Origin: Prevotella sp.
Lineage (GTDB): Bacteria > Bacteroidota > Bacteroidia > Bacteroidales > Bacteroidaceae
DNA length: 64,000 nt
Direction of reading: 5' to 3'
Assembly (NCBI GenBank): GCA_017651265.1
Contig: JAGCDO010000039.1
Span: 1 to 64,000, forward strand
Positions 1 through 64,000 of the stretch are shown piece by piece. Made by a program: the position numbers and the translations under genes. The stretch's first letter is position 1; each line of letters begins with the position of its first letter. The notes beneath the pieces were generated by a model, which had not been told where the DNA came from, made no database searches, and saw only the letters and a program-made list of their open reading frames with translations.

Positions 1-13
1 AGCAAAGGAATAA

Positions 14-44
14 TTTTCAATTCTCAATTTTCAACTTTCAATTA
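14..44. repeat. AT-rich CAATT-type short repeat
   Basis: Low-complexity run of TTTTCAA/TCTCAAT-like units just before the first gene. It resembles the CAATTAT heptamer arrays seen elsewhere in the window, but the copies are imperfect. Confidence 0.4.
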
Positions 45-51
45 TAATAAC

Positions 52-59
52 TATCTTTG
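52..59 (+). promoter_or_regulatory. -7 promoter element TATCTTTG
   Basis: Matches the Bacteroidetes -7 consensus TAnnTTTG, 20 bp before the start codon at 79. No convincing -33 TTG was identified. Confidence 0.6.
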
Positions 60-78
60 CACCATAATCACTATAGAA

Positions 79-1206
79 ATGAAGAATAAGAAGGCGTTTC
101 TGGAGCTGTTGAAAGCCGGACTGTGGGGCACGCAGCCGGAACAGTCGGTGTTTACGGAGAAAACCGACTGGGATGTGGTGTACCAGCTGACGAAGGAGCA
201 GACGGTGGTTGGTATCGTGACCGACGGTATATCGGCCCTGCCGAAACAGTTCCACGGACCGCGCCCGAAGATCATGCAGTTCTATGCTCGTACGATGAGT
301 CTGGAGGATGAGAACCGCAGAATGAATGCGTTCGTACCCCAGCTGATGATACAGCTGGAGCGAAAAGGGGTGCACTCGATGCTGCTGAAAGGGGCGGGTG
401 TGGCCACCTGCTACCGACAGCCGCTGCACCGCGTGGTGGGCGATATCGACTTGCTGGTACTCGATGCCGAGGAGTACCAATATGCACGTGAACTGATGCT
501 GATGATTGCTGAGGAGGTGGAAAATGAGGACGTTGGGAGGAAACACTCGGCGTTCCTGTACAAGGGGCTGACCATCGAGGTGCATGGCGACTTCCGCTTC
601 TATATCAACAAACAGTGTCGGTTGCATACCCCTGAATGGAAGAAGATACGACTGGCAGAGGGGGGGAGACATCTCACGGAGGGATTGCTCAAAGGGGCTA
701 TCCTGCCGCCTGTGCAGTTCGACGTGCTCTTTATCTTTGCCCATATGGTGGGGCACTATGCAGGATCGGGTGGGGTAGGACTCCGTCAGGTGTCCGACTG
801 GCTGATGTTCCTGCACCAGCATATTGCAGAGATTGATCTCCAGACACTCGAGGAGGATCTGGATTTTTTAGGTCTGAGGAAATACTGGGAGGTATTCGGT
901 GCCATGGCAGTGGATCAACTAGGGTTCCCGCAGGAACTCATGCCCTTATATCGCACTGACAACGTGAAGCTGGGACGGATTGTCCTGCAGAACATCTTCA
1001 AGACGGGTAACTTCGGGGCGAAGCAGAAGCAGGATCAACTGAAGGAGGGGGCGAACCCGATTGCGAAGAAGGTGGTTACGTTCTGGGGACAGATACCGGT
1101 GTATGCCCGCAACCTGCGGGTGTTCCCCAAGGACACCCTTTGGTGTTTCCGGCAATACATCGCCTCTGCGCTGCGGGGATATCAGACGAAGGTCATTGAC
1201 CCCTAA
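79..1206 (+). CDS. nucleotidyltransferase family protein (NTP_transf_5-like)
   Basis: A 375-residue cytoplasmic protein. LLKGAG (102-107) followed by GDIDLLV (121-127) matches the glycine and paired-aspartate pattern of the NTP_transf_5 group of predicted nucleotidyltransferases, which in Bacteroidetes often sit in capsule or glycan loci. No signal peptide or membrane segment is visible. The substrate is unknown. A TATCTTTG promoter element lies 20 bp upstream and supports this start. The gene is convergent with the downstream glycosyl-phosphate transferase gene and their stop codons overlap by 3-4 nt. Family assignment is fairly secure; the role in polysaccharide synthesis is inferred only from neighbours. 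Confidence 0.75.
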   Translation: MKNKKAFLELLKAGLWGTQPEQSVFTEKTDWDVVYQLTKEQTVVGIVTDGISALPKQFHGPRPKIMQFYARTMSLEDENRRMNAFVPQLMIQLERKGVHSMLLKGAGVATCYRQPLHRVVGDIDLLVLDAEEYQYARELMLMIAEEVENEDVGRKHSAFLYKGLTIEVHGDFRFYINKQCRLHTPEWKKIRLAEGGRHLTEGLLKGAILPPVQFDVLFIFAHMVGHYAGSGGVGLRQVSDWLMFLHQHIAEIDLQTLEEDLDFLGLRKYWEVFGAMAVDQLGFPQELMPLYRTDNVKLGRIVLQNIFKTGNFGAKQKQDQLKEGANPIAKKVVTFWGQIPVYARNLRVFPKDTLWCFRQYIASALRGYQTKVIDP

Positions 1207-2318
1207 ATACTATGTGGAACGCCCTCAACTTTCTTGATGAAATGGTTGATGACCCCATGGAGAACAAGCCATAGGGCGAAGTCGATGATGAGGATGTACG
1301 TGACGTTCAGGTATGGGTTGATCAGGTAGTTGAACACCATGTAGAACAGGGAGAGACTTACGATGGTGATTACCACATACCGCTTGTGCATGCCAGCCCG
1401 AAGCAGCTTGTGATGGATATGGTTGCGGTCGGGCTTGAACGGATTACGACCCTTGCGGATACGATGTACCGCCACACGGAGCACATCAAACAATGGTACG
1501 ATGAGGGCGCTGATGGCCACGATGACATGGTTGGTGGTGTTCACCCCTTCCGCGCCCGTCAGACAGATACGCAGGGCGAGGAAACTGATGATGAATCCTA
1601 AGGTAAGACTGCCCGTATCACCCATGAACAGCTTATGTCCGCGTTTCTGGTTCCCGAACACATTATAGAACCAGAAGGGAATAATAACGCCCAAGGTGGA
1701 GAATGCCACAAGGGCGTAGATGAGCTGCCGCTCCTTGATAAAGATGAATCCGAATGCCGTGAGGGCCAGGATAGTCAGCCCGGAGGCAAGTCCGTCCACA
1801 CCGTCTATCAGGTTAAATGCATTGGTGATATACACCACGATGAAGATGGTGAGTGGATAGCTGTAGCGGGCACGGATGGCGTTAAAGCCCATGAACCCGT
1901 CGAGGTCGTGCAGCCACAAACCGGAAACGGCCAAGAGGAGTCCGCAGATGATCTGTGCAATGAACTTCGACCGGTAGCTGATACCGATCAGATCGTCGCC
2001 CACACCCACCACATACAGGATGGTACCTCCAGCCAGCAGAAATAGGAACTCCACCAGTACGATGCGCTCGGGGATGAAGATCACGTCGTAGCCCAGGAGG
2101 TAGCGCACTGCCATCATCAGCGAGATGGAGATGATCAACACGGGGAAGAACGACAGTCCTCCCAGTCGCGGCACGGGCGTGTCGTGTATCTTTCGCTCAT
2201 CAGGGAGATCGTACAGCTGGTGTTTGTGCGAGATGAGCAGGATACGTGGTATGATGACACAGGCCATGAGGGCCGATATCAGGAATGATGCGATGATGAA
2301 TATATAGGCTGCGGGCAC
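1203..2318 (-). CDS. WecA/MraY-like undecaprenyl-phosphate sugar-1-phosphate transferase
   Basis: A 371-residue polytopic membrane protein of the PNPT family, which transfers a sugar-1-phosphate (typically GlcNAc-1-P) from a UDP-sugar to undecaprenyl phosphate, the first step of O-antigen, teichoic or capsule synthesis. Visible family motifs are DD at 108-109, the NAFNLIDGVDG block at 166-176, FMGDTGS at 231-237 and HIHH at 300-303, separated by about ten hydrophobic segments. These match WecA/TagO more than MraY. It is downstream of and co-directional with rmlA, the BY-kinase and the HAD gene, but separated from them by a 190-bp repeat element. The exact sugar cannot be read from sequence. 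Confidence 0.9.
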   Translation of the reverse strand: MPAAYIFIIASFLISALMACVIIPRILLISHKHQLYDLPDERKIHDTPVPRLGGLSFFPVLIISISLMMAVRYLLGYDVIFIPERIVLVEFLFLLAGGTILYVVGVGDDLIGISYRSKFIAQIICGLLLAVSGLWLHDLDGFMGFNAIRARYSYPLTIFIVVYITNAFNLIDGVDGLASGLTILALTAFGFIFIKERQLIYALVAFSTLGVIIPFWFYNVFGNQKRGHKLFMGDTGSLTLGFIISFLALRICLTGAEGVNTTNHVIVAISALIVPLFDVLRVAVHRIRKGRNPFKPDRNHIHHKLLRAGMHKRYVVITIVSLSLFYMVFNYLINPYLNVTYILIIDFALWLVLHGVINHFIKKVEGVPHSI

Positions 2319-2343
2319 TTTACTCTGAATTGTTTTGTATTTC

Positions 2344-2491
2344 GAGGAAGGAGGAAGGACGAAGGAGTAAGGAGAATACTATTAAGTACAGTCTCCGTAT
2401 TGTTCCTTCATTCTTACTTCTTCCTCATAATTATTAAATTTTAAATCTCAGTATCATTTCTCCTTCCTCCTTCGTCCTTCGTCCTTCCTCC
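2344..2491. repeat. GAAGGAC/GAAGGAG heptamer element with inverted ends (copy A)
   Basis: A 148-bp intergenic element. The left end is a run of 7-bp units (GAGGAAG, GACGAAG) and the right end is the pyrimidine complement (CTTCCTC, CTTCGTC), so the ends could pair. The first 15-20 bp inside each end are also found, inverted, in the element at 6540-6810, so this is a mobile or recombining repeat family rather than chance low complexity. Confidence 0.75.
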
Positions 2492-2510
2492 AGATAGAGC
2501 CCCTCGGGCT

Positions 2511-2930
2511 CTATCTACTCCACCACTTCTTTTTGGGCGGTTCAGAAACTTCGGGCTGACGCTCACGGACGATGTCGCGCCACGTCTTGTTCTCGGATAT
2601 CATGCGGTAGATGGTGCCCCAGTCGGGCAAGCCACCCACATTACGGTCGTCGATGAAGAGATCAACCTTGAGCTTGCGGGAGAAATGGATGTTCTTCTCC
2701 ACATCCTCCTCGGGGAAGTCGCGGTTGATGGCGTAGAAGTCAACCCCCCGCTCATGGCACCAGTCGATGGCCTCCTGCAGAAGTTCGCCCTCGCGCACCG
2801 ACCAAAGGATGAGCTGATGCCGGTCGTTGATCAGCATGCGGAGCGTTTCCGTGGCAAATGGGATCTCCCGTCCTATTGCCGGGTATTCATGCTCGACGAT
2901 GGTACCGTCGAAATCTACTGCTATGGTCAT
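2511..2930 (-). CDS. small HAD-superfamily hydrolase
   Basis: A 139-residue HAD-like protein. The N-terminal DFDGT (D6 and D8) is the HAD nucleophile/acid motif I, K86 is a plausible motif III lysine, and FIDDRN with D94-D95 gives motif IV. The cap is minimal. Similar stand-alone proteins are conserved in Bacteroides capsule loci, where their substrate is unknown. Its start overlaps the stop of the upstream BY-kinase gene by 4 nt (ATGA), so the two are probably translationally coupled. The C-terminus is basic (PPKKKWWSR). Enzyme class is secure; the substrate (sugar phosphate or other) is open. Confidence 0.8.
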   Translation of the reverse strand: MTIAVDFDGTIVEHEYPAIGREIPFATETLRMLINDRHQLILWSVREGELLQEAIDWCHERGVDFYAINRDFPEEDVEKNIHFSRKLKVDLFIDDRNVGGLPDWGTIYRMISENKTWRDIVRERQPEVSEPPKKKWWSR

Positions 2931-5452
2931 CTCTTCACGGAATCATCATCTTGGTTACTGTAGCGGCTCTTCGAGTAGTTGCCGTAGGTGCCATAGGTAC
3001 CGTAGCTGCCATACGAGCCATACGAGCCGTAGGAGCCGTAGCGACCGTAGCGTCCGTACTTGCCGTAGCGGCCATAGCTGCCGTAACGACTGTACTTACC
3101 GTAGCGACCATAACCGTAATAATAACCGTACTTCTTCTTCGACATGTCGATGCCGTTGATGACGATAGCCATGTTCGGCAACTTCTTGTCGGCACTCAGT
3201 CCGTTGATCAGCTCGAAGCTGGTCTTCGGGGTGAAGTCGGCACGGCACATATATACGGTGACGTCGCACACACGACCGATCTGGAGGGTATCGGACACCA
3301 GACCCACAGGGGCGGTATCGACGATGATATAGTCGTACTCGCTGCGCAGAATCTGGAAGATCTCATCCAACGACTGGCGTGACACGATTTCGGTAGGGTT
3401 CGGCGGAATCGGACCGGCCAGCAGCAGGTCGAGGTCGTCGTGTACGCCTGAAGGCAGGATCTGAGACCGCACATCCTCCAGCGTGGGATGATCGTGGGTG
3501 AGGATAGGCGTGATGCCGTGCACCTCGTCGTCGATGTCGAACTGCTCAGCCAATCTCGGCTTACGGATATCCAAACCTACAAGGATGACCTTTTTGTGCA
3601 GGAGGGCGAAGCTCACGGCGAGGTTCGAAGCATTGAAGGTCTTACCTTCGCCTGAGGTAGTGGAAGTGAACATGATGACCTTGTCGTTCTCTTTCATCAT
3701 GAACTGCAGGTTGGTACGCATGGTGCGGAACACCTCTTCCATCTGGTTGTTCTGGTTCTCGTGCACCACGATGTCGGCCTTGGCCTTTGCTGATTCGTTG
3801 GCTACAGCCACATCGGCCAGAATGGGCAAGTCGGTAAGCTTCACCACATCCTCGTGTCCTTCGATGCGATAGCGGAAGAAGTAGATGAGGAAGAAAACCA
3901 AACTTGGGATGGCAAGTCCTGTAGCAAGGGCAATAAGATACTCCTTATTAGGTTCTGGTGACACCTGTGCACCGAATTTCGGGTTATCGATCAGCTTACC
4001 CTTGTCAGCAGTGGATGATAGGGAGATGGAGTTCTCCTCACGCTTCTGGAGGAGCATCAGGTACAGACCGGATTTTACCTCTTGCTGACGACCGATCTGC
4101 GAGAGCATACGCTCGTGCTCAGGCGACTGGTTGGCGGCGCTCACATACTGACCGTGCTGCTGCATGAGCAGGTTGCGACGGAACTCAGCATTGTGACGGG
4201 CCTGGTCGAGTGTCATCTTGATGCTGTTATACAACTCGTCTAATTGGAAAGTCAAAGGCTCCACGGCCGGACTGTTCTCAGCGGCTGTGCGGAGCAAGCG
4301 GTTACGCTGACCCACGATGGTGTTGTACTGGGCAATGAGCTGCGAAACAGAAGCATCGGTCACGTTGGCCGGCATCATCTGGTATTTGTTGCTGGGTGAG
4401 CTAATGGCATTGTCCAAGTCGTTGATGAACATGAGCTGCATGTTTACCTCGTTCATCTGCTTCTGAGTCTGGTCAGCATTTTCGGAGGCCTTCTGCACCG
4501 TGGCCTTCATCTCACTCAGAGCCTGACGGTTGCGGTAGCTTTCGATGGTGCTCTCGGTGCTGCTCAGTTCACCACTGATTTTTGCGATACGGTCGTTGAT
4601 GAACTCCTCGGTGCGTACAGCCACCTCGTTCTTGTCCTCGTTGGCCTGACGGTTGTAGCTGGTCACGATCTGACGGAGATAGTCGATGGCTCTGATGGGG
4701 AGATCATCAACAATCGAAAGGTTGAGGATGGAGGTTCCTTCGGTCTCGGCCACGTTCAGCCTACCGGCATACGAGCCGGCCAGACGGGCGGGGGAGTTGA
4801 TGGAAACGAGCTCCGTTTCACCATCACCTAATACATTATTAGTGGTGTAGAACGTCAGGTAGCCTGCCTTGGTGCGGATGGTACAGGGGAACTTCGACAG
4901 CATACGGTCGATGCCGTACGGACCTTTAGAGGTAACCTCATCTACGGGGATGTAATAGGTACCTTCCACATGGTACTCATCTCCCTTACGGGTAATCTCC
5001 AGGTTGATAGGACGGTTGAGTTTCTCCACGCTCACGGGGTCGATCTCCACGGTGACGGGCTGGTTCTTGTACAGACTACGGTTGCGGATCAAACCCTTAG
5101 CATTGTAACGTGTGTAGAGCTTCAGGTCGCGAATGGTTTCCTCGGCAATGGCCGTGGATTTCATAATCAGCTTCTCGTTCTCCATACCGTAGCTTTGTAC
5201 CACCTCGCCTAACGCATTGATGGAGCGGAGGTTGGTGGTGCTGTTGGTCTTGACGAACACCTTGGCAAAGGCACTGTAATACGGAGTGGTATAGCGCAGA
5301 TGCAGCCAGGCAATGCCTAAGCAGATGATCAACGACAGTAAAAACCACTGCCAGTGCAGGATGAGCACATCAATAATGGCTCGCAGGTCGAAGAAGGAAC
5401 CACCTTTCTCTTCTTCTAATTCCATGGGTTTTTTTACAATTTCTTCTGACAT
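2927..5452 (-). CDS. Wzc-like polysaccharide co-polymerase / BY-kinase with Tyr-Gly tail
   Basis: An 841-residue inner-membrane protein controlling export and chain length of capsular or exopolysaccharide. An N-terminal Wzz domain with a membrane helix near residues 32-52 is followed by a long periplasmic coiled-coil region (about 270-470), a second membrane helix near 505-525, and a cytoplasmic tyrosine kinase domain. That domain has Walker A GEGKT near 601-605, Walker A' VILVGLDIRKPR and Walker B YIIVDTAP near 706-713. The C-terminus (about 773-834) is a run of YG-x triplets containing about 21 tyrosines, far denser than the usual 5-8 tyrosine cluster. It lies between rmlA (53 bp upstream) and the HAD gene (4-nt overlap). 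No wza-like exporter gene is in the window. Confidence 0.92.
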   Translation of the reverse strand: MSEEIVKKPMELEEEKGGSFFDLRAIIDVLILHWQWFLLSLIICLGIAWLHLRYTTPYYSAFAKVFVKTNSTTNLRSINALGEVVQSYGMENEKLIMKSTAIAEETIRDLKLYTRYNAKGLIRNRSLYKNQPVTVEIDPVSVEKLNRPINLEITRKGDEYHVEGTYYIPVDEVTSKGPYGIDRMLSKFPCTIRTKAGYLTFYTTNNVLGDGETELVSINSPARLAGSYAGRLNVAETEGTSILNLSIVDDLPIRAIDYLRQIVTSYNRQANEDKNEVAVRTEEFINDRIAKISGELSSTESTIESYRNRQALSEMKATVQKASENADQTQKQMNEVNMQLMFINDLDNAISSPSNKYQMMPANVTDASVSQLIAQYNTIVGQRNRLLRTAAENSPAVEPLTFQLDELYNSIKMTLDQARHNAEFRRNLLMQQHGQYVSAANQSPEHERMLSQIGRQQEVKSGLYLMLLQKREENSISLSSTADKGKLIDNPKFGAQVSPEPNKEYLIALATGLAIPSLVFFLIYFFRYRIEGHEDVVKLTDLPILADVAVANESAKAKADIVVHENQNNQMEEVFRTMRTNLQFMMKENDKVIMFTSTTSGEGKTFNASNLAVSFALLHKKVILVGLDIRKPRLAEQFDIDDEVHGITPILTHDHPTLEDVRSQILPSGVHDDLDLLLAGPIPPNPTEIVSRQSLDEIFQILRSEYDYIIVDTAPVGLVSDTLQIGRVCDVTVYMCRADFTPKTSFELINGLSADKKLPNMAIVINGIDMSKKKYGYYYGYGRYGKYSRYGSYGRYGKYGRYGRYGSYGSYGSYGSYGTYGTYGNYSKSRYSNQDDDSVKR
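2965..3125 (-). repeat. 9-bp tandem coding repeats (Tyr-Gly-x triplets) in the BY-kinase tail
   Basis: On the coding strand the tail is built from near-identical 9-bp units of the form TACGGnNNN, encoding YG plus S, T, R or K. Long runs of such units are prone to slippage in steps of three residues, so the number of phosphorylatable tyrosines may vary between strains. Confidence 0.8.
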
Positions 5453-5474
5453 ATTTCTTTTTTATTTTTAATTG

Positions 5475-5487
5475 CTAGAAATACTAG
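5475..5487. repeat. two CTAG units at 9-bp spacing
   Basis: CTAG occurs at 5475 and 5484 in the 53-bp gap between rmlA and the BY-kinase gene, with the same 9-bp spacing as the longer CTAGTGTTA array at 20050-20089. Confidence 0.4.
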
Positions 5488-5505
5488 TGTAGCTTGGAGG
5501 CTGGC

Positions 5506-6384
5506 TTATGGGTTTTCTGCTAGGGCCAGCAGGTATTTACCATATTCGTTTTTCGCCATGGGCTGCGCCACCTTGATGAGCTGTTCCTTGGTGATCCAGC
5601 CCTTCTTGTATGCGATTTCCTCGAGACAGGCGATCTTCAGGCCCTGGCGCTTCTCGATGACCTCGATGAAGGTGGAGGCCTCCGACAGACTGTCGTGGGT
5701 GCCGGTATCGAGCCAGGCAAAGCCGCGCAGGAAGGGTTTCACCAGCAGGGCATCCTGCTTGAGGTATTCCTGATTCACCGTGGTAATCTCTAACTCGCCA
5801 CGGGCACTGGGCTTGATATGCTTGGCAATCTCTACGACGCTATTGGGGTAGAAATACAATCCCACCACGGCATAGTTGCTCTTGGGATGCTGGGGCTTCT
5901 CCTCGATGGAGAGACAACGACCGTCGGCATCGAACTCAGCCACGCCGTAGCGCTCGGGGTCGTTCACGTAGTAGCCGAACACCGTGGCCTTACCGTGCTG
6001 CTCGGCATCGATCACGCTCTGCTTCAACAGAGAGGTGAAGCCGGCACCATGGAAGATGTTGTCACCCAGTACCAGACAGGCACAGTCGTCACCGATGAAC
6101 TCCTCGCCGATGATGAAGGCCTGAGCCAATCCGTCGGGAGAGGGCTGCTCGGCGTATTCGAAGCGCACACCGATGTCGGAGCCGTCGCCTAACAGGCGCT
6201 TGAAGCCTGGCAGATCGTGGGGCGTGGAGATGATCAGGATGTCCCTGATGCCTGCCAACATTAATACCGAAATGGGATAGTAAATCATCGGCTTATCGAA
6301 TATCGGGATAAGCTGCTTGCTGATTCCTTTTGTGATGGGGTAGAGACGTGTGCCGCTACCGCCCGCTAAAACGATTCCTTTCAT
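5506..6384 (-). CDS. rfbA: glucose-1-phosphate thymidylyltransferase
   Basis: A 292-residue RmlA/RfbA enzyme that makes dTDP-glucose from dTTP and glucose-1-phosphate, the first step to dTDP-L-rhamnose. The start at 6384 is chosen because the protein then begins [18 protein letters not shown], the canonical nucleotide-binding motif, giving the family's usual length. The open frame continues about 90 codons further upstream, but that part only translates repeat [11 protein letters not shown], the substrate loop EEKP and the C-terminal LDTGTHDSL region are typical. A TATCTTTG promoter element lies about 45 bp upstream. rmlB, rmlC and rmlD are not in the window. The gene heads a co-directional cluster with the BY-kinase and HAD genes. 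Confidence 0.95.
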
Positions 6385-6426
6385 ATCGTTTCGAAAACTT
6401 AAGTCCAATCTTTTATAAAAACTGTG

Positions 6427-6434
6427 CAAAGATA
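6427..6434 (-). promoter_or_regulatory. -7 promoter element TATCTTTG for rfbA
   Basis: On the minus strand the sequence reads TATCTTTGCAC, the Bacteroidetes -7 element, about 43 bp before the rfbA start codon. This supports the short form of RfbA. Confidence 0.65.
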
Positions 6435-6539
6435 ATAATTTTATGCCATAGATAGCGAAGAATCCATAGAATTTTTGTAATTTTGCATCGATTTTTTGAG
6501 GAAATAGGGGCACAACCCCCAATAATGAGGGTTGAGCAC

Positions 6540-6810
6540 GAGGAAGGAGGAAGGACGAAGGAGGAAGGAAGGTTTCTCGAGGAAGGAGGAAGGAAGGTTT
6601 CTCGAGGAAGGAGGAAGGACGAAGGAGGAAGGAGAAATGATACTGAGATATTGATAACAAGAATTATATATAAATGAAGGAAAGGGGTATAAGGAATAAT
6701 AAGTAAGAGACTGGAGATAGGATCGATGAGACGGAGTTTGTACTTAATGGTATTCTCCTTCCTCCTTCGTCCTTCCTCCTTCCTCGAAAAACCTTCCTCG
6801 AAAAACTTTC
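6540..6810. repeat. GAAGGAC/GAAGGAG heptamer element with inverted ends (copy B)
   Basis: Most of the 448-bp gap between rfbA and the next gene. Purine-rich heptamers run to about 6633 and pyrimidine-rich heptamers from about 6756. Just inside the arms, AAATGATACTGAGAT and GTACTTAATGGTATTCTCC match the inner ends of the element at 2344-2491 in inverted orientation. The centre differs between the copies. The left arm contains a partial duplication joined by GGTTTCTC. Confidence 0.75.
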
Positions 6811-6832
6811 CTCGATATAACAATAAAAGACA

Positions 6833-7453
6833 ATGGGAATATTTGACAAACTCTTCGGAAAGAAGGGTGCAGAAGAGAAGAAAGCAGGCGGTATGGAAGA
6901 CTACATGACACTCATCCGGGTGTATTTCCAGGCTGCTATAGCAGAGACGGCAGGCATCACCAACTTGGCTGTGCTGCCCGACCTCCGCGTGTTCAAGAAT
7001 ACACTGAAGGTGCCGACGATGAAGAACAAACTGGGCATCGCCGAGAAGATCCAGTGCAAGAAGATGCTCAAGGACTTCTACAAGACCGATGATGACTTCT
7101 TCAAGGAGATCGATAACAGCGTGAAGAAGAACTGTAAGAAGATGCAGGACGTGCAGACGTACCTGATACAGTTCCAGAACTTCTCGCAGGATTTGATGAT
7201 GCTCACTGGGAACCTGATGAAGTTCAAACTGCGCGTGCCGTCGATCTTCAAGAAAGTGATTTACGCAGCCACGGAAAAGACTGTGGGTGACATCTTTACG
7301 AAGAATGACTTTAGTGATGCAGGAGCGCTGAAAACAGTGGCTGCCATCCGCAACTATAACAAACGCCTGGGCTTCTCCCAGAAGTGGGTCACCGACTTCA
7401 TCTACCAGATCGTGATGCTGGCTAAGAAGGAGAAGAAACCGAAGGAGGAATAA
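6833..7453 (+). CDS. conserved hypothetical protein
   Basis: A 206-residue soluble protein that I do not recognise. It begins MGIFDKLFGKK, a short amphipathic start, and is lysine-rich throughout with a basic, disordered C-terminus (KKEKKPKEE). The middle is predicted mostly helical, with a VQTYLIQFQNFSQDLMMLTGNLM stretch that could pack as a helical bundle. There is no signal peptide, membrane segment or recognisable catalytic motif. It stands alone between two repeat-rich intergenic regions; no TAnnTTTG promoter is evident, but codon usage resembles the neighbouring genes. It is probably a real gene of a Bacteroidales-restricted family of unknown function. Confidence 0.7.
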   Translation: MGIFDKLFGKKGAEEKKAGGMEDYMTLIRVYFQAAIAETAGITNLAVLPDLRVFKNTLKVPTMKNKLGIAEKIQCKKMLKDFYKTDDDFFKEIDNSVKKNCKKMQDVQTYLIQFQNFSQDLMMLTGNLMKFKLRVPSIFKKVIYAATEKTVGDIFTKNDFSDAGALKTVAAIRNYNKRLGFSQKWVTDFIYQIVMLAKKEKKPKEE

Positions 7454-7479
7454 TAGTTTTCTCCCACAGAGAAACTATT

Positions 7480-7880
7480 TAGCCCCATAGAAATAGAATT
7501 ATTTTTTTATTTCCCGCAGAAATAGATTTTTTAAGTCCCGCAGAAATCGCAGAAATCGCAGAAAGGGCTGCGCCCAGCCATGCGGCATGATTATCCTCAC
7601 GTTGGCTTGTTCAGCTCCCCACCCAAACCTGCAGGCCCGTTGCTCGTTCGGCTCCCCACCCCTCTAAGGGGCGGGGTTCCTGGCAAGGGGGGCGGGGTGC
7701 TGAAGTTACTGACCCCACCCCTCGCTACGCTCACCCCTCCCCTACGATTGGGAGGGGGGTTGATTACCACTAGCGCCAATCACCATAGCATAAAATTTCT
7801 GCCATTTCTGCGATTTCTGCGGGACTTAAAAAATCTATTTCAGCGGGACTTAAAAAAAAATCTCCAGTTCAGTGGGAACC
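7480..7880. repeat. MITE-like element with about 45-bp inverted terminal repeats
   Basis: Most of the 557-bp gap between two genes. The left arm (about 7520-7564) and right arm (about 7796-7840) are reverse complements over about 45 bp with one mismatch. Both contain AAGTCCCGCAGAAATCGCAG and 9-bp tandem units GCAGAAATC. Weaker inverted similarity continues outward (GCAGAAATAG against GCTGAAATAG, then A/T runs). The centre contains a GC-rich dispersed repeat. A 104-codon open frame inside is an artefact. Confidence 0.75.
7653..7702. repeat. GC-rich dispersed palindromic repeat, copy 1
   Basis: CCCCACCCCTCTAAGGGGCG followed by GGGTTCCTGGCAAGGGGGGC. The same roughly 45-bp sequence occurs at 10789-10833. 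It is a GC-rich imperfect palindrome in otherwise AT-rich intergenic DNA. Confidence 0.8.
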
Positions 7881-7986
7881 TATATTTTCGTTGAGAAAAT
7901 AAAACATCTGTGTGGTAGAAACGTGAAAGATGTGAGATATTTACAAAAATTTGTTTGAGAAATTTTGCAGAATACGGAAAAAGTTT

Positions 7987-7994
7987 TATCTTTG
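7987..7994 (+). promoter_or_regulatory. -7 promoter element TATCTTTG
   Basis: TAnnTTTG match 18 bp before the ATG at 8012. It decides the start of the coiled-coil gene, because the longer upstream open frame would begin before this promoter. Confidence 0.65.
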
Positions 7995-8011
7995 TAGGCA
8001 AATTCAATCCT

Positions 8012-8305
8012 ATGGCTGAGGAAAGTAGTATCTTGAAGTTGTTTACAACCCGCATGCGGCAGCTGATTCTCCAGTACCAAGCTACGAAAAAGGAGAACGA
8101 ACAACTGTGTGCGCAGGTTGCACAGCGCGACAGCGAAATCAAGCAGTTACAAGAGCAGCTCAATCAGGCAAGGAACGATTACCAAAGCCTTCAGATGGCC
8201 AAGATGATCGAGATTACCGACGGTGACATGGAAGCCGCCAAGAAACGGATCGCAGGGCTCATCAGGGAGGTGAACAAATGTATCACACTGCTTAGTGATC
8301 AATAG
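8012..8305 (+). CDS. small coiled-coil protein upstream of zapA
   Basis: A 97-residue protein with heptad-type, Gln/Glu-rich sequence from about 15 to 60 (KKENEQLCAQVAQRDSEIKQ region), predicted to be a parallel coiled coil, then a short helical C-terminus. An upstream in-frame ATG exists at 7955, but a TATCTTTG promoter lies at 7987, so ATG 8012 is chosen. It is separated from zapA by 2 nt and probably co-transcribed with zapA and rny. This arrangement recurs in Bacteroidetes. A ZapB-like role in the division apparatus is plausible from size, coiled coil and context, but is inference. Confidence 0.75.
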   Translation: MAEESSILKLFTTRMRQLILQYQATKKENEQLCAQVAQRDSEIKQLQEQLNQARNDYQSLQMAKMIEITDGDMEAAKKRIAGLIREVNKCITLLSDQ

Positions 8306-8307
8306 CG

Positions 8308-8598
8308 ATGGCTGAAGATAGACTACACATAAGATTGCATCTTTACGATACAGACATGGCGGTCGTAGTGAACCGCGATGAGGAAATCCTTTATCGTAAC
8401 GCTGCGAAACTTATCAACGATACAGTGAATACCTACTCGAATATCCTCAAAGGAAGGAAAAGCGAGAAGGAGATCCTGTATGCCGCTATGCTCGTGATTG
8501 CCTTGGAATACGAGAAGAACAAGGACAATAACGATACTAGCGAGTATGATGGTATTCTGGAGAAGCTGACGCAGGAGATTGAGGCAGCGCTGAAATGA
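8308..8598 (+). CDS. zapA: cell division protein ZapA
   Basis: A 96-residue ZapA-family protein that binds and bundles FtsZ filaments at the Z-ring. It has the typical layout: an N-terminal beta-alpha domain (HIRLHLYDTDMAVVVNRDEE, about 6-25), then YRNAAKLINDTVNTY and a C-terminal coiled-coil helix with AAMLVIALEYEK. Length and domain order are normal. It begins 2 nt after the small coiled-coil gene and is followed after 68 bp by rny, so the three are probably one transcription unit. The 68-bp gap contains a short GC hairpin (CCGTGCC/GGCATGG, about 8604-8620) without a U tract. Confidence 0.88.
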   Translation: MAEDRLHIRLHLYDTDMAVVVNRDEEILYRNAAKLINDTVNTYSNILKGRKSEKEILYAAMLVIALEYEKNKDNNDTSEYDGILEKLTQEIEAALK

Positions 8599-8666
8599 TT
8601 TGCCGTGCCTGCGGGCATGGAACGGAGAGAATACGTATCATACATTATTAATATTATTATACAGAA

Positions 8667-10202
8667 ATGGGTTTAACGATTATCGCTGCTGCGGTTGCAC
8701 TCATATTGGGTGGACTCTGCGGATATCTAATCTTTCGTTATGTCGCTAAAGGCAAATTCAACGAAATGATGGAAACGGCCAATAAAGAGGCTGAGGTACT
8801 GAAAGAAAAGAAACTACTGGAAGTGAAGGACAAGTTCCTGAACAAAAAGGCCGAACTGGAGAAAGAGGTGCAGGCCCGTAACCAGAAGATCCAACAGAAC
8901 GAGAACCGACTGAAACAGCGTGAGATCAGTCTGAACCAGCGTCAGGAAGAGCTGGGAAGGAAGAAACAGGATGTGGAACAGCAGCAGCAGCGCGTGGATA
9001 ACGAGAAGAAACTGCTGCAGGTGAAGCAGGACGAACTGGAGAAGATGCGCCTGCAGGAACGTGAGAAACTGGAGGAGCTGAGCGGACTGAGTGCCGACGA
9101 GGCAAAGGCTCGTCTGGTGGAGAGTCTGAAGGACGAGGCCCGCACCGATGCTGCCAGCTATATCAACGAGATCATGGACGAGGCGAAGCTGAATGCGAAC
9201 GCACAGGCTAAGAAGATCGTCATCCAGACCATCCAGCGCGTGGCTACGGAAACAGCCGTGGAGAACTCCGTGAGCGTGTTCCATATCGAGAACGATGAGG
9301 TGAAAGGACGCATCATCGGTCGTGAAGGACGAAACATCCGTGCCCTCGAGGCTGCCACCGGCGTGGAAATCGTGGTGGACGATACACCCGAGGCCATCGT
9401 GATCTCTGCCTTCGACCCGATTCGTCGTGAGGTGTGTCGTCTGGCCCTGCACCAGCTGGTGGCCGACGGTCGTATCCACCCAGCCCGTATCGAGGAGGTG
9501 GTAGCCAAGGTGAAGAAACAGCTGGAGAACGAGGTGATCGAGACCGGTAAGCGTACGGCTATCGACCTGGGTATCCACGGTCTGCACCCTGAGCTGATCC
9601 GTATCATCGGTAAGATGAAATACCGTTCATCCTATGGTCAGAACCTGCTGCAGCATGCCCGCGAGACCGCGAATCTCTGTGCGGTGATGGCATCGGAGCT
9701 CGGACTGAACCCGAAGAAGGCGAAGCGTGCCGGACTGCTGCATGATATCGGTAAGGTGCCCGATGAGGAGAGCGAGCTGCCGCACGCCCTCTATGGCGCG
9801 AAGATTGCAGAGAAGTTCAAGGAGAAACCGGATATCTGCAACGCCATCGGTGCCCACCACGACGAGATGGAGATGAACACCTTGTTGGCTCCGATTGTAC
9901 AGGTGTGCGACGCAATCTCTGGTGCCCGTCCTGGTGCCCGTCGTGAGATCGTGGAGGCATACATCAAGCGCTTGAACGACTTGGAGGCCATCGCCATGAG
10001 CTATCCGGGTGTGACCAAAACATACGCTATCCAGGCGGGTCGTGAGCTGCGTGTCATTGTCGGAGCCGATAAGATGGACGACAAGGAGACGGAGGCACTC
10101 TCGGGCGAGATCGCTACAAAGATCCAGAATGAGATGACGTATCCCGGACAGGTGAAGATCACCGTGATCCGCGAGACAAGGAGCGTCGCTTACGCGAAAT
10201 AA
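8667..10202 (+). CDS. rny: ribonuclease Y
   Basis: A 511-residue membrane-anchored endoribonuclease that starts mRNA decay. An N-terminal membrane helix (about 3-25) is followed by a long Gln/Glu/Lys coiled coil (about 30-180), a KH RNA-binding domain with [15 protein letters not shown] near 214-228, and an HD domain with HDIGKVPD near 358 plus an AHHDEME segment supplying further metal ligands. Length and order are normal for the family. The HD residues appear intact, so it should be active. It is downstream of zapA on the same strand. Its last 44 nt overlap the 3' end of a convergent cytochrome c biogenesis remnant. Confidence 0.97.
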
Positions 10203-10773
10203 GGATTGACAAAGCCACGCCGATACATAGTAGAAGCGTGGCTGCTATACTGATGCCACCCTTCGGGATGGAATAGGGGTGTGGGGGTTCACTGCTGAAC
10301 GTACACTGGTACTGAATCATCTTGTCGATGAAGAGGTCAACGTTCTGCCAACGACCGGCCTGCACCTCGTTGTTTAGATGGGAGAACACATCGTGGATGT
10401 ACTTCTGATGCTCCATGTCCATCGAGGCCGGCAGGGAGTCGGTGGGGGCATACCAGATGACATCCTTTCCAGTATGATGCGGGAAGAGACGTAAGGTCTG
10501 TCCGCTATGTAGTTCTACAATCAGCATGTGCCCTTGACCGTTTCGGATGGTCAGGGGCGTTTGTTTCCAGTCGTCATAGAAAAAAATCAGACCGGTGAGC
10601 ACCTGCTCGGCCGTGTAGCCTTCGTAGGTGTCTTCTCCGCAGAGCAGCATCGTCAGATGACGGGCATACATGCTCAACGGATATATGCCGCCCTCTCCGT
10701 CGCTGACAAACAGTTGACAGAAGTGGGCGGCTTGTTGTTGGGGGAATACTTTTGGACTTTGAACTTTGAACAT
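10159..10773 (-). pseudogene. 5'-truncated remnant of a ResB/CcsA-type cytochrome c biogenesis gene
   Basis: A 204-codon frame. The stretch IYPLSMYARHLTMLL through EGYTAEQVLTGLIFF resembles the periplasmic linker region of the large fused cytochrome c biogenesis proteins of Bacteroidetes, as does LRLFPHHTGKDVIWY with LPASMDMEHQKYI. The N-terminal ResB membrane helices and the C-terminal CcsA haem-handling domain are missing; only one short helix (about 174-194) remains. The first codons (MFKVQS) are translated from a GTTCAAA heptamer repeat directly next to a GC-rich dispersed repeat, so the breakpoint lies in repeat DNA. It overlaps rny by 44 nt, tail to tail. It could also be a shortened functional gene; I favour a remnant. 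Confidence 0.6.
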
Positions 10774-10789
10774 TGAACTTTGAACTTTA
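10753..10789. repeat. GTTCAAA/TTGAACT heptamer array
   Basis: About five 7-bp units of the type TTTGAAC between the di-haem oxidoreductase gene and the cytochrome c biogenesis remnant, supplying the remnant's apparent start codon. The same heptamer recurs at 19045 and inside the GH3 gene at 60296-60336. Confidence 0.75.
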
Positions 10790-10833
10790 CCCCACCCCTC
10801 TAAGGGGCGGGGTTCCTGGCAAGGGGGGCGGGG
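10789..10833. repeat. GC-rich dispersed palindromic repeat, copy 2
   Basis: Essentially identical over about 45 bp to the copy at 7653-7702 (CCCCACCCCTCTAAGGGGCG then GGGTTCCTGGCAAGG). It lies immediately 3' of the di-haem oxidoreductase gene. Confidence 0.8.
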
Positions 10834-10841
10834 TGATAAAA

Positions 10842-12563
10842 CTAGATTGCCCTGAGGAATTTCACGATGGCATCACGGTCGGCCTTGGGAAGCTTGTAGA
10901 ACTTCAGGGTACTGTCGTAGCCATCAGACTTCTTGGAGTATCCGTGCCAGAGGATGGCCTCGATCTCGTTGCGGGCACGACAGTCGTGCAGACGGTCCTC
11001 GGCGCCTGTATTAATAAGCGACAATCCGCGTCCCCACAGCGGGGTGGTGCGGCACCATGAGCCATGGATACCGTTCTTCATGTACAGACGGTGCTGAACC
11101 ATGTCGGTATAGGGCCAGATGGTCTGGTTCTGATAGCGGGGCAGCTGGAGGTTCTGAGAAGCGATGATCTGCGGATTCCAGTAGTCGTCGTTCTTGGTCT
11201 TCCACGAAGGACGGTGACAGTTGGCGCAACCAATCTCCATGAACATCTGCTTACCGCGCTGCACCTCTGGATCCTGGAGGTTACGGGCACGGGGAATGGC
11301 CAGTCCGCGGTGCCATACCTGGAAGGCCCAGAAGTTGTTATCCGACATCTCCGGCTCGAAGTTATGCCAGGGGTTGTCGAACTGGTTCGTGGTGGGCAAC
11401 AGCAGGTTATACACTGCCTCCTTGATACCTTCTTCAGTGCCGTCGGCATAGTAGGGTGACGACGGGTCGGCCTTGATGGCGGCAATCACCTGCGGGTTCT
11501 CCGACATCGCCTTCGCCCAGGCTGCTGTCGTGTAGAGCTTAGGACGGTCGGATCGACTCACGTTGGTGATGTTCCAAATGGCATTGGCACCCGCACCATC
11601 CTGCAGCGAACCGCGGGTCATGGCATAGGTGAACTTCTTGATGCGGTTCACCTGCTCCACACCGCTGGAAGCATTGACATACATGGCCGATGCAGCCCAG
11701 TCGTTCGCTTCCTTGTCCCAGAAGGCGGGGTTCAGCTCCACATAAGGAGCCTCACGCTGGTACTGTGCCTTGATGGAATCGTCGGGAATGGCATCGAGCA
11801 GTCCTGTACCGATGATGCCGATGGTGCTCTCCAAACGGAAGGCCACGGCTCCATTACCGGTCTCCCACGGGGTGGGATCGGTGTTGAAGGCCGAGCGGTC
11901 GATATCCAGCTCAGGATAGATGAGCTGGTAGGTCTCACCATCAGGGAAATGGGTGGGAGAGATCTCACTGCCGTCGGCCATGGCGGTGACGGGCAGCCAG
12001 CTCAGGTGGATACCGCTCTCGTCGATAGGGGGCAGGAACGGACTCACGGCGCGGGTCTGCGGCATACCGGTTACCTCGGCCACATACGGACCGTCGTCGC
12101 TGTTCATGCCATCAACGGGGTGATACACCACCAGCAGGTAGCCGTTACCCCACTCGGCGGTGTACTTGGTGACACGCTTGCCATGACCATAGGCCGGATG
12201 ACAGTCGAGACAGGATTTGCGGACATACGCAGGTCCCAGTCCGTTGAACGGGTTCTGGAACTCGGTGACGTTACGCTCAAAGAACTGCTCGCCACGGTTG
12301 AAGGCCTCTGTAAGACCCATCTCGGTGACGGCAGGTGTCTCATCCTCGTAACAGCCTTGGGTGACGTTCATCGTCGTTCCCTTCAGACCGCCGACGTACC
12401 ATTCCTCGGCGGTGAAGTTACCCACCGACTTACCCACATAACTCGTGTCGTCTGACGGGATCACATCGTCTGTGTCGTCATCGTCAGAACACGCAGTCAT
12501 GGCGCACCCCACGAAGAGGCACGCCATGACCAAGAAATGCATTTTCTTGTTCAAATAACTCAT
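10842..12563 (-). CDS. di-haem oxidoreductase family lipoprotein (DUF1111/DHOR)
   Basis: A 573-residue exported protein with two c-type haem sites, C118-LDC-H122 and CANCH near 445, matching the DHOR putative peroxidase family. The N-terminus is a lipoprotein signal ending TAC with lipidation likely at C25, followed by an acidic linker, so it should face the periplasm or sit on the outer membrane. It begins 11 nt after the imelysin gene on the same strand and is surely co-transcribed with it. DHOR and imelysin proteins are commonly paired in iron-related loci. The start at 12563 is used; M8 is an alternative. Substrate unknown. It needs cytochrome c maturation, whose only local gene is a remnant. 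Confidence 0.88.
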   Translation of the reverse strand: MSYLNKKMHFLVMACLFVGCAMTACSDDDDTDDVIPSDDTSYVGKSVGNFTAEEWYVGGLKGTTMNVTQGCYEDETPAVTEMGLTEAFNRGEQFFERNVTEFQNPFNGLGPAYVRKSCLDCHPAYGHGKRVTKYTAEWGNGYLLVVYHPVDGMNSDDGPYVAEVTGMPQTRAVSPFLPPIDESGIHLSWLPVTAMADGSEISPTHFPDGETYQLIYPELDIDRSAFNTDPTPWETGNGAVAFRLESTIGIIGTGLLDAIPDDSIKAQYQREAPYVELNPAFWDKEANDWAASAMYVNASSGVEQVNRIKKFTYAMTRGSLQDGAGANAIWNITNVSRSDRPKLYTTAAWAKAMSENPQVIAAIKADPSSPYYADGTEEGIKEAVYNLLLPTTNQFDNPWHNFEPEMSDNNFWAFQVWHRGLAIPRARNLQDPEVQRGKQMFMEIGCANCHRPSWKTKNDDYWNPQIIASQNLQLPRYQNQTIWPYTDMVQHRLYMKNGIHGSWCRTTPLWGRGLSLINTGAEDRLHDCRARNEIEAILWHGYSKKSDGYDSTLKFYKLPKADRDAIVKFLRAI

Positions 12564-12574
12564 AAGTATCGTAT

Positions 12575-13813
12575 TTAGTTAGCTGCAATCCATGACGCCA
12601 CCTCGTTGAGGGTGTCGTCGAGCGCGTTGATGGCATCCATCGCTGTCTTCGCGGCCGTGCTATGGGAGTCAACAACGAAGGGGGTACCTGCCTTGGCATT
12701 GCTCAGTGCCAGGAGGGCTGCATCCAGTTTCGACTTCAGGTTGGCAGCCATCGAGGCATTGTACTTCTGGAGGTAGGCCATGATGCTGTTCGACTGGGCT
12801 GTGGTGCCCGTCTGACCGTACAGACTGTACTGGATGCTGCTGATGTTGTCGAAGAAGTCGTAGTAGGAACGCTGACTGTAAGGCGACTCGATATAGTCGG
12901 GGTCGGTACCCAGGTAGGCCTGACCGATCTTCTGGCCTGCCACCTCTGCACAGATGTTACTGCATCCGGCCACGAGGATGGTTGACATCACGCCACGCCA
13001 GGTGGCCAGGGTGCTACCTGCCTTGGTGGCATTGAGCATGTTCTCGCCATAGGAGGCGTCGCCACCAGCCACGGTAGTGGGGAACTCACACTCCTCAACA
13101 CGGTCCTGATGACTCTTCGGAGCCTTGTCACCCAACCAGCTCACCTCCAGCTGGAAGCACTTGTCGCGCAGGTCGCCTGCTACCGCTGCTGCAAAGATCA
13201 GCTCCTGTTCACCGGTGATGTTACGACCGGCGAAGGCCTCGTCATCCTCTGTTCCCTGCAGGGCAGCGAGGGTACGGTTCTTACCGTTGCGGAAGATGAT
13301 GAACTCGATGCCGTGGAAGCCGAGCTGCTGCTCACCCACGAGGGCACGGGCATTGTCGATACCGCCATCATCAAGGTCGTCCAGATCGTCAATGATCTCT
13401 GCACTGCTCAGGGCCTTGGCCAATGCGGTACGGTCGAGCGGCCATGTGTCGATATGGGGGTCGATACCGAAGTCGGTAGCGGCACCATAGAGGAACGACT
13501 CACTGCTCTCCCATGCCGAGCGGGCATTGATGAAGGTGTTGCAGATCTGGTCGATATCTTTCTGTGTAAGTGTTCCTGCGCGGAACTTCGTCTTGGCGCT
13601 CACCAGCTGATCGAAGAGATCGGAGGTCTGAGCGGCCAATGACTGGTAGATGGGGAATACTACGTTGTTGACGTACTGGGTGGTGATGGCGGCCATGGCG
13701 GCCTCTTTCTCATTCAACTTGTTGTCGTCGTTGTTGTCGTCATCACTGGAGCATGAGGCGAAGCTCATGCAGCATGCTGCCAAGAGCATGAAAACAAAAT
13801 TCTTTTTCATCAT
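12575..13813 (-). CDS. imelysin family lipoprotein (M75)
   Basis: A 412-residue lipoprotein (signal peptide with lipobox FASC, lipidated at C21, then an acidic linker). It carries the imelysin GxHxxE motif as GFHGIE at 165-170. Imelysin (IrpA/EfeO-like) proteins bind metal, usually iron, and take part in iron acquisition; despite the M75 name, proteolysis is not established. It is the first gene of a two-gene unit with the di-haem oxidoreductase, and a porin gene lies upstream on the same strand. Iron uptake is the best guess for the locus. No TAnnTTTG promoter was found in the repeat-rich 366 bp upstream. Confidence 0.9.
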   Translation of the reverse strand: MMKKNFVFMLLAACCMSFASCSSDDDNNDDNKLNEKEAAMAAITTQYVNNVVFPIYQSLAAQTSDLFDQLVSAKTKFRAGTLTQKDIDQICNTFINARSAWESSESFLYGAATDFGIDPHIDTWPLDRTALAKALSSAEIIDDLDDLDDGGIDNARALVGEQQLGFHGIEFIIFRNGKNRTLAALQGTEDDEAFAGRNITGEQELIFAAAVAGDLRDKCFQLEVSWLGDKAPKSHQDRVEECEFPTTVAGGDASYGENMLNATKAGSTLATWRGVMSTILVAGCSNICAEVAGQKIGQAYLGTDPDYIESPYSQRSYYDFFDNISSIQYSLYGQTGTTAQSNSIMAYLQKYNASMAANLKSKLDAALLALSNAKAGTPFVVDSHSTAAKTAMDAINALDDTLNEVASWIAAN

Positions 13814-13849
13814 TTTATATTTTAATGTATAATCTTTTTTCTTTGTAAA

Positions 13850-14110
13850 GAAACAAACTTTTTACCCTCTTTTTCTTTGGCGCAAAGAAAAGAGGCAAAA
13901 GAAACATCCACCCTAACCAAACCTTCCCCTATATGGGAAGGCTTAACCGCTCCTACTCGTCGCTCGTTCATTAAGGTACGCTCAGGGCATCAAAGCCCTG
14001 GCGTGATTTCTTTTCGGCTTGCGCCCAAGTGACTGGCGCTAGAGCATTTCTCGCGCCACCGCACCCACGCACCCCCGCGCCTCCGATTCCCCTCCTTATG
14101 GAGGGGTTAG
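13850..14110. repeat. dispersed repeat-derived intergenic sequence
   Basis: Most of a 366-bp geneless gap. It contains TCTTTGGCGCAAAGAAAAGA, a palindrome around TTTGGCGCAAA, then a stretch including CGTCGCTCGTTCATTAAGG and CTCAGGGCATCAAAGCCCTG, a hairpin, and finally CCCCTCCTTATGGAGGGG. I recognise this composite as a type of repeat common between Bacteroidetes genes, often mis-annotated as small proteins. No gene or promoter is evident. Confidence 0.6.
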
Positions 14111-14136
14111 GGGTGGCTCCACACTCTACAAATCAC

Positions 14137-14177
14137 ATCTCCTTCCTCCTTCGTCCTTCGTCCTTCGTCCTTCCTCC
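14137..14177. repeat. single CTTCGTC/CTTCCTC heptamer arm
   Basis: About five 7-bp units (CTTCGTC, CTTCCTC) just 3' of the porin gene; this is one arm only, without an inverted partner, of the family at 2344, 6540 and 17295. Confidence 0.75.
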
Positions 14178-14179
14178 CT

Positions 14180-15484
14180 TTACAGAAAGAACCCCTCGTA
14201 TGCGATGCCGATGTTCAGGCTCGGCTCGTTGTTATACGGACTCTTCAGTTTGCGCAGACTATAGTCGGCCTTGATGGCGATCTGCGGTACCGGACGGTAG
14301 TTCACACCGAAGGCCAGACGGTGGATATTCGTGTAGTCGAACATCTCCTTGTTCTTGGCAGGGATATAGCTGTCGTAATACTCATAGCGCCCGAACACAT
14401 AGAGCTTCTGGTTGTCACGACGCAGCTTCTCGATCTGCGAGAAGATATCGTAGCCGGCCTCGATACCCATGGCCACGGCATTCTTACCGATCATAGCACT
14501 CTTGACGGGTGAGTTGGAGGCGTGGGCCTTGGCATCCTTGATGGTGTTCAGCTTATCGGTATCACCGATATAGCCGTAGTCGGCCTGACCGCGCACGATC
14601 CAGTTCCAGCGGTTCAGCGTCAGGTCGATGCTCCCCACAGCCACGGTACCCTTCACCTTGTCGTAAGGCTTACCGTCGCCCTTGAGATCATTGGGGAAGG
14701 TGTTATGTGCCGAGTTTCCATAGTAGCCACTCACGCCCATACGCAGTCCGTCGATAACATAATAGTCAACTCTTCCTGCAAAGCCATACTGGTTGGCGGG
14801 CTTGAACTCAAAGGGAGAGCCGGCACCATGATGAATCCACTTATCACGGTTGAAGAGCATGGCATTCAAGCCTGCCACCACCATTACCTCATATTTCAGT
14901 TTCCCGCTGCGTCCCCAGAAGGAAAGACCCGTATCGTGCCAGGTGGAAGGGAGGATGGTGTTCTCACCCTCAGGACGATATACGGTGAAGTAGTTCAGCG
15001 GCTCGTGCTTGGCATTGTTCAGTCCTACGGGCACAATGATATGTCCGAACTTCACGTTGGCCGCCTTGGAGAACTGCTTGTTGATCCAGAACTGCTCCAG
15101 TTCCACCTCACCACCTTTCTCCTGCTCATACTCCCATTCGGCAGCCTCGTCGGCCTCGTTCTCAATGGCAGAGCCGGTACCTGTGTGCTCGAACTCAATC
15201 TCCGTTCCCATGGTCCACCCCTTACCGAAGTCGTAACCGAGGTAGATCACGGCGTGAGGGATATCGAACTTCCCATGACTGGGATCGTTCTTGTAGTTGG
15301 CGGGGGAGCTGTAGCGGTTCACATGGTCGCTGAAGAACTCACGTGTATAACCAATCTCCCCGTAGCCACCCACACTCAGTCTGTTACCTTTCGCATGCAG
15401 CATCACACTGTCGCCGGCATGGGTCTGTGCCATGACCGAAACGGACAGGAGGGTGAATGCCATCATACTAACCAATCTTTTCAT
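14180..15484 (-). CDS. outer-membrane porin (phosphate-selective porin O/P-like)
   Basis: A 434-residue beta-barrel protein with a signal peptide (MKRLVSMMAFTLLSVSVMAQ). The mature part has alternating aromatic/charged strands such as GGYGEIGYTREF, WTMGTEIEFEHTGTG and GFAGRVDYYVIDGLRMGVSGYY, and ends in a barrel strand with terminal Leu after Phe-Phe, as in porins of the OprP/OprO type. ATG 15484 is chosen because it starts the signal peptide; the frame stays open 22 codons further. A TACCTTTG promoter with TTG 20 bp upstream precedes it. It lies upstream of the imelysin/DHOR pair on the same strand, hinting at iron- or anion-linked uptake. Substrate unknown. Confidence 0.82.
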   Translation of the reverse strand: MKRLVSMMAFTLLSVSVMAQTHAGDSVMLHAKGNRLSVGGYGEIGYTREFFSDHVNRYSSPANYKNDPSHGKFDIPHAVIYLGYDFGKGWTMGTEIEFEHTGTGSAIENEADEAAEWEYEQEKGGEVELEQFWINKQFSKAANVKFGHIIVPVGLNNAKHEPLNYFTVYRPEGENTILPSTWHDTGLSFWGRSGKLKYEVMVVAGLNAMLFNRDKWIHHGAGSPFEFKPANQYGFAGRVDYYVIDGLRMGVSGYYGNSAHNTFPNDLKGDGKPYDKVKGTVAVGSIDLTLNRWNWIVRGQADYGYIGDTDKLNTIKDAKAHASNSPVKSAMIGKNAVAMGIEAGYDIFSQIEKLRRDNQKLYVFGRYEYYDSYIPAKNKEMFDYTNIHRLAFGVNYRPVPQIAIKADYSLRKLKSPYNNEPSLNIGIAYEGFFL

Positions 15485-15554
15485 TCTCTTAAAGCTAATA
15501 ATGTACCTAAAACCAGTGCGATGTATGATATCGCGATGTGTCGTAAACACGCTG

Positions 15555-15585
15555 CAAAGGTACAGCGTTTGTGTTGGTCGCGCAA
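15555..15585 (-). promoter_or_regulatory. promoter of the porin gene (TTG-N20-TACCTTTG)
   Basis: On the minus strand TTG at 15585-15583 is followed after 20 bp by TACCTTTG at 15562-15555, matching both Bacteroidetes promoter boxes about 70 bp before the start codon. Confidence 0.7.
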
Positions 15586-15662
15586 TACCTAAAAATAATG
15601 AATTTGTAGAGTAAAAGGGCTTTCCAGCGATTTTGGGGCACGAAAATACCTAAATATGATTA

Positions 15663-15693
15663 TTGCATAATTCGGGAATAATCCGTAATTTTG
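15663..15693 (+). promoter_or_regulatory. promoter of the hemerythrin-LuxR gene (TTG-N20-TAATTTTG)
   Basis: TTG at 15663-15665 and TAATTTTG at 15686-15693 with 20-bp spacing, 30 bp before the start codon. Confidence 0.7.
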
Positions 15694-15722
15694 CAAGCGG
15701 TAATAAGAAATAGGTAACGTGT

Positions 15723-16679
15723 ATGAGAAATCAGAAAATGTATGAGGCCGACGATAAGATGATCAGTCTGATTGCCGACAACTATAACCTCTTGGAGAGT
15801 CTGGGACGCTTCGGCATCAACCTCGGGTTCGGCGATAAGACCGTGAAGGAGGTGTGCGAGGATCAGGGCGTGGATACCTATACATTCCTGGCCGTGGTGA
15901 ACTATTCCATCAACGGTTACAGGCACAGTGATGATAACCGCCGGATGTCGGTGCCTACACTGCTGCATTACCTGAAGGCATCACACGAATATTACCTGGA
16001 TTTCCAGCTGCCTGATATCCGCCAGGAGCTGAAGGAGGCACTGGATGAGGAGGATAACCTGGCACGACTCATCATGAAACTGTACGACTCGTATGCGCAT
16101 GAGATCCGGGTGCACATGAAATACGAGGAACTGAACGTGTTCCCGTATGTTGACCGACTGCTGAAGGGGGATCTGATAGGGGATGAGGATATCGACACGT
16201 TCTCGAAGCATCATACACAGATTACCCAGAAACTGCGGGAGCTGAAGAATATCATTATCAAGTATCTTCCTTCGGACACAAAGCGGAACAATAAGCTGAC
16301 GAGAGTGCTGTACGACCTGTATAAGAACGAGGAATGGCTGGGACAGCACGCCGAGGTGGAAGACAATATCTTTGTTCCTGCCATCCGACAGTTGGAACGA
16401 CAGCAGAAACAGAATGATGTGAGTGTGAAGATCTCGAAGATGATCAGTCAGAACCCCGACAACGGGGATGCCTTGAGCGACCGCGAGAAAGATGTGGTGG
16501 TTAGTCTGGTACAGGGAATGACGAACAAAGAGATTGCCGATCATCTGTGTATCTCGGTGAATACCGTCATCACCCACCGTCGTAACATCGCCCGTAAGCT
16601 GCAGATTCACAGTCCTGCAGGACTGACCATCTATGCCATTGTCAACAACTTGGTTGACATCAGCTCCGTTAAGCTGTAA
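15723..16679 (+). CDS. hemerythrin-domain regulator with C-terminal LuxR HTH
   Basis: A 318-residue fusion. Residues about 25-60 (GRFGINLGFGDKTVKEVCED) resemble the ScdA/RIC N-terminal domain of iron-sulfur repair proteins. About 80-225 is a hemerythrin-like four-helix bundle with candidate di-iron ligands H88, H126, E135, H163/H164, H209 and E213. Residues 250-312 are a LuxR/NarL DNA-binding helix-turn-helix (LSDREKDVVVSLVQGMTNKE). The order suggests a transcription factor that senses oxygen, NO or iron through a di-iron site. It is convergent with a second LuxR-type regulator and next to the iron-related porin locus. The start at 15723 is supported by the promoter; M6 is an alternative. DNA targets are unknown. 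Confidence 0.85.
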   Translation: MRNQKMYEADDKMISLIADNYNLLESLGRFGINLGFGDKTVKEVCEDQGVDTYTFLAVVNYSINGYRHSDDNRRMSVPTLLHYLKASHEYYLDFQLPDIRQELKEALDEEDNLARLIMKLYDSYAHEIRVHMKYEELNVFPYVDRLLKGDLIGDEDIDTFSKHHTQITQKLRELKNIIIKYLPSDTKRNNKLTRVLYDLYKNEEWLGQHAEVEDNIFVPAIRQLERQQKQNDVSVKISKMISQNPDNGDALSDREKDVVVSLVQGMTNKEIADHLCISVNTVITHRRNIARKLQIHSPAGLTIYAIVNNLVDISSVKL

Positions 16680-17276
16680 TCATATCTGGTGGATGTCCAC
16701 ATAGCCGTGCATCACCGCATAGATGGTGAGGGCACTCACGCTTTTCATCCCTAATTTATCCATGATATTCTTACGATGAGTGATCACGGTGGTAAGACCG
16801 ATGTTCAACTTATCGGCAATCTCCTTGTTGATATAGCCCTGCACGATGAGGGCAAGCACTTCCAGCTCGCGGTCGGAGAGAATCTTCTGCTGCAGCACTT
16901 GAGGCATCGGAGGGAGGTTCTTTCCGTTGCCGTGGGCACGCTGCTCCAATAGCAACAACGACCGCACGAGCTCCGATTCGGGTACGTTGATACACAGACT
17001 GTGGAACTCCGACAGTTGGGAAGCGGAATCGCGTGAAAGGGTGAGGACGATGGTCTTGCGACGGTGTTCAGAGAAGAACGCCTTGTTCTCCAACACCACA
17101 TTCATAGCGACGAAATAATGGAAGTACGACTCCGGTTCGTTGGCCATAAGCTCAGCGAAGGAACCGAAGGTATCGATGGTCATGATGGGCATGACATTCA
17201 TCAGCATCGATTTCAACCCCAATGCCGAAAGGGTATTGGGGTCGATAATCGCTACTTTGGGTCTTCCAGTGTTCAT
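16680..17276 (-). CDS. LuxR/NarL-type regulator with degenerate receiver
   Basis: A 198-residue protein. The N-terminal part (KVAIIDPNTLSALGLKSMLM) has the fold pattern of a response-regulator receiver, but the canonical phospho-acceptor aspartate region is replaced (YFHYFVAMNVVL), so it may not be phosphorylated. Residues about 130-195 form a LuxR helix-turn-helix (LSDRELEVLALIVQGYINKE). ATG 17276 is chosen because the longer frame only translates repeat DNA. It is convergent with the hemerythrin-LuxR gene with no gap, and its HTH closely resembles that protein's, suggesting related origin or overlapping targets. A similar protein is encoded at 55950-56591. Confidence 0.85.
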   Translation of the reverse strand: MNTGRPKVAIIDPNTLSALGLKSMLMNVMPIMTIDTFGSFAELMANEPESYFHYFVAMNVVLENKAFFSEHRRKTIVLTLSRDSASQLSEFHSLCINVPESELVRSLLLLEQRAHGNGKNLPPMPQVLQQKILSDRELEVLALIVQGYINKEIADKLNIGLTTVITHRKNIMDKLGMKSVSALTIYAVMHGYVDIHQI

Positions 17277-17294
17277 TTTTTTATGTTTTACGAT

Positions 17295-17404
17295 GAAGGA
17301 GGAGGGACGAAGGAGGAAGGAGATTAGTATTATGTGCAAACCACTTTGCGCAAAAACCATTCCTTTAGTTCATTTCTCCTTCCTCCTTCCTCCTTCGTCC
17401 TTAC
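17295..17404. repeat. GAAGGAC/GAAGGAG heptamer element with inverted ends (copy C)
   Basis: Purine heptamers at 17295-17323 and pyrimidine heptamers at about 17375-17404 enclose about 50 bp containing TTTGCGCAAA. The architecture is the same as copies A and B but the interior is unrelated. Confidence 0.7.
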
Positions 17405-17410
17405 TCGTTA

Positions 17411-18568
17411 TTATGACAGGAATCCTAACAACGCACCGGCTGCCACGGCTGAGCCGATCACACCAGCCACATTCGGACCCATGGCGTGCATGAGCAGGAA
17501 GTTATGGCGGTCGTACTCCAAGCCGAGGTTGTTGGAGATACGGGCGGCCATCGGTACGGCAGATACACCGGCATTACCGATGAGCGGGTTGATCTTCTTA
17601 TCCTTCGGCAAGAACAGGTTCATGATCTTCACGAAGCCAACACCACTCATCGTAGCTACGAAGAAGGCACCGGCACCGATGGCGAAGATATAGATGGTGT
17701 TCAGGGTGAGGAACTCACTGGCCTGGGTGGAGCAACCTACCGTCAGACCAAGCAGGATGACCACGATGTCGTTCAGGGCTGAACCGGCGGTCTTGGCCAG
17801 ACGGGTGGTCTTACCTGATTCCTTCAGCAGGTTACCGAAGAAGAGCATACCCAGCAGGGGCAGACCCGACGGTACGATGAAGGTGGTGAGCAGCAGACCG
17901 ATGATGGGGAAGAGGATACGCTCTGTCTGACTGACGTGGCGTACGGGCTTCATGCGGATGAGACGCTCCTTCTTGGTGGTCATCAAACGCATCACCAACG
18001 GCTGGATTACCGGTACGAGGGCCATATACGAATAGGCACACACCGCAATGGCACCCATGAGGTTCGGAGCGGTCTTCGATGACAGGAAGATGGCGGTAGG
18101 TCCGTCGGCACCACCGATAATGGCGATACCTGCTGCCTGGTTCGGTTCAAAGCCCAAGGCCAAGGCCAGCATATAGGCACCGAAGATACCGAACTGTGCG
18201 GCTGCACCGATGAGCACCAGCTTGGGATTGGCAATCAGCGCGGAGAAGTCGGTCATGGCACCAATACCCAGGAAGACGAGTGGGGGATACCATCCCTGAC
18301 GTACTCCCTGATAGAAGATGTTCAACACGGAGTTATCCTCATACAGACCGATCTCCAGTCCGGCATCCGCACGGAACGGGATGTTACCGAGGATAATACC
18401 GAGTCCTATGGGTACGAGCAACAGCGGCTCGAAATCTTTCTTGATGGCGAGCCAGATGAAGAAGGCTCCCACGGCAATCATAATGAGGTTGGGTATCGTC
18501 GCATTGGCGAAACCCGTATAAGTGAGGAACTCATTAAAGTTGCTAACGATGAATTCTGTGAAACTCAT
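17411..18568 (-). CDS. sodium-translocating decarboxylase beta subunit (OadB/MmdB family)
   Basis: A 385-residue polytopic membrane protein, the Na+-pumping subunit of biotin-dependent decarboxylases (oxaloacetate, methylmalonyl-CoA or glutaconyl-CoA). Family sequences are clear: GIGAMTDFSALIANPK, the IIGGADGPTAIFL re-entrant loop holding the Na+-binding aspartate, and GNAGVSAVPMAARI near the C-terminus. It follows the biotin carrier gene by 28 bp and the gamma-like subunit gene, all on the minus strand. Close to mutA/mutB, the complex most likely decarboxylates methylmalonyl-CoA to propionyl-CoA. No carboxyltransferase (alpha) subunit gene is in the window. Confidence 0.94.
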   Translation of the reverse strand: MSFTEFIVSNFNEFLTYTGFANATIPNLIMIAVGAFFIWLAIKKDFEPLLLVPIGLGIILGNIPFRADAGLEIGLYEDNSVLNIFYQGVRQGWYPPLVFLGIGAMTDFSALIANPKLVLIGAAAQFGIFGAYMLALALGFEPNQAAGIAIIGGADGPTAIFLSSKTAPNLMGAIAVCAYSYMALVPVIQPLVMRLMTTKKERLIRMKPVRHVSQTERILFPIIGLLLTTFIVPSGLPLLGMLFFGNLLKESGKTTRLAKTAGSALNDIVVILLGLTVGCSTQASEFLTLNTIYIFAIGAGAFFVATMSGVGFVKIMNLFLPKDKKINPLIGNAGVSAVPMAARISNNLGLEYDRHNFLLMHAMGPNVAGVIGSAVAAGALLGFLS

Positions 18569-18570
18569 AA

Positions 18571-18600
18571 TTTAATTATCAATTATCAATTGTTAATTAT
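18571..18600. repeat. CAATTAT heptamer array
   Basis: Four imperfect 7-bp ATTATCA/CAATTAT units fill the gap between the biotin carrier and beta-subunit genes. Confidence 0.7.
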
Positions 18601-19040
18601 CCAATCGTGATTAGCGTGGCTCCTTCCATGACGGCATCGCCCTGACCCACGAGGACGGAGGTGACGGTTCCGCTGGTCTCTGCCTCGATATTGTTCTGCA
18701 TCTTCATGGCCTCGAGGATGATAACGGTTTCGCCAGCCTTCACAGCCTGACCAACAGCTACCTTTACCTCGGTGATGGTTCCTGGCAGTGGGGCTGTTAC
18801 CTTGGCACCCTCTCCAGCTACTGCAGCAGGCTTGCTGGCAGGAGCAGGTGATGCAGCGGGAGCAGCAGCCTTGGGCGCTGGAGCCACTACCTTAACGGGC
18901 TTGGGTGTAGCCTTGACGGGCTCACTGAGTTCTACTTCGAACGCTTTGCCGTTCACGCTGACCTTCGCGGTCGTTCCTTCTATCTCTTGGATCTCTACTT
19001 CGTAGTCAACACCGTTGACCTTATATTGATATTTATCCAT
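18597..19040 (-). CDS. biotin carrier subunit of decarboxylase/carboxylase
   Basis: A 147-residue biotin carboxyl carrier protein. An N-terminal domain (1-40) is followed by a long Ala/Pro-rich flexible linker (about 44-75), then a biotinyl domain with EAMKMQNNI; K113 in the MKM motif is the biotin attachment lysine. It would shuttle carboxybiotin from a carboxyltransferase to the membrane beta subunit encoded next to it. It lies between the gamma-like and beta subunit genes, 28 bp from each. Its stop codon lies within a CAATTAT heptamer array. Family assignment is very secure. Confidence 0.95.
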   Translation of the reverse strand: MDKYQYKVNGVDYEVEIQEIEGTTAKVSVNGKAFEVELSEPVKATPKPVKVVAPAPKAAAPAASPAPASKPAAVAGEGAKVTAPLPGTITEVKVAVGQAVKAGETVIILEAMKMQNNIEAETSGTVTSVLVGQGDAVMEGATLITIG

Positions 19041-19068
19041 AATTAAAGTTCAAAGTTATCTTTGATGA

Positions 19069-20001
19069 CTAAAGTTCGTGGTTCCACATCGTGTGGCGTG
19101 GACGGATCGTGATGATACCACTCTCCTCGTCGTGTAAGTTGTCTTGATAGTCTTTCAATGCCATGGCAATGACGGCGATATAGACATCGATATCCTCCTT
19201 CTTCTTACTGGGCGGAATCTTCGAGTCTTTTGCCTCAATCGGCATACGGGCGGTCTTGAGCTTCACCCAACCTGCCTCGCGACTGGCCTTGTCGGTCTTT
19301 TCCTTATTCACCATGATCTTGCCAAGGATGCTGAAGAAGACGAAGAGAAGGGCCAGACAAGAGAACACGATACCCATGGAGAGAACGGTGATACCGAATC
19401 CGTGGGGGTCGTCGCGCTTCAGACGGGCGATCTTGGTCTCGTTGATCTCGATGTAGTTACCGATACCGGGGGTGACAGCCTCCGCAGGCTTGATATCCCA
19501 CTTCAGCTCACCGTCCTTGATGCGGGCATACGACTTATCCTCTGCCAGTACGGGTACGGAGACGGAGTCGATCAGGTCGATACCGTTACCGTCGTACAAT
19601 GCGAACCAAAGGGGCTGTCCTGCCACAGCTTTCGTGGCGAAGTGCATGGCACCCTTGGCGGGATTGGAATGAAGGAACAGGATGAGGTGATTGCGCCCAG
19701 ACATCTGGGTACGGGAATCACCGTTGGGGATTACCTGCATCTTGGCGATGCGTTGCGGAGCGGAAAGAGAGGGATTGAGCACACTACGATCAGTGGTGAT
19801 GTACATACCTCGGATATTGTACGTGGAGAACGAGGTGTTCACCAGTTCCACCCAAGGCAGGTGCTGTCCGAATTCGTCCTGCAGACTGGCGGTATTGCTG
19901 GTCAGAACCTCATTGATCTTGATGTTCTTCGCTCCTTGTGCGAACATCGTCGAGGTTCCTGTCAGTAACATACCGCAGAGCAGTATTCCAAGTCTTCTCA
20001 T
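19069..20001 (-). CDS. OadG-family gamma subunit with N-terminal lamin-tail-like domain
   Basis: A 310-residue protein with a signal peptide (about 1-21), a periplasmic beta-rich domain resembling a lamin-tail domain (IKINEVLTSN, LPWVELVNTS, SGRNHLILFLHS), one membrane helix near 205-228 (VLSMGIVFSCLALLFVFFSI, the OadG hallmark) and a cytoplasmic basic tail. The gamma subunit holds alpha and beta together at the membrane. An N-terminal lamin-tail extension is typical of Bacteroidetes OadG proteins; its role is unknown. It precedes the biotin carrier gene by 28 bp and follows the AspT-type transporter gene by 89 bp. Confidence 0.85.
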   Translation of the reverse strand: MRRLGILLCGMLLTGTSTMFAQGAKNIKINEVLTSNTASLQDEFGQHLPWVELVNTSFSTYNIRGMYITTDRSVLNPSLSAPQRIAKMQVIPNGDSRTQMSGRNHLILFLHSNPAKGAMHFATKAVAGQPLWFALYDGNGIDLIDSVSVPVLAEDKSYARIKDGELKWDIKPAEAVTPGIGNYIEINETKIARLKRDDPHGFGITVLSMGIVFSCLALLFVFFSILGKIMVNKEKTDKASREAGWVKLKTARMPIEAKDSKIPPSKKKEDIDVYIAVIAMALKDYQDNLHDEESGIITIRPRHTMWNHEL

Positions 20002-20049
20002 GTTGTTGATATTATATAAGTTTTTAGTTTATTTTAAATTTATATTCTA

Positions 20050-20089
20050 CTAGTGTTTCTAGTGTTACTAGTATTGCTAGTGTTACTAG
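20050..20089. repeat. CTAGTGTTA array, five units of 9 bp
   Basis: CTAG occurs at 20050, 20059, 20068, 20077 and 20086, exactly every 9 bp, filling the gap between the transporter stop codon and the OadG gene. No promoter box is present in the gap. Confidence 0.8.
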
Positions 20090-20090
20090 T

Positions 20091-21776
20091 TTATGCTCCG
20101 CAGAAGAATAGCACAATGATCTGGGCGGTGAAGATGCGCAGGAACATCGCGAGAGGATACACCGTGGAGTAACCCACGGCAGGTGCTTCCTTGGAACATA
20201 CGCTGTTGGCGTAGGCCAATGCGGGCGGATCGGTATAGCTACCGGCAAGCATACCCATGATGGTGAAGTAATTGAACTTGTAATGCTTGCGGGCGATGGT
20301 ACCTACTATTAAAATAGGTATAATGGTGATGAGCACACCGGAGAGCACATACAGCAGTCCGTCGCCTTGCACCACGGTCTCCCAGAACCCGTTACCTGCC
20401 TTGATGCCCACGCTGGCGAGGAAGAGTACAAGACCGATCTCGCGCAGCATCATATTGGCACTGGTGGTGGTATAGGTGACCAGTCGTATCTTATAGCCGT
20501 AACGACCGATCAGGATGGCGACGATCAGCGGACCGCCTGCAATACCGAGCTTCACGGGAATGGGCATGCCGGGAATGGCGAAGGGTAACGACCCGAAGAT
20601 GATACCGATGATGATACCGATGAAGATAGTGGCGATGTTCGGGGCATTCAACCGGTGGGCAGAGTTACCCATCAGGTTGGTGACACGGTTCACCGCATCC
20701 TCAGGACCCACCACCATGATGCGGTCGCCTACCTGCAGCGGCAGACTGACACTGGCGAAGAGATCCATACCATGACGGGTGACACGGGTGACATTCACGC
20801 CGTGCACACTGGAGAAATGCATCTTGCCTAAGGTCTTACCGTTGATGGACGGGTTGGTGATGACGATGCGACGACTCACCATGGGCATGTCCTGCTGCTC
20901 CCAGTCGATTTCGATCTCAGGACCGATGAAGGCGATGATAGCTTCGGCATCTGCCTCGGCACACACAATGTTCAGCTGGTCGTCGAGATGGAAGATGGTG
21001 TCGCGGTTAGGAATGCTCACATGACCGTCGTGCAGGATGCGTGAACAGACAAAATCACGGTTCAGGAAATCATGCACCTGAAGCATGGTCTTACCTTCGA
21101 GGTAGTTGTTCGTCACCTTCAGACGCAGACGGTAGGGCTTGACATTACCGTTGGCCTCATCCTCCTCAGCCAGTCGGCTCTCCTCGTCGGCGAACTTGAT
21201 ACTGCAGAGGTAACGGATGGCGATGGTGGCACCGATGATGCCCAGTACACCTAACGGATAGGCACAGGCATAGCCAGAGGCAATCTGCGGGACGTTATCG
21301 GTGAACACACTGGTAAGTGCCTCATTGGCAGCACCCAGACCCGGGGTGTTGGTGACAGCACCATAGAGCGTACCTACCAACATAGGAAGATTGTTGGGAT
21401 CGGAGGTGTCGAAAAAGAGATAGTAACAGCCGAACATCACAGCGATGTTCAATAGGATGGCGGCTGTGGCCAATCCATTCAACTGAATGCCTGCCTTGCC
21501 GAAACTCTCGAAGAAACCGGGACCTACCTGCATACCGATCATGAAGACGAACAGTACCAGACCGAAGTCTTGCACGAAGGTAAGGATGTCAATAGGCGCG
21601 GTGAAGCCGATATGTCCGGCCAAGATACCGATGAACAGAACGAAGGTGACACCTAACGAGATGCCGCCCACCTTGACTTTTCCTAATAAGACACCAATGG
21701 CAATGACGATAGAGTACAGTAGCACGATGTGAGCCACCGATTGCGTGTTTGTGAAAATATCTATTATCCAATCCAT
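20091..21776 (-). CDS. AspT/YidE-family putative transporter
   Basis: A 561-residue membrane protein with two blocks of hydrophobic segments (about 1-170 and 385-560) flanking two cytoplasmic TrkA-C/RCK_C-like domains (about 205-370, with [15 protein letters not shown] and [15 protein letters not shown]). This is the layout of the aspartate:alanine exchanger AspT and YidE/YbjL transporters, and the duplicated AspT motif ([13 protein letters not shown]) is visible. The substrate is probably a dicarboxylate or amino acid. It leads a minus-strand group with the decarboxylase gamma, biotin and beta genes, possibly as one operon driven from 21839-21846, so export or exchange of succinate-pathway acids is plausible. 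Confidence 0.85.
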
Positions 21777-21838
21777 AACATATTCCGTATGATGAAAGGG
21801 AAGATGGTCTTCTCTCCTTTAAAATTGCGAATTTGGTG

Positions 21839-21846
21839 CAAAGGTA
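21839..21846 (-). promoter_or_regulatory. -7 promoter element TACCTTTG for the transporter/decarboxylase group
   Basis: Minus-strand TACCTTTGCAC, 63 bp before the transporter start codon, divergent from the mutAB promoter. Confidence 0.65.
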
Positions 21847-21971
21847 GTCATAAAATACTCATTAGAAGAATTTTTGTGCATTTTTTTTAGGTCGGGTAGG
21901 GCGTTTTTGAATTTTTAATGATTAAATATAATTTTCTTCGATGGAAAGTGTGGTATCTCAGAAAAAAAGTA

Positions 21972-21979
21972 TATCTTTG
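21972..21979 (+). promoter_or_regulatory. -7 promoter element TATCTTTG for mutAB
   Basis: TATCTTTGCAA, 86 bp before the mutA start codon. No clear -33 TTG and no B12-box-like riboswitch was recognised in the leader. Confidence 0.65.
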
Positions 21980-22064
21980 CAACGTAGAATGAAGTTTAAC
22001 GGGAATCTCTTCCGCTAGTCATGAATAATCACTTTAATAACTTACAATAATACACAAAGTTGCT

Positions 22065-23924
22065 ATGTCAAACAGTAAAGAAAAACTCTTTACCGAGTTT
22101 CAGGCACCAACCACGCAGGAGTGGCTGGACAAGATCGAAGTGGATCTGAAAGGTGCCGATTTCAACAAAAAACTGGTATGGAGGACCAATGAAGGATTTA
22201 ATGTACAGCCTTTCTATCGCAGGGAGGATGTGCTGAAACTAAAGACACCGGATTCCCTGCCGGGTGAGTTTCCTTTTGTTCGTGGTAACAAAAAGGATGA
22301 CAACACCTGGTACATCCGTCAGGACATCGTGGCCGACGATGCTGCCGAGGCGAACAAGAAAGCACTCGACATCCTGAACAAGGGAATCGACTCGTTGGGA
22401 TTCCGTATCCCTGGTGAGAAGGTGAGTGCCGCGTTCATCGAGACGCTGCTCGACCAGATCTTCTGCGACATCGTGGAGGTGAACTTCCACACCTGTCAGC
22501 GCCATGCGCTCGAACTGGCTGAGATCCTGACTGCCTATTTCGAGAAGAAGGGGTATGACAAGGAGAAGATCGTCGGCTCTATCGACTTCGACCCGATGAA
22601 GAAGATGGTGATGAAGGGTAAGGATACGAGCGAAGTGCTGGCCACTGCACCACAGCTGGTGGAGGCACTGAAGGACTATCCGCAGTTCCGCTGTATCTGT
22701 GTGAACACCGTGGCATTGAACAATGCAGGTGCCTACATCGTTCAGGAACTGGGCTATGCCCTGGCTTGGGGTAATGAGTATCTGCAGCAGCTGGTGGATG
22801 CCGGCGTGGATGTGGATCTCGCAGCCAAGAAGATCAAGTTCAACATGGGCGTATCCGAGAACTATTTCATGGAACTGGCCAAGTTCCGTGCAGCCCGTAT
22901 GCTCTGGGCACAGATCGTGAAGCAGTATGAGCCGAAGTGCGACTGCGCTTGTAAGATGTGCGTCAATGCCGTGACATCGGAGTATAACCAGACCTTGTTC
23001 GACTCGTATGTGAACCTGTTGCGCTCACAGACCGAGGCCATGAGTGCTGCCCTGGGTGGCGTTCATTCTTTGGTGGTGACTCCGTTCGATGTGACCTATG
23101 AGACACCGACAGATTTCTCTGAGCGTATTGCCCGTAACCAGCAGCTGCTGCTGAAGGAGGAATGTCACTTCAATACGGTGGTTGATCCAGGTGCAGGCTC
23201 TTATTATGTGGAGCACCTCACCGACAGTCTGGCAGTGGAAGGCTGGAAGATCTTCCTCAAGGTAGAGGAGGAGGGTGGTTTCCTTGCTGCTGTCAAGGCG
23301 GGTACCATCCAGGATGATATCAATGCGACCAACGTGAAGCGTCATGGCGATGCTGCCAAACGCAAGGAGTTCCTGCTGGGTACGAACCAGTTCCCGAACT
23401 TCACCGAGAAGAGCGAAGGTAAGCGTGCTGTAGGCTGCGGTTGTTGCTGTAAAGCAAAAGACAGTAACAGCGAGCCTGCATTCAAGGCGATCTCGTCCAC
23501 TCGATTGGCTGCCGACTTCGAGGATCTGCGTATCCATACTGAAGAGACGAAGGTTCCTGTGGCCTTCATGCTGACCATCGGTAATCTGGCCATGCGTCAG
23601 GCTCGTGCTCAGTTCTCTTGTAACTTCCTGGCTTGTGCTGGCTATAAGGTGATTGATAACCTTGGCTTCAAGACCGTTGAGGAGGGTGTGGATGCTGCGT
23701 TGGAGGCTAAGGCCGACATCGTGGTGATCTGCTCTTCGGATGATGAGTATGCAGAGTATGCCATCCCTGCCTTCAAGTATCTTGACGGACGGGCTATGTT
23801 CGTTGTTGCCGGTGCTCCGGCCTGCATGGACGACCTGAAGGCTGCGGGTATTGAGAACTACATCCACGTTCGTTGCAACGTGCTGGAGACATTGAAAGAG
23901 TATAATCAGAAACTTGGTATCTAA
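22065..23924 (+). CDS. mutA: methylmalonyl-CoA mutase small subunit
   Basis: A 619-residue beta subunit of the adenosylcobalamin-dependent mutase interconverting succinyl-CoA and methylmalonyl-CoA. It has the TIM-barrel core (AAKKIKFNMGVSENYFMELA, FRAARMLWA) and a C-terminal B12-binding-like fold lacking the DxHxxG cobalamin ligand motif, as expected for the non-catalytic subunit. An unusual Cys-rich segment, VGCGCCCKAKD (near 457-467), interrupts the region between the domains, and CDCACKMC occurs near 287-294. A TATCTTTG promoter lies 86 bp upstream. mutB follows after 16 bp. Together with the decarboxylase genes it forms the propionate/succinate pathway. Confidence 0.96.
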   Translation: MSNSKEKLFTEFQAPTTQEWLDKIEVDLKGADFNKKLVWRTNEGFNVQPFYRREDVLKLKTPDSLPGEFPFVRGNKKDDNTWYIRQDIVADDAAEANKKALDILNKGIDSLGFRIPGEKVSAAFIETLLDQIFCDIVEVNFHTCQRHALELAEILTAYFEKKGYDKEKIVGSIDFDPMKKMVMKGKDTSEVLATAPQLVEALKDYPQFRCICVNTVALNNAGAYIVQELGYALAWGNEYLQQLVDAGVDVDLAAKKIKFNMGVSENYFMELAKFRAARMLWAQIVKQYEPKCDCACKMCVNAVTSEYNQTLFDSYVNLLRSQTEAMSAALGGVHSLVVTPFDVTYETPTDFSERIARNQQLLLKEECHFNTVVDPGAGSYYVEHLTDSLAVEGWKIFLKVEEEGGFLAAVKAGTIQDDINATNVKRHGDAAKRKEFLLGTNQFPNFTEKSEGKRAVGCGCCCKAKDSNSEPAFKAISSTRLAADFEDLRIHTEETKVPVAFMLTIGNLAMRQARAQFSCNFLACAGYKVIDNLGFKTVEEGVDAALEAKADIVVICSSDDEYAEYAIPAFKYLDGRAMFVVAGAPACMDDLKAAGIENYIHVRCNVLETLKEYNQKLGI

Positions 23925-23940
23925 AGAATAGGAGGATTGA

Positions 23941-26109
23941 ATGATGCGTAAACAATTTAACAATATTGATATCTATGCAGGCATCAAGGCTCAAGATGGT
24001 GCCAAGTGGCTGAAGGAGAACAACATTGTGCCTACCTGGAAGACACCGGAGCATATTGAGGTTCGTCCTGTATATACTAAAGAGGATCTGGAGGGTATGG
24101 AGCACCTCGACTTCACAGCGGGTATTCCACCGTTCCTTCGCGGTCCGTATTCCATGATGTATCCGTTCCGTCCGTGGACCATCCGTCAGTATGCCGGTTT
24201 CTCTACGGCTGAGGAATCAAACGCGTTCTATCGCCGTAACCTGGCTTCTGGTCAGAAGGGTCTGTCTGTGGCCTTCGACCTGCCGACACACCGTGGTTAT
24301 GACCCTGACAATGCCCGTGTAGTGGGTGATGTGGGTAAGGCTGGTGTGTCTATCTGCTCACTGGAGAACATGAAGGTGCTCTTCGCAGGTATCCCTCTTA
24401 ACAAGATGTCGGTGTCCATGACCATGAACGGTGGTGTGCTGCCCATCCTGGCCTTCTATATCAATGCCGGTCTGGAGCAGGGTGCTCAGTTGGAGGAGAT
24501 GGCTGGAACGATCCAGAACGATATCCTGAAGGAGTTCATGGTGCGTAACACCTATATCTATCCGCCAGCCTTCTCGATGAAGATCATTGCTGATATCTTC
24601 GAGTACACCTCGCAGTTCATGCCGAAGTTCAACTCTATCTCTATCTCCGGCTACCACATGCAGGAGGCTGGTGCTACGGCTGATATCGAGCTGGCTTATA
24701 CGCTGGCTGATGGTATGGATTACCTCCGTACCGGTGTGAACGCAGGTATCCCGGTGGATAAGTTCGCTCCGCGTCTGTCGTTCTTCTGGGCTATCGGTAT
24801 GAACCACTTCATGGAGATTGCGAAGATGCGTGCCGGTCGTTTGCTCTGGGCAAAGATTGTGAAGAGCTTCGGCGCCGAGAACCCGAAGTCGTTGGCACTG
24901 CGTACCCACTCGCAGACCTCCGGATGGTCGCTCACCGAGCAGGATCCGTTCAATAACGTAGGACGAACCTGTATCGAGGCTATGGCAGCTGTGCTGGGAC
25001 ATACCCAGTCGTTGCATACCAATGCACTCGACGAGGCTATCGCATTGCCTACCGACTTCTCCGCTCGTATTGCCCGTAATACGCAGATCTATATCCAGAA
25101 CGAGACCAAGGTGTGTAAGCAGATCGACCCATGGGCAGGCTCCTACTATGTGGAGACACTGACCAACGAACTGGTGCACAAGGCATGGGAGCATATTCAG
25201 GAAATCGAGAAGCTGGGCGGTATGGCCAAGGCCATCGAAACGGGTCTGCCGAAGATGCGTATCGAGGAGGCTGCTGCCCGTACCCAGGCACGTATCGACT
25301 CAGGGGTGCAGACCATCGTAGGTACGAACAAGTACCGTCTGGATCATGAGGATCCGATCGATATCCTGGAGGTGGACAACACCGCCGTGCGTCTGCAGCA
25401 GGAGGAGAGTCTGAAGGAGCTCCGCGCTAACCGTGACGAGGCTGCTTGTCAGGCTGCCCTGAAGGAGATCACCGAGTGTGTGCGTGAGTTCTCTGAAGGT
25501 AAGAAGAGTAAGAACAACCTGCTGGCACTGGCCGTGAAGGCAGCCGGATTGCGTTGTACTTTAGGTGAGATCAGTGATGCCTGCGAAGAGATCGTAGGTC
25601 GTTATAAAGCAGTAATCAGAACCATTTCAGGCGTGTATAGTTCAGAATCAAAGAACGACTCAGACTTCGAGAAAGCCTGTGCGTTGACAGAAGAGTTTGC
25701 CAAGAAGGAAGGTCGCCGTCCGCGTATCTTCGTGGCGAAGATGGGACAGGACGGTCATGACCGTGGAGCAAAAGTGGTGGCTACCGGATATGCCGACTGC
25801 GGCTTCGACGTGGATATGGGACCGTTGTTCCAGACGCCGGTAGAGGCTGCTCGTGAGGCAGTGGAGAACGATGTGCATATCGTTGGTGCATCGTCACTTG
25901 CTGCAGGTCATAAGACCCTCATCCCTCAGTTGATCGAAGAACTGAAAAAGCTTGGGCGTGAGGATATTATGGTTATCGCAGGTGGTGTGATCCCTGCCCA
26001 GGACTACGACTTCCTCTACAAGGCTGGCGTTGCTGCCATCTTCGGTCCGGGTACTTCGGTAGCGAAGGCCGCCGTGGAGATGATGAATATTCTGCTCGAT
26101 AAAGAGTAG
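23941..26109 (+). CDS. mutB: methylmalonyl-CoA mutase large subunit
   Basis: A 722-residue catalytic alpha subunit. The N-terminal TIM barrel contains [18 protein letters not shown] (CoA and substrate contacts) and [19 protein letters not shown]. The C-terminal cobalamin-binding domain has [11 protein letters not shown] near 602-612, the DxHxxG motif whose His coordinates cobalt. Length is normal. ATG ATG at 23941 gives two possible starts one codon apart. It is 16 bp downstream of mutA and ends before a strong bidirectional terminator. The enzyme needs B12, consistent with the BtuB-like receptor at the right end of the window. Confidence 0.98.
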
Positions 26110-26125
26110 ATCAATAAGATGTAAC

Positions 26126-26158
26126 AAAAAAGGCTCCCACATCGGGAGCCTTTTTTTT
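26126..26158. terminator. bidirectional rho-independent terminator between mutB and pgk
   Basis: Stem GGCTCCC (26132-26138) / GGGAGCC (26144-26150), followed by eight T residues on the plus strand and preceded by six A residues, so it can stop transcription from both convergent genes. Confidence 0.92.
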
Positions 26159-26175
26159 ATGGAATTGAATGAAGG

Positions 26176-27447
26176 TTACTCACCCTTAATAGCTGCTACA
26201 CCAGGAAGCACCTTTCCCTCGATGGCCTCGAGAAGAGCACCACCACCGGTAGAGATATAAGAAACCTGGTCGGCCAGACCGAACTTGTTGACACAAGCTA
26301 CAGAGTCACCACCACCAATCAGTGAGAATGCACCCTCGGCTGTTGCCTTGGCGATAGCCTCACCGATAGCACGGCTACCAGCTGTGAAAGCGTCGCACTC
26401 GAACACACCGGCAGGACCGTTCCACAGGATGGTCTTGGCACCCTTGATAGCCTCGGCAAATGCCTTCTGACTCTCAGGACCAGCATCCACACCCTCGAAA
26501 CCTGCGGGAACCTTGTTGGCAGGACAGTTGATGATCTCAGCACCTTCCTTGACAGTCATCGTACCGAAGTCGAGACCGTTGGTAGCGGTACAGTCGGAAC
26601 CGAGCACGAGCTCTACGCCGTTCTTCTTAGCCAGCTCCTCAACGCCCAGGGCAACATCCAGTTTGTCGAGCTCAACGATAGAATCACCGATCTCACCATT
26701 GTGAGCCTTGGCGAAGGTGTAGGTCATACCACCGCAGAGGATGAGCTTATCAACCTTACCCAGCAGGTTCTCGATGATACCGATCTTGGAAGAAACCTTT
26801 GAACCACCCATGATGGCCACGAACGGACGGTTGATGTTGCTGAGCACATTGTCAACAGCCTTCACCTCTTTCTCCATCAGCAGACCCAGCATCTTGTTGT
26901 CAGCATCGAAGTAGTCGGCGATGACAGCAGTAGAGGCATGCTTGCGGTGAGCAGTACCGAAGGCGTCCATGACATAGCAGTCAGCATAAGAAGCCAGTGT
27001 CTTGGCGAACTCCTTCTGAGAAGCCTTCATGGCCTTCTTTGCCTCGTCGTATTTAGGATCTTCCTTGTCAATACCAACGGGCTTACCTTCCTCCTCGGGA
27101 TAGTAGCGCAGGTTCTCCAGCAGCAGAGCCTCACCCATCTTCAGGGCAGCGGCAGCATCAGCAGCCTTAGCGCAGTCGGGAGCGAAAGCAACGGGAACAC
27201 CAAGAGCCTTCTCTACAGCCTCGCGGATCTGTCCGAGCGACAGCTTGGGGTTCACCTTTCCTTTGGGCTTACCCATGTGACTCATGATGATGGTGGCACC
27301 ACCGTCAGCCAGGATCTTCTTCAGGGTGGGAAGGGCACCGCGGATGCGGGTGTCGTCAGTGATCTTACCATTCTCATCGAGGGGTACGTTGAAGTCTACA
27401 CGTACGATTGCCTTCTTACCGGCAAAGTTGAATTCGTTAATTGTCAT
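26176..27447 (-). CDS. pgk: phosphoglycerate kinase
   Basis: A 423-residue glycolytic enzyme producing ATP from 1,3-bisphosphoglycerate. It has [13 protein letters not shown] at the N-terminus (substrate site), [20 protein letters not shown], the [10 protein letters not shown] nucleotide-binding segment and the C-terminal GGGDSVACV helix-loop. Length matches Bacteroidetes Pgk proteins. A TAATTTTG promoter element lies 48 bp upstream and a bidirectional terminator lies 3'. It is monocistronic. Nothing unusual was seen. Confidence 0.98.
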
Positions 27448-27494
27448 AACTTTAAATATTATTGGTTTGAATCTTCTTATCCTGTAAGCAGCTG

Positions 27495-27523
27495 CAAAAT
27501 TAAGAAAATAAATTGAGATACAA
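27495..27523 (-). promoter_or_regulatory. promoter of pgk (TTG-N18-TAATTTTG)
   Basis: Minus-strand TTG at 27523-27521 and TAATTTTG at 27502-27495. Confidence 0.55.
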
Positions 27524-27589
27524 GCATGTGGATGAAGAATTTCAATCTTTTTTGCATATTCTGATGCCGATTCGAGGGAAACACAAAAG

Positions 27590-27626
27590 AAAAGTCCCCA
27601 AGGTAGAGATACGCTTGGGGACTTTT
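27590..27626 (-). terminator. rho-independent terminator after cysK
   Basis: Perfect stem AAAAGTCCCCAAG / CTTGGGGACTTTT with an 11-nt loop, 20 bp past the cysK stop codon. U runs are present within the stem ends on both strands. Confidence 0.88.
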
Positions 27627-27645
27627 CCTCGTTATAGGATAATGT

Positions 27646-28593
27646 TTAGAGTGGGTACTCTGAGAAGGCGTAGAGCACAGTACTGAGATAACGCTCTCCA
27701 GTATCAGGCAGGAGAACAACAATCTTCTTACCTTTGTTCTCAGGACGCTTGGCCACCTCGATGGCTGCGAAGAGGGCTGCACCTGCTGAGATACCTACCA
27801 GCAGACCTTCCTGCTGAGCTACCTCACGACCCGTACGGATGGCGTCGTCGTTCTCTACGTCGAACACCTCGTCGATCACTTCAGCATCGTAGGTGTTAGG
27901 GATGAAGCCTGCACCGATACCCTGAATCTTATGTGGTCCGCTCTGACCGCCATTCAGCACGGGAGATGACTTCGGTTCCACAGCAATGATCTTCACGTTG
28001 GGGTTCTGCTCCTTCAGGTACTTACCTACACCAGAGATAGTACCACCAGTACCTACACCACCGATAAAGATATCTACCTGTCCGTCGGTGTCTTTCCAGA
28101 TCTCAGGACCAGTTGTAGCATAGTGCTTGGCGGGGTTAGCTGCGTTTTCGAACTGCTGGAGGATCACACTGCCTGGAATGGCGGCGCGCAGCTCCTCGGC
28201 GGCGCGGATGGCTCCTGGCATGCCGTCCTTACCAGAGGTGAGACGAACCTCGGCACCATAGGCCTTCACGAGGTTACGACGCTCCACACTCATGGTCTCG
28301 GGCATGGTAAGGATAAGACGATAGCCCTTAACGGCAGATACCAGAGCCAGTCCTACACCTGTATTACCCGATGTGGGTTCGATGATGGTGGCACCGGGTT
28401 TCAGGATACCCTTAGCCTCTGCATCCTCGATCATGGCGAGGGCGATACGATCTTTTACGCTACCACCGGGGTTAAAAAACTCTACCTTGGCAATTACCGG
28501 GGTCTCCAGACCCTTTGCCTTTGAATACTTGTTGAGCTCAAGAAGCGGTGTGTTACCGACGAGCTCGGTCAGCTGTTTTGCAATCTTTGTCAT
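27646..28593 (-). CDS. cysK: cysteine synthase (O-acetylserine sulfhydrylase)
   Basis: A 315-residue PLP enzyme making L-cysteine from O-acetylserine and sulfide. NPGGSVKDR holds the PLP lysine (about residue 45), [10 protein letters not shown] is the substrate loop and [11 protein letters not shown] binds the PLP phosphate. ATG 28593 starts [18 protein letters not shown], the normal N-terminus; the frame runs 21 codons further into the leader. The promoter (TACCTTTG with GATTG 21 bp upstream) carries an ATACC-N8-GGTAT palindrome 45 bp above the -7 box, shared with other sulfur genes in this window. It is monocistronic with a terminator. Confidence 0.97.
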
Positions 28594-28667
28594 AGTCTTA
28601 TCCTTTTTATTACTATAATGTATAATCTTTATTTTTAGTGATCTATGTTTAATCATTAATCACGATG

Positions 28668-28699
28668 CAAAGGTACGGTGGTTTTGCTATTCTCACAAT
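28668..28699 (-). promoter_or_regulatory. promoter of cysK (GATTG / TACCTTTG)
   Basis: Minus-strand -7 TACCTTTG (28675-28668) and -33 TTG (28699-28697) within GGGATTGTG, spaced 21 bp. The GATTG extension is shared with the promoters at 47973 and 49704 and the divergent one at 49820. Confidence 0.75.
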
Positions 28700-28720
28700 C
28701 CCCGCAATATGTCATTCTGC

Positions 28721-28738
28721 ATACCAATAGTTTGGTAT
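28721..28738. promoter_or_regulatory. ATACC-N8-GGTAT operator (cysK)
   Basis: Perfect 5-bp half-sites ATACC (28721-28725) and GGTAT (28734-28738) with AATAGTTT between. The gap to the cysK -7 box is exactly 45 bp, the same as at 48026 and 49757. It lies just 3' of the symporter stop codon. Confidence 0.75.
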
Positions 28739-28739
28739 A

Positions 28740-29945
28740 TTATTCTAAATCGTGGTTTACCATGGCGCTGACACAGGAATCCGACCATACATTCTCTGCC
28801 GTTTCCACCATGTCGATGATCGTATAGATGGGCAGGATGATACCGAGAATAGCGATGGGAGCACCGATGCCCGACATCAGTGAGAGTGTCAGGAAGAAGC
28901 AACCCATGGGAACACCGGCATTACCGACTGCCGAGACAACCGAGATGAGAATCCATAGCAGGATGGTACTGAATGTAAGGGGAGTACCGCCATTCTGCAT
29001 CACAAACAGTGAGGTGACAAGAATGAAGGCCGCACAGCCGTTCATGTTAATGGTTGTACAGATGGGTAGTACGAAGCGGGCAATCTCCTTGCGGATGCCT
29101 GCTCGCTGTTCTGCCGATTCCATGGTGACGGGTAGGGTAGCAGCACTGCTCTTAGTGAAGAGTGCCATCAGTACGGCAGGCATCATACGTCCTAAGAAAT
29201 GGATAGGGTTGAGTCCTCTGACTAAAAGGAACAGCGGGAGGATGATGAAGAACTGGATGACATTTCCGCTCAGTACGACCAGTACATACTTGCCAATAGA
29301 ATCTGCCACAACACCTGCTGATACCTGTGCTGCCAGTTGAGCCGAGAAGGCAAGAATACCCAGTGGCAGTGTCCAGATGAGTCCGCGGATAAGCAGGAAA
29401 AGCAGATCCTGCAACCCTAACAGTCCTTTAACCACCACCTTCTTGTTCTCCGAATCAGGCAGTTTTGAGAGTCCGATACCTACCGCAAAAGCAATCAGCA
29501 ACAGCGACAACACATTACCTTCGAGGAAAGGCTTGACGATATTGTTGGGAATGACGCCGAGAATATGGTCATAGTAGGAAAGTTGGGTGTTGATATTGGA
29601 GAGTTGAGTGTTTCCTTCCAGGGATCCTTCAGCCGAAAGCACTTCCGCTGGCAGATTACCCGGGGCGATGGCCACGTAGAGTATAGCACCGATAATGGCG
29701 GCGGCGAAGGTGGTGAGTAACGTATATAATAAGGTACGGGAGAATACCTTGCCCGATCCTTTCGAACCGAAGGTGGCAAAGGTGGTGATTACCGCCAGCA
29801 CAATGGTGGGCACAGCCAACAGCTGGAACAGTCGTGTATAGACCGTTGCTACGAAGTCCATCAGCTGGTTCAGCCTGTCGAGTCCCAATAATCCCAAGAT
29901 GGCACCCACGATGAGTGCGCCAATCCATAATATCGTTTTGTTCAT
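28740..29945 (-). CDS. DAACS-family dicarboxylate/amino acid:cation symporter
   Basis: A 401-residue membrane protein with about eight hydrophobic helices and the re-entrant loops of the GltPh/DctA/TcyP family: LFTKSSAATLPVTMES in hairpin HP1 and CTTINMNGCAAF in helix 7 (the NMDGT-like Na+/substrate motif, here NMNGC). HP2 is represented by VSAVGNAGVPMGCFF. The substrate cannot be read directly. Its position next to cysK and a sulfur-type operator makes L-cystine (TcyP-like) a reasonable guess, with glutamate, serine or C4-dicarboxylates as alternatives. A TACCTTCG box precedes it. Confidence 0.88.
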   Translation of the reverse strand: MNKTILWIGALIVGAILGLLGLDRLNQLMDFVATVYTRLFQLLAVPTIVLAVITTFATFGSKGSGKVFSRTLLYTLLTTFAAAIIGAILYVAIAPGNLPAEVLSAEGSLEGNTQLSNINTQLSYYDHILGVIPNNIVKPFLEGNVLSLLLIAFAVGIGLSKLPDSENKKVVVKGLLGLQDLLFLLIRGLIWTLPLGILAFSAQLAAQVSAGVVADSIGKYVLVVLSGNVIQFFIILPLFLLVRGLNPIHFLGRMMPAVLMALFTKSSAATLPVTMESAEQRAGIRKEIARFVLPICTTINMNGCAAFILVTSLFVMQNGGTPLTFSTILLWILISVVSAVGNAGVPMGCFFLTLSLMSGIGAPIAILGIILPIYTIIDMVETAENVWSDSCVSAMVNHDLE

Positions 29946-29968
29946 TTCTTTTTACCTTTATTTGGCTG

Positions 29969-29976
29969 CGAAGGTA
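29969..29976 (-). promoter_or_regulatory. -7-like element TACCTTCG for the DAACS symporter
   Basis: Minus-strand TACCTTCGCAG, one mismatch from TAnnTTTG, 24 bp before the start codon. The same variant occurs at 56609-56616. Confidence 0.5.
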
Positions 29977-29998
29977 CGAAGATTTGTGGAAACAAGAA

Positions 29999-30016
29999 AT
30001 ACCAAGAGTGCGGTAT
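29999..30016. promoter_or_regulatory. ATACC-N8-GGTAT operator (TonB receptor/HMA/tcdA)
   Basis: Perfect half-sites ATACC (29999-30003) and GGTAT (30012-30016) with AAGAGTGC between. It lies 47 bp upstream of the plus-strand -7 box at 30064 and 22 bp from the minus-strand box at 29969. Confidence 0.7.
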
Positions 30017-30063
30017 TTTGAAAAATTAGTAATCTAATGGAGGCATGTTATGGAAAAAAGCAG

Positions 30064-30071
30064 TACCTTTG
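30064..30071 (+). promoter_or_regulatory. -7 promoter element TACCTTTG for TonB receptor/HMA/tcdA
   Basis: TACCTTTGCACC, only 4 bp before the GTG at 30076, so the transcript is probably leaderless or nearly so. No good -33 TTG was found, in keeping with activator dependence. Confidence 0.65.
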
Positions 30072-30075
30072 CACC

Positions 30076-32070
30076 GTGAAACTGTTATTCATCCTGATAG
30101 CGCAATTGATAGCCGCAGATGTTCATGCCCAGCATGTGGAATTGGCTGATTCGTCGAATGTTAAGACACTCGACGGAGAGACCATGCATGAGGTGACAGT
30201 GACGGCGCATAAGTCGGGCAGGGTAAAGACGAGTGGTCTTGGTAATGCAGAACTGATTAGTTCCAAGGAATTGTTGAGAGCTGCCTGCTGTAACCTTGGC
30301 GAGAGCTTTACAACCAACCCCTCTGTCGATGTGAACTATGCCGATGCAGCTACAGGTGCTCAACAAATCAAGCTACTTGGACTCTCGGGTACCTATGTAC
30401 AGATGTTGACAGAGAATATTCCTAACTATCGCGGCTTGGCTGCACCCTATTCCCTGGGCTACATTTCTGGTCCTTGGATGCAGAGCATTCAGGTGTCGAA
30501 GGGTGCTTCGTCAGTCAAGAACGGTTACGAGAGCATAACAGGACAGATCAACGTGGAGTTCAAGAAGCCCCAGGCCACACCTTGGGCAGATGCGAACCTT
30601 TATTATAACAGCGACCAGAAAATAGAGGCTAACCTTGGTGCGAACCTGGAGCTTTCCGACAAGTGGAGCACAGCCCTCTTAGGTCATTACGAACTGCAGG
30701 ACAAAGTACACGATGACAATGGCGATGGTTTTGCCGACATGCCCAAGATGCGACAAGGATCGATGATGAGCCGGTGGGCGTATATCAGCGACAGCTATAT
30801 GTTTCAGGCTGCCATCAAAGGACTGAAAGAGCATCGTGAGGGCGGACAGATCTCTCATCACTCTGTTGCAGGAGATATACACATGCCTGTCTATACCATC
30901 GATATCACCAATGAACGTTATGAGGTTTTCACCAAGAATGCTTTCATTCTGAATCCTGAGCGTATGACGAACATTGCCTTGATACTCAGCGGGGATATTC
31001 ATCATGAAAGGAGTTCGTATGGTAAAAGGACCTATAATGGTGATCAGCGCAACGGTTATGCCTCGTTGATGTTCGAGACCGATTTCGACGATCATCACAA
31101 ACTCTCTACGGGTATGAGTCTGAATCACGACTATCTGGAAGAGAACACGCTACGTTCTGACGAGACGACTCCTGGCGTTTATGCGCAATATACTTATAAG
31201 ATAGGTGAGATGTTCACCTTGATGGGCGGACTGCGTTGGGATCACAGCTCGTTATGGGGAGGGTATATCACACCTCGCATGCATGCCAAATACACACCTG
31301 TAGATGGGGTTACACTGCGCGGCTCTGTCGGTAAGGGCTATCGCACTCCCCACGTCCTTGCTGAGAACAGTTACCTGTTGACCAGCAGTCGACAGTTATT
31401 CATCAGCGAGGATATTAAACAGGAGGAAGCCTGGAACTACGGACTCAGTACCCAACTGCAGATTCCTATCGGTGAGCGCAAGCTGGAGCTGAATGCGGAA
31501 TACTATTACACCCATTTCATCCAGCAAGCCATTATCGATTACGACCTGCAGGGTTTTATTAACGTACATGGATTGGGCCATGGTGATAAGTCGTATTCCC
31601 ATACTTTTCAGGTTGATGCGACCTATGAGATCCTGCCCAAGCTGAATGTAACAGCAGCGTGGCGATGGAACGATGTGAAGGCTACCTATAACGGACAGCT
31701 GCGCCAAAAGCCGATGAATAGTCGTTATAAAGGTCTGCTCACCGCATCGTATGCTCCTGGTCTGGGCAAATGGCAGTTTGATGCAACGTGCCAACTGAAT
31801 GGCAGCGGACGCTTACCCGACCAACAAGAGAATGTGCTCTGGGACCAGCATTTCAAGGCCTATGAGCAAGTGAGTGCTCAGGTAACCCGTTTCTTCCGTC
31901 ATTGGAGCATCTATGCAGGCGGAGAGAACCTGACAGGTTTCAAGCAGAAGAATGCCATTATCAGCGCTGCCAACCCTTGGAGTCCTGATTTTGATGCTAC
32001 CATGATATATGGTCCTGTTCATGGAACAGTCTTCTATATAGGAGTTAGATTGAATTGGAATAAATTATAA
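30076..32070 (+). CDS. TonB-dependent outer-membrane receptor
   Basis: A 664-residue receptor (from GTG 30076). Signal peptide KLLFILIAQLIAADVHAQ, a plug domain (about 40-165, including DGETMHEVTVTAHKSG, LLGLSGTYVQMLTENIPNY and ESITGQINVEF) and a 22-strand barrel ending in GVRLNWNKL. An ATG at 30037 would lie upstream of the promoter's -7 box at 30064, so the GTG is preferred. No carboxypeptidase-like SusC domain is present. An HMA metal-binding protein gene follows after 13 bp and then tcdA, so metal (possibly copper) uptake is suggested. An operator shared with sulfur genes lies upstream. Confidence 0.85.
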   Translation: MKLLFILIAQLIAADVHAQHVELADSSNVKTLDGETMHEVTVTAHKSGRVKTSGLGNAELISSKELLRAACCNLGESFTTNPSVDVNYADAATGAQQIKLLGLSGTYVQMLTENIPNYRGLAAPYSLGYISGPWMQSIQVSKGASSVKNGYESITGQINVEFKKPQATPWADANLYYNSDQKIEANLGANLELSDKWSTALLGHYELQDKVHDDNGDGFADMPKMRQGSMMSRWAYISDSYMFQAAIKGLKEHREGGQISHHSVAGDIHMPVYTIDITNERYEVFTKNAFILNPERMTNIALILSGDIHHERSSYGKRTYNGDQRNGYASLMFETDFDDHHKLSTGMSLNHDYLEENTLRSDETTPGVYAQYTYKIGEMFTLMGGLRWDHSSLWGGYITPRMHAKYTPVDGVTLRGSVGKGYRTPHVLAENSYLLTSSRQLFISEDIKQEEAWNYGLSTQLQIPIGERKLELNAEYYYTHFIQQAIIDYDLQGFINVHGLGHGDKSYSHTFQVDATYEILPKLNVTAAWRWNDVKATYNGQLRQKPMNSRYKGLLTASYAPGLGKWQFDATCQLNGSGRLPDQQENVLWDQHFKAYEQVSAQVTRFFRHWSIYAGGENLTGFKQKNAIISAANPWSPDFDATMIYGPVHGTVFYIGVRLNWNKL

Positions 32071-32083
32071 TGGACAATTAACT

Positions 32084-32404
32084 ATGGTAATGATGAGAAC
32101 TAAAGTATTATTAGCAGCGTTGTCTTTGGCTGTCGTATGTGCCGCCAAGGATATCAAGACTGTCGTGCTTACCACCAATCCAGTGATGCACTGTGAGAAT
32201 TGTGAGCAGAGGATCAAGAGTAACATACGTTTCGAGAAGGGTATCAAGAGCATTAAGACCAATCTCGAGAACAAGACTGTTACCATTGAGTATGATGCCG
32301 ACAAAACCAACGTTAAGAACATTATCGAAGGTTTCAAGAAGATTAAGTACGAAGCTTCTGAGATAAAGGCAACCCCATCAAAGAAGACAGGAGTAACCAA
32401 GTAA
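32084..32404 (+). CDS. exported heavy-metal-associated (HMA) domain protein
   Basis: A 106-residue protein with a short hydrophobic signal (about 5-21) and an HMA ferredoxin-like fold. The metal site is C37-EN-C40, the CxxC of copper chaperones, here preceded by Met-His. The C-terminus is a lysine-rich tail. ATG 32084 is used; M3 or M4 are alternatives. It lies 13 bp after the TonB receptor and 3 bp before tcdA, so the three are one operon. It probably binds Cu(I) or another soft metal in the periplasm and may hand over or sequester the receptor's cargo; direction of transfer is unknown. Confidence 0.85.
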   Translation: MVMMRTKVLLAALSLAVVCAAKDIKTVVLTTNPVMHCENCEQRIKSNIRFEKGIKSIKTNLENKTVTIEYDADKTNVKNIIEGFKKIKYEASEIKATPSKKTGVTK

Positions 32405-32407
32405 TTT

Positions 32408-33235
32408 ATGGCATTAGAACAAGCTATCTTCCGCAGGTCAGAGCTTCTGTTAGGTGATGAGACGATGAGTCGCATCACAGAGAAACGTGTGATCATCTTC
32501 GGCGTGGGTGGAGTAGGCTCATGGTGCGCTGAGAGTCTGGTACGTAGTGGCATCAAGCAACTAACCATAGTTGACTCCGATCGCGTGTGCATCACCAATA
32601 TCAACCGTCAGCTGATGGCCACCTCCAAGACCGTCGGTCAGGTAAAGGTTGAAGCCCTGAAGGAGCGCCTGCTCAGCATCAATCCTTCAGCAGAGATCAC
32701 CGCTGTACAGCAGATCTTCACTGCGGAAACGGCAGAGAGTTTCCATATTGAAAGTTACGACTATATCATTGATGCCATCGACTCGCTCAAGGATAAGGCT
32801 TTGCTTATCCTGATGGCTACGTCTTCTTCGCGTAGTGGGGAAGATGGGAAAGCACCCAAATTCTTTTCGTCGATGGGTGCAGCCCTGAAGTTAGACCCTA
32901 CCCGCATCAAAACCGCAGAGTTCTGGAAGGTACAGGGCGATCCGTTGGCCCGTGCCCTTCGCAATCGTTTCAAACGCGATAAGGTGTTTCCCAAACGAAA
33001 GTTCCAGTGTGTCTATTCCGACGAACTGTTGCAGAACAAAGGTCATAACGCTACCTGTGGCACAGAGAAATGTATGTGTCCCAAAGCAAAGGTAGGTCCT
33101 GGCGATCCCTCGTTGCTCAATCACGAGTGGTGTTCGTCAAAGGCCCAGATCAACGGTACCCTGGCTCACATCACCGCCATCTTTGGTTTTATGCTGGCAG
33201 GACTGGTTATTCAGGACATCGTACAATCATCCTGA
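32408..33235 (+). CDS. tcdA: tRNA threonylcarbamoyladenosine dehydratase
   Basis: A 275-residue E1-like (ThiF/MoeB superfamily) enzyme that converts t6A37 to cyclic t6A in tRNA using ATP. The Rossmann nucleotide site GVGGVGSW is near 35-42, followed by IVDSDRVCITNINRQ and DAIDSLKDKALL. A C-terminal hydrophobic helix (about 255-272) is typical of TcdA/CsdL. It is the third gene of the TonB receptor/HMA operon, starting 3 bp after HMA. In E. coli TcdA (CsdL) is linked to the CsdA/CsdE cysteine desulfurase system, which makes its position in a sulfur-linked operon of interest. A 22-bp palindromic array follows its stop codon. Confidence 0.93.
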   Translation: MALEQAIFRRSELLLGDETMSRITEKRVIIFGVGGVGSWCAESLVRSGIKQLTIVDSDRVCITNINRQLMATSKTVGQVKVEALKERLLSINPSAEITAVQQIFTAETAESFHIESYDYIIDAIDSLKDKALLILMATSSSRSGEDGKAPKFFSSMGAALKLDPTRIKTAEFWKVQGDPLARALRNRFKRDKVFPKRKFQCVYSDELLQNKGHNATCGTEKCMCPKAKVGPGDPSLLNHEWCSSKAQINGTLAHITAIFGFMLAGLVIQDIVQSS

Positions 33236-33263
33236 CTCATAACTTCTACTATCCTACAAGTTG

Positions 33264-33367
33264 TTCCCAACATGGGAATAAAATGTTCCCAACATGGGAA
33301 TAAAATGTTCCCAGCGTGGGAATAAACTGTTCCCAGCGTGGGAATAAACTGTTCCCAGCGTGGGAAT
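33264..33367. repeat. 22-bp palindromic array, five copies (TTCCCA-n3-TGGGAA)
   Basis: TTCCCA starts at 33264, 33286, 33308, 33330 and 33352, exactly every 22 bp. Each unit is a 15-bp palindrome with a 3-nt centre (ACA in the first two, GCG in the last three) plus a 7-bp linker, TAAAATG or TAAACTG. It fills the gap between convergent tcdA and the Ntn hydrolase gene. An array with the same 15+7 design but another sequence is at 55035-55117. Confidence 0.9.
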
Positions 33368-33399
33368 GAAAGAGAGAAGTCATTTGATTGCAGCCAACG

Positions 33400-34653
33400 C
33401 TACATCAAATGAAATCTCTTTTCATATTGTTCACTAATGTATTGATCAACCCAGCGATAGAACTCTGTAGTTTCGCGACCAGCCTTACCATTCTTTCTTA
33501 AAGTGTCGATCACTTGCTTGGCCCGACTGAAGATCTCATCCTCTATGGGCTCTATCTGCTGTAGGATGCCTGTGCCAGCGTGGTTGATAAGGCGTGCCAA
33601 ATTGATGTAGTCGGCCCCATTGCCACGTTTGATGGGGAAGAGCTGATCTTTGAGTTGGAAGCCAGCATCAACAAGCGTGGCATGACCTTGACTATTGCGG
33701 GTAACTATTTGTGGCAGTTCACCATGAGGGGTTATCCAGAGTGGAATGGCTGGCGTGGTAAGCGATGAACCTGGGATGGTCCATGCTATGGTTAGGCGAG
33801 GATCCTCGTCCTTACGCACCCCTTGTATGAGCTGAGCCGATGCAGTGTGCCAACGGGGAATGAAATCGCGGAATGGGAAGTAAACAGGTTGTGAATCATC
33901 TTGCGGCGCAAAATCCCATAGGTTAAGATGTGTCAGCCCATGTGTCAGTGTTCTGGTTACTTTGCGGATGATTGGTTCAAAGTCAAGGTTGTTCTCAAAT
34001 CCGGCACGTGTCATGTAGTCTTGAATGGCCAGGTAGCGTTCGATGCCCTGATCTAACGAGCGGTCGCCTGACATGCCGTGATTGGTGCGTACGATAAAAC
34101 CATAAGGCGCCTGCAGAGGGTCGTTAGCATCGAATTTGACGTAGCCGTTGTTTCCTGTCTCATAGTAGGCTACACCACCCTGTGCATCGAGAACAGCAAA
34201 GTTGGAGTTGGAATGTAACGTGCCTTTCGTCAGCTTGATGCTATCCAAGAGATGTTCGAAATCGGTGAGCGTAGCGCACGATTCCAATGCCTTATACATC
34301 AGGTTACCATCTTTCTCGTCACCATTAGGACGAGGCTGATCGGCTTTCTGCTGTCCGTTCAGATTGTATGCTGCTGTGTTGGCGATGGCAAAACCAGCCT
34401 CGTTATGTCCCGACCATACATTGAGATTGAGCGAATCCTGTCGTCCCACAATAGCCATAAAACGGTATCTGCTCCCTTGCACTGAGACAACCAGATTGTC
34501 TTGGTTGGGGGTATCGCGATTCTTAAAGATGTAAGGGCGTCCATCGGGGGTAACCTTCCCCGACACAATGACACTTGTGCAGGCATTCAATTTTGTGGCA
34601 CCCCCAAGGAGTGCCACAAAAATCAGTAAGCAAGATACGGCTAAATGCTTCAT
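33400..34653 (-). CDS. secreted Ntn-type linear amide C-N hydrolase
   Basis: A 417-residue exported enzyme of the choloylglycine hydrolase/acyl-CoA:6-APA (C45/C69-like) Ntn superfamily. The signal peptide ends ATKLNA and the next residue, C25 (followed by TSVIVSGK), would be the catalytic N-terminal cysteine after cleavage. NRDTPNQDN and SGHNEAGFAIANT match the substrate and oxyanion regions. These enzymes cleave linear amides such as bile salt conjugates or N-acyl amino acids; the substrate here is unknown. It is the third gene of an operon with an S10 carboxypeptidase and an M20 amidohydrolase, starting 1 nt after the latter's stop. Confidence 0.85.
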   Translation of the reverse strand: MKHLAVSCLLIFVALLGGATKLNACTSVIVSGKVTPDGRPYIFKNRDTPNQDNLVVSVQGSRYRFMAIVGRQDSLNLNVWSGHNEAGFAIANTAAYNLNGQQKADQPRPNGDEKDGNLMYKALESCATLTDFEHLLDSIKLTKGTLHSNSNFAVLDAQGGVAYYETGNNGYVKFDANDPLQAPYGFIVRTNHGMSGDRSLDQGIERYLAIQDYMTRAGFENNLDFEPIIRKVTRTLTHGLTHLNLWDFAPQDDSQPVYFPFRDFIPRWHTASAQLIQGVRKDEDPRLTIAWTIPGSSLTTPAIPLWITPHGELPQIVTRNSQGHATLVDAGFQLKDQLFPIKRGNGADYINLARLINHAGTGILQQIEPIEDEIFSRAKQVIDTLRKNGKAGRETTEFYRWVDQYISEQYEKRFHLM

Positions 34654-34654
34654 G

Positions 34655-36124
34655 TTATTCTTTATTTGTTACGCGATAATCAAGAGCAGGCTTACGGTCG
34701 CCCAGAAGGGGAACATACTTGAAATCGGTGCCCACTACCTGTTTGAACTCATCTTTCACTGCTTGAAGCAGTTTGGCATCAGTAAACAGGTCGACTGCCG
34801 TAAGGGCAAATACCCGACTGGCGTTGAGCAATCCTTTGGTGCCAATCGTGGTACCATCGGCAGCCACATTCTGCCAACTGTGTCCCGGACTGCCTGGAAC
34901 AAAAGTGGCAGCTCCGAAGCTGGCCAAGGGAACCACCCACGACACGTCGCCCACATCGCTACTACCACCACTGCCTTCCTTGGGAAATTCTGCCAGTGGC
35001 TGCACCTTGGCCGCCTCGTCGATAAGTGACTCTGGGTTGCCTGTGGCACGAATGAGATCGAGGGCGAACTGGCGTTCGCGGGCATCGTATATCACACCGC
35101 CCACGGTTTCCAGATTCTTCTGAATAACCTGAGAGAGTGTCTTGTTGTGCAGACGTTCGTAAGTACCAGCTATAATCTCTTTTTCAACACGGGTCTGTGT
35201 CCCCTTAGCGGCTCCCACGGCAGCAGAATCGATCCACTCGGTGAGCGTATTCAGAATGTCGCGCTTAGGACTACGGATATAGTAAGATACTCGGGCATAC
35301 TCTGGTACTACGTTGGGTGCGAAACCACCATCGGGAATGACATAGTGGATGCGACTTGATGTAGGCACATGCTCACGCAGCAGATTCACCATGTAGTCGA
35401 ATGCTTCTACGGCATCAAGGGCCGAACGTCCTTTCCAGGGATTGCCGGCGGCATGCGCTGGCTTACCATAGAACTTATAGTCAACCATCACCATCGCCGT
35501 ACCGCCATTAGTGGTGACGGCATTCACGCTGGAGGGGTGCCAGTCGAGAACCACATCAACACCTTTGAACAAGCCCTCGCGAACCATATATACCTTACCA
35601 GCTCCACCTTCCTCAGCAGGGGTGCCATAGACCTTGATGGTACCGCTCTGTTTGTTGACTGCGAGCCATTTGCTGAGTGATACGGCAGCTGCCGACGAGG
35701 CAACACCAAAGGTGTTATGACCACAGCCCTGACCCGGTGCATTCTCCTTGATAGGCTTGCGATAGGGTACAGTGTCCTGCGACAATCCGGGAAGAGCGTC
35801 GAACTCTGCCAACAAACCAATCACAGGACTACCACTTCCATAAGTGGCAACAAAAGCAGTGGGCATACCTGCCACACCTTCTTCGATGGTGAAGCCATTC
35901 TCGCGTAGGTGCTGCTTCAACAAACCACTGCTATTGGTCTCCAGGAATCCCAGCTCGGGATTGGCCCAGATGGTCTTTTGAAGTTGATCATAGGTCTGAA
36001 AATGACTGTTGAGATAATCAACAGCTACTTTAGCCTTACCTGTGTTTCCTGCTTTCTTCTTTGCTTCCACGCTGCCGCTAACGATGAGTCCTGCGAGCAG
36101 CAATAATCCAAGAATCTTTTTCAT
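34655..36124 (-). CDS. secreted M20 amidohydrolase (AbgB/HipO-like)
   Basis: A 489-residue metallo-amidohydrolase with a signal peptide (MKKILGLLLLAGLIVSGSVEA). Metal-ligand regions are ALLAEFDALPG, PGQGCGHNTFG and GTPAEEGGAGKVYM, followed by a dimerisation domain (KFYGKPAHAAGNPWKGRSAL). This is the AbgB/peptidase M20D pattern, including a probable metal-bridging Cys-Gly-His. Substrates of relatives are N-acyl amino acids, p-aminobenzoyl-glutamate or dipeptides. It is the middle gene of a three-hydrolase operon: 22 bp after the S10 gene and 1 nt before the Ntn hydrolase gene. Confidence 0.88.
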   Translation of the reverse strand: MKKILGLLLLAGLIVSGSVEAKKKAGNTGKAKVAVDYLNSHFQTYDQLQKTIWANPELGFLETNSSGLLKQHLRENGFTIEEGVAGMPTAFVATYGSGSPVIGLLAEFDALPGLSQDTVPYRKPIKENAPGQGCGHNTFGVASSAAAVSLSKWLAVNKQSGTIKVYGTPAEEGGAGKVYMVREGLFKGVDVVLDWHPSSVNAVTTNGGTAMVMVDYKFYGKPAHAAGNPWKGRSALDAVEAFDYMVNLLREHVPTSSRIHYVIPDGGFAPNVVPEYARVSYYIRSPKRDILNTLTEWIDSAAVGAAKGTQTRVEKEIIAGTYERLHNKTLSQVIQKNLETVGGVIYDARERQFALDLIRATGNPESLIDEAAKVQPLAEFPKEGSGGSSDVGDVSWVVPLASFGAATFVPGSPGHSWQNVAADGTTIGTKGLLNASRVFALTAVDLFTDAKLLQAVKDEFKQVVGTDFKYVPLLGDRKPALDYRVTNKE

Positions 36125-36146
36125 ATCATCTTTTTTTCTTTAGTTT

Positions 36147-37700
36147 TCAATATTTGATGGCAGTGCCGTCTTTAGGTATCTGGTTGAGAATAAACTGACG
36201 AATATCCTCATTGCCTTGCTTCAGATCTTCCTGGCGTACATAGATCATGTGACCACTTCGATAGCCTTTGAAGATAATACGATCCTGGAACTTGCCACCA
36301 CGGTCTATCTGCCAGAAATTATACTTGGCATTGAAGTAGTCACAACCACCATCATAATAGCCCGATTGTACCAGCACCTTAAGGTCGGGATTCTGCGACA
36401 GTGCTTTCCCCAGATCTTCGCCTGTATGGTCGTTGTCCCGATTCCAAGGAGATACATTGCCAAATAGCAGATACTCCACATCTGTCTTATAATTGAGCTG
36501 ATTACGCACATAATAATTGTAAGCAGTTGTGAAGGCACGGTTCCAGGTTGAGAACTCAGCACTGTAGTCTGGCGACTCTCCTGATGTCTGAATGTCACGA
36601 CCAGTGTAACGGGAGTCAAGACGACCAATGTGGAGATCACGATCACGAAGTAGCTCTTTCCAGTAGTAACGTGTGGGGATGATCAGATTGTGTCGTAATA
36701 CTTCCTGTTTACTGATACCAGAGTAGCGGGCCACCTTTGTCGCAATGTCATTCCTGCGAGCCTCGGGCAGGGTTCCGCCCCATGCCAATGCAGGGATATA
36801 CTCTTCGACAGTGAATTTCTCTACTTCAGGCAGGATCTCATCCAAGTCTTTGTTCTGGAGGTCGGCACCCAGTGCTTTGTGATACCATGATGTGGCAGCC
36901 ATGTAGGGTAAGGTGAGTGCTCTGCGATTGACACTACGCGAATCGACTCCCAGTTCGGTTGGCGACAGAAGTATCACTCCGTTTACATAGATCCAGTGCT
37001 TTTGCAGAAGACTATAGGTGAGTCCTGATGCACGCGTAGTGCCATAGCTCTCCCCAATGATGAACTTGGGCGATTCCCAACGGTTATGCCGATTGATAAA
37101 GTTCTTTACCCAATCACTGATATAGTCGATATCTTCATTCACACCAAAGAAAGGAGACGAACTCTTGGAGCTAACGTTTTGTCTGTTTCCTCGACTTGCT
37201 CCTTGGGAGGGAGTATCTGCACCTTCTTTATTTTCTTTATTGACCTTTATCGCCCGTGAGAAACCTGTGTTTACAGGACAGATATACACGATGTCGGCTA
37301 CATCAAGTACAGAATAAGGATTATCATGAACACCGTAAGGCTGAACCACCTGTCCTTCGTCATCGAGATTCAGCAGTACAGGACCGGTATAACCAATCTC
37401 CATCCAAAGTGAGCCGGAACCAGGACCGCCATTGAACGAGATGAGCAACGGACGGTGGGCCTTGTCCTTCACACCATTCTTTTCATAATAGGTGTAGTTG
37501 AGGCCGGCAATGATATTCCCGTCCTTATCCCATACCGGCTGATGACCGATCGTTGCGGAATACGATACGGTCTGTCCGTTGAAAACTGCCTGATGTTGTG
37601 TCGTTACTGCATCTTCTGGATCGATCGTCTCTTGAGCCAGGGTTGTTTGTGCTGAAATACCCAGAAGGAGTAACTGTAGTATAAATACTTTTTTGTTCAT
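36147..37700 (-). CDS. secreted S10-family serine carboxypeptidase
   Basis: A 517-residue exported alpha/beta hydrolase. The start at 37700 gives a signal peptide (MNKKVFILQLLLLGISAQTT). SFNGGPGSGSLW is the oxyanion-hole motif and GESYGTTRAS carries the catalytic serine; a late Asp (VLVQSGYYDGGCDYF) and His (GYRSGHMIY) complete the triad. It releases C-terminal residues from peptides. It is first in an operon with an M20 amidohydrolase and an Ntn amidase. Its TACCTTTG promoter has GATTG 20 bp upstream and a degenerate ATACC-N8-GGTAT site 44 bp above the -7 box, suggesting membership in the sulfur regulon. Confidence 0.9.
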   Translation of the reverse strand: MNKKVFILQLLLLGISAQTTLAQETIDPEDAVTTQHQAVFNGQTVSYSATIGHQPVWDKDGNIIAGLNYTYYEKNGVKDKAHRPLLISFNGGPGSGSLWMEIGYTGPVLLNLDDEGQVVQPYGVHDNPYSVLDVADIVYICPVNTGFSRAIKVNKENKEGADTPSQGASRGNRQNVSSKSSSPFFGVNEDIDYISDWVKNFINRHNRWESPKFIIGESYGTTRASGLTYSLLQKHWIYVNGVILLSPTELGVDSRSVNRRALTLPYMAATSWYHKALGADLQNKDLDEILPEVEKFTVEEYIPALAWGGTLPEARRNDIATKVARYSGISKQEVLRHNLIIPTRYYWKELLRDRDLHIGRLDSRYTGRDIQTSGESPDYSAEFSTWNRAFTTAYNYYVRNQLNYKTDVEYLLFGNVSPWNRDNDHTGEDLGKALSQNPDLKVLVQSGYYDGGCDYFNAKYNFWQIDRGGKFQDRIIFKGYRSGHMIYVRQEDLKQGNEDIRQFILNQIPKDGTAIKY

Positions 37701-37727
37701 ATCCTGATAATGTTTAATATTCGGGTG

Positions 37728-37758
37728 CAAAGGTACGGTGTCTCGCTAACATGTACAA
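37728..37758 (-). promoter_or_regulatory. promoter of the S10/M20/Ntn hydrolase operon
   Basis: Minus-strand -7 TACCTTTG (37735-37728) and TTG (37758-37756) within GATTG, spaced 20 bp, 27 bp before the start codon. Confidence 0.7.
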
Positions 37759-37779
37759 TCGCTCGTTTATGGTATTCAC

Positions 37780-37797
37780 ATACCACATACATGCGAT
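37780..37797. promoter_or_regulatory. degenerate ATACC-N8-GGTAT-like site (hydrolase operon)
   Basis: ATACC at 37780-37784, then 8 bp, then GCGAT (3 of 5 matches to GGTAT). The gap to the -7 box is 44 bp. A second inverted repeat GGTAT-TCAC-ATACC overlaps it at 37771-37784. Confidence 0.4.
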
Positions 37798-37840
37798 TTA
37801 GCCAACCTGTTGACCTATATAATATAACGTATATGGTATC

Positions 37841-39871
37841 TTAGAACTGGAATGAAAGATTGGCATAGACATTGCGACCTTTCTGGGGAATGTGATTCCA
37901 ATCGGAATAGGTGGAATAATAGCGGTCGAAGAGATTCTCTACTCCAACGTGAATATCGGCGCCAACCTTACCTATCTGGAAATGACCGCCAATATTGAAG
38001 TGCCATATAGCGTACCCTGCAGTGGGCGTTTCGCCATATTGGGTACCGCATTTACCGTTTCTGGCTACAGCACGCATACCGGCCTCCGACTCTATGTTGC
38101 GCCAGAAGAATTTCAAGACGCCCTTATAGGTTAATGGGGCAATCATGGGCAGGCGAGCGCCAGTACTCTCTTTGCCGTAGCTATAGGAGAGATGGTTGTC
38201 CAAGCGAAGCCAGCTAAGAAGTTGCCAATTGAGTACTGCCGAGGTATTGAGAATCTGAGCATCGTGCAGATTGTGGTACACTTTAACACCTTCGGCACCA
38301 ATGGTCATAGGCGACAGACGATCGTCGGGGGTGCCGATGATGTAATTCTTAAAAAAGAAGGTGTTGGCCTCCAATCGTGCTTCAACCGTTTCTGAAGTCC
38401 AGGCAACAGAGCCGTTTAACTCAAAGGCACTCTCGTTTTTTAGACGTGGATTACCAATATAGTCGTAACGGTCGAACGTGTTGTTGAGGAAATAGCCATA
38501 TGCCTCGGTTACCGATGGGGTGCGATTGCCATAGCCCGTACCTAAAGCCAGTTTCCAACCATTGTTGGTGTAAGCATAACTCATGGCTACTCGTCCTGTC
38601 AGGGTCGATGCCGTTTGTTTCATGCCCGGAAAATAAATGCTCAATGCCCGGAAACCTTCATCGTTGTTGATGCGGCGGTGCTGCCATGAGCCTTTGGCCG
38701 ATAGGCGGAGATGATGATGCTTGGTCAGTTGGATGTCGTCAGAGATCGAAAGACCTTGATTGAAGGTGCCTACATCGGGCCATGTGAGCATGTACATAGG
38801 TTTGGCACCAGTCACATACATGGTCATGTCGGCAAAGAGTGTATTATAATAGGCATCGTAGTTGAGCTGATACTGGTGGTTGGCAAGACCACCCTGTAAC
38901 AGACTGTAGATACCTGTGGTAGTGCTGTTCCCTGGCATGTCCATGTGGATGATGACATCAGGACGATGGGTGTCGTCCATATTGTGAGTGATATGGTTAT
39001 AATAGACCTTCGTCTCCCAACGGTAAAACAGACCATTCAGTTGTTCGCGACGGTATGACAGCGAGGAGATGAAACCTGTAGCATCGCTGACATCCATGGT
39101 GAGGGCAGGGTAGCCCACGTCAGTGGCACGGTCGAAAATGACTGTACCCTCGATGATATGATTATAGGCAGGCTGCCAGCCTAAGTTAAGGAAAGTATTG
39201 ATCTTCTGGAACTGTGAGAACATGACCTCATGACTGCCACCTGCCTTGTAATTATCGGCATGGCGATAGAAAACGCCCAGGTTACTATAGAATTTCTGAT
39301 GGGAGAAAGCGGCATCGGCACCATATACTTGCAGATGACCATTCGACTCATATCCCATAGTAGCGTTGTATTCCTGTGGCTTGGCATCGAATCCCGTCTT
39401 GCGTAGTTTTAGGTCTATGCTACCACCAATATTACCTGTGGCTTGAGGATTACCGTCGAGTCCGGAATCAAGACGAATACGCTGTAGGTTACCGCTCTCT
39501 ACATAGCTGGTAACGGGATCCATCTTGTCGGTGCAGGCATAGAATATCTTCATGCCATCGATGGTGGTTGATACACGTTCGGTGGCCATGTTGTTTACTA
39601 CGGGCTCCCAGGCATAACTGCCTCGACGTACCATATCCACATTACCCAGCTGTAACAGATGCTCTTCGATGGATGCTGAGCGCCCTTTTCCTGCTACCTT
39701 GCGCTTGGCACCCACGGTAGAGGTAACTGTTACCTCGGTGAGTTCAGCTTCTCGATAGATGCTATCGGTAGTGTGATCTTGTGAATAAGCAGGGGCAGTC
39801 GTTATTGACTGCCCTGCAATGATTACACAAAATCTAAAAATATATTGTTTTATTCTAACCCCATTTCTCAT
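37841..39871 (-). CDS. TonB-dependent receptor, OprC-like (candidate copper receptor)
   Basis: A 676-residue receptor from ATG 39871 with a signal peptide and a beta-barrel ending in NVYANLSFQF. In the plug, DGMKIFYACTDKMDP places C113 and M117 in a CxxxM arrangement, the same spacing as the Cu-binding Cys/Met pair of Pseudomonas OprC. TVTSTVGAKRKVAGKG precedes an SIEEHLLQLGNVDMVRRG plug segment. It is the last gene of a six-gene operon, 11 bp after the YtkA-like lipoprotein gene. The copper assignment rests on the CxxxM motif and the Met/His-rich neighbour and is inference. Confidence 0.85.
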   Translation of the reverse strand: MRNGVRIKQYIFRFCVIIAGQSITTAPAYSQDHTTDSIYREAELTEVTVTSTVGAKRKVAGKGRSASIEEHLLQLGNVDMVRRGSYAWEPVVNNMATERVSTTIDGMKIFYACTDKMDPVTSYVESGNLQRIRLDSGLDGNPQATGNIGGSIDLKLRKTGFDAKPQEYNATMGYESNGHLQVYGADAAFSHQKFYSNLGVFYRHADNYKAGGSHEVMFSQFQKINTFLNLGWQPAYNHIIEGTVIFDRATDVGYPALTMDVSDATGFISSLSYRREQLNGLFYRWETKVYYNHITHNMDDTHRPDVIIHMDMPGNSTTTGIYSLLQGGLANHQYQLNYDAYYNTLFADMTMYVTGAKPMYMLTWPDVGTFNQGLSISDDIQLTKHHHLRLSAKGSWQHRRINNDEGFRALSIYFPGMKQTASTLTGRVAMSYAYTNNGWKLALGTGYGNRTPSVTEAYGYFLNNTFDRYDYIGNPRLKNESAFELNGSVAWTSETVEARLEANTFFFKNYIIGTPDDRLSPMTIGAEGVKVYHNLHDAQILNTSAVLNWQLLSWLRLDNHLSYSYGKESTGARLPMIAPLTYKGVLKFFWRNIESEAGMRAVARNGKCGTQYGETPTAGYAIWHFNIGGHFQIGKVGADIHVGVENLFDRYYSTYSDWNHIPQKGRNVYANLSFQF

Positions 39872-39882
39872 AAATCCATTTT

Positions 39883-40851
39883 TTATATAGTAATGGTCCA
39901 ATACAGACTGCTGTATCCGCTTGTATCGTTGTCTGCACCAGCTACAATGTTACCATCCTTATCCTTGACCACCAGGTGGATATTCCATAAGCCGGTCATG
40001 GAGAGGTTTAGCTTACCTTCGTAGATACCTGACTCCTGCAGGATGAGTGGTTCATTATTCGGCGAACTATGGTCTCCCATATCAGGCATTGTAGGCGTGA
40101 TCTCAATCGTGAAGGTCTCGTTGGCTACCAGATAGGGTTTCGTCTTGTCTGCACTCTGCTTTGAAACGTAGGCCTGGATGGTGTTGATGCCTGTCTGGAA
40201 GTTGTTGGGATTAACCAGTGACAGATAATAGGTGTTATCGCCTACTATGAACGACTTCAGCCAAGCCAATCCGTTGGCAAGGGCATCGACATTGATAACC
40301 GTGGCGGTATGGGTAATACTTTGATTCTGTGAGGAAGCCTTGTAAGATAATTCCCAGAAACCACCATCATTACTACTCATGAGGAATGATATCCATGCAC
40401 GACGAACAGCAGGGTAGGTCTTGTCGTAGATAACAGCCTCTGTTGCCGTAGGTGTGGAGTGTTTCATGCCCATCTTGGTCATGGTCATCACCGGAGTAAT
40501 GTCGCTAATATCGAAGTCGCGTACGTAGCCCTGTGATGAAATCTTAATGAGTGCGAAGTACAAGTCGTTATAGCCAACGTGTAACTTTCCCCCAGCCGAA
40601 TACACCTTCAACACGTATTTGTCGGCAATGGTGTCACGTAGTTCGGTGATCTCTTTCACGAAACCATTGTTAAGAAAAGCATAAGCCAGAAACGTCTCTT
40701 CTGCATTGCAGCACTCACTATCTTCCTCACCCGGGATGGTGATATCAGTACCGCCTCCTATGATATCGTCGTCATTACTACTACCACATGCACTAAGGAG
40801 TAGGGTGGCAGAAATTGCTATGATCAATGAATGTAATATTTGTCGTTTCAT
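39883..40851 (-). CDS. Met/His-rich lipoprotein with YtkA/FixH-like domains
   Basis: A 322-residue lipoprotein (lipobox LSAC, lipidated C22). Two similar beta-sandwich regions are visible. The first contains a Met/His-rich patch, TPVMTMTKMGMKHSTP, with M122, M124, M127, M129 and H131. The second has PTMPDMGDHSSPN followed by EGKLNLSMTGLWNIHLVVKD, which looks like a YtkA/FixH domain. Such methionine and histidine clusters often bind copper. It precedes the OprC-like receptor by 11 bp and follows the tandem OsmC gene, so it may be a surface or periplasmic metal-binding partner of the receptor. The name is tentative. Confidence 0.7.
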   Translation of the reverse strand: MKRQILHSLIIAISATLLLSACGSSNDDDIIGGGTDITIPGEEDSECCNAEETFLAYAFLNNGFVKEITELRDTIADKYVLKVYSAGGKLHVGYNDLYFALIKISSQGYVRDFDISDITPVMTMTKMGMKHSTPTATEAVIYDKTYPAVRRAWISFLMSSNDGGFWELSYKASSQNQSITHTATVINVDALANGLAWLKSFIVGDNTYYLSLVNPNNFQTGINTIQAYVSKQSADKTKPYLVANETFTIEITPTMPDMGDHSSPNNEPLILQESGIYEGKLNLSMTGLWNIHLVVKDKDGNIVAGADNDTSGYSSLYWTITI

Positions 40852-40889
40852 ATGCCTTATTTTTTAATAATTGTTCATGTAATGTTTGT

Positions 40890-42104
40890 TCATTTGAAAC
40901 TGCCTCGAACGATGCGATGTTCGAAAGTCTGCGTATCTTTGAAGAGGTTGTACATGGGACAGATCTTCTCTACAGCTTCTATCCACTCTTTTACTGCTTG
41001 TTCACTTTCTGGAGTCAGTACATGGAGCGTATAGCGAATGTTCTGAGGAGCGATGGACAGATTCTCAAATCCTTTGCGACCAGCACGCGGATCCCATTCG
41101 GCCTGTACAGTCAAAGAGATGGAATCAACATCGAGCGCACGCTCTGCAGCCTGACCTAAAGAAATGTGGGTGATACAGGTTCCCAAGATACCAAGTACAC
41201 CTTCGATAGAAGTCATACCCAGGTTGGTCCCTCCCAGATAAGCAGGATTATCATGAAGAATCAGATACTTGTCATTAACCGTCAGTTGGCGTACACCATT
41301 AGGGAATACCTTAACCCATGGACCCCGTTGGGGAGCGGAGGCATTACGATTGGCAGCATTGTCTCTTTTCTGATTCTGCTGCTGAAGCTTGCTGGCCTGC
41401 TGAGCCTGACGTTTGCCCCAGATATACTCACGAAGTCCTGCCAAGGTAGCTCCTTCTACTTTCTTCTCGCGGGGCGACTCCTTGCGATCGATGGTAAGCT
41501 GGGGAACAACAGCTGCTTTTACCAATGTGGCTACTGCTGAATTCTGTTCTGCCAATACGGCCAGCTTTTCCAGTTCTGCGTCAGAGGCAGGCGAATCAAT
41601 ATAAAGGGTATAGAGGAAGTTGCGGGGATACCACACACGATCGGTTTTTACCTTGTCGGGCTGACCATGAATCTCGATGGTGAGCGAATCGATGTCTATA
41701 CCTAAGAGAGCTGCCTGGTTCAGATAGCTGTCGGCCAGGTCGGATGCGAATACAGCTTGGGCTGTTGTTGGTGTGTCAACACCAGAATCCTGTCCTCCGT
41801 GTGAATAGCCGCAGTCGCCGATATAATGGAATTCACGTACTCTCAACTCCCTGATACCAGAACGGTTCTTGGCTGTTACATTGGCTGTCAGCGTAACAGG
41901 TTGTAACTCACTGCCCGCTACGGCATTCCAAGCCTGCAGGGCTATCTTGCGCTCTTTCAGATGCTTTCTCAGCGAGGGTGCGTTCTGCTCCAGTGCTGTC
42001 TTCTTTGTGTTAGATTTGAAGATATCCAGTGGTCCCTGAGCATAGGCGCTATTGAGGCTGAATGTGAGGAAACCCAGTACTACGATTTTTGATATATTGT
42101 TCAT
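40890..42104 (-). CDS. secreted tandem OsmC-like protein
   Basis: A 404-residue protein with a signal peptide (about 1-22) and two OsmC-like domains. Domain 1 (about 65-205) keeps the fold pattern (VFASDLADSYLNQAALLGID) but lacks both redox cysteines. Domain 2 (about 265-400) has LGTCITHISLG and KICPMYNLF, which provide the peroxidatic and resolving cysteines. OsmC/Ohr proteins are normally single-domain, cytoplasmic thiol peroxidases acting on organic hydroperoxides, so a secreted tandem version with one dead half is unusual. The linker (about 215-260) is Gln/Arg-rich. It is the fourth gene of the SusCD operon. A thiol/peroxide or sulfur-related role is inferred. Confidence 0.78.
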   Translation of the reverse strand: MNNISKIVVLGFLTFSLNSAYAQGPLDIFKSNTKKTALEQNAPSLRKHLKERKIALQAWNAVAGSELQPVTLTANVTAKNRSGIRELRVREFHYIGDCGYSHGGQDSGVDTPTTAQAVFASDLADSYLNQAALLGIDIDSLTIEIHGQPDKVKTDRVWYPRNFLYTLYIDSPASDAELEKLAVLAEQNSAVATLVKAAVVPQLTIDRKESPREKKVEGATLAGLREYIWGKRQAQQASKLQQQNQKRDNAANRNASAPQRGPWVKVFPNGVRQLTVNDKYLILHDNPAYLGGTNLGMTSIEGVLGILGTCITHISLGQAAERALDVDSISLTVQAEWDPRAGRKGFENLSIAPQNIRYTLHVLTPESEQAVKEWIEAVEKICPMYNLFKDTQTFEHRIVRGSFK

Positions 42105-42135
42105 ATGACTGTCTTTGATGGATCTTACACGTTAC

Positions 42136-43761
42136 TTATTCTCTTCCTACGTATGGATTTGCAGTAATGTCAGAGCCATCGTAGCCGTAGTTCTGCCAGA
42201 GGTTGGGATTAACCTCGCGCTGAGCCTGCGGAATGGGGAAACGGTAGTGCTTGTATTCTATGTTCTGCTTGCTGTACTGTGGATAGTTCTTGGCAAGGGC
42301 ACTGTTCTTGATGGTTTTAACAAGTATCTTCCATCGTTTCAGGTCGAGCAGGTGCTTTTGCTCAAGTGTGAACTCCCACGAACGCTCTTGGATAATAGCC
42401 TCCTTGAACTGCTCATAATTCAAACCCGTTGCCAAATCATGTGCTTGAGCTGCGCTACTGTTGATGTCCTCACGGAATGCACGACGGCGAACCTTGTTAA
42501 ATGCCTCGTAAGCTTGTGAGTTGGGTTGTCCGTCACGCTCGTTGATAGCCTCGGCTTGGACGAGTAGCACCTCTGCATAGCGTATTACGGTACGGTTCAT
42601 GGCACGATCGGCAGCACTGGTCTCAGGTGAGTCGTGGTCAATATATTTGTTATAGCGTGAGAAACCAGACTCTTTGGTACCATTGCCATCAGCATCGAAG
42701 TAGAAATGGAAGTAGCTTTGTGTAGAGGGGCGCCACAGCGAGTCGGCAAACGATACATCTTTGCGCTGGTCGCCATCAAGATATGAATTCTCTACGCTGT
42801 TGTCGGGACCTGGAGCTATATGAGGCAGCGATACGCTATAAGATGTGGAGAATGAGCAGTGGCAGAGGTGGTTACCACCCGAGTTGTCACCATTGACCGA
42901 TGAACCGATGTAGGCCTGTACGGCGAAGATGCTCTCCTTACCATTGCGATTCTGGTTGTTCCAGTTGTCATAGAAGTTCTCTTCAAGACTGTATTGGTTA
43001 GAGTCAATAACCTTTTGGGCGTATTCTACCGAATTGTTGAAGTATTCTTTGCGCTGCGCATCGGTCAGGTCATCATCGGTTTGTGCCCATGTAAGATATA
43101 CTTTCGCCAGGGCTGCATTAGCTGCACCACGTGTAGCACGACCAACATCGCTCAGACCGTATCCACTTGCTTCGGGCAAGCGCTCTGCTGCATCCTTCAA
43201 GTCGTCAACAATCTGCTGGTAGACTTCGGTTTCAGAGTTACGTATGGCATTCTTGCCACCAGTGGTACTTGTAACAAGGGGAATCGGACCCCAGATTTGT
43301 ACGGCATAGTTGTACCAATAGGCTCGCAGGAACTTTGCTTCGCCAATCACTCTCGATGCAATGGCCGGTGAAACACCAGCAGGATTCTTCTCCAGTTTCT
43401 CGATAGTGTCGTTAGCACGGGCGATGGCAGTGTAGATGGTTGACCATGCACTTACAATGTATGAGTTTGTTCCATCCCAGGCCAGCAGTCCCAGCATACC
43501 ACCTCCACCATTGGGGTTCTCGCCCGACACGGTGGTTTCGGTGGTGAGATCGAAGAGATACATAAACGAAGTACACATGGTGATATTGTTTGAATAGACA
43601 GCGTTAACCAGTGCTTGCGCATCAGCATCACTCTGAGGCAGATTGCTCTCCGCCAGCTCGCTCAGGTTACCCTGATCAAGCGATTCGCATGATGTAAGCG
43701 ATGGGGTTGTTAGTGCCAACAACAATGCTAACGACGAGCGGAATATATTTATCTTATTCAT
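42136..43761 (-). CDS. SusD-family nutrient-binding lipoprotein
   Basis: A 541-residue RagB/SusD protein. ATG 43761 begins a lipoprotein signal (MNKINIFRSSLALLLALTTP) with lipidation at the Cys of LTSCESLD. TPR-like helices with EAKFLRAYWYNYAVQIWGPIP and the C-terminal ERSWEFTLEQKHLLDLKRWK are diagnostic of SusD. It caps the SusC pore and binds the substrate at the cell surface. It follows SusC by 27 bp and precedes the tandem OsmC gene by 31 bp. The ligand is not evident; no glycan-degrading enzyme is in the operon, so a peptide, metal complex or organosulfur compound is as likely as a glycan. Confidence 0.94.
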   Translation of the reverse strand: MNKINIFRSSLALLLALTTPSLTSCESLDQGNLSELAESNLPQSDADAQALVNAVYSNNITMCTSFMYLFDLTTETTVSGENPNGGGGMLGLLAWDGTNSYIVSAWSTIYTAIARANDTIEKLEKNPAGVSPAIASRVIGEAKFLRAYWYNYAVQIWGPIPLVTSTTGGKNAIRNSETEVYQQIVDDLKDAAERLPEASGYGLSDVGRATRGAANAALAKVYLTWAQTDDDLTDAQRKEYFNNSVEYAQKVIDSNQYSLEENFYDNWNNQNRNGKESIFAVQAYIGSSVNGDNSGGNHLCHCSFSTSYSVSLPHIAPGPDNSVENSYLDGDQRKDVSFADSLWRPSTQSYFHFYFDADGNGTKESGFSRYNKYIDHDSPETSAADRAMNRTVIRYAEVLLVQAEAINERDGQPNSQAYEAFNKVRRRAFREDINSSAAQAHDLATGLNYEQFKEAIIQERSWEFTLEQKHLLDLKRWKILVKTIKNSALAKNYPQYSKQNIEYKHYRFPIPQAQREVNPNLWQNYGYDGSDITANPYVGRE

Positions 43762-43788
43762 GTTTCTATATTTTAATGGGTTCAATAA

Positions 43789-46700
43789 TTAGTACGACAG
43801 TTTTACGCCAAATGTGAATGTGCGTGCCGATGGATAGGTGCCACGATCTACGTAACCAGAGTATTCAGGGTCGAAACCACTATAGTTGGTAATTGTAAGT
43901 AGATTCTGGGCTGAGGCATAGAGGTAAACTCCAAGCTTTGAACCATTCTGCAAACGTGGCTTGAATGAGTAACCCACCTGAATGTTCTTAAGGCGTAGGT
44001 AGCTGGCATCCTCAATGAAACGACTGTCGAGATAGCTGTTATACAGGTTGAGGGCATAGGCGCGAGGGATGGTAGTGTTAGCATTATTCTCAGTCCAACG
44101 ATTAGCTAATTTTGCTGATGCATTGTAGCTGGCATTGGGTGATTCGAGAGCCTGCTCTAACTGGTTGTAGAGTTTGTTTCCATAGCTTCCTTGGAAGTTG
44201 AAACTCAGATCCCAATTCTTGTAGCGCAACTGAGAGGCAAAACCATAAGTGAACTTTGGCTGCGCAGAACCAAGGATCACTCGGTCGTTTTCCTGATCAA
44301 CTGCACCATCACCATCCTGATCAACAAACTTGGCATCGCCATATTCTACATTGGTTTTATTCGAAGGAGCAGGCACTTTACTCAAATCATCACCTTTCTG
44401 TACTACACCGTCGAACACCCAACCATAGTAGGTGCCTAATGCTTCGCCTACACGGATGATGGTTTGGTTACCATTGATGATTTCGTTTTGCTGTGTTCCA
44501 AGACTCGTAACCTTATTCTTGTTATGAGCGATATTGGCTGAAGCGTTCCATGAGAGGTCTTTCTGCTGAATGAGTGTCGCGTTGATGGCAAACTCTACAC
44601 CATCGTTAGTGACGTTACCGATATTACTAAGCTGTGAAGAGAAACCTGTGGTCTGTTCAACAGGGATAGAAAGAAGCAGATCGGAAGTCTTCTTATGGTA
44701 ATAGTCGAACACAAAGCCGAGCTTACCTTTTAATACAGAAAGGTCAAAACCAAGGTCGTAGGATGTCGTTGTTTCCCACTTCAAGTCGTCATTGCCCAAT
44801 CCAGAACGGTAATAGGCCGTGTTCTTGGTTCCTCCACCCAGATAGTAATGAGTGGCAGCATAGGTTGAAAGGAATCGGTAGTCACCAATCTCCTGGTTAC
44901 CAACGGTACCGATGCTGGCACGTATTTTCAGGTCTTCTATCCATTTCTGACTTTTAAGCCAGCTCTCTTCATTCACATTCCACGAGAATCCGAGTGATGG
45001 GAACCATCCCCACTTCTTGTTCTTTGCAAATCGTGAAGAACCGTCAGCTCGCAGTGTTGCTGTAAGATGATAGCGGTCGAGTAGGGAGTAGTTGATACGT
45101 CCAATTCCAGAATAAAGAACTGATGTTACGAAATGGCTCTCAGGTGTAATCAACTGCGAACCAGCCTGGAGGGAGTGATAACCAAGATTCTCATTAGCAA
45201 AGTTAGCTGAAGCTGCTAAAACGTTCTCGCTCTTTTCCTGTTGGTAGGTGTATCCACCCAACACTTCGATCTCATGCGCCTTCCATTTCTTATTCCAGGT
45301 AAGTGTGGTTTCTACCTGATCACTTTCCCAACGCTTGCTACCGATAGTAGCATAGCCTTGCGTATTAAAACCTGCTGTTGAGGTAGAAGGACCAAAGAAG
45401 TTCTGACGGGTATTGATGATATTGGTAGATCCCTGTACACGCAGACGTAAACCAGATACGATTTCCCAAGAACCGAATATGGATACCAATACATTGTCCA
45501 CTTTTGTCTCTGCATCAACTTCGCTCAAATCAGCTATTGGATTGGGCGTTTGTCCATTGCGCACAAAGTCGCCGGCCTCAAATGGGTTTGCATAATTGTA
45601 GGTACCATCTGCATTATAGATGGGCACGGCTGGTGATGTGCGAAGAGCCTGTTCCAGAATGCCGCTAAAGCCGTTCGAGTAACTACCGAATGAGTAAGAA
45701 CCCTTTTGACTGCTCTTTGATATGTTGGATTTCAATCCTACTGTGATGTTCTTAATGATGTCGCGCTCGTAGTTGATACGTGCACCAAGGCGTGTAAAGT
45801 CTGTGCTGCGTATTACACCCTGTTGATCGGTGTAGTTGGCAGAAATCAGGAAACGTTCGTTATCAGAACCTCCATTAATCGATAACTGATGCTGCTGGGT
45901 GGTGGCTGAACGGAAGAGAGCATCTTGCCAGTCGGTACCCTTTCCCCATGACGAAACAACTGCCGGGGTAACTCCTGTTGCAGCTTTCTGTGCATCTGTT
46001 GCCAAATCGAGATACAATTCGCCCCATTGTTGAGCATCGAGCAAGTCGAGTGTCTTGCGCACATTGGCTACTCCAATGCTATAGCCATAGTCAACCTTAA
46101 TGCGTCCACGCTTACCATTCTTGGTGGTGACAATAATAACACCATTAGCACCGCGTGAACCGTAAATGGCTGATGCTGACACGTCTTTCAATATCTCAAT
46201 CGATTCGATGTCTGACGGGTTGATAGATGCAAGAGGGTTAAAGTTACTGTCGGCATAGGATACTCCTGTCTTGGTGGCACTATTGCTGTTGTATATCAGT
46301 ACGCCATCAATGACATATAGGGGCTCATTACCACCGTTGATAGAGTTACCACCACGGATACGGATATTGATGGATGCACCAGGCTGTCCTGATGATGAGG
46401 TGGCATCCAAACCGGCCACAGCACCTCCAAGGATATTGTCGAACGATGTAGAGGCCTGCAGCAGTTCTTCATTCTTTACTGTTGTTACAGAACCCGTAAG
46501 AGCCTTACGTTTCTGCACGCCGTAGCCTACTACCACAACCTCATCAATTCTGTTTGAGTTATCAATCAATGCGATCTCAACCGGCTCCTCGAAATCATAG
46601 ACATCCACATCGAGGGGACGATAGCCTACATATTCCACACGGAGGGTCAGCGGAGCCTCTACCTTGGTCTGAAGAGAGAAGTTACCGTCGATATCGGTTA

Positions 46701-46857
46701 CTACGCCCTGACCCTTTTCACTCTTGACGATGACAGATGCACCAATGAGCGATTCGCCAGTGCGAACATCAGAGATATGACCTGTGATCAGGTTCTGCGA
46801 GAAAGCCAACAGAGGGCTGATTGCAACGAAAGTTGCAATAAACAATCTTTTTACCAT
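43789..46857 (-). CDS. SusC-family TonB-linked outer-membrane transporter
   Basis: A 1022-residue SusC/RagA protein with signal peptide, N-terminal carboxypeptidase-like regulatory domain (GHISDVRTGESLIGASVIVK, about 25-95), plug domain with the TonB-box-like DEVVVVGYGVQKRKALTGSV (about 105-125) and ASAIYGSRGANGVIIVTTK, and a long barrel ending RTFTFGVKLSY. It imports the ligand captured by the SusD partner encoded 27 bp downstream. No anti-sigma/STN domain is present, so ECF control is not indicated. It is the second gene of the six-gene operon, 37 bp after the PstS-like gene. Ligand unknown. Confidence 0.95.
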   Translation of the reverse strand: MVKRLFIATFVAISPLLAFSQNLITGHISDVRTGESLIGASVIVKSEKGQGVVTDIDGNFSLQTKVEAPLTLRVEYVGYRPLDVDVYDFEEPVEIALIDNSNRIDEVVVVGYGVQKRKALTGSVTTVKNEELLQASTSFDNILGGAVAGLDATSSSGQPGASINIRIRGGNSINGGNEPLYVIDGVLIYNSNSATKTGVSYADSNFNPLASINPSDIESIEILKDVSASAIYGSRGANGVIIVTTKNGKRGRIKVDYGYSIGVANVRKTLDLLDAQQWGELYLDLATDAQKAATGVTPAVVSSWGKGTDWQDALFRSATTQQHQLSINGGSDNERFLISANYTDQQGVIRSTDFTRLGARINYERDIIKNITVGLKSNISKSSQKGSYSFGSYSNGFSGILEQALRTSPAVPIYNADGTYNYANPFEAGDFVRNGQTPNPIADLSEVDAETKVDNVLVSIFGSWEIVSGLRLRVQGSTNIINTRQNFFGPSTSTAGFNTQGYATIGSKRWESDQVETTLTWNKKWKAHEIEVLGGYTYQQEKSENVLAASANFANENLGYHSLQAGSQLITPESHFVTSVLYSGIGRINYSLLDRYHLTATLRADGSSRFAKNKKWGWFPSLGFSWNVNEESWLKSQKWIEDLKIRASIGTVGNQEIGDYRFLSTYAATHYYLGGGTKNTAYYRSGLGNDDLKWETTTSYDLGFDLSVLKGKLGFVFDYYHKKTSDLLLSIPVEQTTGFSSQLSNIGNVTNDGVEFAINATLIQQKDLSWNASANIAHNKNKVTSLGTQQNEIINGNQTIIRVGEALGTYYGWVFDGVVQKGDDLSKVPAPSNKTNVEYGDAKFVDQDGDGAVDQENDRVILGSAQPKFTYGFASQLRYKNWDLSFNFQGSYGNKLYNQLEQALESPNASYNASAKLANRWTENNANTTIPRAYALNLYNSYLDSRFIEDASYLRLKNIQVGYSFKPRLQNGSKLGVYLYASAQNLLTITNYSGFDPEYSGYVDRGTYPSARTFTFGVKLSY

Positions 46858-46894
46858 AAAACTATTACCTTTTTATTGTTTACACAATTACCTT

Positions 46895-47827
46895 CTAATT
46901 CTGTGCGGTAAGTGAGTTCTTAATCTTATCAATCTCAATCTGTGCTACCTTGTTGTCCAGATTCAGCAGTCCGTATTCATGGTTATACTTCGTACCATTG
47001 GTAAGCACCCACTGCAGGAACTGGTTCAGGGCCTCGTCACCCTCGTTGTAGCTCACTCCAATCTTCTCGATAGCCACTTCCGACACCCTGTCGTTTTCCA
47101 GGATGGCAATCAGTTCATCCAGTGTGGCCTTATCAGAGAAGTTCTCTTCGAGGTTCTTCTTTACGTCGATACCGATGATGGACAGATCGCTCTTTACATG
47201 TCGGCTCTGCAAGTCGAAGATATTGGGAAGGGCGTTGAACGATACACCGAGCGGATCCTTTGCCAAGGCAGTGTTCAGGAAGAGGTCATCTCCAGAGATG
47301 CGCTTGCCGCGGAAGTTACTGCTCTCCTCACCGAAGTTATGAGCGAAAGATGAGGCTACTGATGTAGCGTTGCTACCACTGTAAATAACGAGTTGTTCAA
47401 ACTGCTTGATTTTCTTTACGTCCTCGTCGAATTCGTCATCGAGGAAGAAAAGTTGCTTTAGCTTCTTCGAGTTCAGGTGCTTGCCTTCCAGCACTTTGGC
47501 AGCCTCACTACCGCTGGCTGTGATAGGCAGCACGGCGAACTCTCCAAAATAAACAATATGGCTAAAGTCTTTTGCATTACTCTCTTGATTGTCAAAAACG
47601 ATATTCAGGTCGATGCTACCCTGATTCTGATTACCTTTGGCGATCTGGAACTCTACGCCAGGTTGTGTTTTTGCATATTCTGTGATCCACTTCTCTACCA
47701 GCGGGCGGGCAAAACGTGGAGCTTTCACGTAGCGCACACTGCTCGTGTTGGTAGAATTACCCTCAGCCCAAATATGACTGATATTGATACTCAATAATAC
47801 TGCTATTGCCAATGCGATTCTTTTCAT
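46895..47827 (-). CDS. PstS-like periplasmic substrate-binding protein
   Basis: A 310-residue exported protein with signal peptide MKRIALAIAVLLSINISHIWA. It has the type II periplasmic binding protein pattern of PstS-like proteins: an N-terminal lobe, EFAVLPITASGSEAAKVLEGK near the hinge (resembling the P-loop used for phosphate), LVIYSGSNATSVASSFAH and a C-terminal QFLQWVLTNG helix as in PstS. No ABC permease is encoded nearby; instead a SusCD pair follows, so it may act as a periplasmic acceptor for the TonB-imported ligand. It is the first gene of the operon. A 59-codon upstream ORF with five Cys codons overlaps its start. Confidence 0.75.
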   Translation of the reverse strand: MKRIALAIAVLLSINISHIWAEGNSTNTSSVRYVKAPRFARPLVEKWITEYAKTQPGVEFQIAKGNQNQGSIDLNIVFDNQESNAKDFSHIVYFGEFAVLPITASGSEAAKVLEGKHLNSKKLKQLFFLDDEFDEDVKKIKQFEQLVIYSGSNATSVASSFAHNFGEESSNFRGKRISGDDLFLNTALAKDPLGVSFNALPNIFDLQSRHVKSDLSIIGIDVKKNLEENFSDKATLDELIAILENDRVSEVAIEKIGVSYNEGDEALNQFLQWVLTNGTKYNHEYGLLNLDNKVAQIEIDKIKNSLTAQN

Positions 47828-47942
47828 GACCTTTATTTTTTATTCTGTTTATACCTATTATATATACGCTCTCTCTCCTTGTCATTGCCATCATACAACA
47901 GCAACAACATCCTTGCATTTGCATTCGATTCATTGTCTTCAT
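47763..47942 (-). CDS. candidate cysteine-sensing leader ORF (poly-Cys uORF)
   Basis: A 59-codon open frame in the 5' leader of the PstS/SusCD operon, starting about 31 bp downstream of the -7 box. It reads MKTMNRMQMQG, then five consecutive Cys codons (TGT TGT TGC TGT TGT at 47909-47895), then MMAM. Of the first 20 residues, 12 are Cys or Met. It continues through the start codon of the PstS-like gene at 47827 and stops at 47763 in a different frame, a 65-nt overlap. This resembles the poly-cysteine leader ORFs described as cysteine-responsive attenuators in mycobacteria. Translation is inferred; no strong ribosome-binding site is obvious, as is usual in Bacteroidetes. Confidence 0.5.
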   Translation of the reverse strand: MKTMNRMQMQGCCCCCMMAMTRRESVYIIGINRIKNKGHEKNRIGNSSIIEYQYQSYLG

Positions 47943-47972
47943 AACTCAATCATATTGTTTAAAATCACGATG

Positions 47973-48003
47973 CAAAGGTACGGCGATTCCGGCATACCCA
48001 CAA
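47973..48003 (-). promoter_or_regulatory. promoter of the PstS/SusCD/OsmC/YtkA/TonB operon
   Basis: Minus-strand -7 TACCTTTG (47980-47973) and TTG (48003-48001) within GGGATTG, spaced 20 bp. The transcript would have a leader of about 140 nt containing the poly-Cys ORF. Confidence 0.75.
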
Positions 48004-48025
48004 TCCCGATGATGTGGCATTTCAT

Positions 48026-48043
48026 ATACCGCATATATGGTAG
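48026..48043. promoter_or_regulatory. ATACC-N8-GGTAG operator (PstS/SusCD operon)
   Basis: ATACC (48026-48030), GCATATAT, GGTAG (48039-48043): one mismatch from ATACC-N8-GGTAT. The gap to the -7 box is exactly 45 bp. Confidence 0.7.
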
Positions 48044-48058
48044 GTGTCCTTCATAAAC

Positions 48059-48123
48059 ACAAAAAAAGCGATGCGTCGCGCATAGAAACTTTAACCGACA
48101 ACAGTTTCAAACGGACGCATCGC
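48059..48123 (-). terminator. nested-stem terminator of the sulfur-carrier operon
   Basis: Minus-strand outer stem from GCGATGCGTC (48068-48077) and GACGCATCGC (48114-48123), with an inner stem GAAACT/AGTTTC, followed on the minus strand by a T run (A run at 48061-48067). It lies 35 bp past the JAMM peptidase stop codon. Confidence 0.85.
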
Positions 48124-48127
48124 GGAA

Positions 48128-48158
48128 TGATAATTTTCAATTGTCAATTATCAATTAT
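48128..48158. repeat. CAATTAT heptamer array
   Basis: Imperfect CAATTGT/CAATTAT units between the terminator and the JAMM peptidase stop codon. Confidence 0.7.
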
Positions 48159-48559
48159 TATAAGTGTACTTCCTTATCTACCACCTCTCCATTCAGAATC
48201 TTGAAGGAGTTCAGTTTCGGTTCTCCGTCAAGTAGTGAGAGGATGGCGTAGCGGATGGTAGGGTCGTTAGCCAGGCGCAGGTCTTCTTGTGAAGGCCGTG
48301 ATGGTGAGGCTGGATGACTGTGCCAGTTGGCGAGGATCTTCAGACCCTTGCTCCGTGCGTATCGCAATGCAGCGAACTGGTCCTTTGGCGCAAAAGAGAA
48401 ATGTTCCGAAGAGTGGTCGATATTCTCCATCCAGTAGTTCTCCGTTACGATGTCGCCCTCTTCCGTGCTGGTGCCCAGTAGGTAGCCGCATGATTCATTC
48501 GGCGCATCCTTCTTTGCCTGGTCTATCAGTTCTTCTATAATATGCTGTGGTATAATCAT
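48158..48559 (-). CDS. JAMM/MPN+ metallopeptidase (Mec/HcyD/QbsD-like)
   Basis: A 133-residue cytoplasmic zinc peptidase with the full JAMM set: E22 (in APNESCGYLLG), H80-S-H82 and D93 in the NWHSHPASPSRPSQED motif. Prokaryotic relatives next to sulfur carrier genes either cleave a cysteine or homocysteine adduct from the carrier (Mec) or remove residues blocking its C-terminal Gly-Gly (QbsD, HcyD). It is the third gene of the carrier/MoeB/JAMM operon, and the carrier here has five residues after its last glycine, so the unmasking role fits well. Catalytic residues are intact. Confidence 0.92.
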   Translation of the reverse strand: MIIPQHIIEELIDQAKKDAPNESCGYLLGTSTEEGDIVTENYWMENIDHSSEHFSFAPKDQFAALRYARSKGLKILANWHSHPASPSRPSQEDLRLANDPTIRYAILSLLDGEPKLNSFKILNGEVVDKEVHL

Positions 48560-48585
48560 CTTTAATTCTTCAATTCTTCAACTTT

Positions 48586-49392
48586 TCAATGTTTCAAGTC
48601 ACAAGCCGCCTGTTCGTAATCTATCAGGTGGTCGATGGTGGGGTTCGAACCGCAGATAGCGCACGAGTCGCGATGCTTCACCGGTACCGTACGGAACTGC
48701 ATGGTCTTGGCATCGAATGTCAGCAGACGGTTGGTCAGCAGCTCACCCACACCGGTAAAATACTTCAGAGTCTCGGCAGCCTGAATCGTACCTAACATTC
48801 CTGCGATGGCTCCCAGCACACCAGCCTGACTACAGGTTGGCACCGCTCCTACGGGAGGCGGCTCCTTAAACATGCAACGGTAGCAGGCAGTACCGGGAAG
48901 ATGTGTAAAGGTCTGTCCGTTGAAGCGCAGGATTCCTCCATGCGAGAACGCCTTTCCTGCCATCACGCAAGCATCGTTGATGAGGAACTTCACGGGGAAG
49001 TTGTCGGTACCGTCCACCACGAAGTCGTATTCCTTGATGATATCCAGCGCATTCGATGAGTCGAGGAACTCATAGTAGGTATCTACCTTCACATCGGGGT
49101 TGATGGCCTTGATCTTCTCTTCGGCACTCTTCACTTTCGGAATGCCGACATCCTTTGTGAAATGGATCACCTGTCGCTGCAGGTTACTCAGATCCACCAC
49201 ATCTGCATCTACAATACCGATGCGCCCGATGCCTGCTGCTGCTAAGTAGAGACTCACGGGAGCTCCCAAGCCGCCAGCACCCACCACGAGCACACGCGCG
49301 TTCATTATCTTCTCTTGTCCTTCAACACCCACATCCTGTAACAGGATATGTCGTGAGTACCGTTGTATCTGTTCTTCAGTAAAATCAATCAT
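48586..49392 (-). CDS. MoeB/ThiF/HesA-family adenylyltransferase
   Basis: A 268-residue E1-like enzyme that adenylates the C-terminal glycine of a ubiquitin-fold sulfur carrier. It has RYSRHILLQDVG, the nucleotide loop GAGGLG (38-43), the D-N-L-Q-R-Q segment and two zinc-type CxxC pairs (CYRC and CAIC). ATG 49392 (MIDFTEEQ) is the normal MoeB N-terminus; the frame also has a TTG at 49401 inside the heptamer repeat. It lies between the carrier and JAMM genes on the minus strand. It lacks a C-terminal rhodanese domain, so sulfur must come from another donor such as the desulfurase/TusA/DsrE set encoded divergently. Confidence 0.93.
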   Translation of the reverse strand: MIDFTEEQIQRYSRHILLQDVGVEGQEKIMNARVLVVGAGGLGAPVSLYLAAAGIGRIGIVDADVVDLSNLQRQVIHFTKDVGIPKVKSAEEKIKAINPDVKVDTYYEFLDSSNALDIIKEYDFVVDGTDNFPVKFLINDACVMAGKAFSHGGILRFNGQTFTHLPGTACYRCMFKEPPPVGAVPTCSQAGVLGAIAGMLGTIQAAETLKYFTGVGELLTNRLLTFDAKTMQFRTVPVKHRDSCAICGSNPTIDHLIDYEQAACDLKH

Positions 49393-49460
49393 AATTGTCA
49401 ATTATCAATTATCAATCATCAATTGTCAATTATCAATCATCAATTGTCAATTATCAATTA
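49386..49460. repeat. CAATTAT/CAATCAT heptamer array between carrier and moeB-like genes
   Basis: About ten 7-bp units (CAATTAT, CAATCAT, CAATTGT) fill the 54-bp gap and run into both genes: they encode the last residues and stop codon of the sulfur carrier and sit immediately upstream of the adenylyltransferase ATG. Confidence 0.88.
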
Positions 49461-49668
49461 CACTACCTCCTCCCATGAAGTAAAGGAAGTCCACCTTGTC
49501 GCCATCTTTCAGCTGGATCGTCTCCCAGTCTTCGCGCTCAGCAAACTCCTCGTTAACCTGTACGCTGACCATGTCAGGCTGCTGTACGTCACTTTGTTTG
49601 ATCAGTTCACTCACGTTGAGCGGCAGGCTCACTTCCTGCGCATCTCCGTTTACATAAATCTTTGCCAT
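49447..49668 (-). CDS. ThiS/MoaD-like sulfur carrier with masked Gly-Gly
   Basis: A 73-residue beta-grasp protein (MAKIYVNGDAQEVSLPLNVS, then LKDGDKVDFLYFMGGG). ThiS/MoaD/CysO proteins end in Gly-Gly, which is adenylated and converted to a thiocarboxylate. Here G66-G67-G68 is followed by SVIDN, so the end is blocked until cut. The last codons and stop come from the adjoining CAATTAT heptamer array, suggesting repeat DNA provided the extension. It is first in an operon with the MoeB-like enzyme and a JAMM peptidase that could remove the extension. HcyS of Wolinella (methionine synthesis) is the closest known parallel. Confidence 0.88.
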   Translation of the reverse strand: MAKIYVNGDAQEVSLPLNVSELIKQSDVQQPDMVSVQVNEEFAEREDWETIQLKDGDKVDFLYFMGGGSVIDN

Positions 49669-49703
49669 AACTCTGTCGGTTTAATAATGAATAAATTACG
49701 GTG

Positions 49704-49734
49704 CAAAGGTACGACCATTCCGTCAGCGCTGCAA
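49704..49734 (-). promoter_or_regulatory. promoter of the carrier/MoeB/JAMM operon
   Basis: Minus-strand -7 TACCTTTG (49711-49704) and TTG (49734-49732) within GGGATTG, spaced 20 bp. Confidence 0.75.
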
Positions 49735-49756
49735 TCCCATACCGATGGTAAATGGC

Positions 49757-49774
49757 ATACCATATCATGGGTAT
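49757..49774. promoter_or_regulatory. ATACC-N8-GGTAT operator between divergent sulfur operons
   Basis: ATACC (49757-49761), ATATCATG, GGTAT (49770-49774). It sits exactly 45 bp from the minus-strand -7 box and exactly 45 bp from the plus-strand -7 box at 49820. A shorter ATACC-N3-GGTA lies at 49739-49750. Confidence 0.8.
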
Positions 49775-49796
49775 GTAAAATGCCACAAATGGGCGA

Positions 49797-49827
49797 TTGC
49801 CCACATCATGGAAACCCCATATCTTTG
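49797..49827 (+). promoter_or_regulatory. promoter of the DsrE/TusA/encapsulin/desulfurase operon
   Basis: TTG (49797-49799) within GGCGATTG and -7 TATCTTTG (49820-49827), spaced 20 bp; 25 bp before the start codon. Confidence 0.75.
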
Positions 49828-49852
49828 CACCCAGATATTTAAACCGACAATT

Positions 49853-50332
49853 ATGGCAGAAAACAAGAAACTGAGCATCATCGCCTTCAGTGGCGATTTT
49901 GACAAGCTCACGGCTGTATTTACATTAGGTACAGGCGCTGCAGCAGTAGGGTACGAAGTAAACATCTTCTTCACTTTCTGGGGACTGGACGCTATCAAGC
50001 GCAAGCAGGGACGTTCGTTCACCGGTGGTAATTGGCTCACGAAGATTTTCGGTTTCATGATGGGTGGTCTGAAGGTGACACCAACCAGTCGCTTCAACTT
50101 CCTGGGTGCAGGACCGAAGATTTTCCGCTATCTCATGCGTAAGAATAATGTGGCTACGTTGGAGGAACTCGTAGAGGCCGCAAAGGCATTAGGTATTAAC
50201 CTGTATGCCTGTGAGATGGCAATGCACGTGTTAGGTCTGAAAAAGGAAGACTTTATTCCTGAGGTGAAGGATGTTCTCGGCGTAGCAACGTTCCTACAGT
50301 TAAGTGAGGGTGGACAAACCTTATTTATTTAA
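49853..50332 (+). CDS. DsrE-family sulfur-transfer protein
   Basis: A 159-residue DsrE/DsrF-like protein. LSIIAFSGDFDKLTAVFTLG and GYEVNIFFTFWGLDAI match the fold; LYACEMAMHVLG places a conserved cysteine at C120, the persulfide-carrying position of this family. A basic, hydrophobic middle (KIFGFMMGGLKV) is typical of the larger DsrE2-like proteins. ATG 49853 is set by the promoter at 49797-49827. It is the first gene of a five-gene operon with TusA, encapsulin shell, cysteine desulfurase and a PLP enzyme, so it probably relays sulfane sulfur from the encapsulated desulfurase. Confidence 0.88.
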   Translation: MAENKKLSIIAFSGDFDKLTAVFTLGTGAAAVGYEVNIFFTFWGLDAIKRKQGRSFTGGNWLTKIFGFMMGGLKVTPTSRFNFLGAGPKIFRYLMRKNNVATLEELVEAAKALGINLYACEMAMHVLGLKKEDFIPEVKDVLGVATFLQLSEGGQTLFI

Positions 50333-50359
50333 TTATAAACTCAACATTCATCATTTTTT

Positions 50360-50584
50360 ATGGCAACAAAAGTATTGGACATCACGAAAGAGCATTGTCC
50401 AATGACCTTCGTGAAGACAAAGATTGAGCTCTCGAAACTCAGCGAGGGCGATATTCTGGAAGTGCTGCTCGCAGAAGGCGAGCCTCTCGACAACGTGCCC
50501 CGTAACGCCAAAGAGCAGGGTTACAACGTACTGAGTGTGGAACACGTTGAAGGCACCACACACAAAGTGACTATAAAGAAATAA
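50360..50584 (+). CDS. TusA/SirA-like sulfur carrier protein
   Basis: A 74-residue TusA-family protein with the CP motif (C13-P14 in KEHCPMTFVKTK), the cysteine that carries persulfide, and the two-layer alpha/beta fold pattern (LSEGDILEVLLAEGE, GYNVLSVEHVEG). It accepts sulfur from a cysteine desulfurase and passes it to DsrE-type proteins or other acceptors. It lies 27 bp after the DsrE-like gene and 97 bp before the encapsulin gene. The 97-bp gap has repeated TTAACTTCTTT motifs but no clear promoter or terminator. Confidence 0.93.
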   Translation: MATKVLDITKEHCPMTFVKTKIELSKLSEGDILEVLLAEGEPLDNVPRNAKEQGYNVLSVEHVEGTTHKVTIKK

Positions 50585-50681
50585 TAATGTATAACCTTGG
50601 AGCAGAGAAGTATTGTCCTTTAACTTCTTTGTGAGCAAAGCGAGCAGTAACTTCATCTAACTCCTTTTAACTTCTTTAAAA

Positions 50682-52121
50682 ATGGCAGATTCTAATTTAC
50701 AGCGCAGTGTGACCACTGCTACCGCCAGGAAATTGGCGACCACTACCAAGACCGCCCCGCAGATGGGCAGTATCACCCCACGTTTACTCCTGAAGCTGTT
50801 GCCCTGGGTGCAGGTGTCAGGCGGCACCTTCCGTGTGAACCGCACCAAGGTGGAACTTCGTAAGAACGACCGTCTGCCCATCCAGTATGTGGATGGTGTA
50901 CCCACATTTACGGCCAAGGCCCTGAAAGCTATCCCCCTGTTCTCCGAGTTCGACGATGAGATCGTCAACCGTCTGGTGAACTCTTTCGAGGCGAAGGAGG
51001 TCGATGTGGATAAACTCTTCGTGGAGGAGGGCAAGGACAAGCAGCGCTTCTTCATCGTTGCTTCTGGTCAGGCAGAGGTGATCAGCAAAGGTTCTCATGG
51101 CGAGGAACTACGGATAGCGCTCTTAGGCGACGGTGAGTATTTCGGTGAGGCCGATGTGCTCGACGAGCAGGAATCTACCGTGTCGGTACGTGCCGTCACC
51201 CCCACTGTGTTCCTCGGACTGAAGCTAAAGGAGTTACTCAAGATCATCAAGGAGGTGCCCGACTTCCGTGATTCCTTCAACAAAGCTGTTGATAAGCAGC
51301 TGCGTCTGAAGGCTTCGGTGAACGACAACGGTGAGAAGCACATCGACCTGGTGAGCGGTCATGAGGAGGATAATATCATTCCCGAGACCTATATCGACTA
51401 CGAGGAGAATCCGAGGGAGTACAGTCTGAACACCCTGCAGACGGTGGTACGTGTACACACCCGTGTTTCTGATCTCTATAACAATCCTTACAGTCAGTTG
51501 GAAGAGCAGCTGCGCCTCTCTATCGAGAGCATCAAGGAGCGTCAGGAGTGGGAGCTCATCAACAACAAGAAGTTCGGTCTGCTGGCAGCAGTGAATCCTG
51601 CCTATCGTATCTCAGCACGTTACGGCTCACCCACACCCGATGATCTCGACGAACTGTTGAGTCTGGTATGGAAGGAACCTGCCTTCTTCATCGCCCATCC
51701 GCGTGCCATTGCTGCCTTTGAACGTGAGTGCACATGGCGTGGTGTACCCCCTGTTACGACCGATCTCTACGGTACGAAAGTCATTTTGTGGCGCGGCGTA
51801 CCCCTGATTCCTTCTGATAAGGTAGAGGTTGAAGGTCAGTATCTCACAGGTCGTGGGGTAGGAACCACCAAGATCATCCTTGTGCGTACCGGCGAGCAGA
51901 ACCAGGGAGTCATCGGTCTGCACCAGAGCGGCATCCCGGGTGAGATAGCACCATCACTCAGTGCCCGTCTGATGGGACTCGACAAGTTCGGTGTGGCAGC
52001 CTATCTGCTCACGAAGTACTTCTCGTTGGCAGCCCTTACCGACGACGCTATCGCCGTACTGGAGAACGTTGAGGTAGGATACTATCACGACTATCAGCAT
52101 CGTAACGCTGTAGAGAAATAA
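50682..52121 (+). CDS. family 2 encapsulin shell protein with inserted cNMP-binding-like domain
   Basis: A 479-residue HK97-fold shell protein. Residues 1-53 (ARKLATTTKTAPQMGSITPR, LLPWVQVSGGTFRVNR) and 237-479 (YIDYEENPREYSL, HTRVSDLYNNPY, SIKERQEWELINN, PTPDDLDELLSLVWKEPAFF) follow SrpI-type family 2 encapsulins. Between them, about 60-230 is an insertion with a cyclic-nucleotide-binding-like fold (IPLFSEFDDEIVNRLV at 84-99, GEYFGEADV at 151-159). Its phosphate cassette lacks the usual Arg (DEQESTVSVRA), so ligand binding is doubtful. By layout this is family 2B, yet the next gene is a cysteine desulfurase with a cargo-like extension. It should assemble into a protein nanocompartment. Confidence 0.93.
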   Translation: MADSNLQRSVTTATARKLATTTKTAPQMGSITPRLLLKLLPWVQVSGGTFRVNRTKVELRKNDRLPIQYVDGVPTFTAKALKAIPLFSEFDDEIVNRLVNSFEAKEVDVDKLFVEEGKDKQRFFIVASGQAEVISKGSHGEELRIALLGDGEYFGEADVLDEQESTVSVRAVTPTVFLGLKLKELLKIIKEVPDFRDSFNKAVDKQLRLKASVNDNGEKHIDLVSGHEEDNIIPETYIDYEENPREYSLNTLQTVVRVHTRVSDLYNNPYSQLEEQLRLSIESIKERQEWELINNKKFGLLAAVNPAYRISARYGSPTPDDLDELLSLVWKEPAFFIAHPRAIAAFERECTWRGVPPVTTDLYGTKVILWRGVPLIPSDKVEVEGQYLTGRGVGTTKIILVRTGEQNQGVIGLHQSGIPGEIAPSLSARLMGLDKFGVAAYLLTKYFSLAALTDDAIAVLENVEVGYYHDYQHRNAVEK

Positions 52122-52130
52122 AAAAAGACT

Positions 52131-52160
52131 CCCCCCAACCCCTCCCTGTGAGGGAGGGGA
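52131..52160. other. GC-rich hairpin between shell and cargo genes
   Basis: CCCCTCCCT (52139-52147) and AGGGAGGGG (52151-52159) form a 9-bp stem with a 3-nt loop in the 56-bp gap. No U run follows, so it is not a standard terminator on the plus strand. It resembles the GC-rich dispersed repeats elsewhere and may affect the ratio of shell to cargo expression. Confidence 0.7.
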
Positions 52161-52177
52161 GTAAATATACGTAGTTT

Positions 52178-53785
52178 ATGATAGACATACAACAAACATT
52201 TATACCCGACCCGGGATTAGGCTATACCCAGGCACCATCCTTCGACGGTGGTGCACTGGAGCAGCTGAGGGACCTGGCCAAGAAATATTGTCCAGAGGAA
52301 TACCAGAGGGAGCGACAGGTCATCCTGCCTGACGACGAACTGCATCTGGAGGAATTGGAGGCAGGCTTCAAGGCACTGCTCAGCGGAGGGTCGCCCTTCC
52401 CTGATCTACCTTATATTGGAGATGGGCTGCCACAATACGATGCTGCGGCACCTCATCCTGAGTCGGAAACACCTCACACGCCATCGGGTAATGTAGGAGA
52501 CGGCTTCGGCATCGGCATCCCTGAAACGCAGAAGCTGCAGAAAATGCATTACGAGGAGGTGGATACCTTGAACTCGGAGCAGATCAAGAAAGACTTCCCC
52601 GTGCTCAACCAGAAGGTGAACGGTCACGACCTCGTGTGGCTCGACAACGGTGCTACGACACAGAAGCCTGTGCAGGTTATCGACAAGATTTCGGATTACT
52701 ACAAAACGTATAATTCGAACATCCACCGCGGTGCCCACACGCTGGCTGCCCGCGCCACCGATGCCTACGAAGAGGCTCGCGAAAAGGTACAGCGTTTCAT
52801 CAATGCTGCTACCAGTGAGGAGATTATCTTCGTTCGTGGTACCACCGAGGGCATTAACCTCGTGGCGCAGACCTACGGTCGTCAGTTCCTTACACCTGGC
52901 GATGAGGTCATCGTCTCCGAGTTGGATCACCACGCCAACATCGTGCCCTGGCAACAGGTGTGTCACGAGAAAGGTTGTACCTTGAAGGCCATCCCCACCG
53001 ATAAGAATGGCGATCTGGTCTTGTCTGAGTTTGAGCGTCTTATCACGCCCCGAACACGTTTTGTCAGCGTAGGACATGTGAACAATACCTTCGGTACCAT
53101 CAACGATGTGAAGCGTATCATCGATATCGCCCACTCGCACCATATCCCCGTACTGATTGATGGAGCACAGTCTATTGCCCATACACCTGTTGACGTACAG
53201 CAGCTCGGTGCCGACTTCTTCGTCTTTAGCGGACACAAGATCTACGGTCCTAACGGCATCGGGGTTGTTTACGGTCGTAAGGATATTCTCGACAAGATGC
53301 AGCCCTGGCAGGGTGGGGGTAATATGATCAAGGATGTAACCATCGAACGTACGGAATACAATGTGCCGCCGGCTCGTTTCGAGGCTGGTACGCCCAATGT
53401 GGCCGATGCCATCGGTCTGGGTGCCGCTTTGGATTATGTGAGTCATCTCGGTATCCGGAATATCGAGCACCATGAGCACCAGCTAACGGAGTATGCCCGA
53501 GAGCAGCTTGCCCAGATCAAGGGTCTTACGCTCATTGGTAATCCCACGAACCGCGTGTCGGTGGTGAGCTTCGTCCTCGATGGTATTCCCGTGCCTGAGA
53601 CAGGAACACTGCTCGACAAGGAGGGTATCGCCGTGCGTGCCGGTCATCACTGTGCCCAGCCTGCCCTTCGTGCCCTCGGCTACGAGATGAGCGTCCGTCC
53701 TACCTTCGCTCTGTACAATACCCGAGAGGATGTGGATCGACTGGTGATAGCAATCAGGAAGATCATAGGTGATAATAAACGATGA
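52178..53785 (+). CDS. cysteine desulfurase, encapsulin cargo
   Basis: A 535-residue protein. Residues about 133-535 are a SufS-like type II cysteine desulfurase: LVWLDNGATTQKP, FFVFSGHKIYGPNG with PLP lysine K354, and RAGHHCAQP with catalytic C492. It releases sulfur from L-cysteine as a persulfide. Residues 1-130 are an added N-terminal region, Pro/Gly/Asp-rich and largely disordered (GGSPFPDLPYIGDGLPQYD, HPESETPHTPSGN), of the kind that targets desulfurases into family 2 encapsulins. It directly follows the shell gene and precedes the PLP enzyme gene by 10 bp. Catalytic residues are intact. Confidence 0.95.
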   Translation: MIDIQQTFIPDPGLGYTQAPSFDGGALEQLRDLAKKYCPEEYQRERQVILPDDELHLEELEAGFKALLSGGSPFPDLPYIGDGLPQYDAAAPHPESETPHTPSGNVGDGFGIGIPETQKLQKMHYEEVDTLNSEQIKKDFPVLNQKVNGHDLVWLDNGATTQKPVQVIDKISDYYKTYNSNIHRGAHTLAARATDAYEEAREKVQRFINAATSEEIIFVRGTTEGINLVAQTYGRQFLTPGDEVIVSELDHHANIVPWQQVCHEKGCTLKAIPTDKNGDLVLSEFERLITPRTRFVSVGHVNNTFGTINDVKRIIDIAHSHHIPVLIDGAQSIAHTPVDVQQLGADFFVFSGHKIYGPNGIGVVYGRKDILDKMQPWQGGGNMIKDVTIERTEYNVPPARFEAGTPNVADAIGLGAALDYVSHLGIRNIEHHEHQLTEYAREQLAQIKGLTLIGNPTNRVSVVSFVLDGIPVPETGTLLDKEGIAVRAGHHCAQPALRALGYEMSVRPTFALYNTREDVDRLVIAIRKIIGDNKR

Positions 53786-53795
53786 ATGTCCATTC

Positions 53796-55028
53796 ATGAA
53801 ATACGAAACAAAAGTATTAAACACAAAATACCAGAAGCCTGACGCCTATGGGGCACTGTCGATGCCTGTCTATTATACGGCAGCATTCGAGTTCCCCTCG
53901 GCCAAGGCAATGAGTGATGCCTTCTGTGGACGCACCATGGCGCCGTCGTATGCCCGCATCGCGAACCCCACGACAACCTATCTGGAAGACCGTGTGCGAC
54001 AGATTACTGGGGCTGCGAGTGTGACAGCGCTGAACACGGGCATGGCGGCTATTGCCTATGCCTTGACGGCTGTGAGTGGGGCAGGACTGAACATCGTGGC
54101 CTCGAAGCACCTTTTTGGTAATAGTGTTTCTCTGATTCGCGACACGTTGGGCAGCTTTGGCGTTGAACCGCGGTTTGCCGACTTCACAAAGCCGGAGGAG
54201 GTGGAGGCACAGATTGATGACAAGACCGCCGCGCTATTTTTCGAGATCATCACCAATCCGCAGTTGTTCGTGGCTGATATTCGTAAGCTGTCGGATATTG
54301 CCCATCAGGCAGGTGTGCCGTTGATCGCTGATACGACCATCGTACCGTTCCCTGCTTTTCATGCCAGCGATTTCGGCGTGGATATTGAGGTGGTGTCGAG
54401 CACGAAGTACATCTCAGGTGGTGGTACAGGCTTAGGCGGTTTGCTCATCGATTATGGTAGGTTCGACTGGTCGCAGCATCCGTCACCTGCCTTGCTGGCT
54501 CGTACCAAGAAGGTGGGGAAGAAACTGGCGTTTACCGCCCGAGTGAAAACAGAACTCATTACCAACCTTGGTAGCTTGATGACACCACAGGTGGCATATA
54601 TGGAGACGCTCGGACTTGACACGCTCGATATCCGTTTCCGTCGTCAGGCAGAAACGACGCTGTGGCTGGCTCGACAGTGTCAGGAAATCCCTGAGATCAA
54701 ACGGGTGAACTACACCGGACTGGAGGATAATCCTTTCTATGATCTGTCGAAGGAGCAATTCGGTCTGTTACCAGGGGCTGTGTTCACCATCGACCTCGCT
54801 TCGAAGGATGATGCCTTCACGTTCATCGATAAACTGAAGATTATCCGTCGCGCCACGAATCTCTTCGATCGTAAGTCACTGGCCATTCATCCCGCTTCGA
54901 CCATCTTCGGTCTTTTCACTGCTGAACAATGCGCCGAGATGTCTGTACCAGATACCACGGTACGTCTGAGCATCGGTCTGGAGGATGGCGAAGATTTGCT
55001 GGAGGATATCAAGCAGGCATTAGTATAA
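53796..55028 (+). CDS. PLP-dependent transsulfuration-family enzyme
   Basis: A 410-residue Cys/Met-metabolism PLP enzyme (cystathionine gamma-synthase/O-acylhomoserine sulfhydrylase family). YARIANPTTTYLEDRV, the PLP phosphate site ALNTGMAAIAYAL, and SSTKYISGGG with PLP lysine K204 are clear. It is only distantly similar to the MetY-type protein encoded at 56722-58011, so the two probably differ in substrate. It begins 10 bp after the encapsulated desulfurase gene as the last gene of the sulfur operon, which suggests it uses sulfur delivered by that system. The reaction could be homocysteine synthesis or a lyase reaction. A 22-bp palindromic array follows. Confidence 0.88.
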   Translation: MKYETKVLNTKYQKPDAYGALSMPVYYTAAFEFPSAKAMSDAFCGRTMAPSYARIANPTTTYLEDRVRQITGAASVTALNTGMAAIAYALTAVSGAGLNIVASKHLFGNSVSLIRDTLGSFGVEPRFADFTKPEEVEAQIDDKTAALFFEIITNPQLFVADIRKLSDIAHQAGVPLIADTTIVPFPAFHASDFGVDIEVVSSTKYISGGGTGLGGLLIDYGRFDWSQHPSPALLARTKKVGKKLAFTARVKTELITNLGSLMTPQVAYMETLGLDTLDIRFRRQAETTLWLARQCQEIPEIKRVNYTGLEDNPFYDLSKEQFGLLPGAVFTIDLASKDDAFTFIDKLKIIRRATNLFDRKSLAIHPASTIFGLFTAEQCAEMSVPDTTVRLSIGLEDGEDLLEDIKQALV

Positions 55029-55034
55029 GGTTGT

Positions 55035-55117
55035 GAAACCTATGGTTTTGGAACGCAAAACCTATGGTTTTAGACGGTAATACCTATGGTTTTGGAAGCT
55101 AAAACCTATGCTTTTAC
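55035..55117. repeat. 22-bp palindromic array, four copies (AAAACC-TAT-GGTTTT)
   Basis: CCTATGG or CCTATGC starts at 55039, 55061, 55083 and 55105, exactly every 22 bp. Each unit is a 15-bp near-palindrome AAAACC-TAT-GGTTTT plus a 7-bp linker. It sits directly after the sulfur operon's stop codon and before the SDR promoter. Same 15+7 architecture as the unrelated sequence at 33264-33367. Confidence 0.88.
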
Positions 55118-55153
55118 AATGAGCATAGTTTTACAATTTTCCTGCTATAGGTA

Positions 55154-55183
55154 TTGCTGTTTTCTAAATTATTCGTACCTTTG
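55154..55183 (+). promoter_or_regulatory. promoter of the SDR gene (TTG-N19-TACCTTTG)
   Basis: TTG at 55154-55156 and TACCTTTG at 55176-55183, 60 bp before the ATG at 55243. Confidence 0.7.
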
Positions 55184-55242
55184 CAGCGTGATTTAGTCAC
55201 GTGGAAGAGTCGGAAATACGTATTTGTTTATTTTTTATAACA

Positions 55243-55953
55243 ATGAAAGAAAAGATTGTTTTAGTAACTGGTGCCAACAAAGGTATCGGTTTTGGAATTG
55301 CCAAATACCTCGGAAAGAGTGGTTGGCAGGTAATTATCGGTGCACGCGACGGACAGCGAGCCGAGAAAGCTATAGGTGAGCTGAAGTCAGCTGGTGTTGA
55401 CGTGTTGGGTTGGGTGAATATCGAGTTGCGCGACCTTGACAATATCGAGAAGGCCGCCAAGGAAATCAATGAGAAATACCCAAAGCTGTCACTGTTGGTG
55501 AACAATGCGGGTATTCCCGGTGATATGAGTGTGGACAGTCTGCACACAGAGATCAGCGATATCAAGGAGACGCTCAACGTGAACTTCATTGGTACCTTTG
55601 CCCTTACCAAGGTGCTGATGCCGTTGCTTACCAAGAACGAAGGTCGCATTGTCAATGTGACGGTTCCCTCAGAGATCAGTCCTTACTGGCATCCGTTGGC
55701 TTATGTTGCCAGTAAGGCAGCGCAGAATGCGATGGTGGGTGTGATGGCTATCGAGTTCCAGCAGAGCAACACCCCGCTGGAGATCTTCACCGTACATCCC
55801 GGACCCACAACCACCGATTTGAACGGTAATATGGCACTGCCCGGTTTCCACGATATAGAAACCGTAGGACAGAAGATGGCCGAGCTCATCAACGATGGTC
55901 AGAACCACCAGGGCGAGTTCATTGAACTCTATCCGATTGTAAAAGAGGATTAG
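55243..55953 (+). CDS. short-chain dehydrogenase/reductase
   Basis: A 236-residue classical SDR. TGANKGIGFGIA (about 8-19) is the NAD(P) glycine motif, LLVNNAGIPG the NNAG motif, and YVASKAAQNA contains the YxxxK catalytic pair. PGPTTTDLNG matches the region following the active site. Sequence resembles carbonyl reductase-like SDRs; the substrate is unknown. ATG 55243 is chosen because it begins the Rossmann fold; an upstream GTG at 55201 only adds a poor leader. It has its own promoter and is convergent with a LuxR-type regulator gene, their ends overlapping by 4 nt. Confidence 0.9.
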   Translation: MKEKIVLVTGANKGIGFGIAKYLGKSGWQVIIGARDGQRAEKAIGELKSAGVDVLGWVNIELRDLDNIEKAAKEINEKYPKLSLLVNNAGIPGDMSVDSLHTEISDIKETLNVNFIGTFALTKVLMPLLTKNEGRIVNVTVPSEISPYWHPLAYVASKAAQNAMVGVMAIEFQQSNTPLEIFTVHPGPTTTDLNGNMALPGFHDIETVGQKMAELINDGQNHQGEFIELYPIVKED

Positions 55954-56591
55954 ATATAAAACTCTGAAGGATCGATCAACCCCGCACGAAGTGCATACTT
56001 TACCGCTTCGTGCGCTGTGTTTATACCCAGTTTGCGGAAGATGTTCTTTCGATGGGTGGTAATGGTGTGGATACTTGAGAAACGCTCAGCAGCAATCTCT
56101 TTGGTAGTCTTACCCTGCGCAATCGCCTTCACGATCTCCGTCTCGGTCTGCGTGAGCAGGTCGGGCTTTTCCTCTTCTTGTTGCTGGGTAATGATAGCCT
56201 CGAGGGCACGCTGACTGAGGTAGCGGGTGTGGTTCCCCACTGCTTGAAGCGCTTCGCGGATCTCACTCATAGGACCGTCTTTGAAGGCAACGCTGAACTG
56301 ATGGGACGAGTAAACCACACGACGGATGAATTGGGGAGTCAGTTCATCACTGATGAGAAGCCAGTCAGACAGGTTAAACCGCTCGGCAATAATCAGAAGC
56401 TGATCCTCGTCAGCGAAGTCGAACAACGTATAGTCGAGTAGTACCGCAGCACTCTCATGCTCCCTGAGCAGGTCAACAAGTCCTGACCTGTCAAAAGCAC
56501 GATAGATCACGTTCTCTTCATCTTTCCGAAGAAGACTCTCCAGTGCGAATCGCGTCAGTTCCTGGTTGTCGGCGATGATATACTTTCTCAT
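55950..56591 (-). CDS. LuxR/NarL-type response-regulator-like protein
   Basis: A 213-residue protein with an N-terminal receiver-like domain (MRKYIIADNQELTRFALESL, AAVLLDYTLFDFADE where D-Y-T is the likely phospho-acceptor region) and a C-terminal LuxR helix-turn-helix (LLTQTETEIVKAIAQGKTTK, about 145-205). ATG 56591 is chosen at the start of the receiver fold. No histidine kinase gene is adjacent. It resembles the regulator at 16680-17276 in size and layout. It is encoded between the sulfur operon and metY, so it is a candidate, but unproven, regulator of sulfur genes. A TACCTTCG box lies upstream. Confidence 0.87.
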   Translation of the reverse strand: MRKYIIADNQELTRFALESLLRKDEENVIYRAFDRSGLVDLLREHESAAVLLDYTLFDFADEDQLLIIAERFNLSDWLLISDELTPQFIRRVVYSSHQFSVAFKDGPMSEIREALQAVGNHTRYLSQRALEAIITQQQEEEKPDLLTQTETEIVKAIAQGKTTKEIAAERFSSIHTITTHRKNIFRKLGINTAHEAVKYALRAGLIDPSEFYI

Positions 56592-56608
56592 ATGGGACGT
56601 TTTGGGTG

Positions 56609-56616
56609 CGAAGGTA
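56609..56616 (-). promoter_or_regulatory. -7-like element TACCTTCG for the LuxR-type regulator
   Basis: Minus-strand TACCTTCGCAC, one mismatch from TAnnTTTG, 18 bp before the start codon. Confidence 0.5.
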
Positions 56617-56679
56617 CGAAAATTCAGGTAATCTGCCAAATCCAATGCGAACTTTGACAGATTACCCTTGTTATTCTTA

Positions 56680-56728
56680 ATTTTTCAACTTCAATTCTTA
56701 AATTCTTGAATTCTTCAATTCTTAAATC
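56680..56728. repeat. AATTCTTC/AAATTCTT octamer-type array after metY
   Basis: Five units of about 8 bp (CAATTCTT, AAATTCTT, GAATTCTT) start right at the metY stop codon. A shorter similar run lies at 48561-48590 before the JAMM gene. Confidence 0.7.
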
Positions 56729-58011
56729 TTCTCCAGCGCCTGTGCCAGGTCGTCGATGATATCATCAATGTGCTCTGTACCGATACTCAGACGGATGGTT
56801 GACGGTGTGATATGCTGCTCGGCCAGTTCCTCGGGAGAGAGCTGTGAGTGAGTGGTGGTGTAGGGGTGGATCACCAGACTCTTCACGTCGGCCACGTTAG
56901 CCAGCAGTGAGAAGATCTGCAGTGCATCGATGAACTTCCATGCCTCTTCTTGACCGCCCTTGATCTCGAAGGTGAAGATGCTACCGGCACCGTTGGGGAA
57001 GTATTTCTTGTAAAGCTGATGGTCGCGATGACTCTCCAGAGCGGGGTGGTTCACCTTAGCCACCTTGGGGTGTTTGGCAAGGAAATCCACAACCTTCAGT
57101 GCGTTCTCCACATGACGCTCCACACGCAGGCTCAGTGTCTCGACACCCTGCAAGAGGATGAAGGCGTTGAAAGGAGAGATGGCAGCACCGGTATCACGCA
57201 GGATGACGGCACGGATACGGGTAACGTAAGCGGCAGCACCTACTGCGTCGGCAAACACGATACCATGGTACGATGGATCGGGCTTTGCCAAGGTGGGGAA
57301 CTTATCGGGATTAGCCTTCCAGTCGAACTTACCACCGTCAACGATGACACCACCCAGTGAGGAGCCATGACCGCCCAGGAACTTTGTGGCAGAGTGAACC
57401 ACGATGTCTGCTCCATGCTCCAACGGTCTAATTAAATAAGGTGTACCGAACGTGTTGTCCACGATAAACGGAATACCGTGCTTGTGAGCCACTGCTGCTA
57501 CGCCTTCGAGGTCGAGCACGTCAGAGTTCGGATTACCGAAAGTCTCTGCATACACCACCTTCGTGTTAGGTTTGATGGCAGCCTCGAGTGCTTCGAGGTC
57601 GTTGACATTGATGATGGTATTGCTGATACCCTGCGTACTCAGCGTATGGGTAATCAGGTTGTAGGAACCGCCATAGAGGTTGTCGGCTGCAACGATATGA
57701 TCACCAGCCTGTACAATGTTCTGCAGGGCATAGGTGATGGCAGCTGCACCAGAGGCAACAGCCAGACCGGCCACGCCACCCTCAAGGGCAGCCACGCGAT
57801 CCTCGAACACTCCCTGGGTAGAGTTGGTCAGACGACCGTAGATATTACCTGCATCACGAAGTCCGAAACGGTCGGCTGCATGCTGGGAGTTATGGAATAC
57901 ATAACTGGTGGTTTGGTAAATGGGCACCGCACGGGCATCGGTAGCGGGGTCAGCCTGCTCTTGGCCTACATGGAGTTGCAGTGTCTCAAAACGATAATTC
58001 TTCTTACTCAT
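56722..58011 (-). CDS. metY: O-acetylhomoserine aminocarboxypropyltransferase (sulfhydrylase)
   Basis: A 429-residue PLP enzyme making homocysteine from O-acetylhomoserine and sulfide, or from a thiocarboxylated carrier protein in some bacteria. RFETLQLHVGQEQADPATDA is a typical MetY N-terminus; YGRLTNSTQGVFEDRVAALE and SATKFLGGHGSSLGG (PLP lysine) are diagnostic. Length fits MetY rather than the shorter MetB/MetC. In Wolinella, MetY works with the HcyS/HcyD/HcyF carrier set, whose counterparts are encoded 7-9 kb away here. It has its own TACCTTTG promoter with TTG 20 bp upstream. Confidence 0.95.
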   Translation of the reverse strand: MSKKNYRFETLQLHVGQEQADPATDARAVPIYQTTSYVFHNSQHAADRFGLRDAGNIYGRLTNSTQGVFEDRVAALEGGVAGLAVASGAAAITYALQNIVQAGDHIVAADNLYGGSYNLITHTLSTQGISNTIINVNDLEALEAAIKPNTKVVYAETFGNPNSDVLDLEGVAAVAHKHGIPFIVDNTFGTPYLIRPLEHGADIVVHSATKFLGGHGSSLGGVIVDGGKFDWKANPDKFPTLAKPDPSYHGIVFADAVGAAAYVTRIRAVILRDTGAAISPFNAFILLQGVETLSLRVERHVENALKVVDFLAKHPKVAKVNHPALESHRDHQLYKKYFPNGAGSIFTFEIKGGQEEAWKFIDALQIFSLLANVADVKSLVIHPYTTTHSQLSPEELAEQHITPSTIRLSIGTEHIDDIIDDLAQALEKI

Positions 58012-58061
58012 AATCTTATCCTTTCTTTTATTTATTGTTTGTTGTTTAATGTTTCACGGTG

Positions 58062-58092
58062 CAAAGGTACGGACTTTGGGAATATCATCCAA
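58062..58092 (-). promoter_or_regulatory. promoter of metY (TTG-N20-TACCTTTG)
   Basis: Minus-strand -7 TACCTTTG (58069-58062) and TTG (58092-58090). No clear ATACC-N8-GGTAT site is present at the expected distance (only ATATC at 58114). Confidence 0.7.
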
Positions 58093-58296
58093 ATTTTTAT
58101 CAATTATTGGAAAATATCTCTAATTCTTCGTTCTAAAAAGAATGATCTTCTTAATAACCCTTTCTTACACTCCATGTAAAAGAAAAATATTCTTTATCCT
58201 TCGCCATGTCGGTTTTTATTACTATCTTTGGCTTCGCCGAAGATACTTTCGTTCGGAAAAAATCAAAATAGATTTGGTATTTCTCTCACTTATTCG

Positions 58297-58304
58297 TATC
58301 TTTG
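58297..58304 (+). promoter_or_regulatory. -7 promoter element TATCTTTG for queC
   Basis: TATCTTTGCACAC ends 5 bp before the ATG at 58310, so the transcript is probably leaderless. Another TATCTTTG lies at 58223-58230. Confidence 0.6.
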
Positions 58305-58309
58305 CACAC

Positions 58310-58948
58310 ATGAAAGATTCCGTTTTGATTCTAAGCGGTGGTATGGATAGTACCACCTTATTATATGATATGCGTGAGCGTATTGCCCTTGCCGTGTCTT
58401 TCAACTACGGTAGTAACCACAACGCGAAGGAGATTCCCTTTGCCCGTTGGCACTGTGAGCAGTTAGGCATCCGTCATATCGTGATCGAACTGGGCTTCAT
58501 GCATCAGTATTTCAAGAGTTCCCTGCTGGAAGGAGCCGATGCCATACCCGAAGGACAATATGCTGACGATAATATCACCTCTACGGTCGTTCCTTTCCGT
58601 AACGGTATCATGCTCTCGATAGCGGCAGGCATTGCCGAGAGTAATGGATTGAAGTATGTGATGATGGCTAACCACGGGGGTGACCATACCGTATATCCCG
58701 ACTGTCGTCCGGCATTCGTCGAAGCCATGAGTGCGGCCACCAAGGCAGGCACATTCCCCGGTATAGAAGTGTTGGCACCTTATACGAATATCAGTAAGAT
58801 TGATATAGCAAAGAAAGGAAAGGCGCTGGGAATCGACTACTCCAAGACGTGGAGTTGCTATAAGGGTGGTGATGAGCCTTGTGGGAAGTGTGCCACCTGT
58901 ATTGAACGCGAAGAAGCGTTGCGAGAGGCAGGGATTATAGTAAATTGA
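58310..58948 (+). CDS. queC: 7-cyano-7-deazaguanine synthase
   Basis: A 212-residue QueC that converts carboxydeazaguanine to preQ0 with ATP and ammonia, for queuosine. LILSGGMDSTTLLYD is the PP-loop ATP motif at the N-terminus; the C-terminal CYKGGDEPCGKCATC provides the four-cysteine zinc site. ATG 58310 is chosen because it begins at the PP-loop strand; the longer frame upstream contains the promoter. queD and queE are not adjacent. It is followed by a CAATTAT heptamer array and then the GH3 gene. Confidence 0.95.
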   Translation: MKDSVLILSGGMDSTTLLYDMRERIALAVSFNYGSNHNAKEIPFARWHCEQLGIRHIVIELGFMHQYFKSSLLEGADAIPEGQYADDNITSTVVPFRNGIMLSIAAGIAESNGLKYVMMANHGGDHTVYPDCRPAFVEAMSAATKAGTFPGIEVLAPYTNISKIDIAKKGKALGIDYSKTWSCYKGGDEPCGKCATCIEREEALREAGIIVN

Positions 58949-58976
58949 TAATTTACAATTGATAATTGATAATTAT
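58944..58976. repeat. TTGATAA/CAATTGA heptamer array
   Basis: Four units of the ATTGATA type begin at the queC stop codon (the stop is inside the first unit) and lead up to the GH3 gene. Confidence 0.72.
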
Positions 58977-59004
58977 TAGATAACATAATAAAAACAATTG
59001 ACTT

Positions 59005-61623
59005 ATGAAAAGGTATTTATTTTCGTTGATCATGATATGCGTGGTAAGCATACATGTATCCGCACAGTCATATCCTTATCAGAACCCCAACCTGAGTGCC
59101 AGGGAAAGGGCTAAAGATCTGTGCTCGCGTCTGACCCTTGAGGAGAAGGCCCAGCTGATGCTCGATGAGAGTCCGGCCATTCCTCGTATGGGTATTAAAA
59201 AGTTCTTCTGGTGGAGCGAGGCCTTGCATGGCGCCGCCAACATGGATCATGTAACCGTGTTCCCGGAACCGATTGCCATGGCGGCATCGTTCAACCCCTC
59301 CTTATTATATAATGTGTTCGACATTGCCTCTACGGAGTTCCGTGCCCAATACAACGAACGCATGTATCGCGGATCAGGTATAGACGAGAAGTTCCATAGT
59401 CTGAGCGTTTGGACGCCCAATGTGAACATCTTCCGCGATCCGCGTTGGGGTAGAGGACAGGAAACTTACGGTGAAGACCCGTACCTGACCTCCGTGATGG
59501 GTGTACAGGTGGTGAAGGGCTTGCAAGGTCCTGAGGATGCGAAGTACCGTAAGCTGTGGGCTTGTGCCAAGCACTATGCTGTACATAGCGGTCCTGAATA
59601 TACGCGTCATACAGTGAACATCAACGATGTCTCTGCACGCGATTTCTGGGAGACCTATATGCCCGCCTTCAAGACGTTGGTGCAGGATGCAAAGGTGCGC
59701 GAGGTGATGTGTGCCTATCAGCGACTCGATGATGATCCCTGCTGTGGCAGCAACCGTCTGCTTCAGCAGATTCTTCGCGACGAGTGGGGCTTCCAGTATC
59801 TGGTGGTCAGCGACTGTGGTGCCGTCAGCGACTTCCACATGAACCATAAGAGTTCCTCTGATGCCGTTCACGGTTCATCAAAGGCCGTCATAGCAGGTAC
59901 AGATGTGGAGTGCGGCTTCGACTATGCGTATAAGAGTATCCCGGAGGCAGTGCAAAGGGGATTGCTTTCTGAGGCTGAGGTTGACAAGCACGTGATTCGT
60001 CTGCTTGAAGGTCGTTTCGACTTAGGAGAGATGGATGACCCATCGCTTGTGGAGTGGTCGAAGATTCCTTATTCAAAGATGTCGTGCAAGGAACATGCCC
60101 AGACTGCCCTCGACATGGCCCGCCAGACCATCGTGCTCCTGCAGAACAAGAACGATATCCTCCCTTTGAAGAAGAATGCAGAGAAGATTGCCGTGATCGG
60201 TCCTAATGCCGACAATGCCCCGATGATGTGGGGTAACTACAATGGTATGCCGAACCATACCATTACCATTCTCGACGGAATCAAGAGCAAACTTAATATA
60301 AAAAGTTCAAAGTTAAATGTTCAAAGTTCAAAGTTATTCTATCATCCAGGGTGTGACCTGACATATGACAAGGTGTTCGACTGTTTGATGGGTTCCCAGT
60401 GCTCCTTCCAAGGGAAGAAGGGTGTGAAGGGTACTTTCTGGAACAACCGTAATATGGAAGGCAAACCAGTTACCACCCAGTATTACACCACACCGCTGGC
60501 TGTAACCACGGCAGGAATGCATAACTTCGCACCTGGCGTACAGTTAGAGGATTTCTCTGCCAAGTACGAAACCATCTTCACCCCGAAGGAGAGTGGCGAG
60601 TATGTGGTGAACGTGGAAGGCTGCGGTCATTTCGAGCTCTATATCGACGGAGAGCAGAAATTCATGCATCATATCTGGCGCACCACGCCTAACCGTGTGA
60701 CTATCCAGGCCGTCAAGGGAAAGAGCTATAACGTTGAAGTACGCTTCTCGCATGTCCATACCTATAATGCCAACCTGAAGATCAACATCGCCAAGGAACA
60801 GTCTATCGACTACCAGCAGGTGATTGCTCAGCTGAAGGGTATCAACAAGGTGATCTTCGTGGGAGGTATCTCTGCAGCCCTCGAGGGTGAGGAGATGCCC
60901 GTGGATATCGAAGGCTTCAAGGGTGGTGACCGCACGAACATCGAACTGCCGTCGGTGCAGCGCGATTTCCTCAAGGCACTCAAGGAGGCAGGTAAGCAGG
61001 TAATCTTCGTGAACTGCTCCGGCTCTTGCATCGCTTTGGAGCCCGAGAGTGAGAACTGCGAGGCCATCGTACAAGTCTGGTATGCCGGTCAGGAGGGTGG
61101 TACAGCCATTGCTGACGTGCTCTTCGGTGACTATAACCCAGGCGGTAAGCTGCCTGTTACCTTCTATAAGAGCAGTAAGCAGTTGCCCGACTACGAGGAC
61201 TACTCCATGAAGGGCCGTACCTACCGTTATTTCAACGATCCGCTCTTTGCCTTCGGCTATGGTTTGAGCTATACCACTTTCGCTATCGACAATCCCCAGT
61301 TGACTGTCGATAATGCGGGTAACGGTAAGCTTTCTGTGGATGTGGCTAATACAGGTAAGCGCGATGGTACCGAAGTGGTACAGCTGTATATCCGTGATCT
61401 CTCTGATGCCGACGGACCGAGTAAGTCGCTCCGTGGCTTCCAGCGGGTGAACGTGAAGGCAGGACAAAAAGCTACTGCCACCATAGCACTTACCCCGAAG
61501 AGCTTTGAATTCTGGGATGCCGAGAGCAATACCATGCGCACCAAACCTGGTCGTTATGAGATTCTCTACGGAAGTAGTTCGCAGGACAAGGACCTGAATC
61601 GTCAGATCATCACTATCCAATAG
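59005..61623 (+). CDS. glycoside hydrolase family 3 (probable beta-xylosidase) with PA14 insert
   Basis: An 872-residue exported enzyme with signal peptide (about 1-20). The GH3 N-terminal barrel has FWWSEALHGAANM, DPRWGRGQETYGEDPYL and VVSDCGAV with nucleophile D270. The C-terminal GH3 sandwich is interrupted by a PA14 domain (about 470-600, TFWNNRNMEGKP), and a fibronectin-III-like domain closes the protein. The WGRGQE and HGAAN pattern favours xylan 1,4-beta-xylosidase. Residues about 429-447 (SKLNIKSSKLNVQSSKLFY) are translated from a GTTCAAA heptamer array, an in-frame repeat insertion. A GH43 gene follows after 18 bp. Confidence 0.92.
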   Translation: MKRYLFSLIMICVVSIHVSAQSYPYQNPNLSARERAKDLCSRLTLEEKAQLMLDESPAIPRMGIKKFFWWSEALHGAANMDHVTVFPEPIAMAASFNPSLLYNVFDIASTEFRAQYNERMYRGSGIDEKFHSLSVWTPNVNIFRDPRWGRGQETYGEDPYLTSVMGVQVVKGLQGPEDAKYRKLWACAKHYAVHSGPEYTRHTVNINDVSARDFWETYMPAFKTLVQDAKVREVMCAYQRLDDDPCCGSNRLLQQILRDEWGFQYLVVSDCGAVSDFHMNHKSSSDAVHGSSKAVIAGTDVECGFDYAYKSIPEAVQRGLLSEAEVDKHVIRLLEGRFDLGEMDDPSLVEWSKIPYSKMSCKEHAQTALDMARQTIVLLQNKNDILPLKKNAEKIAVIGPNADNAPMMWGNYNGMPNHTITILDGIKSKLNIKSSKLNVQSSKLFYHPGCDLTYDKVFDCLMGSQCSFQGKKGVKGTFWNNRNMEGKPVTTQYYTTPLAVTTAGMHNFAPGVQLEDFSAKYETIFTPKESGEYVVNVEGCGHFELYIDGEQKFMHHIWRTTPNRVTIQAVKGKSYNVEVRFSHVHTYNANLKINIAKEQSIDYQQVIAQLKGINKVIFVGGISAALEGEEMPVDIEGFKGGDRTNIELPSVQRDFLKALKEAGKQVIFVNCSGSCIALEPESENCEAIVQVWYAGQEGGTAIADVLFGDYNPGGKLPVTFYKSSKQLPDYEDYSMKGRTYRYFNDPLFAFGYGLSYTTFAIDNPQLTVDNAGNGKLSVDVANTGKRDGTEVVQLYIRDLSDADGPSKSLRGFQRVNVKAGQKATATIALTPKSFEFWDAESNTMRTKPGRYEILYGSSSQDKDLNRQIITIQ
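60296..60336. repeat. GTTCAAA heptamer array inside the GH3 coding sequence
   Basis: Five imperfect 7-bp units (AGTTCAA, AGTTAAA, TGTTCAA, AGTTCAA, AGTTA) keep the reading frame open and encode a Ser-Lys-Leu repeat. The same heptamer occurs between genes at 10753 and 19045. Confidence 0.85.
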
Positions 61624-61641
61624 ACAATTAAATCAAACTAT

Positions 61642-63297
61642 ATGAAAAGAAGTATTATTTTTACCCTGTTTCTGGTCTTGGCACTCGCAGCTGAAGCCCA
61701 GCCACGTCGTAATGCGCAGCCTCGTATCCTGCTGCCAGCAGAGTTAGACAGCACGAGAATCCAGAACCCGATGCTGTGGGCTGATGTGCCCGATCCTGAT
61801 ATCATCCGTGTGGATGATACGTTCTATCTTGTCTCTACCACGATGCACCTGATGCCTGGAGCACCGGTGATGGCATCCAAAGACCTCAGAAACTGGGAGA
61901 CTGTTGGTTATATCTTTGATAAGCTGACCGACTCACCCAAGTATGATCTGCTGGAAGGAACGGTCTATGGTCGTGGTCAGTGGGCTACCTCGCTGAAGTA
62001 CCATAACGGCCGCTTCTATGCACTGTTGGCACCTAACGAACAGGGTGCCATGGGCGATACCTATATCTTCTCTGCCGAGAAGGCTGCAGGACCGTGGAAC
62101 CTCGTATCCAGGATGCGCCATTTCCACGACTGTTCCCTGTTCTTTGATGATGACGGTAGGGTATATGTGATCTATGGCACGGGTGAGATGATGGAGCTGA
62201 AACCCGATCTCTCTGATGTCATTGAAGGAACCTACCAGCATATCTTCCAGCGTGAGGGCGATGAGAACGGACTCCTGGAGGGTTCGCGTATGATCAAGCA
62301 TAACGGTAAGTACTACCTACTGATGATCTCCCAGGCAAACGGTCCTGGAAGGCATCGTCGTGAAGTATGCTACCGTGCAGACGATATTCACGGTCCATAC
62401 GAGAAGAACGTGATCCTGGAGAGTGAGTTCAGTACCTTTGGCTATGTGGGACAAGGTACGATTGTGGATACGAAGGATGGCGACTGGTACGGCATCATTT
62501 TCCAGGACCGTGGTGGTGTAGGACGAGTGCTTACGCTCTCTCCCTGTCGTTGGATTGATGGCTGGCCGCTGATTGGTGATGAGAACGGAAAGGTGCCTCT
62601 GACCTTGCGCCCACTGAAGAGTGGCGAACCCGAAACAGCCATCGTGAAGAGTGATGATTTCTCTGATCCCAAACTCGGTCTGCACTGGCAATGGAACCAT
62701 AATCCCATTGACAAGGCATGGTCGTTGACTGAGCGACCTGGATTCCTGCGTTTGAAGACCAACCGTGTGGTGGAGAACCTCTATCTGGCTCCGAACACGC
62801 TGACACAGCGCATGGAGGGTCCGGCATGCAGTGCCTGTGTCTTGATAGACTATTCGCACATGAAGGATGGCGATAAAGCCGGCTTTGCGGTATTCAACAG
62901 CGATACGGGTTCTCTCACCTTGAAGAAAAATGGAAAGAAGGTATATCTGGAGATGGAAGAGCTGTCGGCACAGCTGTCCGACCGTGAGAAGGCGATCACC
63001 AAGTACGACGAGAAGATGATCTCGGGTGTTGCGCTTTCATCTAAATCATCCAAGGTGTGGTTGCGCATTGATGGTGACTTCAGTCCTGTTCAGCGTGGCG
63101 GTAAGGATGCGGCCAATTTCTACTATAGCCTCGACGGTGAGAATTGGACACAGATCGGTACCAAGGATTACAAGATGCGCTTCGACTGGCGCCGTTTCTT
63201 CATGGGATCAAAGTACAGCATCTTCTGTTATGCTACCAAGAAACAGGGTGGCTACATCGATGTGGATCGGTTTGATTATACTAGAGGTGAGAAGTGA
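61642..63297 (+). CDS. glycoside hydrolase family 43 (probable beta-xylosidase/arabinofuranosidase)
   Basis: A 551-residue exported enzyme with signal peptide (about 1-20). The five-bladed propeller starts NPMLWADVPDPDIIRVDDTFY, where the Asp in DPD is the expected general base; MASKDLRNWETVGY and EGSRMIKHNGKYYLL give further family regions, the latter with the probable general acid Glu. A C-terminal beta-sandwich (about 335-550) is as in GH43 subfamily 12-like enzymes. With the GH3 gene 18 bp upstream it forms a xylan/xylo-oligosaccharide degrading pair. The final codons (RGEK and stop) lie inside a GAGGTGA heptamer array. Confidence 0.92.
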   Translation: MKRSIIFTLFLVLALAAEAQPRRNAQPRILLPAELDSTRIQNPMLWADVPDPDIIRVDDTFYLVSTTMHLMPGAPVMASKDLRNWETVGYIFDKLTDSPKYDLLEGTVYGRGQWATSLKYHNGRFYALLAPNEQGAMGDTYIFSAEKAAGPWNLVSRMRHFHDCSLFFDDDGRVYVIYGTGEMMELKPDLSDVIEGTYQHIFQREGDENGLLEGSRMIKHNGKYYLLMISQANGPGRHRREVCYRADDIHGPYEKNVILESEFSTFGYVGQGTIVDTKDGDWYGIIFQDRGGVGRVLTLSPCRWIDGWPLIGDENGKVPLTLRPLKSGEPETAIVKSDDFSDPKLGLHWQWNHNPIDKAWSLTERPGFLRLKTNRVVENLYLAPNTLTQRMEGPACSACVLIDYSHMKDGDKAGFAVFNSDTGSLTLKKNGKKVYLEMEELSAQLSDREKAITKYDEKMISGVALSSKSSKVWLRIDGDFSPVQRGGKDAANFYYSLDGENWTQIGTKDYKMRFDWRRFFMGSKYSIFCYATKKQGGYIDVDRFDYTRGEK

Positions 63298-63376
63298 GAG
63301 GTGAGAGGTGAGAGAATAGTATATGAGATTGTGGCATTATGATGGTAATCTCTGACCTCTCACCTCTCACCTCTAA
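63283..63376. repeat. GAGGTGA heptamer element with inverted ends
   Basis: GAGGTGA/GAAGTGA units at 63283-63314 and the complement (CTCACCT) at about 63352-63374 enclose about 40 bp. The left arm encodes the end of the GH43 protein. Same purine-arm/pyrimidine-arm design as the GAAGGAC elements, with a different heptamer. Confidence 0.8.
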
Positions 63377-63384
63377 TAATCCAT

Positions 63385-64000
63385 ATGAATAAATATAGAG
63401 AATTCAACAAGCGCGAAGCCCTGAAGTTTACGCAGTTCAGTAACAAGGGCTATGCACTCTTCTCTTGTCTGGGGAAGGTGGTACTTGTTGGTGTCCTCAG
63501 CGTCCCTACGCTCACTTATGCGAAGGCCGACGGTGTGAGTACGGATACCGACAAGGTGGACTCCACCACCTGGAAGACCAATAGGGAGGTAGTGCTCGAT
63601 GGGGTCGAAGTAACCGGCTCGCGTGCTCCGCTTACCTTAGGGCAAGCGGCGAGAATGGTAGTTGTACTGGACCGTGATCAGATTGCGCAGGCGCCAGTAC
63701 AGAGTGTTAACGATTTGCTGAAATACGCCGTCGGCGTGGATGTCAGACAGCGGGCCCCATTGGGTGCGCAGACCGACATCAGTATCCGGGGAGGCACCTC
63801 AGAGCAAATCACCATCCTGCTCAACGGCATCAATATCTGTGATCCCCAGACGGGACATAATGCCTTTGATCTTCCTGTTGACATCAGTGACATTGAGCGT
63901 ATCGAAGTGCTGGAAGGACCGGCAGGGCGCGTCTTTGGCACTTCCTCTCTGCTGGGAGCTATCAATGTGGTGACGAAGATGCCCAAGCAGACCAGTGCCG
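63385..64000 (+). CDS. TonB-dependent receptor, BtuB-like (partial, runs off the window)
   Basis: The first 205 codons of an outer-membrane receptor. The long N-terminal leader (FTQFSNKGYALFSCLGKVVL then GVLSVPTLTYAKA) is typical of Bacteroidales BtuB-type vitamin B12 receptors. The plug follows: DGVEVTGSRAPLTLGQAARM, VNDLLKYAVGVDVRQR, DISIRGGTSEQITILLNGIN and IERIEVLEGPAGRVFGTSSL. B12 uptake fits the need of MutAB for cobalamin, but the upstream 87-bp gap is a heptamer element with no cobalamin riboswitch. The 3' end is beyond the window, so neighbours cannot be used. Confidence 0.82.
   Translation, partial: MNKYREFNKREALKFTQFSNKGYALFSCLGKVVLVGVLSVPTLTYAKADGVSTDTDKVDSTTWKTNREVVLDGVEVTGSRAPLTLGQAARMVVVLDRDQIAQAPVQSVNDLLKYAVGVDVRQRAPLGAQTDISIRGGTSEQITILLNGINICDPQTGHNAFDLPVDISDIERIEVLEGPAGRVFGTSSLLGAINVVTKMPKQTSA

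Follow-up and report, generated by a model that had tools for sequence, protein, structure and literature searches.

The window analysed here, 64,000 nucleotides of DNA from a Prevotella sp., contains a locus that we read, with a probability of roughly 60%, as a family 2B sulfur encapsulin linked with homocysteine synthesis by way of a protein thiocarboxylate. The genes for the shell and for a cysteine desulfurase (CD) belong to an eight-gene set that also encodes a ThiS-like carrier, an E1-like adenylyltransferase, a JAMM protease, DsrE2, TusA and a sulfhydrylase-like enzyme (MetYL). What looks new is that the known pairing of a 2B shell with a CD lies within a conserved eight-gene set that apparently passes carrier-borne sulfur to homocysteine. 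The features of the locus are:

48158-48559, minus strand: JAMM/JAB metalloprotease (HcyD/Mec+-like); PF14464, 87.9 bits
48586-49392, minus strand: E1-like adenylyltransferase (ThiF/MoeB/HcyF-like); PF00899, 270 bits
49447-49668, minus strand: ThiS-like sulfur carrier with residues past GG(G) (..FLYFMGGGSVIDN); PF02597, TIGR01683
49702-49711, minus strand: putative -7-like promoter motif (TAnnTTTGCA) 5' of carrier-E1-JAB; motif scan
49820-49829, plus strand: putative -7-like promoter motif 5' of DsrE2-TusA-shell-CD-MetYL; motif scan
49853-50332, plus strand: stand-alone DsrE2-type sulfur-transfer protein; PF13686, 138.9 bits
50360-50584, plus strand: TusA-like sulfurtransferase (CPMT motif); PF01206, 71.8 bits
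50682-52121, plus strand: family 2B encapsulin shell, 479 aa; NF041163, PDB matches
52178-53785, plus strand: SufS-type CD, putative cargo, 535 aa; PF00266, TIGR01979
53796-55028, plus strand: O-acetylhomoserine sulfhydrylase-like enzyme (MetYL); best PDB match 3ri6

The sequence TAnnTTTGCA, which we take to be the Bacteroidales -7-like promoter motif, occurs 17 times in the window against 1.8 expected by chance. After the copy at 49820-49829, the next one on the plus strand is at 55176. The best PDB match of MetYL, 3ri6 (348 bits; runner-up 257), is presumably the Wolinella enzyme, and a canonical MetY is also encoded in the window (56722-58011), which counts against the thiocarboxylate reading. 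The six sulfur-transfer genes next to the shell and CD genes are absent from the first-pass annotation.

Shell and putative cargo

The shell protein matched the family 2B shell profile NF041163 with 561.5 bits (cut-off 400) and exceeded the cut-offs of PF19307 (SrpI-like) and, over residues 113-190, PF00027 (cNMP_binding). Its HK97 part, residues 218-471, also passed the 2A model NF041162 (423.8 bits, cut-off 380). The HK97-type family 2 shell proposed in the first-pass annotation is thus borne out by 2A and 2B profiles alike. Judging from these matches, the 2B status of the protein is due to its inserted domain, as 2A shells have no cNMP-like domain and the profile search found one here. Alignment of the protein to 2A shells, SrpI (6x8m) among them, splits into two segments (about 2-56 and 223-475). 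This places the insertion, which lies in the E-loop, at roughly residues 57-222, close to the 60-230 given earlier. The PDB chains 9bje, 9bhu and 9bix (470-477 aa), which we take to be solved 2B shells although their deposition names are regulator-like, align over residues 7-466. In a tree of 26 hand-picked shells, those of the Bacteroidota 2B+CD type form one clade. Within this set, the HK97 part of the window shell shares 53-59% identity with 2A and 50-57% with other 2B shells, values that fit gain and loss of the inserted domain alike.

The inserted domain has ESTVSVRAV at the phosphate-cassette position. Assuming the position of the canonical Arg as we know it from CAP, the corresponding column of a by-eye alignment of 21 Bacteroidota 2B shells holds Ser without exception. 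The domain is probably cNMP-blind, as the first-pass annotation had suspected from the missing Arg, and may have a gate-like role. According to PMC12407261, the cNMP-like domains of 2B shells bind no cyclic nucleotides.

In the CD, Aminotran_5 covers residues 153-522 and the SufS model starts at residue 135. The N-terminal extension is about 135 aa long (130 had been claimed), and it is retained in relatives, against the loss that the first-pass annotation had named as refuting. The protein reached 718 bits with the family 2A cargo model NF041166 (cut-off 800), over residues 120-529 only. A SufS-type CD with an extended N-terminus adjoining the shell gene, as expected of family 2 desulfurase cargo, is present. 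A hairpin between shell and CD was rejected as a conserved element, its exact sequence occurring in only 4 of 274 loci, and two of those 4 duplicate the window region.

The first-pass annotation was right about the shell, its cargo, the probably blind domain, the Bacteroidales kinship and the sulfur role of the compartment, but not in confining desulfurase cargo to 2A shells. That view is outdated: the main text of PMC8346489 counts 1281 operons with CD for 2A and 199 for 2B, the latter across 9 phyla, so that the pairing, reported in 2021, is no novelty in itself. CD is also among the cargo types of 2B shells named in PMC12407261, and on a Kitasatospora plasmid a SufS-type CD adjoins a 2B shell by annotation.

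Conservation and co-occurrence of the eight genes

A genome scan confirmed 531 stretches encoding shell relatives of any kind. The best 80 of these carry titles of Prevotella or its close kin, with ruminants as a frequent source, and the locus type recurs widely in Prevotella-type bacteria. Among 80 loci of close relatives, whose shells share 92-96% identity with that of the window, 48 contain the full set, with a divergent layout in 32 and a co-directional one in 16. Where at least 6 kb was present on both sides (40 of the 80 loci), DsrE2, TusA and CD each occurred 40 times, MetYL 39, E1 and JAB 36 each, and the carrier 35. The eight genes are complete also beside more distant shells (77-80% identical; L115, L182-L185 and L195). 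Motifs are constant among the relatives extracted, with HxHPx6SxxD in 74/74 JAMM proteases and CPMT in 98/98 TusA-like proteins.

Presence of the genes was compared in a same-family sample of 151 genomes, 19 with and 132 without shell. Stand-alone DsrE2 (at least 79% identity) occurred in 19/19 shell genomes and 0/132 others, and an E1 ortholog (at least 75%) in 19/19 and 2/132, counts that are not independent events because the shell genomes are related. PF04204, the homoserine acyltransferase family, was also present in 19/19 shell genomes. In 10 of 12 genomes chosen because no E1 was found near the shell, E1 (at least 70% identity) was encoded at a greater distance, sometimes on the same contig as the shell; against the proposal, the L077 genome gave no E1 match and the L108 genome only a 58% paralogue.

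As is assumed for 2A desulfurase encapsulins, the shell might alternatively accumulate elemental sulfur or polysulfide made by CD, the neighbouring genes only drawing on the store or sharing a regulon. Encapsulated desulfurases are said to be 'involved in sulfur storage' in PMC12407261, and the SufS active-site motif R[AT]GHHC, present in 93/99 CD relatives, is consistent with this. As the sole function, storage appears unlikely: DsrE2 and E1 accompany the shell across genomes, which suggests directed transfer, and none of six 2A plasmid loci viewed contains the carrier-E1-JAMM cassette by annotation (serine acetyltransferase in five, rhodanese in two, CysK in one). Storage would be compatible with the thiocarboxylate proposal as a buffered version of it.

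MetYL (at least 54% identity) is present in 19/19 shell genomes and in at least 13 of the 132 shell-free ones, three of the 13 being partial. It is thus not module-specific. The 13 shell-free genomes listed contain no E1 ortholog. A thiocarboxylate is thus not necessarily the substrate of MetYL, and the enzyme could be fed by free sulfide from the shell, with carrier, TusA and DsrE2 serving other acceptors. We regard this as highly improbable, since the module-linked enzymes among 28 hand-picked MetYLs come from two separate clades, one per layout.

Proposed sulfur route and end product

Under the thiocarboxylate reading, cargo loading, every transfer step and the product are predicted from the genes. 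By comparison with PMC8049743, CD would be packed into the 2B shell via its N-terminal extension, where it would take the sulfur of cysteine as a persulfide. Sulfane sulfur would leave the shell, with TusA and DsrE2 as acceptors. The JAMM protease would trim the carrier to its GG end for adenylation by E1, and sulfur from TusA/DsrE2 would convert it to the thiocarboxylate. MetYL would join this to O-acetylhomoserine and the JAMM protease would free homocysteine, the net effect being transfer of cysteine sulfur to methionine without free sulfide. The two-fold pores of a related 2B shell, 14 by 60 angstrom according to PMC12407261, would be tight for TusA, which argues against the proposal.

The carrier ends in GGGSVIDN, and a tail beyond GG was found in 80/80 complete ORFs. 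Such tails occur in 21/21 cassette carriers versus 0/9 ThiS paralogues read, all nine ending at GG as expected for ThiS acting in thiamine synthesis. This excludes an ordinary ThiS, and the extended C-terminus would call for a protease. The carrier, E1 and JAB could still serve cysteine synthesis (CysO/Mec+-like), thiamine, molybdopterin, tRNA thiolation or protein conjugation, a shared sulfur regulon explaining the proximity to the encapsulin. With 60.9 bits, the carrier clears the cut-off of the ThiS model (37.45), and no second ThiS matched in 9/19 shell genomes, including that of the window, so it could also serve thiamine there. In L224, a shell-free cassette is flanked by genes read as cysE and cysK, and on the Aliarcobacter plasmid L233 a distant 2A+CD locus adjoins genes for a carrier (ending GGI), E1, an M67 protease and cysteine synthase; the latter locus also speaks for the thiocarboxylate reading. 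On the other hand, 10/19 shell genomes have a second ThiS (the eight read all end in CGG, unlike the cassette carriers), the partner in Prevotella-type loci is MetYL and not cysteine synthase, and making cysteine from cysteine would be futile. Such other products are quite improbable on balance.

With regard to sulfur supply, a sulfite-reductase domain (NIR_SIR) was not found in 17/19 shell genomes, including the window's own (94% complete). Next to a shell-free cassette in G709 lie genes read as cysN/D/H and one for a sulfite reductase with a fused TusA, which would fit reductase-TusA as an alternative supplier to CD-TusA-DsrE2. G719 has the cassette and neither a shell nor a detected sulfite-reductase domain, and fits neither supplier. 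Also against the proposal, the cassette of G704 and G729 is separated from a sulfite reductase by about 11 kb, with the shell on another contig. In family f136 of the phylum sample, perhaps Chlorobiaceae, CD adjoins the 2B shell in 16 of 20 loci, the other four being cut off by contig ends, and JAB, DsrE2 and TusA gave no match in the 20; L167, the one read gene by gene, has genes read as cysE and cysK.

A wider and more speculative idea is that 2A and 2B desulfurase encapsulins might be sulfur-loading stations for thiocarboxylate amino-acid synthesis, with a homocysteine type arisen in Bacteroidales and, independently, a cysteine type in Campylobacterota. DsrE2-TusA would then be a dedicated exit relay, with the externally displayed cNMP-blind domain as its gate or dock.

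Comparison with known systems

The locus type offers sulfur encapsulins a candidate acceptor chain with methionine as measurable end product, and would place the cNMP-like domain of 2B shells in a defined setting. It resembles the 2B+CD systems of Andreas & Giessen (2021; main text of PMC8346489) in having a cNMP-inserted shell beside a SufS-type CD that is considerably extended at its N-terminus. The top enriched neighbours there are serine O-acetyltransferase and rhodanese, whereas those in the window are carrier, E1, JAMM protease, DsrE2, TusA and MetYL; TusA, ThiF and MoaD were all absent when that main text was searched for these words. As predicted for the window, the SrpI/CyD 2A encapsulin of Synechococcus elongatus has CD cargo with an N-terminal targeting domain (PMC8049743). 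SrpI shares 56% identity with the window shell in the HK97 domain, but has no cNMP-like domain and lies near CysK, EpsC and rhodanese.

CysO-Mec+-CysM, which makes cysteine in mycobacteria, follows the same carrier, E1 and JAMM logic, and differs from the window in acceptor enzyme and product. Closer is protein-thiocarboxylate methionine synthesis in Wolinella succinogenes, reportedly described by Krishnamoorthy and Begley in 2011, which is said to use a carrier with residue(s) past GG, an E1, a JAMM protease and a 3ri6-type MetY. All four are encoded together in the window, and its carrier likewise extends past GG. The sulfur source differs: reportedly a sulfite reductase in Wolinella, here the CD of the putative compartment together with DsrE2 and TusA.

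Shell and cargo

The genes that bear on the argument are as follows.

Features of the shell locus (window positions)
48158-48559, divergent to the shell operon: JAMM protease (JAB)
48586-49392, divergent to the shell operon: E1-like adenylyltransferase (E1)
49447-49668, divergent to the shell operon: ThiS-like carrier
49702-49711, minus strand: TAnnTTTGCA motif between the divergent units
49820-49829, plus strand: TAnnTTTGCA motif between the divergent units
49853-50332, strand of the shell, upstream: DsrE2
50360-50584, strand of the shell, upstream: TusA
50682-52121, plus strand: family 2B encapsulin shell
52178-53785, plus strand, next gene after the shell: SufS-type cysteine desulfurase (CD)
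53796-55028, downstream of CD: MetYL, O-acetylhomoserine sulfhydrylase-like

The first-pass annotation had described an HK97-type family 2 shell with a cNMP-like domain, and profile searches agree: the protein exceeds the cut-offs of both the curated 2B model (561.5 bits, cut-off 400) and, through its HK97 part, the 2A model (423.8 bits, cut-off 380). Residues 7-466 align with PDB chains 9bje, 9bhu and 9bix, which are deposited under regulator-like names and are taken to be solved 2B shells. The phosphate-cassette Arg appears to be missing, as annotated; every one of the 21 Bacteroidota 2B shells aligned has Ser at its position, the column having been placed by eye against the canonical Arg motif. 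According to PMC12407261, 2B cNMP-like domains bind no cyclic nucleotides.

The desulfurase carries the long N-terminal extension noticed earlier, of about 135 residues. It was measurable in 89 of 95 CD relatives with a complete 3' end, spanning 60 to 236 residues when the start codon was picked by rule, with the shortest derived from a 366-aa ORF; the remaining six lack the landmark motif and have total lengths of 483-557. Conserved blocks lie near the start of the extension and at the enzyme junction, and the motif R[AT]GHHC occurs in 93 of 99 CD relatives. On the 2A cargo model CD scored 718 bits, under the cut-off of 800. The gap between shell and CD contains a hairpin (52122-52177, z -2.8) that possibly tunes the shell:cargo ratio; just 4 of 274 loci share its exact sequence, and two of these are copies of the window region.

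Neighbouring sulfur-transfer genes

Because the next plus-strand TAnnTTTGCA after 49820-49829 occurs only at 55176, the arrangement fits a single five-gene transcript, DsrE2-TusA-shell-CD-MetYL. The best PDB match of MetYL is 3ri6 (348 bits, runner-up 257), which we take to be the Wolinella succinogenes enzyme. Characteristic motifs are retained among relatives: JAMM in 74/74 proteases, CPMT in 98/98 TusA, Y[AV]CEM in 96/96 DsrE2 and CSQA in 76/77 E1. All 80 complete carrier ORFs, drawn from 102 sources with some duplicates, continue from FMGGG into a variable tail and none ends at GG; the tail is present in 21/21 same-family genomes with the carrier-E1-JAB cassette. Second ThiS paralogues end exactly at CGG in all nine cases read (eight shell genomes and the shell-free G719), with two more outside this count, and none was found in 9 of 19 shell genomes, the window's included.

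Several further features surround these genes. An AT-rich 33-nt intergenic repeat occurs four times around the cassette genes (48126-48158, 49387-49454). A canonical second O-acetylhomoserine sulfhydrylase (56722-58011, minus strand; 639.6 bits on TIGR01326) is a possible free-sulfide route within the window. The LuxR-type regulator at 55950-56645 (minus strand), a candidate sulfur regulator, is matched in 34/80 relative loci, and at 31-35% identity in 2B shell loci of f136, one family of the phylum sample. A 310-aa protein (46895-47827, minus strand), whose start resembles a signal sequence and which matches no Pfam family, adjoins a TonB-dependent receptor (43789-46857, minus strand), and the two might import a sulfur compound; both are matched in 20/80 relative loci, and one relative of the former (L231:4952-5863) is weakly PstS-like.

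Conservation and co-occurrence of the eight genes

A genome scan confirmed 531 shell relatives, and the best 80 of 531 were analysed as loci. They are close relatives whose shells share 92-96% identity with that of the window, and their titles read Prevotella, Prevotellaceae, Bacteroidaceae, Bacteroidales, Segatella, Xylanibacter or uncultured bacterium. The full set of eight occurs in 48 of the 80, contig ends cutting many others; 32 complete loci are divergent like the window and 16 form a single run, MetYL-DsrE2-TusA-shell-CD-carrier-E1-JAB. Among the 40 loci whose two flanks each extend 6 kb or more, DsrE2, TusA and CD occur in all, MetYL in 39, E1 and JAB in 36 and the carrier in 35. The set is also complete, in other arrangements, beside shells of 77-80% identity (loci L115, L182-L185 and L195). 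Twelve genomes chosen because no E1 had turned up near the shell, including one with E1 at the locus edge (L093) and one represented by a 4-kb contig (L108), were searched whole: E1 of at least 70% identity was present in ten, sometimes on the shell's own contig, with only a 58% paralogue in one and none in one.

The shell occurs in 19 of 151 same-family genomes. All 19 contain E1 (≥75% identity) and stand-alone DsrE2 (≥79%), compared with 2 and 0, respectively, of the 132 without a shell; since these genomes share ancestry, the counts do not represent independent events. The next DsrE2 matches do not exceed 45% identity and fall within ORFs of about 700-900 residues. MetYL (≥54%) is likewise present in 19/19, and its occurrence in at least 13 of the 132 shell-free genomes, three of them partial, counts against a MetYL exclusive to the pathway. 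In a tree of 28 hand-picked MetYL sequences, module-linked copies fall into separate clades, one per layout (divergent, co-directional), with stand-alone copies interspersed. The shell is rare in the order sample (7/295). In the phylum sample 62/395 matched, comprising the window's genome, six 2A-type matches and 55 from f136; CD adjoins the shell in 16 of 20 f136 loci fetched, and none of the 20 gave a match to JAB, DsrE2 or TusA.

The link between desulfurase encapsulin and thiocarboxylate cassette is well supported as a conserved gene association. Encapsulated CD would pass sulfur through TusA/DsrE2 to a carrier thiocarboxylate and on to homocysteine via MetYL, a mechanism that we favour with a probability of roughly 0.6.

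Sulfur source and comparison with known systems

Searches for a sulfite/nitrite reductase domain came up empty for the window's genome (94% complete) and for 16 of 18 other shell genomes, some only 81-90% complete; the exceptions, G704 and G729, have one about 11 kb from the carrier cassette, on a contig other than the shell's. In the shell-free G709 the cassette adjoins genes interpreted as cysN/D/H and as a fusion of a reductase with TusA. Genome G064 has a shell and, farther along the contig, MetYL, E1 and JAB with an 805-aa ORF that resembles the putative G709 reductase-TusA. CD-TusA-DsrE2 and reductase-TusA are read as alternative suppliers; G719, with a cassette and no reductase domain found, fits neither arrangement. 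The homoserine acyltransferase family PF04204 is present in 19/19 shell genomes.

Searches for encapsulins with thiocarboxylate, sulfur carrier or methionine biosynthesis found no paper, a weak sign that none exists, and those with Prevotella found nothing on the present subject by title or abstract start; subscription papers and preprints lay largely outside the literature searched. The pairing of a 2B shell with a desulfurase, presented as new in the first-pass annotation, was correctly observed; the novelty claim is outdated. PMC8346489 counts operons that pair CD with a 2A shell (1281) or with a 2B shell (199, across nine phyla), and PMC12407261 lists CD among 2B cargo types. On a Kitasatospora plasmid an annotated 2B shell adjoins a SufS-type CD.

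For 2A systems, six other annotated plasmid loci viewed showed no cassette, judged by annotation that is incomplete in that collection. On the Aliarcobacter cibarius plasmid pACIB, typed as mobilizable, a 2A shell and CD adjoin a MoaD/ThiS carrier (GGI end), E1, M67 protease and cysteine synthase (L233, 1854-12368). A rhodanese gene, cysE and cysK belong to the same neighbourhood, and IS elements separate some of the genes.
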